IMG/VR virus record: IMGVR_UViG_3300030328_002602 | Coordinates: 4,662 to 24,945 of that record | Reading direction: 5' to 3' (one strand) | Source of the DNA: a virus | Length of the DNA: 20,284 nucleotides | Part shown: positions 1 to 20,284 of the stretch, piece after piece | Layout: every line of letters starts with the position of its first letter | Numbering within the stretch: position 1 is the first letter of the stretch | Notes under the pieces: model-generated | The model's input: only the letters and a program-made list of their open reading frames with translations | What the model was told of the DNA's origin: nothing | Databases searched by the model: none | Made by a program: the position numbers and the translations under genes

Positions 1-630
1 ATCAGCATATCCACGATAAACTGTTGCTCTAGCTGTATTAGACATTTCACAAGCTGTTTTAAAGATTTGTGTATAACCATAATCATTATCTAGCTCTTGA
101 GACCACACATCTGGAGCACCTGTTCCTTCACCATAAGCTGTACCAATTACTGTAGCTTTTGCATTAGCGCCTGGGTCAGCATCTGTGCCTGGATTTGTTA
201 ACCATGTAATATCAACTGATGTACTAGAATTAACAGCATCTATTCTTGCATTAGCATGATTAGGTGCTCCACTATTTCCAGTAGCTGATTCAACTGATAT
301 GACCATTCCTTTGATTAACCAAGATTGTGCAGCTGATAAAGTTGCTGTAACAGTAGCGCCAGCCGAAACTGCTGCTAAATCTGTAGATATTACAAAACTT
401 CTATCAGTCATTGCTATCTTAGTTCTATCTTCCAAAAATCTAAATTGAGAATCAGATGTTGGAACTTTTCCTACTTTTGACAAGTATACAAAAAATGGTG
501 ATTCTTCTGGTGATAAATCTGCGACCCTATCACTAAAGTCGTACAGTCTTCTCGTACTTAGATTTGCACTATCGACTGTATTACCGCCAGGAGTTCCAAA
601 TTTTACTTGTCCACTATTATAAGTAGCCAT
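1..630 (-). CDS. Major capsid protein, SU10-like (partial, 3' end outside window)
   Basis: This is the first 210 codons of an open frame that runs off the left edge. The start ATG (628-630) follows AAGGAG at good spacing. Residues about 39-70 read LSPEESPFFVYLSKVGK followed by a FRFLEDR segment. This matches the pattern of the SU10-type HK97-fold capsid proteins, in which a 'P-x-E/T-SPF' segment is followed by a W/F-x-x-E/L-D stretch. The protein would form the icosahedral shell. It lies directly after the scaffold gene (21 nt apart) and the portal, the usual head-gene order. The family assignment rests on motif resemblance and context. The remaining C-terminal part is not visible. Confidence 0.75.
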   Translation of the reverse strand, partial: MATYNSGQVKFGTPGGNTVDSANLSTRRLYDFSDRVADLSPEESPFFVYLSKVGKVPTSDSQFRFLEDRTKIAMTDRSFVISTDLAAVSAGATVTATLSAAQSWLIKGMVISVESATGNSGAPNHANARIDAVNSSTSVDITWLTNPGTDADPGANAKATVIGTAYGEGTGAPDVWSQELDNDYGYTQIFKTACEMSNTARATVYRGYAD

Positions 631-651
631 TTATTTCTCCTTAGTTATATT

Positions 652-1389
652 TTACAATACATTAGAGCGACTACCTGCTTTAACAATTCCATCCCACATT
701 TCATCAGCACCTGATTTCGCTTTTGGTGTTTCACCACCTAATAACCCACCATAAGAAGGATTATTTTGCGTTTCTCTTACTTGGTCTAATGGTCGTGGAG
801 AGGCATCATTATTAGGGATGTCGCTTTCACTTTCATTATCATTTGATACAGCTTGCCACATATTCAGAACTCCATCTATACCATATTCTGCAGGGTTTTT
901 AGATGCAAATTGTACAAAATCTTCTATTTGAGCATCGTTTAATCCACGTTTTTCTAGCTCTCCTTTTAAAGTTTGCATTCCTTGCGCCTGTGCAACACCT
1001 TCAACTTGTTCTGAAACTGCTGACTGAACTACGTCAGACATTTCTTGCATTCTGTATTTGTATGATTTTGAAGACGGTTTGTTATAGGCTTCCCATGGGT
1101 CAAATTCATCTTTTTCTAAAGTTATACGTTGAGGAACTTGTGGTTGGCCACTTGTATTACCTGTAGCCATACTGGTAACTACTTGTGTAATATCTGGTCG
1201 TGACTCCAAAAACTCTCCAATCTTTTTATAATCTTGTAGCTTCTGATTTTCCTGATAAAGTTTATCCTTCTCTGATTGAAAATATTTAGCTTGTTTCTCC
1301 CAGGAAGAACCCTCTTCAGTTGTTTGCCCTTCTTCTATATTGCCTGCGGTTAAACCAGCTGCCTGATGTCCGCTATCATTATTAGTCAT
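652..1389 (-). CDS. Head scaffolding protein
   Basis: This 245-residue protein is acidic and low in complexity. It has a charged helical, probably coiled-coil segment at about 30-60 (WEKQAKYFQSEKDKLYQENQ) and long polar linkers. The short C-terminal tail (DEMWDGIVKAGSRSNVL) is the kind of amphipathic/basic end that scaffolds use to bind capsid protein. No enzyme motif is visible. Its place between portal and major capsid genes is the typical position of a phage scaffold, which templates prohead assembly and then leaves the shell. GGAG lies 7 nt upstream of the ATG. The call is mainly from position and composition, since scaffolds are poorly conserved. Confidence 0.7.
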   Translation of the reverse strand: MTNNDSGHQAAGLTAGNIEEGQTTEEGSSWEKQAKYFQSEKDKLYQENQKLQDYKKIGEFLESRPDITQVVTSMATGNTSGQPQVPQRITLEKDEFDPWEAYNKPSSKSYKYRMQEMSDVVQSAVSEQVEGVAQAQGMQTLKGELEKRGLNDAQIEDFVQFASKNPAEYGIDGVLNMWQAVSNDNESESDIPNNDASPRPLDQVRETQNNPSYGGLLGGETPKAKSGADEMWDGIVKAGSRSNVL

Positions 1390-1403
1390 ATTAGACTCCT
1401 TTT

Positions 1404-3431
1404 TTACAATGTCTCATCAGGAGACTCACCAGCAGATGGTGAATTACCATTCATTCTGATTTTCTCCCTTTCGAGGTTTACTGTGTCTTTGAGCCTGCCA
1501 ACACTTAATTTGTTAGCAGTTTTACTCTCTAGTTCAATTTCTTTTAATCTACCTTTAAATTTCTCTACTTCAGTTTTTTGATTAGACTGTACAGTTTCTC
1601 TTTGAGCAGTCTGTAAATCTCCTGAAACTTTTTTAATCTGTTCTTGCATTTGTTGTACCATTTGTTGTAATTTTTCCACTTCATCGGTTCTAGACAACAC
1701 TCCCTCCTTGTCAAATATTTCAGTTTTCTTTAATGCTTCAGTTCTATCAATAAGCCCAGCTTGGTATGCTTCCATATATATTTGCCATTCTCCCCATTTG
1801 TTAGAAGGCATAGTAGAGTTACCAACAATTCTAATATCAAATTGCCCTGCAGATAAGTCGTTCTCTATAGTTTGTAACGCTCCTGTTTTATCATCAAACA
1901 ATCTTTTATTAACAGCATATTCAGTTATGTCGTTATTTGGCTGTACTATTCTTACAGTTTTTTCAAAAGTATAATGAGATTTTGACAAATTATATATAGC
2001 TTTGCCTAACCTTTTTAAGCTACCCTCAATATCTCTTAATTTAGATTTACTTCTACGTTGACCAAAATCTTCCATCATCATGGTTGCTGAAGATGTTTTA
2101 GGGGCAACTTCTGTATTTCCTTGCATCATTTCAAATATACCCATATTTAAATCAATATATTTCTCTATTAATGTAGGAAGCTGCATAATAGAGCCAGCAA
2201 GAGGTTGCGGAGAAGGAAAATGTGGTTCCCCAAAAGATGGGTCATATTCAATGGTTGCATTTGGATTTGCCCAATCTCTTTCTAATTCTTCAACATCTTG
2301 AACACTGCCTTGAGGAATTAATAATTTGAGACCAGCACTTGCCTGAGCGTGAGAGGTAATGAGAGAGACCGTTTTATTGAGGAACCTTTGAAAATCTTTA
2401 TTCTTTCTTACATCACTCATTGGATATGGTGTGTTGGTCCATATATTTGGAACAGGAACAACAGGATATATATCTGTATCTAATATTTTTTCATATAATA
2501 CAATTTGACCTAATACACAAGTTATCTTAATCCTTGTCTGTTTTACCTCTACAATATCTATATAGCCAGCTTGTAATGCATCTACCATTTCTTTTTGTGA
2601 CATTAGTACTTCTAGCTTTTCAGAATTTAAAACTTCTGTTTGGCCAGTTTGTACATTTGCTACTCTATAATACGGAACTTTTATTTTACTATAAAATTCT
2701 ATAAGTCTGTATTTTTCTGATTGCTGAGATGTATCATAATCTTTTACTACATCAGGAGTAAAGGAAGACATTGTGTATTTATTTGTTGAAGTTGGAAAAT
2801 CCTCATCATTATCCATAGTTTCAATTAAATCAATTAATAACTTTTCTTCATCTTGGTAAGGTTGATTTAATTCAGGATATAAATCTAATAATTGAAATTT
2901 AGTTAGTATAGTTGAAACTGCTATTCCTGCAGCATCATCAAAATAGCGATGTCTAGAATTTGGGTCTACAGCTACTCTGAATGGATTTATATTAGCAAAT
3001 TTTACTTCACCTCTACCATAGTCAGCTTCTTTGTCAATGTAAGCATAAAAATATCCTAGACCAGTAACAGCATAATCGTGTATTGCTTGTTTAAAAACTT
3101 CATCACCTTCCGATATATCCCAAATATATTCTAATATAACTTTCCAAACATTTGCCAATTTGTTATCAGAATCTTCTCTTCCGACAGCAGAAAACTTAGG
3201 AGGTTTTGATGTAGTTATAGCCTTAAACTGCTCAATAGCAGAATATAATCTATCTATTGGCATACCTGCTTGATTTCTTTCTTCTAAAATATCTACCTCT
3301 TCAGGTGAAAAGTGATTACCTAAATAAAAATCTATATCTTCTCTAGCAGCAGATTCCCAATCTTTTTTTGCATCTGTCCAACGTCTGAAATATTCTTTTA
3401 CTTGTTTTGCTCTTTTATCTTCTTTTATCAT
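1404..3431 (-). CDS. Portal protein
   Basis: This 675-residue protein is the right size for a podovirus-type portal, the dodecameric ring at one capsid vertex through which DNA is packaged and the tail attaches. The N-terminal part has the familiar portal pattern: helices around WESAAREDIDFYLGNHF, then a membrane-portal-like RLYSAIEQFKAI segment, and INPFRVAVDPNSR at about 145-160. The last 90 residues are a charged coiled coil (DEVEKLQQMVQQMQEQIKKV and following), consistent with the portal barrel or crown. It is preceded by TerL (43 nt apart) and followed by scaffold and capsid genes. There is no obvious Shine-Dalgarno before its ATG, unlike the scaffold and capsid genes. Confidence 0.85.
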   Translation of the reverse strand: MIKEDKRAKQVKEYFRRWTDAKKDWESAAREDIDFYLGNHFSPEEVDILEERNQAGMPIDRLYSAIEQFKAITTSKPPKFSAVGREDSDNKLANVWKVILEYIWDISEGDEVFKQAIHDYAVTGLGYFYAYIDKEADYGRGEVKFANINPFRVAVDPNSRHRYFDDAAGIAVSTILTKFQLLDLYPELNQPYQDEEKLLIDLIETMDNDEDFPTSTNKYTMSSFTPDVVKDYDTSQQSEKYRLIEFYSKIKVPYYRVANVQTGQTEVLNSEKLEVLMSQKEMVDALQAGYIDIVEVKQTRIKITCVLGQIVLYEKILDTDIYPVVPVPNIWTNTPYPMSDVRKNKDFQRFLNKTVSLITSHAQASAGLKLLIPQGSVQDVEELERDWANPNATIEYDPSFGEPHFPSPQPLAGSIMQLPTLIEKYIDLNMGIFEMMQGNTEVAPKTSSATMMMEDFGQRRSKSKLRDIEGSLKRLGKAIYNLSKSHYTFEKTVRIVQPNNDITEYAVNKRLFDDKTGALQTIENDLSAGQFDIRIVGNSTMPSNKWGEWQIYMEAYQAGLIDRTEALKKTEIFDKEGVLSRTDEVEKLQQMVQQMQEQIKKVSGDLQTAQRETVQSNQKTEVEKFKGRLKEIELESKTANKLSVGRLKDTVNLEREKIRMNGNSPSAGESPDETL

Positions 3432-3474
3432 AGTAGTTAATATATAAAATATTTGTATTAATAATCAACAGTTA

Positions 3475-5040
3475 TTATATTCTAGCTCCTGTAATCCAAT
3501 TATATCTTTTTTTACGCTTAAACCAACCTTCTTTAGTTTTCTCTTTTTTAGCTTTTCCAGCACCAGGATTCCCTTTTGCAAATTGAGTCGCTAACCAAAA
3601 TGCATCTATACAGTCATCATGTGAACCTTTTGGAAAATCCAATAATTCTCCAATAAACTCATGCATATTCTTTCTTAAATGAACTGCCCCTGCTTTAAAC
3701 ATAGGTTGAAGTCCTTCAAATAATCTATCTTTCTTTTTTTGGTTTCCATAGTTTTTTATACCTTTATGAATACCAGGAAGAAACAATCCTTCCTTTTTAG
3801 ACCTTTTCATAATATAATCTCTTAGCATCTCTTGATATGCAATGGTTTCAATATTTATTCTTCTTATAGGCGAATATCGTTTAGATATTTTAAATATCTC
3901 ATCGGCACACTCCATAGGTAAGACTCTTTTTCTCCAATATTCAAGAATGTAATAATCGTTATCAGAGGTAACACCAATAACCATAATAACAGAATAATCA
4001 GCCCTAGAACTAAGTGTACTGGCAGGGTCAACACCGATATAAATATTAACATATGGTCTAGTCCCATCATCCAATTCCAGAAACCACGAATCTGCTCCAT
4101 TATCAAATTTAATTTTACCTTTATAGTAGTTATCATTAATGTCCTCCTCTTGGAATATTTGGTCTTCTGGTGATTTAGCTTGGTTCATAAATTCTTGATA
4201 GAACTTACCTGCAACACCTGAGTCAATATAAAATTGTTTTCTTTCTTCTAGTTTCTTAATTGGCCAACGACTAGGCCATAAAGGTTTTCCATTATCTAGT
4301 ATTGCTTTGTAAGTTAAAACATCCCACGAATATTCTTCACCTGTTTTTTCAGCATCTTGATGACTTCTAACAATATTATTTAAAAAGCTATCATAATGGA
4401 CAATAGTTCCGTTACACCACAGGAACCCCCTTTTATCAAAGTCAATAGCAGGATACACAGCAGCTGTCACCCAGTCTTTAATATTTTGTCTAGAATCTGG
4501 AGTCTTAGTATTAAGCTCTGATTCAAAATCGTCAAGAACAATACCAGTATATCTAGTAGATAGCTGTTTTTTACCACGCAATCTTTGTGAAGCTCCTTTA
4601 GCAATCATTCTACACCCATTCGTTGTAGTAAATTCAGTTTTAGTCCACTTATCTCCTTCTAAGTCACCAAAATAATAATGTATTGCTGGATTTTCATATA
4701 TATGGTTTTGTAACCACGCTACGTTATCAGTCGCTTGGTCTTGAGCCTCACCAACCCAACATATAAACTCAGGTGATTCTTTTGTAGCGAATAAAATACG
4801 GTGAAGTATTGCTGTTGCTGCCATAGTAGACTTTGCATGGTCTCTAGGTAATACTAAAGCTAATTGTTGTACATCTTTATTTAAAAGCTTTTTACCCACT
4901 TCCACATGGAATGGGGGCGTCGCAGACGCCAAAAAATCCTGTGGGGAAAATAGTTTACCGAATGCAATTAAGTCGTTATACGCATGATGTAAAATTTCTT
5001 CATTCTTAGAAACATTACCATTAAGGTTAAGATTAGCCAC
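3475..5040 (-). CDS. terL: Terminase large subunit (packaging ATPase/nuclease)
   Basis: This 521-residue protein has both terminase domains. In the ATPase, a Walker A variant LPRDHAKST lies at residues 64-72 and Walker B TGIVLDDFE at 165-173. In the RNase H-fold nuclease, IYIGVDPAS carries D338, NIET carries E398, and SHDDCIDA carries D475/D476 and D479, which are the likely metal ligands. It pumps DNA into the prohead and cuts concatemers. AAGG lies about 12 nt upstream of the ATG. In this phage the large subunit is separated from the small one by three genes, including two cell-wall-enzyme-like genes, whereas terS and terL are usually adjacent. The assignment is secure from motifs and from the portal gene that follows. 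Confidence 0.93.
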   Translation of the reverse strand: MANLNLNGNVSKNEEILHHAYNDLIAFGKLFSPQDFLASATPPFHVEVGKKLLNKDVQQLALVLPRDHAKSTMAATAILHRILFATKESPEFICWVGEAQDQATDNVAWLQNHIYENPAIHYYFGDLEGDKWTKTEFTTTNGCRMIAKGASQRLRGKKQLSTRYTGIVLDDFESELNTKTPDSRQNIKDWVTAAVYPAIDFDKRGFLWCNGTIVHYDSFLNNIVRSHQDAEKTGEEYSWDVLTYKAILDNGKPLWPSRWPIKKLEERKQFYIDSGVAGKFYQEFMNQAKSPEDQIFQEEDINDNYYKGKIKFDNGADSWFLELDDGTRPYVNIYIGVDPASTLSSRADYSVIMVIGVTSDNDYYILEYWRKRVLPMECADEIFKISKRYSPIRRINIETIAYQEMLRDYIMKRSKKEGLFLPGIHKGIKNYGNQKKKDRLFEGLQPMFKAGAVHLRKNMHEFIGELLDFPKGSHDDCIDAFWLATQFAKGNPGAGKAKKEKTKEGWFKRKKRYNWITGARI

Positions 5041-5052
5041 TAATTAATGGCC

Positions 5053-6135
5053 TTAAAATTCAAATGGAGGGGCCACTTCTTCGCTAGAGTCCCTATTTAT
5101 ATTTACATTTTCATTAATAGCCTTTATGTCTCCGCCTGATTCTGCGAACATTATAGCTTTTGCTATCTTGTTTTCTTCAGGGTCAGTAAAGAACATATCA
5201 ATTCTTGTTAAGTTTATAGCACTTACACCGTTTTCCTTATAGTCCTCATCTGTCCAATTTAAAAACTTTTCATAAGAACCATTATTGTAAGCTGCCCAAA
5301 CATCCCAACCTTCTTTTTCATATAAGTTTTTAGCATATTCAATATTTTCTATAGGAGACATGTCTTTTGGGTGTACAAACTTATTCCAAACAGTATCTTG
5401 AGCTGTTTTATCATGCCAATAGTCATTTATTTGAAATAAACCATAATCAGTACTATCAACCGTAGCTGTACTAGCAGCTTTATTTAAATCGGCTACATCT
5501 CTTATAATAAGGTCTTCCATTTCTTTAGGGTCTTTTAACCCTTGACTTGTAGGGCCTTTATCATCAACATTTTCTTGAACAGGACTAAGTTCTCCAGCTA
5601 AAGGACCTTCATTCCAAGGAAATTGTGTCATTTCTCCATCTACTTCTACCTCATAAGAAATGTCTGGGTCTATAGTTCCAGTCTTGCCAATAATAGGCTC
5701 TTCTTGAACGCTTTCTCCTTCGTACGAACCTAATCCCTCTAAAGCAGACAAAATTTGTTGAAGACCACCTGACATATCAAAAGGCTCTTCTGGAATCTCT
5801 TCTTTTAACGGAGAAACTCCCTGATTAGCCAATTGTGACAAAGTAGAATCTGGAATATTAGTAACATCTACGTTTACTGGAGAATCTTTTGTAGGGTCTT
5901 TTGCATCTTTAGTAACTAAATCTTTTAACCCGTTGAATATAGGAAAGTTCCAATTTTGTAAAGGATTATTAAAATTCCATTTTGGTTTTTGGCTATCTTG
6001 CGAAGTCTTTTCTATAGTTTTATTATCATGACTATACTCATAACTACCTACTAAAGGGATATTTATTGTAGCCTTATCATCAACATTTTCTGCCACAATT
6101 TGACCAGTTGCTTCGTCATACTTGTATATAATCAT
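5053..6135 (-). CDS. Protein with apparently permuted lytic transglycosylase (SLT/lysozyme-like) domain
   Basis: This 360-residue protein has a polar, low-complexity first half (about 1-205). Its second half holds both halves of a lysozyme-like/SLT domain in reversed order. The C-terminal half of such a domain comes first: STDYGLFQINDYWHD at 228-242, then DVWAAYNNGSYEKFL at 278-292. The N-terminal half, with the expected catalytic Glu, comes last: IAKAIMFAESGGD at 324-336 (E332), then INENVNINRDS up to 350. In ordinary family members the FAESGGD segment directly precedes YGLFQIN. The start codon overlaps the lysozyme stop (TAATG), so it is translationally coupled. It could be a virion peptidoglycan-cutting protein used at DNA entry. 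Alternatively it could be a duplicated, decayed pair of domain halves, in which case the enzyme may be inactive. Confidence 0.6.
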   Translation of the reverse strand: MIIYKYDEATGQIVAENVDDKATINIPLVGSYEYSHDNKTIEKTSQDSQKPKWNFNNPLQNWNFPIFNGLKDLVTKDAKDPTKDSPVNVDVTNIPDSTLSQLANQGVSPLKEEIPEEPFDMSGGLQQILSALEGLGSYEGESVQEEPIIGKTGTIDPDISYEVEVDGEMTQFPWNEGPLAGELSPVQENVDDKGPTSQGLKDPKEMEDLIIRDVADLNKAASTATVDSTDYGLFQINDYWHDKTAQDTVWNKFVHPKDMSPIENIEYAKNLYEKEGWDVWAAYNNGSYEKFLNWTDEDYKENGVSAINLTRIDMFFTDPEENKIAKAIMFAESGGDIKAINENVNINRDSSEEVAPPFEF

Positions 6136-6539
6136 TATGCAACTCCTCTTACAATATCACTTAAAGACTTAGCCCTATTAGGCGTTTGTTTAGCCCAAAG
6201 ACTGTCTAACATCTCTACAGATGCTTCTTCCCATTGATTATCTTCTAAGTATGAAATAGTTTTTTTAAATTTAGAAAAACCACCTACACCTAATTGATAG
6301 CACATTTCCATAACAACATCTTTAATTTCTGAGGGCATATATGAAAACCAATCAAACTTAATTTTAATACTACTTTCTAAATCTTTTATCTTTCTAACCA
6401 ATATTTCTTCACATATATCTTCATCTAATTCTAGGTCTTTAATAGCAAATCCATAACCAATAGTGTCAATGCCTAAACTATCTTTATAAACCATACCTAC
6501 ATATCCTTCGTGTTTTTTAATTCTGTCTTTTAAGTCCAT
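6135..6539 (-). CDS. Endolysin, T4-type lysozyme (GH24 muramidase)
   Basis: This 134-residue protein begins KDRIKKHEGYVGMVYKDS and then has GIDTIGYG. It therefore has Glu11, Asp20 and Thr26, the same numbering as the catalytic triad of T4 lysozyme. The C-terminus WAKQTPNRAKSL matches the conserved W-x-x-Q-T-P-x-R-A segment of the family. It is expected to cut the MurNAc-GlcNAc bond of peptidoglycan at host lysis. It is shorter than the 164-residue T4 enzyme. There is no signal peptide, so release would need a holin, and none is evident in the immediate neighbours. The gene starts immediately after the stop of the zinc-ribbon gene (TAA then ATG) and its own stop overlaps the next start. Confidence 0.9.
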   Translation of the reverse strand: MDLKDRIKKHEGYVGMVYKDSLGIDTIGYGFAIKDLELDEDICEEILVRKIKDLESSIKIKFDWFSYMPSEIKDVVMEMCYQLGVGGFSKFKKTISYLEDNQWEEASVEMLDSLWAKQTPNRAKSLSDIVRGVA

Positions 6540-6779
6540 TTAAGTTATTCCTCTTTCATTATTCATAGGCATAATATAAGTAACTCTACTGAGAAAGTCA
6601 AACTCAGAATAACAAAAAGGGCACATCCAACCTATACACTCTTCATTTTCGTCTAATAAACCCGCTCTTGATGAGTAATCTTCGTCAAAATATAGGTCTT
6701 TATCGCATACTGGACAAGGGTCTTTAGCTTTCTTACCCTTCTTTTTCTGCGTGTGCAATAAGCTTTGTTTTTTCTCCAT
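6540..6779 (-). CDS. Small zinc-ribbon-like protein
   Basis: The start is taken at 6779 because GGAGG lies 9 nt upstream; an open frame extends further (to 6854) but has no such signal. The 79-residue product has a lysine-rich head (TQKKKGKKAK). It then has two CxxC knuckles, C22-P-V-C25 and C53-P-F-C56, spaced as in a rubredoxin-type zinc ribbon. The function is unknown. Zinc ribbons in phage head operons can be structural or nucleic-acid-binding. It overlaps the end of the TerS gene by 47 nt in another frame and abuts the lysozyme gene. Confidence 0.7.
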   Translation of the reverse strand: MEKKQSLLHTQKKKGKKAKDPCPVCDKDLYFDEDYSSRAGLLDENEECIGWMCPFCYSEFDFLSRVTYIMPMNNERGIT

Positions 6780-7476
6780 CTTTAACAGCCTCCATTTGCT
6801 CAGGAGTAAAACCAGCCCAAACAGTGAGCTGCTCTTGTTTCTTTTCAGTGTCAAACAATCCTGAAATCTTAGCTAAAGATTCTAACGAACGTAATTTATC
6901 TCCATCACGTTCAGCTAAAGTAGCAATATCTTTATATCTACCTATTAACCACTCAGGCGTTACACCTTCATCTTCTAGTATCTTTTTAATTTCTTCTTTT
7001 ACCATTTGTTGAACCTTCTCTTTTTTTAAAATTTGTTGTGATTTTGTCTTAATATAGCTATCGCTTTTTGCTGAAGGATAAGCCTTTTTAAAAGCCTCTA
7101 CAACCTCCATACCAGAAGCTACATATTGAGCAAACATAAACTCTTTTCCATTCATTTTGTTTTTTGCGTATTGTCTTTGAGCATCATAAGTACCAGCAAA
7201 AGAATATATACACTCTGCAATACCGTCTTCACCTAACATATTTCTCTTTTTAGAGTTAACGAAATAGGTCCCACACACTGTTCTAACAAAAGGTTTACCA
7301 GCTATAAACCCTTTTTTAAGTATTTGGCATATATGGTTGTCATCAGTAAACGCCCATTCACCTTCCTGCGCTTTACGCCAAGTTTCAACCACATATAAGC
7401 CTTTATTAAACACTTCAAATTCTTGAAGGCTATCATACAAGTAATGATTTGTGCCTTTAATAGTTTTAAAATCCAT
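6733..7476 (-). CDS. terS: Terminase small subunit (DNA recognition)
   Basis: The 247-residue product is counted from the second ATG (7476); an upstream ATG at 7533 exists, but the 19 extra residues are hydrophobic and unconvincing. The C-terminal half (KEFMFAQYVASGMEVVEAFKKAYPS, with the helices around KIKTKSQQILKKEKVQ implied by the frame, and EEGVTPEWLIGRYKDIA) has the helix-turn-helix and oligomerisation pattern of Terminase_2-type small subunits, which bind the packaging site and regulate TerL. The first 110 residues form an extra domain with Cys residues (NHICQIL, RTVCGTYF) that I do not recognise. It is the first gene of the minus-strand operon. It lacks a Shine-Dalgarno; a -35/-10-like pair ends a few bases before the ATG. 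Confidence 0.75.
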   Translation of the reverse strand: MDFKTIKGTNHYLYDSLQEFEVFNKGLYVVETWRKAQEGEWAFTDDNHICQILKKGFIAGKPFVRTVCGTYFVNSKKRNMLGEDGIAECIYSFAGTYDAQRQYAKNKMNGKEFMFAQYVASGMEVVEAFKKAYPSAKSDSYIKTKSQQILKKEKVQQMVKEEIKKILEDEGVTPEWLIGRYKDIATLAERDGDKLRSLESLAKISGLFDTEKKQEQLTVWAGFTPEQMEAVKDGEKTKLIAHAEKEG

Positions 7477-7481
7477 AAAAT

Positions 7482-7510
7482 AATATAAGCAATAGTGAAC
7501 TTTTAAACAA
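7482..7510 (-). promoter_or_regulatory. Candidate promoter of the late (minus-strand) operon
   Basis: On the minus strand there is TTGTTT (7510-7505), a 17-nt spacer, then TATATT (7487-7482). Transcription from it would start at or next to the terS ATG, giving a nearly leaderless mRNA. This agrees with the missing ribosome binding site. In DNA this AT-rich such matches arise easily by chance, so this is tentative. Confidence 0.3.
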
Positions 7511-7566
7511 AAAATAAAAAATATTTTGGACATTAGGTATGTTTGTATATATATTAAGGCCTTATC

Positions 7567-7810
7567 ACATGTGTATATTGGTTGAAAACTTGTTCCGCAT
7601 GTGCTTTAAGTGGCTAGAACAAGGGGTATACAAAGTCACAGGTCAGTCGAAGGTAAGAAGGCCGTATTAGAGTTTCATTGAACTAAACATAGCTTACCCG
7701 CTTAATAAACAATGAATTATTAGGTATCCAAATTGCACAGGCTCCGAATAAGCAATACCAGGATAGGAAGCACTCTTAGTTATCTAAGGGGTAGGACTTC
7801 TCTATCCTAA
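7567..7810 (+). ncRNA. Structured leader-like region with tandem hairpins (strand uncertain)
   Basis: There is no credible open frame here, but there are successive perfect stems. CTTGTTC 7589-7595 pairs with GAACAAG 7617-7623. GGTAAG 7652-7657 pairs with CTTACC 7693-7698 and encloses AGTT/AACT. CTTAATAA 7701-7708 pairs with TTATTAGG 7717-7724, with one G-U. ATTGC 7732-7736 pairs with GCAAT 7752-7756. AGGATAG-GAAG 7760-7770 pairs with CTTC-T-CTATCCT 7797-7808, enclosing CTTAG-TTAT-CTAAG. The block is clearly less AT-rich than the sequence to its right. The single G-U pair slightly favours plus-strand RNA, but a 5' regulatory region for the minus operon is also possible. Confidence 0.45.
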
Positions 7811-7870
7811 ACACCCACCAAATAAGCAATTAATAGTTAACTAATAACTAAACAATACTTACCTAATTTT

Positions 7871-8297
7871 TAAATTTCAAAAAATAATATCAGAATGGGT
7901 GAGACTCTTTTAATATCACCCCGTCCCCCCTTATCGACTCGCTACCCTATACGAATTTAGTTGAAAATTTCGATTAAAAAGCGTTTTTTAACTACAAGTT
8001 ACTACATATTTATTTATTATACAAGATAATAATTAATTATTTTTATATCATTTATTACTTGCATTATATATATTATTGTATGTAAGTTATAGGTTTACCT
8101 GATTTATACATAAGTAAATTAAATAATATTTCCCTTGCTTTTTATGTGTATATGTATTATAGGGATTTTATTATTACTTGTTTATGTAGTGTTAAATAAT
8201 TTATTTATCATTTATTTATTTTTTTTCTTGCATATCTAAATAATAAGTAGTAATATATATTAGTTTAAATAATATAATTAATAGAAAGTTAATAATT
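7871..8297. other. Very AT-rich gene-free stretch with CTTGCAT-like repeats
   Basis: No gene is visible. Short motifs of the form CTTG(C/T)(A/T)T recur at 8057, 8134, 8177 and 8227, with a further copy at 8487 inside the next region. A small hairpin CGAATTT/AAATTTCG lies near 7952-7972. A divergent, AT-rich, repeat-bearing region next to the early genes could hold early promoters or a replication origin. The sequence does not decide between these. Confidence 0.4.
8228..8256 (+). promoter_or_regulatory. Candidate sigma70-type early promoter
   Basis: TTGCAT (8228-8233), an exactly 17-nt spacer and TAATAT (8251-8256) form a good sigma70-like pair. Initiation near 8263 would give a short leader before the small gene at 8298 and could read into the structured RNA region beyond it. 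The -35 hexamer belongs to the recurring CTTGCAT-type motif of this stretch. Base composition makes chance matches likely. Confidence 0.4.
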
Positions 8298-8486
8298 ATG
8301 AAAAAGTTTTTAATAAATTTAAATAAAGGTAAAAAGTCTCAAAAAGACTTATTAAAAAGATATACATATTTAAAGAATAGAGCAATAACAAGTTCTGATA
8401 ATATGAGTTTAAAAGCAAAACAAGACACATATATTTTAATTAAGTCTGAAGAGATTTTAAAAAAGTTTAAAAATAATAAAAAATAA
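8298..8486 (+). CDS. Small basic hypothetical protein
   Basis: The 62-residue product is lysine-rich (KKFLINLNKGKKSQKDLLKRY..., ending KKFKNNKK) and predicted helical, with no motif I recognise. Only a weak ribosome binding site (AGAAAG) precedes the ATG. Codon use is extremely AT-rich, like the surrounding DNA, so the frame could be accidental. In its favour are a promoter-like pair just upstream and a hairpin starting exactly at its stop codon. If real, a small basic protein beside a structured RNA could be an RNA- or DNA-binding partner, which is inference only. Confidence 0.45.
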   Translation: MKKFLINLNKGKKSQKDLLKRYTYLKNRAITSSDNMSLKAKQDTYILIKSEEILKKFKNNKK

Positions 8487-9190
8487 CTTGCATTATTAAA
8501 AATAATGTTTTAAGTTATAGTAGGTTAAGATAGCAAATAATAATAATAACCTAATTCGATACTAAGAATTAAAATAAGTAGAACATAGCACTGATTGAGT
8601 AAGTAATGTGTATAGTCTTATGCCTTGAGAAGTTTGAAGACTCAAGACCAGCAGAACACAAAGGTTGAAAGCATAACAAGTTGGGTAAATTTGAAGACTT
8701 AGAATATTTTAAAGGGATATGTTAACCATAGGTTACTAAGTATAGAGTTTATTAAGAAGTAAACGACGAGTAGAAAAAGGGCTAAATAAAGAATATGCGA
8801 GTTATACCTTAATATAATTCATAAAAGCAAACACTGAACCGAAAACTTATTGATAAGACCTTGTAGCAAGGAAACGAAAAGTGCAAAGATATATCTAATA
8901 AATATATACTTACTAAGGGAATATGGTATAAGTGGATTATAGCGAAAGAGAAGACCTCCATATATAACGAGCCTTAAACAATAGAGGTGTAGAGTGTAGG
9001 AATTTAGTAACCTAAATAAATCCTTAATATATATGCAGAGCCACCATAAGAGCCTACGGATTTTATGCAAAGAGATTTTTAAATGTGCGATTGTTGGGCT
9101 ATTTTATCCAAACCTTATTCAAAGAACAAGAACAAATATAAATAAATTATTTTATATGGTGTTACAGAGTTCGAATCTCTACTTGTTCTC
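8484..9190 (+). ncRNA. Large structured noncoding RNA candidate (~0.7 kb)
   Basis: This tract of about 700 nt has no credible gene on either strand but dense nested stems and purine-rich joining strands. Stems seen: ATAACTT-CATTATT/AATAATG-AAGTTAT (8483-8518); TAGGTTA/TAACCTA (8521-8527, 8547-8553); TTATGC/GCATAA (8618-8623, 8671-8676) enclosing CTTGAG/CTCAAG; TAACC-ATA-GGTTA (near 8725); CCTTG-TAG-CAAGG (8859-8871); ACCTC/GAGGT (8954-8958, 8984-8988); AGGA-ATTTAG-TAAC-CTAAAT-AAA-TCCT (8998-9024). It ends in a tRNA-like fold (9123-9189). TTTGAAGACT is repeated at 8633 and 8690. Size, phage setting and the tRNA-like end recall GOLLD and ROOL RNAs, but no conserved motif of those could be confirmed here. 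Exact ends are uncertain. Confidence 0.55.
9123..9189 (+). ncRNA. tRNA-like structure lacking a D arm
   Basis: An 8-bp acceptor-like stem, AGAACAAG (9123-9130) with CTTGTTCT (9182-9189), encloses a T arm. The T arm has stem CAGAG/CTCTA (9165-9169, 9177-9181, one mismatch) and the canonical loop TTCGAAT (9170-9176). A 7-bp stem ATATAAA/TTTATAT (9136-9142, 9151-9157) sits in the anticodon-arm position. Only five bases stand where a D arm should be, and no CCA is encoded. It cannot be a normal elongator tRNA. It could be a tRNA mimic at the 3' end of the large RNA or a decayed tRNA. Confidence 0.5.
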
Positions 9191-9194
9191 AAAA

Positions 9195-9285
9195 ATAGTA
9201 TCACTACAATGTCCATAATAGGTGGACTCTCTGATAAGTGTAGAGGTAGCCATTGAAATTCAGCAATAGGCTACCAAGATACTAT
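9195..9285 (+). ncRNA. Structured RNA module A (three-way junction)
   Basis: The closing stem ATAGTATC (9195-9202) with GATACTAT (9278-9285) encloses two arms. Arm 1 is CTACA/TGTAG (9204-9208, 9239-9243) capped by GTCC/GGAC (9211-9214, 9224-9227). Arm 2 is GGTAGCC/GGCTACC (9245-9251, 9269-9275) with an inner ATTG/CAAT. No bases are left for a gene. It ends 26 nt before the ATG at 9312, so it could be an independent small RNA or a 5' leader element of the early operon. Confidence 0.55.
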
Positions 9286-9311
9286 AAATTTAAATAAACT
9301 AAGGAGTAAAT

Positions 9312-9518
9312 ATGGTTCATATACTAAGAAAATACAAATGTGAAGACACAGATGGAGAAATACATATTGTGCTTGATGTTGCCTATTGGGACACTGGACT
9401 AAATACTAACATTCGTAAATCCTTCATAGAAATCTATGATGGAGATACAACAATGTATATGACTCCAGGAGAATTAAGCATAAAATTAGATTTAGAAAAG
9501 ATTTATGCAGTGTTATAA
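9312..9518 (+). CDS. Hypothetical early protein
   Basis: The 68-residue protein is the first of the run of small plus-strand genes, preceded by AAGGAG 6-11 nt before the ATG. The sequence (EIHIVLDVAYWDTGLNTNIRK, then IEIYDGDTTMYMTPGEL) suggests a small beta-rich fold; I recognise no family. Good start signal, no frame conflict and the tight downstream gene support a real gene. Small proteins expressed first by phages often act on host functions, but nothing here shows that. Confidence 0.65.
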   Translation: MVHILRKYKCEDTDGEIHIVLDVAYWDTGLNTNIRKSFIEIYDGDTTMYMTPGELSIKLDLEKIYAVL

Positions 9519-9542
9519 TAAACAAAGAAAGGAAATACAATG
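9519..9542 (+). repeat. Repeated translation-start cassette, copy 1
   Basis: The 24 bases ending in the ATG at 9540 are identical to 10761-10784. They include ACAAAGAAAGGAAATAC before the start codon. A shortened variant precedes the gene at 11582. The exact repeat of a whole initiation region, without repeat of the genes behind it, suggests a conserved ribosome-loading element or a recombination joint between gene modules. Confidence 0.6.
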
Positions 9543-9776
9543 CAAAAGCAACAAACAAAAATACCTAAATCTTGTGAGGGTATGTTATTATATGACAATG
9601 GAGCAACCTGCTCTAACCCATACACAGGACAAAAGGTAGAACTAAACAATGTAGAATTATCTCTATATGATTTAATAATGGGAGCAGAAGTAATGGGACA
9701 ATGGAAGTTAGTAGAAGATATTAAAGATTGGTTTATAAAAAATAATATCAAAGCCTATGGAATATTAATTGACTAA
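9540..9776 (+). CDS. Hypothetical phage protein
   Basis: The 78-residue product is soluble, with a central motif GATCSNPYTGQKVELNNVE followed by SLYDLIMGAEVMG and an amphipathic helix near KDWFIKNNIKAYGIL. The first stretch resembles short accessory proteins I associate with aquatic tailed phages, but I cannot attach a function. The start is fixed by AAAGGAAA 5-12 nt upstream, part of the repeated initiation cassette. It lies between equally small genes in the same orientation. Confidence 0.65.
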   Translation: MQKQQTKIPKSCEGMLLYDNGATCSNPYTGQKVELNNVELSLYDLIMGAEVMGQWKLVEDIKDWFIKNNIKAYGILID

Positions 9777-9790
9777 AAGAAAGGAATAAA

Positions 9791-10021
9791 ATGTATTTAT
9801 TCAAACCATTTAAAACACAAGAGGAGTGCGATATAGAAGTAGATAAATTACTGAACTATTTCTCAAGTGATAGAGAAAAAATAAAAATAGCCTCTTTTCT
9901 TGGGAGATATGAAGTAACCAGACAATACTTGAAAGATACAAAATCTAATGAGTTTAATTTTGTCGAATACGAAACTCGCAAAGATATGTTTATGGATAAT
10001 CCTATAAACAAAGAGGAGTAA
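9791..10021 (+). CDS. Hypothetical early protein
   Basis: The 76-residue mainly helical protein begins with FKPFKTQEECDIEVDKLL and has no motif that I recognise. AAAGAAAGGAATAAA gives a good ribosome binding site before ATG 9791. Its last codons (AAAGAGGAGTAA) form the Shine-Dalgarno of the next gene, so the two are translationally linked. Confidence 0.65.
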   Translation: MYLFKPFKTQEECDIEVDKLLNYFSSDREKIKIASFLGRYEVTRQYLKDTKSNEFNFVEYETRKDMFMDNPINKEE

Positions 10022-10023
10022 TT

Positions 10024-10611
10024 ATGTATCATTGGAGCAAGATGAGTGGGAAACTCATTGGAATCCCTGCACTAAACACAGATACAACAAGCAATGAGTA
10101 TTGTCAAAAGATGAAGGACACAGACACAATTTGTGGAGAGTGTTACTCCTGGAACATGTTGCAGACATTCAGAAAGTCGGCAGTCCCGTCTTTTAAAAGA
10201 AACTCAAAGTTCTTAAGTGCAGAAGTCCACGAACCTAAATACTTACTGCCCGTGAGTAGTATAGTAGCGAGGTTTAATGGACACGGAGAGTTAATCAATG
10301 AAGACCACTTTATAAACATAATGAACATATGTAAAAATCAACCGAATACAACCTTTACACTATGGACAAAGAGAAAGGACATAGTCAATAAGGTATTAAG
10401 GACAAAAAAAATTCCGAGCAATCTAATAATGGTATACTCCAATCCAGTAGTGGATACGATAATGAAGCAAGTCCCAAAACATTTTAACAAGGTCTTTAAC
10501 AATGTCAGTAAAGACTCAGACAAAGTAAATTGTAGAGGAAAGTGCATAGATTGTATGATGTGCTATACAATAGGAAACAAAACACAACAAATAGTAGAGG
10601 TAATAAAATGA
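10024..10611 (+). CDS. GP88-like cysteine-rich phage protein, probable metal or Fe-S binder
   Basis: This 195-residue protein has eight cysteines in two groups: NEYC27 with C37-G-E-C40-Y near the N-terminus, and C170-x3-C174-x2-C177-x2-C180 at the C-terminus. The middle contains LLPVSSIVARFNGHGEL and FTLWTKRKDIVNKVL, then LIMVYSNP. The layout resembles the phage 'gene product 88' family, widespread in tailed phages and without assigned function. The C170-x3-C-x2-C spacing is that of a radical-SAM cluster loop but sits at the wrong end of the protein, so I do not call it radical SAM. Base composition is somewhat less AT-rich than its neighbours. The Shine-Dalgarno GAGGAG lies in the end of the previous gene. 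Confidence 0.65.
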   Translation: MYHWSKMSGKLIGIPALNTDTTSNEYCQKMKDTDTICGECYSWNMLQTFRKSAVPSFKRNSKFLSAEVHEPKYLLPVSSIVARFNGHGELINEDHFINIMNICKNQPNTTFTLWTKRKDIVNKVLRTKKIPSNLIMVYSNPVVDTIMKQVPKHFNKVFNNVSKDSDKVNCRGKCIDCMMCYTIGNKTQQIVEVIK

Positions 10612-10763
10612 GAGATATAAAAGAAATAAAAGAACAAATAAAACTAACAAATAAAATCATAGATAGTAAAGATTTCTATGATGATGAGGATAAATGGGGA
10701 ACATTTGGCTATCTACACGGACTGCTATATGTTACCAAGAAGTTACAAGCAAAAATAAAATAA
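10608..10763 (+). CDS. Small helical hypothetical protein
   Basis: The ATG at 10608 overlaps the stop of the preceding gene (ATGA) and has AGAGG 7 nt upstream, so this start is preferred over an upstream in-frame ATG inside that gene. The 51-residue product is charged and helical (MRDIKEIKEQIKLTNKIIDS), with an aromatic stretch DKWGTFGYLHGLLYVTKKL. No family is recognised. Expression is presumably coupled to the GP88-like gene. Confidence 0.6.
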   Translation: MRDIKEIKEQIKLTNKIIDSKDFYDDEDKWGTFGYLHGLLYVTKKLQAKIK

Positions 10764-10784
10764 ACAAAGAAAGGAAATACAATG
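10761..10784 (+). repeat. Repeated translation-start cassette, copy 2
   Basis: These 24 bases are identical to 9519-9542, beginning with the stop codon of the preceding gene and ending with the ATG of the following one. Confidence 0.6.
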
Positions 10785-10952
10785 TATAAGATAAACATAA
10801 ATGAAGCAACTATTGAGGAGTTGGAAGAAAAGTGTGAAGATGTATTAGGCACACCTTACGGACACAATATCATAGGGCTAATATGTAATGTAGTTGATGA
10901 GAGATTTGGCGAAGAAGAAGCCAATAGATTCTTTGAAACATATCAAATGTAA
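10782..10952 (+). CDS. Small acidic hypothetical protein
   Basis: The 56-residue frame starts at ATG 10782, preceded by AAAGGAAATACA. The product (MYKINI, then ATIEELEEKCEDVLGTPYG, HNIIGLICNVVDERFGEEEA) is acidic and helical. I recognise no motif. The strong, repeated initiation region argues that it is translated. Confidence 0.6.
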   Translation: MYKININEATIEELEEKCEDVLGTPYGHNIIGLICNVVDERFGEEEANRFFETYQM

Positions 10953-10956
10953 ACAT

Positions 10957-11133
10957 ATGAAAAAGAAAATCGCACCATCTGAGCAAGATATATTAGATAT
11001 GATGTTAGATGCCATAGATAATGAAACTTTGTTTAAAGGAGTCCATAAAGTTGATTTAAATGACATCACAGATGAAGACCTAAAAGAAACAAACAAGAAC
11101 ATAAAAAAAAGAAGAAAGGAAATAAATGAGTAG
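10957..11133 (+). CDS. Small charged hypothetical protein
   Basis: The 58-residue frame is taken from the ATG at 10957, four bases after the previous stop; the open frame extends upstream, but only within the preceding gene. The product has a basic start (MKKKIAPSEQDILDMML), an acidic middle and a basic C-terminus (NKNIKKRRKEINE). There is no clear Shine-Dalgarno, so translation probably depends on coupling. Its end supplies the Shine-Dalgarno GAAAGGA of the next gene, which it overlaps by 8 nt. Confidence 0.5.
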   Translation: MKKKIAPSEQDILDMMLDAIDNETLFKGVHKVDLNDITDEDLKETNKNIKKRRKEINE

Positions 11134-11422
11134 TTATAGTCATATAGACCAAGATGACATATTAAAAGAGGTTGTATCTTTAATACATCAAGTAGATAAT
11201 ACAACAAATCTTAGAAGAGTCGTTGATGAAGTAAAGCAAAGAAGAATAGAGATAGGACAATCTATTAAATATAAACTTTCGCCTGGAGACAAGGTTTTTG
11301 TCACTTCAAGAACAGAAGGAAAAGAAGAAGGTTTAATTCAAAAGGTAAACAGAACAAGAGCAGTTGTTAAGATTGGTCCCACAGCATGGAATGTTCCATT
11401 CTCAATGATTGAAAAAATATAA
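11126..11422 (+). CDS. Small protein with SH3/KOW-like C-terminal domain
   Basis: The 98-residue protein has a helical N-terminal half (DDILKEVVSLIHQVDN, RRVVDEVKQRRIEIG). A compact beta domain follows at about 47-98: LSPGDKVFVTSR, EGLIQKVNRTRAVVKIG and AWNVPFSMIEKI. The G-D-x-V, then G-x-I-x-K-V-N-R-T-R-A-V-V, then W-N-V-P-F pattern is typical of a small KOW/SH3-like fold found in phage proteins that may bind RNA or protein. The function is not known. Ribosome binding site is GAAAGGA. It is followed by RNA module B. Confidence 0.6.
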   Translation: MSSYSHIDQDDILKEVVSLIHQVDNTTNLRRVVDEVKQRRIEIGQSIKYKLSPGDKVFVTSRTEGKEEGLIQKVNRTRAVVKIGPTAWNVPFSMIEKI

Positions 11423-11435
11423 CAAAATATAAATA

Positions 11436-11559
11436 ATATTGGTATGTAACTATAGCAATAGCAGTCCTGAGAAGTTACACTAAGTTTATTCCAGGAACTC
11501 ATGTAAAAAGCCCAGATATGGTTTTGAGCACTACTATTGAATGAGAAAAAAGCCAATAT
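11436..11559 (+). ncRNA. Structured RNA module B
   Basis: This gap between genes is closed by ATATTGG (11436-11442) with CCAATAT (11553-11559). Inside are TGTAAC/GTTACA (11445-11450, 11474-11479) and a hairpin built from AAAA-G-CC/GG-TTTT around 11505-11524. CTCAT (11499-11503) can also pair with ATGAG (11541-11545). It ends 22 nt before the next ATG. Confidence 0.5.
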
Positions 11560-11581
11560 AACAACAAAGAAAGGAAAACAA

Positions 11582-11959
11582 ATGGGAAGATACTATAGTG
11601 GAGATATAGAGGGTAAGTTTTGGTTTGGTGTCCAATCAAGCACAGATGCAGACTTTTTTGGAGGAGAATCATACGAGCCTAACCATATAAATTACTATTT
11701 CACTAAAGAAGATGATTTTGATAAAGTAAAAGAGGGTATCAAAAAATGCGAAGTTGAATTAGGTAAAAACCTAAAAACTTTAGACAAGTTCTTTAGTGAC
11801 AACAATGGTTATAATGATGATATGATTGTAGAACAAACTGATATAGCACAAGAGGAAATATTGGGTTTATTGACTTGGTATGCTCGGCTTAAGTTAGGAG
11901 AAAAGATTCTTAACCGACTATCAGATGCAGAAGATTGTCATTTTGAAGCAGAGTTATAA
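11582..11959 (+). CDS. Conserved-type hypothetical phage protein (MGRYYSGDIEGKFWF)
   Basis: The start at 11582 is chosen for the AAAGGA upstream; the longer frame would begin inside RNA module B. The 125-residue product begins MGRYYSGDIEGKFWFGVQSSTDADFFGG, a stretch of Gly and aromatics that resembles short proteins common in aquatic phage genomes, and continues with an acidic helical region to DAEDCHFEAEL. No catalytic motif is evident and no function can be assigned. It is followed after 3 nt by another small gene. Confidence 0.65.
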   Translation: MGRYYSGDIEGKFWFGVQSSTDADFFGGESYEPNHINYYFTKEDDFDKVKEGIKKCEVELGKNLKTLDKFFSDNNGYNDDMIVEQTDIAQEEILGLLTWYARLKLGEKILNRLSDAEDCHFEAEL

Positions 11960-11962
11960 AAA

Positions 11963-12172
11963 ATGAAAAAAGATAAAATAATACAAGAAGTTTCTAGTTT
12001 TTATGATATTGCAACTGATTTTAAAGATGTATGGAGCGATTTGAATGATATTCTTGATTATGAGGATAAAAGAGAAAAAGAGATATTAGATAGTTTTCTT
12101 ATATTAGTCCTTAACTTTGAAAAAGAAATTGAAAAATCTTTAACTAAACTAAAGAAGAAAGGGAATAAATGA
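11963..12172 (+). CDS. Small helical hypothetical protein
   Basis: The 69-residue charged helical protein (EVSSFYDIATDFKDVWSDL, then NFEKEIEKSLTKLKKKG) resembles a short coiled coil. It starts 3 nt after the previous stop with no clear Shine-Dalgarno of its own and overlaps the next gene by ATGA, so translation is probably coupled in both directions. Confidence 0.55.
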   Translation: MKKDKIIQEVSSFYDIATDFKDVWSDLNDILDYEDKREKEILDSFLILVLNFEKEIEKSLTKLKKKGNK

Positions 12173-12345
12173 TAGAACCTAAAGAATGTTACATCTGTGA
12201 CGAAGAACTTACAGAAGAATATTGGACTAATTATTATGCTTGTGAGTTTAGCGAAGAAAATACACTGTGTGGAAATGGTGATTGCTGGGCTGAATGGATG
12301 CAAGACAATACACAATCACACAAAATAGAGCAGGAGCAAGAATGA
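12169..12345 (+). CDS. Small cysteine-rich (zinc-finger-like) protein
   Basis: The 58-residue protein starts at ATG 12169, overlapping the previous stop, with AAAGGGAA upstream. It has C7-Y-I-C10, C25, C34 and C39 (LCGNGDCWAEWM), plausibly a single zinc site. The C-terminal tail is polar (NTQSHKIEQEQE). No family is recognised. It overlaps the next gene by 4 nt. Confidence 0.6.
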   Translation: MIEPKECYICDEELTEEYWTNYYACEFSEENTLCGNGDCWAEWMQDNTQSHKIEQEQE

Positions 12346-12509
12346 CAAGTGATGATAGACTAAAAGTTTATGATGATTGGTTAAGTGCCTATCAATGTCT
12401 AATAGATATTAATGAGCTTTTACCATACAACAAAGAAAGACGAGTTGCTCTAGATAATCTAGAAGAACAAGAAGATATTATATATAAATGGTGGAGGACA
12501 GGGCAATGA
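12342..12509 (+). CDS. Small hypothetical protein
   Basis: The ATG at 12342 is preferred over an upstream in-frame ATG because CAGGAGC stands 5 nt before it and it overlaps the preceding stop (ATGA). The 55-residue product is helical (RLKVYDDWLSAYQCLIDINE, RRVALDNLEEQEDIIYKWW). There is no motif that I recognise. Confidence 0.6.
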   Translation: MTSDDRLKVYDDWLSAYQCLIDINELLPYNKERRVALDNLEEQEDIIYKWWRTGQ

Positions 12510-12676
12510 AAGTAAAAGAACTAATTAAAAAACTAAAAGATTGTGACCAAGAGTTAGAGGTTAGACTTGAAGTTGATTGCATTATAAACTATTGGTTGGA
12601 ATATGTAGATGAAAAACCGACAGGTTTAAGTGGATATGAAGAAGGTGGAGAAGTAATACTAGGAGGAGCTGAATAA
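12506..12676 (+). CDS. Small hypothetical protein, MKVKELIKKL type
   Basis: The 56-residue protein starts at ATG 12506, overlapping the previous stop, with GTGGAGGA upstream. Its first part, MKVKELIKKLKDCDQELEVRLEVD, has the shape of a widespread class of small phage proteins (a helix followed by a strand: 'KELIexLkxxdPdxxV'), of unknown role. The later gene at 13050 opens with the same helix-strand pattern. Confidence 0.6.
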   Translation: MKVKELIKKLKDCDQELEVRLEVDCIINYWLEYVDEKPTGLSGYEEGGEVILGGAE

Positions 12677-12801
12677 TGAGTTTAATATTTTTCCCAGTAG
12701 ATGAAAAACCTAAACCAAAGAAACAAGATAAAGGATTAATATATCTTAAAGTAAGAATTGGTAAGGTTGATATAGTAAAATTAGATTTATTTAAAAAATA
12801 A
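12676..12801 (+). CDS. Very small basic hypothetical protein
   Basis: The 41-residue frame has an ATG overlapping the preceding TAA (TAATG) and AGGAGGAGC just upstream, so it is well placed for reinitiation. The product is MSLIFFPVDEKPKPKKQD, then LIYLKVRIGKVDIVKLDLF, a short basic segment followed by two strands. RNA module C starts one base after its stop codon. Confidence 0.5.
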   Translation: MSLIFFPVDEKPKPKKQDKGLIYLKVRIGKVDIVKLDLFKK

Positions 12802-12911
12802 TAATGAGAGTATAATTAAGATAGAGAGCCCAATATATCTTCGGAGAAATGGTATGCTACTAGTCATCGAAAGTCTAACTGCAGTAATTCAAGTAGGTTA
12901 TACTCTCATTA
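12802..12911 (+). ncRNA. Structured RNA module C
   Basis: A 14-bp perfect closing stem, TAATGAGAGTATAA (12802-12815) with TTATACTCTCATTA (12898-12911), can extend by two U-G pairs to 12817/12896. Inside are AAGATA/TATCTT (12818-12823, 12836-12841) and CTACT/AGTAG (12857-12861, 12892-12896), the last overlapping the wobble extension. An ACTGCAGT self-complementary octamer lies at 12878-12885. The module fills the gap between two small genes. The wobble pairs favour the plus strand as the transcribed one. Confidence 0.6.
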
Positions 12912-12940
12912 AATTCAAGAAATAAAGAAAGGAGAAAGAA

Positions 12941-13090
12941 ATGAATAATACAATTAAAAAAAGAAAACAAGTATCAATCATAAATAATAATCTTGAAATT
13001 ATTGAAACAGAAGAAAAACTGGACACGGATATAAAAAAAAGGAGAATAAATGAAACAAAGAAGACTATCACAAATAATAACAGAACTTAA
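12941..13090 (+). CDS. Small basic hypothetical protein
   Basis: The 49-residue frame starts at ATG 12941 after AAAGGAGAAAGAA. The product is rich in Asn, Lys and Ile (MNNTIKKRKQVSIINNN, EIIETEEKLDTDIKKRR). Its last 41 nt overlap the next gene in another frame. The strong ribosome binding site supports it, while the composition makes it less certain. Confidence 0.45.
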   Translation: MNNTIKKRKQVSIINNNLEIIETEEKLDTDIKKRRINETKKTITNNNRT

Positions 13091-13289
13091 AGCATTGAAA
13101 TTAGAATTTGGCGACTTACCTATTGTAACATCAATAGATGATGAGGGTAATGATTTTATTGATGTATTGTTTTCGCCAACACCTATGAAATTTAAAAAGA
13201 CTAAACATGGATTGGAACTAGAATGGGAGCATTTAGAGAAACTTCCAAATCATAGAGAAAACAAACCAACACACATTTGTATAAACTAA
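13050..13289 (+). CDS. Hypothetical phage protein
   Basis: The 79-residue protein has AAAAGGAGAATAA before the ATG. It opens with a helix and a strand (RLSQIITELKALKLEFGDLPIVTSIDDEGNDFIDVLF), a pattern also seen in the protein at 12506. The end is polar with one Cys. The role is unknown. Confidence 0.65.
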   Translation: MKQRRLSQIITELKALKLEFGDLPIVTSIDDEGNDFIDVLFSPTPMKFKKTKHGLELEWEHLEKLPNHRENKPTHICIN

Positions 13290-13300
13290 AGGAGACAAAA

Positions 13301-13441
13301 ATGGATAGAGAGTTTTGTGAAAAAACAATAGAATGTATAGAATCTTTAACTAAAAAGGTAGAGCTGCTAGAAGAAGCAAGTAGAATATCTAGCGATATGA
13401 TGAAGATTTTAAACAAAGAAATAATTAGACTGAGAAATTAA
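13301..13441 (+). CDS. Small coiled-coil-like hypothetical protein
   Basis: The 46-residue frame starts at ATG 13301 with AAAGGAGACAAAA upstream; the same AAGGAGACAAAAATG occurs before the gene at 13782. The product is helical (TIECIESLTKKVELLEEASR, MMKILNKEIIRLRN). It precedes the block of RNA modules D to F. Confidence 0.55.
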   Translation: MDREFCEKTIECIESLTKKVELLEEASRISSDMMKILNKEIIRLRN

Positions 13442-13442
13442 C

Positions 13443-13554
13443 ATAGAGAGCCAATAACTGGTCCTGTTGAAGGTATCGGACACAGTAGGTGAGTAAAAAT
13501 CGACTAGTTCAACGCCTATAACGTATAGGCAAAGGAATATGTGAGGCTCTCTGT
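13443..13554 (+). ncRNA. Structured RNA module D
   Basis: The 10-bp closing stem is ATAGAGAGCC (13443-13452) with GGCTCTCTGT (13545-13554), with one U-G pair. Arm 1 is AACTGGTC (13456-13463) with GACTAGTT (13502-13509), also with one G-U, enclosing CTGT/ACAG. Arm 2 is a perfect hairpin GCCTATA-ACG-TATAGGC (13514-13530). It is clearly less AT-rich than the flanking genes. Confidence 0.65.
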
Positions 13555-13560
13555 AACTTC

Positions 13561-13646
13561 GAGAGATGGTGCGATGTCTGTAGGCTGGTGTACACCATAG
13601 TCCAATAAACATAGCATAAAGATAACAGCTATGCGAACTATCTCTC
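13561..13646 (+). ncRNA. Structured RNA module E
   Basis: The closing stem is GAGAGATGGT (13561-13570) with ACTATCTCTC (13637-13646), including one G-U. An inner hairpin CATAGC/GCTATG (13610-13615, 13628-13633) and a perfect 12-nt palindrome TGGTGTACACCA (13586-13597) lie inside. The palindrome could fold as a small hairpin or pair between two RNA copies. It begins six bases after module D. Confidence 0.6.
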
Positions 13647-13654
13647 AAAAATTA

Positions 13655-13759
13655 AACCTAAGAGATAAGAGCTGTATCCGTGAGGGCAGCCAAGGGCTTT
13701 TTGACTACAGGTTAGACATACCTTGTCACCTTTCTTGTCCTATTTTAGTCTCTTAGGTT
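13655..13759 (+). ncRNA. Structured RNA module F
   Basis: A perfect 11-bp closing stem AACCTAAGAGA (13655-13665) with TCTCTTAGGTT (13749-13759) encloses GCTG/CAGC (13671-13674, 13687-13690), or alternatively AGCC-AAG-GGCT (13688-13698) followed by a T run. AGGT/ACCT lies around 13710-13731. It begins eight bases after module E and ends 22 nt before the next ATG. Confidence 0.6.
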
Positions 13760-13781
13760 GTATTAAAACAAGGAGACAAAA

Positions 13782-13955
13782 ATGACAATGAATATAGCAA
13801 CAGTTAAAATGGACGATAAGGGACGAATAACATTACCTTTATCGTTTCTTAAAGCAAACAACATAAGTATAGGTGGTTGGGTAATAATAAAACCTGTATA
13901 TAATGATAATAGTGCTTGTAAATTAAAATTCAAGCCTAGAAAGGAAGAAAAATGA
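13782..13955 (+). CDS. AbrB/SpoVT-like DNA-binding protein
   Basis: The 57-residue protein starts at ATG 13782 after AAGGAGACAAAA. Residues 6-31, ATVKMDDKGRITLP followed by SFLKANNISIGGWVIIKP, carry the 'D-x-x-G-R-I-t-l-P' signature of the swapped-hairpin AbrB/MazE fold, which binds DNA as a dimer. Such proteins act as transition-state regulators or antitoxins. No toxin-like partner is recognisable next to it, so a phage transcription regulator is the simpler reading. Its ATGA overlap couples it to the next gene. It lies directly after RNA modules D to F. Confidence 0.7.
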   Translation: MTMNIATVKMDDKGRITLPLSFLKANNISIGGWVIIKPVYNDNSACKLKFKPRKEEK

Positions 13956-14224
13956 GAAAGATGACTTGCGAAGAGCAAAAAAAATTCTTAAGAGTTAAGG
14001 CTGTAGAGCTTAGTTCTAGAATCACTAATGGAGATAATGAATCTATGAGACTAATGGACGATTGGTATGATACTATAAGACTATTAGAGCATTATGGAGA
14101 ACATAAAGGGTTAATTTCCCTTTGTGGGGGAGACTTACCCATGATAGAGGATTATATTAACGAAGAGTGTATCTTACTCGTTACAGAAGAAGTGTTTAGA
14201 AGAGCTAATAGAGCAATGCAGTAA
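13952..14224 (+). CDS. Hypothetical early protein
   Basis: The 90-residue, mainly helical soluble protein (TCEEQKKFLRVKAVELSSRI, MRLMDDWYDTIRLLEHYGEH, ending TEEVFRRANRAMQ) has no motif that I recognise. AAAGGAAGAAAA precedes the ATG, which overlaps the stop of the AbrB-like gene. Co-translation with a regulator may hint at a shared role, but it has no toxin features that I can identify. Confidence 0.65.
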   Translation: MRKMTCEEQKKFLRVKAVELSSRITNGDNESMRLMDDWYDTIRLLEHYGEHKGLISLCGGDLPMIEDYINEECILLVTEEVFRRANRAMQ

Positions 14225-14251
14225 AGTTTAGAACAAAAACAAGGAGAAATA

Positions 14252-14359
14252 ATGCTTTGGAAATATTGTAAACAAATAACCTGGGCAATAATCATACTCT
14301 TTTCAATTACATTTTGGTCACATGTGGTCAAATGGATAGTTTTGTGGTTTAGAGCCTAA
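14252..14359 (+). CDS. Tiny single-span membrane peptide
   Basis: The 35-residue frame starts at ATG 14252 with AAGGAG five bases before it. The product is MLWKYCKQITWAIIILFSITF, with a second hydrophobic/tryptophan-rich end (WSHVVKWIVLWFRA). It looks like one or two short membrane helices with a basic N-terminal flank. Its stop overlaps the start of another membrane peptide (TAATG). Candidates are a small holin-like or membrane-perturbing early peptide; nothing decides between these. Confidence 0.5.
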   Translation: MLWKYCKQITWAIIILFSITFWSHVVKWIVLWFRA

Positions 14360-14424
14360 TGGAAACATACATAATTTTAGTAATAATAACATTAATATTT
14401 ATTTATTTTAATTTTGTAACTTAA
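14359..14424 (+). CDS. Tiny membrane peptide, coupled to the previous one
   Basis: The 21-residue frame METYIILVIITLIFIYFNF followed by VT is almost entirely hydrophobic, a single membrane helix. The ATG overlaps the stop of the preceding peptide. No independent ribosome binding site is clear, so translation would rely on reinitiation. In DNA this AT-rich a hydrophobic short frame can arise by chance, hence the low confidence. Confidence 0.35.
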   Translation: METYIILVIITLIFIYFNFVT

Positions 14425-14432
14425 ATTAACTA

Positions 14433-14459
14433 TTGTTATTTAAATTTATGTTTTATAAT
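14433..14459 (+). promoter_or_regulatory. Candidate promoter of the recombination/replication operon
   Basis: TTGTTA (14433-14438) and a perfect TATAAT (14454-14459) are separated by 15 nt, slightly short. They lie in the 71-nt gap before the ribbon-helix-helix gene that opens the recombination operon. This is tentative because of the AT-rich background. Confidence 0.3.
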
Positions 14460-14495
14460 TTATATAGTAAACATTAACCAATATGAGAGGTAATA

Positions 14496-14660
14496 ATGGA
14501 AGATAATGAAATCAAATCAAAACAATATATCATAAAGAATATCCCACCAGATACTTGGAGGCAATTTAAAATAAAATTACTTCAAGGTGGAATGAATACT
14601 TATAACGAGTGCTTATTAAAATTAATTAATAATTACACCAACGGAAACATAAGTGTTTAA
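14496..14660 (+). CDS. Ribbon-helix-helix-type small regulator
   Basis: The 54-residue protein starts at ATG 14496 with GAGAGG upstream. Residues 11-47, a strand YIIKNIPPDTW, then RQFKIKLLQGG and MNTYNECLLKLINNY, fit the Arc/CopG ribbon-helix-helix layout: a short beta strand, helix, turn with G-G-M, then helix. These dimers bind operators. As first gene of the recombination operon, next to a candidate promoter, it could be an autoregulator. Its last codons overlap the GTG start of the nuclease gene. Confidence 0.6.
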   Translation: MEDNEIKSKQYIIKNIPPDTWRQFKIKLLQGGMNTYNECLLKLINNYTNGNISV

Positions 14661-15414
14661 CCCTATTGATATTCAAAAGGTATACGCAGACTACATAAAC
14701 ACAAAAAACGAAGAAAATAGAAATGAAAGATATGAAGGTAATGAACATTACTTTCAAGCTAGCAATTCTGGTAATTGTGCTAGAAAAATTTACTATTCTA
14801 GTGTAGAAAATGTGCAGCCTACTAATCCCCCAGACGATAGGTCCTCGAGACTTTTGAGACTTGGAACTATTGTGCATGAAGATTTACAAGCTGCCTTTAC
14901 TAATATAGTTAACTATAATAGTTATCTATTAAAAAAAGAAAAAGAAGTAAAAGAAAAAAAGTTTAAAGTGCATATGGAAGAAGAGATTCAAATCCCTGAG
15001 TTTAATGTTCGTGGATTTTATGACCTTGTTATCGAATATGATGACAAAGTTTATCTTTATGATTTCAAAACTATGGCCAGCTTTTCGTGGTCGCTAAAGT
15101 TTGGTAGAAAATATAAATCCCCTAACCAATCTGACCACCAAGAGCTGCAACTTGGTACTTATGGGTATGGTATCAAAAAACAATTTGGAACTCTTGATGG
15201 AATGTTCTTGTGTTACTACAAGAAAGACGACTCAAGAATGAAAATAATACCAGTTTCTCTTGAATATGTAGATAAAGCAAAGAGATTTTGGATGAACACT
15301 AATGAAGAGATTAAAGGTGGATTACCTATGTTTAATCTTGGCATAAGCCCTGCCAGTTCTTGGAATTGCAGGTACTGTCAATTTTATGACTATTGTAAAC
15401 CACCTTCATTTTAA
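14653..15414 (+). CDS. Cas4/RecB-like PD-(D/E)XK exonuclease with probable Fe-S cluster
   Basis: This 253-residue protein starts at a GTG that overlaps the previous stop. Nuclease motifs in order: LGTIVHE (H75, E76), RGFYDLVIEY (D124), YLYDFKTM (D137, K139), and DHQELQLGTYGYG (Q163/Q166, the RecB-family QxxxY-type motif). One cysteine (C42, in SGNCARK) precedes the domain, and three (C239, C242, C248 in CRYCQFYDYC) follow it. This is the four-Cys arrangement that holds a [4Fe-4S] cluster in Cas4, AddB and Dna2. It probably resects DNA ends for the Rad52-like annealing protein encoded next. No CRISPR genes are nearby, so a phage recombination role is preferred over a Cas4 adaptation role. Confidence 0.85.
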   Translation: MFNPIDIQKVYADYINTKNEENRNERYEGNEHYFQASNSGNCARKIYYSSVENVQPTNPPDDRSSRLLRLGTIVHEDLQAAFTNIVNYNSYLLKKEKEVKEKKFKVHMEEEIQIPEFNVRGFYDLVIEYDDKVYLYDFKTMASFSWSLKFGRKYKSPNQSDHQELQLGTYGYGIKKQFGTLDGMFLCYYKKDDSRMKIIPVSLEYVDKAKRFWMNTNEEIKGGLPMFNLGISPASSWNCRYCQFYDYCKPPSF

Positions 15415-15427
15415 TAAGGGAGGTAAA

Positions 15428-15886
15428 ATGATAAAAGAACAAGACTTGAAAAATCTTTTAGCAAAAACACCTGAAAATGAGAGGAAATACAGAGTTGGCA
15501 ATACTTTTATGCATAATAATGTAAAAGTGGCTAATATGCTGTGTTATGTTGATGCTAGATATGTACAAGACAAACTCGATGAAGTTATCGGTGTAGGTAA
15601 TTGGGCTTCAGATTTTTTAGAAATAAAAGGAAATCTATTTTGTCGAATCACTATCACATTCTTAAGAGATGATGGAGAGGTTGGAATCATATCAAAAATG
15701 GATTGCGGAACTGAGTCTAATGTTGAGAAACAAAAAGGCGAAGCAAGTGATGCATTTAAGAGAGCAGCAGTTCAGTTTGGTATAGGAAGAGACTTATATA
15801 GTCTTGATAATAGTAAGTATAGAGCTGAAATGACTGAATACAATGGAAAATGGTATCCACCTAAAAACTGGAAACCAGCAAAGTAA
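15428..15886 (+). CDS. Rad52-family single-strand annealing protein
   Basis: The start at 15428 is set by GGGAGG just upstream. The 152-residue product has the Rad52/Rad22 core: NMLCYVDARYVQDKLDEVIG at about 36-55, ITFLRDDGEVGIISKMDCG at about 76-94, and the signature KGEASDAFKRAAVQFGIGRD at 103-122, followed by LYSL. Such proteins form rings that coat single-stranded DNA and anneal complementary strands without ATP. It pairs naturally with the upstream exonuclease and the downstream SSB, giving a phage double-strand-break annealing system. It is shorter than eukaryotic Rad52 and consists of the annealing domain only, as usual for phage versions. Confidence 0.88.
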   Translation: MIKEQDLKNLLAKTPENERKYRVGNTFMHNNVKVANMLCYVDARYVQDKLDEVIGVGNWASDFLEIKGNLFCRITITFLRDDGEVGIISKMDCGTESNVEKQKGEASDAFKRAAVQFGIGRDLYSLDNSKYRAEMTEYNGKWYPPKNWKPAK

Positions 15887-15899
15887 ACAAGGAGCAAAC

Positions 15900-16529
15900 A
15901 TGACAAACGATATAGATAATGTATTTGACAGCTCTACAGAGACTAGTTTTTTCTCTGAAGGTTCGTCAAGTAAAAAAGAAAACACATTCATACCTGCTGT
16001 ACCTGGTATATATGTTGGACACGTAGTTGAAGTTAAATCTAATGTGTACGATATAAAAGGTGGTCAATACAAGGCTAGGATTTACAATGTATATGTAGAA
16101 CTATCGAAAGAAAACGAAGGTAGTAAATATGAAGTTAAAGGTAAAGAAGTCGATGGTAAAGAATATGTTGGGAGAAGATTAAGGTCTGACGGTATTTTTA
16201 GATATTTAGAGCCAGGACCTAACGATTCTTTTCAAGGTAGACAAGATATGAACTTGGGTTATCTTAAAACTTGTGAAGCACTAGGCATTGAGTGTAAAGA
16301 AGTTGAAAAAGAGATAGATGGGAAGAAAACTATAGTCAAACAATTACCAACTATTAATGAGGAAGATATATTAGGTAAGGCTGTTTCAGTTACTACTAAA
16401 TATGGGAGACCTTATACAAATAGTAAAGGGTACGAAACTACACCTTTAATCATTAAATATTTTAATGAATGGAAAGATGGTAAAGATAAGACAATTGAAA
16501 AAGCTAACTTGGATGATATACCATTTTAG
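15900..16529 (+). CDS. Single-stranded DNA-binding protein
   Basis: The start at 15900 follows AAGGAG closely and avoids the in-frame extension into the previous gene. The 209-residue protein begins with a disordered Ser-rich segment. A beta-rich body follows (VPGIYVGHVVEVKSNVYD, YKARIYNVYVELSKEN, VGRRLRSDGIFRYL) compatible with an OB fold. It ends with a charged linker and NLDDIPF, the classic SSB C-terminal tip that recruits replication and repair proteins. The order exonuclease, annealing protein, SSB is typical of phage recombination modules. The body itself does not closely match classical SSB, so it may belong to a divergent phage group. Confidence 0.75.
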   Translation: MTNDIDNVFDSSTETSFFSEGSSSKKENTFIPAVPGIYVGHVVEVKSNVYDIKGGQYKARIYNVYVELSKENEGSKYEVKGKEVDGKEYVGRRLRSDGIFRYLEPGPNDSFQGRQDMNLGYLKTCEALGIECKEVEKEIDGKKTIVKQLPTINEEDILGKAVSVTTKYGRPYTNSKGYETTPLIIKYFNEWKDGKDKTIEKANLDDIPF

Positions 16530-16539
16530 TAAAAACTTT

Positions 16540-16615
16540 AGGCAGTCACTCACGTTCCGAATGTCCTACCTTTGCGACACTTCGCAACTATCTTAACCGA
16601 TGTGGGTGGCTGTCT
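16540..16615 (+). ncRNA. Structured RNA module G
   Basis: A 14-bp closing stem pairs AGGCAGTCACTCAC (16540-16553) with GTGGGTGGCTGTCT (16602-16615). Three of the pairs are G-U or U-G, which would be mismatches in RNA from the other strand, so plus-strand RNA is indicated. Inside is TTGCGA-CACT-TCGCAA (16572-16587), a perfect 6-bp hairpin. It fills the gap between the SSB gene and the next small gene and stops 11 nt before that gene's ribosome binding site. Confidence 0.65.
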
Positions 16616-16636
16616 TAACTTAAATAAGGAGAATAT

Positions 16637-16846
16637 ATGGGTAGAGCTATAGATATGGAAAACAGCATTGAAAAGCAAGAAAGAAGGATTTGGAAACTTG
16701 AGGGTGCTGTAGATGAAATGATACAATTACTTGAAAATCTTAGAATTAATGTTGAGAAAATAAGTAAACAACAAAAACAAAGGAGTGAAGATGTCAAAAA
16801 AAGTTCCAACAAAAAAAGAACTTCATCAAATAGTAACGGAAAATAG
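16637..16846 (+). CDS. Small coiled-coil protein
   Basis: The 69-residue protein has AAGGAG five bases before the ATG. IEKQERRIWKLEGAVDEMIQ continuing to LLENLRINVEKISKQ is a long amphipathic helix, probably a coiled coil. A basic/polar tail follows (KKSSNKKRTSSNSNGK). The role is unknown. It overlaps the next gene by 56 nt in another frame, which is unusually long for this phage. Confidence 0.6.
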   Translation: MGRAIDMENSIEKQERRIWKLEGAVDEMIQLLENLRINVEKISKQQKQRSEDVKKSSNKKRTSSNSNGK

Positions 16847-17054
16847 GCAAGCTATTAATATTTCGTTTAAAGCAATAGAAGAAATAAAAAACTATGCAAA
16901 CGGTATTGATAGACTAGTTGACTGGTACGTAGAATATAAAGAGGACATAGATGGTTTTAAGCAATTTATCAAAGAAAATAAAGTACAAAAAAATGCAGAC
17001 GGAACTGAGGACGGTATACTTAATAAACAAGAAGACCTTTCTGAGTCAAAGTGA
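16791..17054 (+). CDS. Hypothetical helical protein
   Basis: The ATG at 16791 is chosen over the GTG at 16785 because AGGAG stands five bases before it. The 87-residue product (SKKVPTKKELHQIVTENRQA, ISFKAIEEIKNYANGIDRL, VDWYVEYKEDIDGFKQFI) is helical and charged. No motif is recognised. It lies between the SSB and helicase genes. Confidence 0.6.
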   Translation: MSKKVPTKKELHQIVTENRQAINISFKAIEEIKNYANGIDRLVDWYVEYKEDIDGFKQFIKENKVQKNADGTEDGILNKQEDLSESK

Positions 17055-17106
17055 AGCAAAGAAGTATCAAAGAAGTCTAAGCAACTATAAGAAAATAGAG
17101 GAAAAG

Positions 17107-17307
17107 ATGGTTAAAGACCTACAACAGATAATAGAAAAACTGTTATTAAATAATAACTGGGGTCTATACTTTAAAACAAGCCCTCTTGAGCATTTACCTT
17201 CGCAAGGAGACCAACATATTTATCAAGTAAATAATGTTAGTGTAGAAGAAATGAATGCAGCAATCGTGAAGATTGTACAAGAGAACTTGCAAGAAGACAT
17301 AGACTAA
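17107..17307 (+). CDS. Small hypothetical protein upstream of helicase
   Basis: The start at 17107 has GAGG six bases upstream. An open frame continues 156 nt further upstream through the previous gene, but without a comparable signal. The 66-residue product (MVKDLQQIIEKLLLNNNWGL, TSPLEHLPSQGDQHIYQVNN, ending EEMNAAIVKIVQENLQEDID) has no recognised family. Position suggests a replication-related role, which is inference. Confidence 0.5.
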   Translation: MVKDLQQIIEKLLLNNNWGLYFKTSPLEHLPSQGDQHIYQVNNVSVEEMNAAIVKIVQENLQEDID

Positions 17308-17336
17308 ATCTCGGACAGGAGAAAGGAGCATGTACA

Positions 17337-18677
17337 ATGGAGGAATTACCTTATAGTAAGGTAACTGAGGATATTATTCTCGGAAATGTGATAGAGTATG
17401 AAGATGCATACGATTTAGCTGCTCCCTATTTAAGAGGGGGAGAGGTATTCTATCAAGAAGAAGCTAAAATGCTTTGGGACAAAATAACTGAACTTAAAAA
17501 GAATAAAGTGCCTATAGATATGGTTACTGTAAATAATTCGTTAAGCAATGAGGATATATTAATGGGTTTAAATAGTTATTATGTTGTTGAGTGTTCAACT
17601 AACGCTACAACTTGTGAAATGACAAAAACATATGCTCATCAAGTGTATGAAAAATATCTATTAAGGCAACTTGTAGAAAAAGCTACAGAGATTAAAGATG
17701 AGGCTTCTAAGAACAAATCGTCCGCACACGATACCCTCCTAGAGACCCATTCCCTTCTTGGAAGCCTTATCGAAATAAGACCATCACAAAATTTTAGTAT
17801 AACAGATTCTTTAGACTCTGCAATATCAGATATTAGTTCTAGAGAATCAAACTTAATATCAACTGGATATGAAAATGTAGATAGATTCGCAGGCGGATTA
17901 ACCCGTGGCGAAGTGAGTATCATTGGAGGAAGGCCTGGACATGGAAAAACTACGTATATGCTCAACCTCCTGTCGAGAATGCTTGATAACGGTTACCGTG
18001 TCATGCTATTTAATAGAGAGCTTCCTAATGTCGAGGTCATGAAAAAGTTAATCTGCCTTGAATCTAACAGCCTATCGTATTCAATGATAAGAAAGGGTAT
18101 TTATGATGACCGTAATCTTGCAGAACTGGAGAGAGTTCGTGAAGTTATTAGTAAAAAGTATTCTAAAGACAACTTCGTTATGTTTGATAACCTTAGGGAC
18201 TTTGCTTCTTCGTCTATCGAGGTCAAAAAGTTTAAACCAGATATAATATTTGATGACTATATTCAGCTTATAGCTTTAGAGTCTAAGTTGGATAGAAGAT
18301 TTCAAATAGAAAAATTAGTTAATGATTATAAGTGGATGGCTAAAGAGCAAAAGGCGGCCATCGTTCTTGCTTCTCAGCTAAACAGAAATGTGGAATATCG
18401 TGGTAATGGAGGAAGACCTCAATTGTCAGACTTAGCAGAAAGTGGAGCAATAGAACAAGTTGCAGAAAATGTATTATTTGTATATTACGAATACAAAGTT
18501 AATCCTAAAACTGATTTAGGAAGAAACATAATTACCTTATGCGCTAGAAAGGTTAGATACGGACAAACTGGAGATATTCATCTAGGATATAAAGGAGATA
18601 AATGTAAGGTATATAACAATGAGCAAGAAGCAGAACAAGAAGAACAAATCCAAAAATCAATACTCCCATTTGACTAA
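17337..18677 (+). CDS. dnaB: Replicative DnaB-type DNA helicase
   Basis: This 446-residue protein has an N-terminal helical domain (about 1-145). A RecA-like helicase core follows: Walker A GRPGHGKTT at 198-206, the catalytic glutamate in FNRELP (E228), Walker B IIFDDYIQL at 303-311, the ASQLNR motif at 345-350, and a DnaB-like end (NIITLCARKVRYGQTGDIHL at about 397-416). It should form a hexamer that unwinds DNA at the phage replication fork. No primase or DNA polymerase is seen in this window. AAAGGAG lies eight bases before the ATG. The last 59 nt overlap the resolvase gene. Confidence 0.9.
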   Translation: MEELPYSKVTEDIILGNVIEYEDAYDLAAPYLRGGEVFYQEEAKMLWDKITELKKNKVPIDMVTVNNSLSNEDILMGLNSYYVVECSTNATTCEMTKTYAHQVYEKYLLRQLVEKATEIKDEASKNKSSAHDTLLETHSLLGSLIEIRPSQNFSITDSLDSAISDISSRESNLISTGYENVDRFAGGLTRGEVSIIGGRPGHGKTTYMLNLLSRMLDNGYRVMLFNRELPNVEVMKKLICLESNSLSYSMIRKGIYDDRNLAELERVREVISKKYSKDNFVMFDNLRDFASSSIEVKKFKPDIIFDDYIQLIALESKLDRRFQIEKLVNDYKWMAKEQKAAIVLASQLNRNVEYRGNGGRPQLSDLAESGAIEQVAENVLFVYYEYKVNPKTDLGRNIITLCARKVRYGQTGDIHLGYKGDKCKVYNNEQEAEQEEQIQKSILPFD

Positions 18678-19128
18678 ATTTATAGGGATTGACCCAGGGA
18701 AGTCAGGTGGTATTGCTTTAATTTCTGATGAAGGTATAGAAGCGATTAAGTGTCCTAAAGAACCTTCCGAAATGGCTGTATTTTTTGAATATTTTTTAGG
18801 AGATACAGCACCAAATAATGTTGGTATTTTAATTGAAAGAGTTTGGGCTAGACCAACTAATGGTTCTAGGCATGCATTTGCTTATGGATTTAATTATGGT
18901 TTATGGTTTGGTATTATATCAAGAAAAAATATAGAAGTTCATACTACAATACCTACAAAATGGATTCAATATTATAATTGCCCTAAAGGTATAGAGTATA
19001 ATGATAGAAAGAAATGGTTAAAACAAAAAGCGATAGACTTGTATCCTGAAATTAAGAGGGTAACATTGGCTACTGCTGATGCTATACTTATAGCCCGTTT
19101 TGCAAAAGAAGAATTTTTTAACAAATAA
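18619..19128 (+). CDS. RuvC-like Holliday junction resolvase
   Basis: This 169-residue protein has a lysine-rich N-terminal extension (SKKQNKKNKSKNQ). It then has the RNase H/RuvC nuclease motifs: FIGIDPGKSGGIAL with D25, ILIERVWARP with E73, and LATADAILIARFA with D154. These acidic residues bind the two metals for strand cleavage. It would resolve recombination intermediates or replication branches before packaging. The start lies inside the helicase gene (59-nt overlap, different frame). A downstream start near the RuvC core would lose only the basic extension, so the exact start is uncertain. Confidence 0.85.
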   Translation: MSKKQNKKNKSKNQYSHLTKFIGIDPGKSGGIALISDEGIEAIKCPKEPSEMAVFFEYFLGDTAPNNVGILIERVWARPTNGSRHAFAYGFNYGLWFGIISRKNIEVHTTIPTKWIQYYNCPKGIEYNDRKKWLKQKAIDLYPEIKRVTLATADAILIARFAKEEFFNK

Positions 19129-19142
19129 CAAAAGGAGTAATA

Positions 19143-19283
19143 ATGGAATTACAAGAAAAACTAGATAACTTAATTAAACAAAAAGAACAATTAGAGGCTG
19201 CGTTTCTTAAAACTGTTGGTGCTATTGAAATGATGCAAGCATTGATTAGTGAGAAAGAAAAGCCAAAGAAAAAGGGGAAATAA
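19143..19283 (+). CDS. Small coiled-coil-like hypothetical protein
   Basis: The 46-residue frame starts at ATG 19143 with AAAGGAG upstream. It encodes MELQEKLDNLIKQKEQLEAA, FLKTVGAIEMMQALISEKEK and a lysine-rich tail, a single amphipathic helix. Its TAA overlaps the next ATG (TAATG). The role is unknown. Confidence 0.55.
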   Translation: MELQEKLDNLIKQKEQLEAAFLKTVGAIEMMQALISEKEKPKKKGK

Positions 19284-19501
19284 TGGGAAGAAATAAAGTG
19301 CTAATCGATTTACATAGTGGTGGCGACTCTATGCCATCAGGGAGAAAGGGTGTTATTGTCTTTTATAAAGAGCTAATATCTGTATGTAAGAGAAATAAAA
19401 ACAGAACTACCCTTTACGGAAATGTAATTGATGATAAATTTATAGAATGTCTTAAAAATAGACTTAAACAATTAGAAATGAAATTTGTTTGCTTACCTTA
19501 A
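19283..19501 (+). CDS. Small basic hypothetical protein
   Basis: The 72-residue protein (MGRNKVLIDLHSGGDSMPSG, GVIVFYKELISVCKRNKNR, ending QLEMKFVCLP) starts at an ATG overlapping the previous stop, with AAAGGGGAAA as a likely ribosome binding site. No motif is recognised. Position between the resolvase and another nuclease suggests a DNA-metabolism context. Confidence 0.6.
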   Translation: MGRNKVLIDLHSGGDSMPSGRKGVIVFYKELISVCKRNKNRTTLYGNVIDDKFIECLKNRLKQLEMKFVCLP

Positions 19502-19557
19502 AACACATATATGATGTATTCGGAGGGAAATTAAGCAGATATGAGAAAGGAGTATTA

Positions 19558-19953
19558 GTGCCATTAACAGAAGGGTATTGCAAAGAGTTTGACCTTGATT
19601 TAAAATTTGGTAAGATGGGAGAGGAATTTGTTCAAGGTGTCTTAGAAGGAGATTCTAAGATAGAAGTTAAAACTGAAAGAGATAAATGGAAAGAGACTGG
19701 GAATTTAGCTATTGAAATTAGATATAATGGTAAGCCTTCTGGTCTATCGACAACTGGAGCATCTGCTTGGATACATTTACTTTCTTATAAAGATGATATA
19801 GTTGGTGGTTTTATCTTGAATGTAAAGAAACTTAAGGAAAGAGTTAAGGAATTAAACGAGCAAGAAAAAGTTAAGATAGTTATGGGTGGAGATGATAAAA
19901 TGTCTCAACTAGTTTTAGTCCCTATTAAAGAAGTATTTGATTTAGTAAAATAG
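19558..19953 (+). CDS. PD-(D/E)XK-type phage endonuclease
   Basis: The start is taken as GTG 19558 because AAGGAG stands six bases before it; the open frame continues to a TTG at 19489 inside the preceding gene. The 131-residue product contains GEEFVQGVLEGD, then SKIEVKTERDKWKETGNLAIEI and PSGLSTTGASAWIHLL. The first-motif Glu and the IEVK (E-x-K) core are the restriction-endonuclease-like catalytic pattern. The W-K-x-T-G-N and S-G-L-x-T-T-x-A-x-x-W segments recur in small phage nucleases of this fold. It could be a debranching enzyme, a second junction enzyme or a host-DNA degrader. Confidence 0.7.
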   Translation: MPLTEGYCKEFDLDLKFGKMGEEFVQGVLEGDSKIEVKTERDKWKETGNLAIEIRYNGKPSGLSTTGASAWIHLLSYKDDIVGGFILNVKKLKERVKELNEQEKVKIVMGGDDKMSQLVLVPIKEVFDLVK

Positions 19954-20284
19954 ACGATAAGTTTCGTACAATTTTTTATCTTCGTCTGAAAGGTTTTCAT
20001 AAAAATCTGTAGGTCTAAAATCTTCGTTATTTATCATGTTTTCAATCCCACCTAGATTACCATAATATTTAAAAGCATTTGGATTACTTAATATAGATTT
20101 AATCTCTTTTTTAAGTACATTAAATTCAGATTCAGATTTAAATAGTTTAGCTTGTTGGTCTTTATCAATAGCATTATAAAAATCTTTATACTCTTTATTA
20201 TCTTCAGCTTTTGTTTTCCATGTAATTGGAATAGGTCTAGACCCAGCAAGGGAAGATTTTATTCTACTTATGGCTTCTTTGTGA
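19942..20284 (-). CDS. C-terminal part of a protein of unknown function (partial, 5' end outside window)
   Basis: An uninterrupted minus-strand frame enters from the right edge and ends at the stop 19942-19944, overlapping the convergent nuclease gene tail to tail by 12 nt. The visible 113 residues are polar and helical (HKEAISRIKSSLAGSRPIPI, TWKTKAEDNKEYKDFYNAID, YYGNLGGIENMINN, ENLSDEDKKLYETYRLFY). Its strand matches the late operon, so it could be the end of a long virion protein. Nothing in the visible part identifies it. Confidence 0.6.
   Translation of the reverse strand, partial: HKEAISRIKSSLAGSRPIPITWKTKAEDNKEYKDFYNAIDKDQQAKLFKSESEFNVLKKEIKSILSNPNAFKYYGNLGGIENMINNEDFRPTDFYENLSDEDKKLYETYRLFY

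Follow-up and report, generated by a model that had tools for sequence, protein, structure and literature searches.

A gene-free tract at positions 8522-9189 of the window (the whole 20,284-nt stretch analysed here, itself part of a 24,945-base uncultured virus record) almost certainly encodes a structured RNA. Homologous tracts are present in two sister phages and, on comparative grounds, the three known phage members are a structured RNA family outside Rfam 15, in which the fold is kept and the letters barely. Judged by its gene-free length of several hundred nucleotides and its covarying structure, the RNA is of the broad kind of large structured phage noncoding RNAs; it shares that kind with GOLLD and ROOL and is a member of neither on the tests made. 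The RNA is probably a functional, independently acting noncoding RNA, irrespective of any involvement of RNase P. The features discussed below are collected in Table 1.

Table 1. Positions of the RNA, its structural elements, neighbouring features and homologous tracts (window coordinates unless a sister phage is named).
Feature	Positions	Strand	Remarks
Structured noncoding RNA	8522-9189	+	~668 nt; 5' end inferred from promoter; homologous tracts in L002 and L003
Promoter-like site TTGCAT-17-TAAGTT	8488-8516	+	ahead of the RNA
5' hairpin AGGUUA/UAACCU, invariant AGGUUAAGAUAG start	8522-8552	+	start identical in all three; hairpin in consensus fold
Core three-way junction	8697-8741	+	6-bp helix enclosing 4-bp/9-nt and 5-bp/AUA hairpins
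Hairpin with invariant CUAAUAA loop	8886-8911	+	3/6 pairs doubly changed; alignment anchored by hand
Hairpin presenting CCUAYGG loop	9045-9067	+	same motif on paired stem in L002 (748-781) and L003 (5210-5242); putative helix
tRNA-like 3' domain	9123-9189	+	8-bp acceptor-like stem, T-arm-like hairpin, further 4+7-bp arm
Extra 3' structured module	9195-9285	+	z -5.09, 0/200 shuffles as good
Homologous gene-free tract, L002	205-883		679 nt; same locus, same 5' start AGGTTAAGATAG, same 3' domain
Homologous gene-free tract, L003	4602-5345		744 nt; same locus, same 5' start AGGTTAAGATAG, same 3' domain
Large terminase (TerL)	3475-5040	-	
Small terminase (TerS)	6733-7533	-	
Second noncoding tract	7545-7965		upstream of small terminase gene; letters strongly conserved in L003, L002 contig and L089
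GP88 family protein (PF17338)	10024-10611	+	conserved in both sisters, L002 and L003

Genomic setting and homologous tracts

The window carries minus-strand genes left of ~7.5 kb and plus-strand genes right of 9.3 kb, the latter including genes for a GP88 family protein, a Cas4-type exonuclease, an Erf-like annealing protein and a DnaB-like helicase; the labels late (left) and early (right) were assigned by gene content. The tract lies at the divergence point, with a 62-aa ORF (8298-8486) on one side and an ORF at 9312 on the other. Terminase relatives are numerous in IMG/VR; those in the phage collection are all less than 60% identical (27% for the best among the matches listed), and no TerL relative was found among the genome contigs searched.

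Two sister phages, L002 (IMGVR_UViG_3300030329_004267) and L003 (IMGVR_UViG_3300030329_003466), encode GP88 proteins 93-94% identical to that of the window (89-91% at the DNA level). The RNA body of the window shares 49-50% of aligned bases with those of the sisters, compared with 42-48% for shuffled sequence, and the bodies of L002 and L003 are 61% identical; for comparison, the TerS leader is 85-96% identical. The 3' domain shows 97% identity between the window and L002 and 82% between L003 and either of them. The three RNAs therefore look like mosaics, since the 3' domain pairs the window with L002 and the body pairs L002 with L003. The genes following the RNA also differ among the three phages. 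Highly similar neighbours, set against an RNA with almost wholly replaced letters and a kept fold, indicate that the RNA has a function and that selection has been unusual or cassettes have been exchanged.

The family has at least three members, as searched by conserved patterns, neighbouring proteins and models; this is a lower bound, because the searches reach exact patterns and fetched records, and records close to that of the window may be absent from them. The search with GP88 as neighbour revealed the two sisters and three more distant loci, of which L005 was read upstream of GP88 and has genes there, L004 extends 0.2 kb upstream only, and L006 was mapped for ORFs only. GP88 relatives at 54-57% identity were located in phages with other early regions. 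The Cas4 exonuclease led to no phages beyond L002 and L003, the 62-aa ORF, used as a route to more members, to no relative, and blastn of TerL and TerS relatives to no match to the RNA body, with matches to the AT-rich promoter stretch only. Models R1 and R2 gave weak matches, taken as chance, on 36 further related records; the best R1 match (23 bits, E 0.004 per genome) falls inside an ORF of L049 and of L048, a record related to it. Within the tRNA-like domain, an 18-nt core of its distal hairpin was discarded as a search pattern, since it returned mostly AT-rich background among the matches listed. A descriptor of the whole domain, applied to the loci, picked out the three RNAs themselves, a single tRNA-like sequence and four more that are unlike the domain. 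L089, the next closest phage by TerS, had been read as lacking the RNA; this reading was withdrawn because its sequence stops ~1.36 kb away from the start of TerS, and an RNA further out would be missed.

Conserved secondary structure

Hairpin density, which an earlier note on this DNA had offered as evidence for an RNA, is not above chance in the single sequence: the fold of the tract has a z of -1.74, with 1 of 20 shuffles as good, so that a count of perfect stems is no evidence by itself. The excess of structure appears only against the homologues. RNAalifold, run on automatic three-way MAFFT alignments with column-shuffled controls, gave consensus energies of -212 and -216 kcal/mol versus -150 and -152 for the controls (z -8.5 and -9.6). 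The reverse complement also scores (z -7.0 and -8.1), and the strand was consequently assigned from the promoter and the 3' domain, together with the direction of the genes. Left unguided, RNAalifold arrives at a consensus that contains both the junction and the 3' domain, with double changes at 30 of 101 pairs (few independent events, as there are three members only) and many broken pairs where the alignment is poor. The comparison of homologous loci, which had been proposed as a check, thus yielded covarying stems, namely the three-way junction and the acceptor-like stem in three sequences.

All 45 cells of the core junction are paired, 9 of its 15 pairs are doubly changed, none is broken, and G-U pairs are among those kept; slid controls were 33-46% paired. 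As the junction structure had been written with all three sequences in view, a covariance model was built from L002 and L003 only. With or without filters, this held-out model matched the window exactly at the junction with an E of 4e-6, the next best match having 0.96. The exact junction geometry is rare, with 8 occurrences in 4.76 million strand-bases of loci, repeated copies of the three RNAs included.

A putative long-range helix (alignment columns 345-350 with 743-748) might perhaps close the 3' half of the RNA. A kissing interaction between the CCAUAGG loop and the CCUAYGG loop was rejected, as it has an A-C mismatch in the window and shows no covariation.

A tRNA-like 3' domain

The tRNA-like 3' end described in the earlier note was confirmed by its 8-bp acceptor-like stem and 7-nt UUCGAAU T-like loop. 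The domain comprises 24 pairs with 97% of cells paired; three pairs are doubly changed, two of the compensated pairs lying in the acceptor-like stem and one in the 4+7-bp arm. A 22-nt stretch of the distal hairpin is identical in all three phages, contrary to the trend. The acceptor-like stem has 8 bp, not 7, and the 5-bp T-stem is complete in L002 only, with one mismatch each in the window and L003. The other two T-like loops read UUCAAAU and UGCGAAG, that of L003 being a variant. With no D-arm and no encoded CCA (CAA instead), the domain is tRNA-like, not a tRNA; it also has no anticodon arm (one further arm only), and ARAGORN found 0 tRNAs and no tmRNA in the window. A tmRNA was likewise rejected, as its acceptor stem would join the two ends of the RNA, whereas here the final 67 nt contain both strands of the acceptor-like stem.

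A scan of the DNA from the RNA to the next genes revealed nothing like a terminator, which suggests that the RNA would be the first part of a rightward early transcript. Because this long, terminator-less RNA ends in an acceptor/T-arm stack ahead of an ORF, release by tRNA-processing enzymes is suggested, and the domain may serve as a processing or 3'-end signal (RNase P type) parting the RNA from the downstream mRNA. A comparable arrangement is that of MALAT1/mascRNA, a long RNA with a tRNA-like fold behind it as a possible cutting site for tRNA-processing enzymes; that RNA is eukaryotic and unrelated, and offers an analogy of mechanism only for the putative cutting at the tract. RNase P measures the acceptor/T-arm stack by distance, not sequence (PMC4919913). 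Cleavage by RNase P is not assured, given mismatched T-stems, an acceptor-like stem of 8 bp and the deviating T-loop of L003, and release at the domain is a serious possibility, though not quite the expected outcome.

The structured tract had been described as ending at 9190. This holds for the RNA itself, which extends to 9189, but not for the structure, as the adjacent module (9195-9285) also folds; the module is possibly part of the same transcript. In L002, a different stable module (887-957, z -4.0) follows the tRNA-like domain, and L003 is without any.

Promoter-like site and proposed early transcription

The RNA would be transcribed early from the promoter-like site directly ahead of it. 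A promoter had previously been placed near 8228, but the likely RNA start is 8522, behind the site at 8488-8516, and the TTGCAT at 8229 would rather serve the 62-aa ORF. A like site with a spacer of 18 is present in the window at 8059, and in L003 the motif precedes a 56-aa ORF on the opposite strand; the exact TTGCAT-17-TAAGTT form is absent from L002. The site deviates from the sigma-70 consensus, and a generic sigma-70 scan, whose matches were not above chance, did not report it. Position and the repeated promoter-like motif make early expression from the RNA's own promoter plausible.

Close to the model with release is one in which the RNA stays in the mRNA as a cis-acting leader of the early operon and regulates elongation, stability or translation in the manner of an antiterminator or riboregulator. 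The terminator-less junction with the next genes would suit such a leader, as would the L003 locus, where 28 nt part the 3' domain from the next ORF and a predicted early mRNA has the leader start AGGTTRAGATAG in common with the RNA. However, the RNA is very long and elaborate for this role, its tRNA-like end suggests cutting, and there is no constant target gene, since the following genes differ among the three phages. We consider a leader unlikely, though deserving of real weight.

Composition, neighbouring DNA and coding potential

The tract had been described as bounded by very AT-rich DNA. Such DNA (14-20% GC) does flank it on the 5' side, but the downstream genes are about as AT-rich as the tract. 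DNA of 14-17% GC adjoins the tract at 8000-8400, and the minimum of the cumulative GC skew is also adjacent, as might be expected of a replication-associated RNA, for example a structured pre-primer comparable to ColE1 RNA II, at an origin within the AT-rich divergence region. Replication pre-primer RNAs can keep their structure while their letters diverge. However, a skew change is equally expected from divergent gene directions, the AT-rich stretch lies upstream of the RNA and not at its 3' end, and no origin repeats were identified, leaving a replication role quite improbable.

Hairpins might also act as DNA, as a cruciform or as protein-binding hairpins at a packaging or origin site. The small terminase gene is nearby, and the neighbouring tract 7545-7965 behaves as a sequence-conserved DNA site; it shows no covariation, with z -1.4 and +0.6 on the two strands (window, L002 contig, L003 and L089), and is a candidate packaging (cos/pac) or other DNA site. 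The covariation signal of the RNA tract is thus not shared by the region at large. Conserved letters would be expected of a DNA site, whereas the RNA body keeps pairs and not letters, G-U pairs among them, and ends in an elaborate tRNA-like domain, so we regard a DNA element as very improbable.

The earlier note had proposed a GOLLD or ROOL RNA, or a new class of that scale. Covariance models of Rfam 15 matched nothing in the window, either at the gathering threshold or at E 10, and at E 10 produced chance-level matches only in L002 and L003, with neither GOLLD nor ROOL among them; ARAGORN found no tRNA genes in the 23 related loci scanned. Despite a similar size, phage context and complex fold, a divergent GOLLD or ROOL RNA is therefore hardly credible, and it is the new class that agrees with a gene-free tract whose structure covaries in three phages. 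Searches of phage and plasmid records by DNA similarity gave no match, or short AT-rich chance matches, and word searches of the available literature, which can overlook a description, brought up none of the RNA family.

Decayed coding sequence or small protein genes that escaped recognition would account for an 80-aa ORF in the L002 tract, but are a negligible prospect beside the strong covariation and the results on coding, which agree with the earlier view that the tract has no credible coding frame: the longest plus-strand ORF inside it (61 aa, 9033-9218) has no Pfam match and no counterpart in either sister, no reading frame is common to all three phages, and the ORFs tested had no Pfam match.

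Possible role and comparison with known large RNAs

Under the preferred reading of an independently acting RNA, the freed molecule might act in trans to take over the host or to counter its defences. This speculative step, suggested by position and sequence turnover only, would explain fast-changing letters with a constant fold, and we hold it to be rather unlikely. Less likely again is the full picture of a modular phage effector RNA, with a fast-diversifying, structure-bound body and an exchangeable tRNA-like processing module, which would act as a first-made host-takeover or counter-defence factor with arms-race diversity.

Large phage RNAs fall into few described classes, and what GOLLD and ROOL do is given as still unknown (PMC12286853). 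GOLLD resembles the tract RNA in being phage-borne, several hundred nucleotides long and complex in structure, with a better conserved 3' part (PMC12286853), but its covariance model has no match here, and GOLLD often lies near tRNA islands, of which there are none at the tract. ROOL is likewise phage-borne, of complex fold and comparable length (PMC12286853); it differs in the absence of a covariance-model match and in its frequent location near tRNA genes, none of which were found at the tract. In contrast to the tract RNA, ROOL is not described with a 3' tRNA-like domain in the part of the source available (PMC12286853). A homo-oligomeric RNA cage is a further feature of GOLLD and ROOL.

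The ~800-nt noncoding transcript of ICP1 is also large and occupies an ORF-less space of a lytic phage without tRNAs (PMC7567579), but it adjoins the lysis cluster and not the head of the early genes, and has no sequence match to the tract. Phage K produces the long noncoding RNAs lnc001 and lnc002, the former from its own early promoter (PMC9241854); unlike the tract RNA, they lie beside tRNA genes in a Staphylococcus phage, and there is no meaningful sequence match. The tract RNA would add to these a class with a partial domain map and a putative tRNA-like 3' processing signal, and its place at the head of the early genes suggests when the RNA is made.

Sequences resembling the 5' element

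In L003, the segment 4015-4300 holds the 56-aa ORF with its promoter and the leader start AGGTTGAGATAG. Over 120 nt, this promoter and leader start share ~78% identity with the promoter and 5' end of the window's RNA, and the segment looks as if it had been duplicated in inverted orientation. Occurrences of AGGTTAAGATAG elsewhere in the sister genomes lie within ORFs and were taken as chance. A possible inter-ORF gap of the window (16530-16640) contains a minus-strand CGGTTAAGATAG, which differs by one mismatch from the 5' element of the RNA, and this same one-mismatch form is present once in each sister genome.
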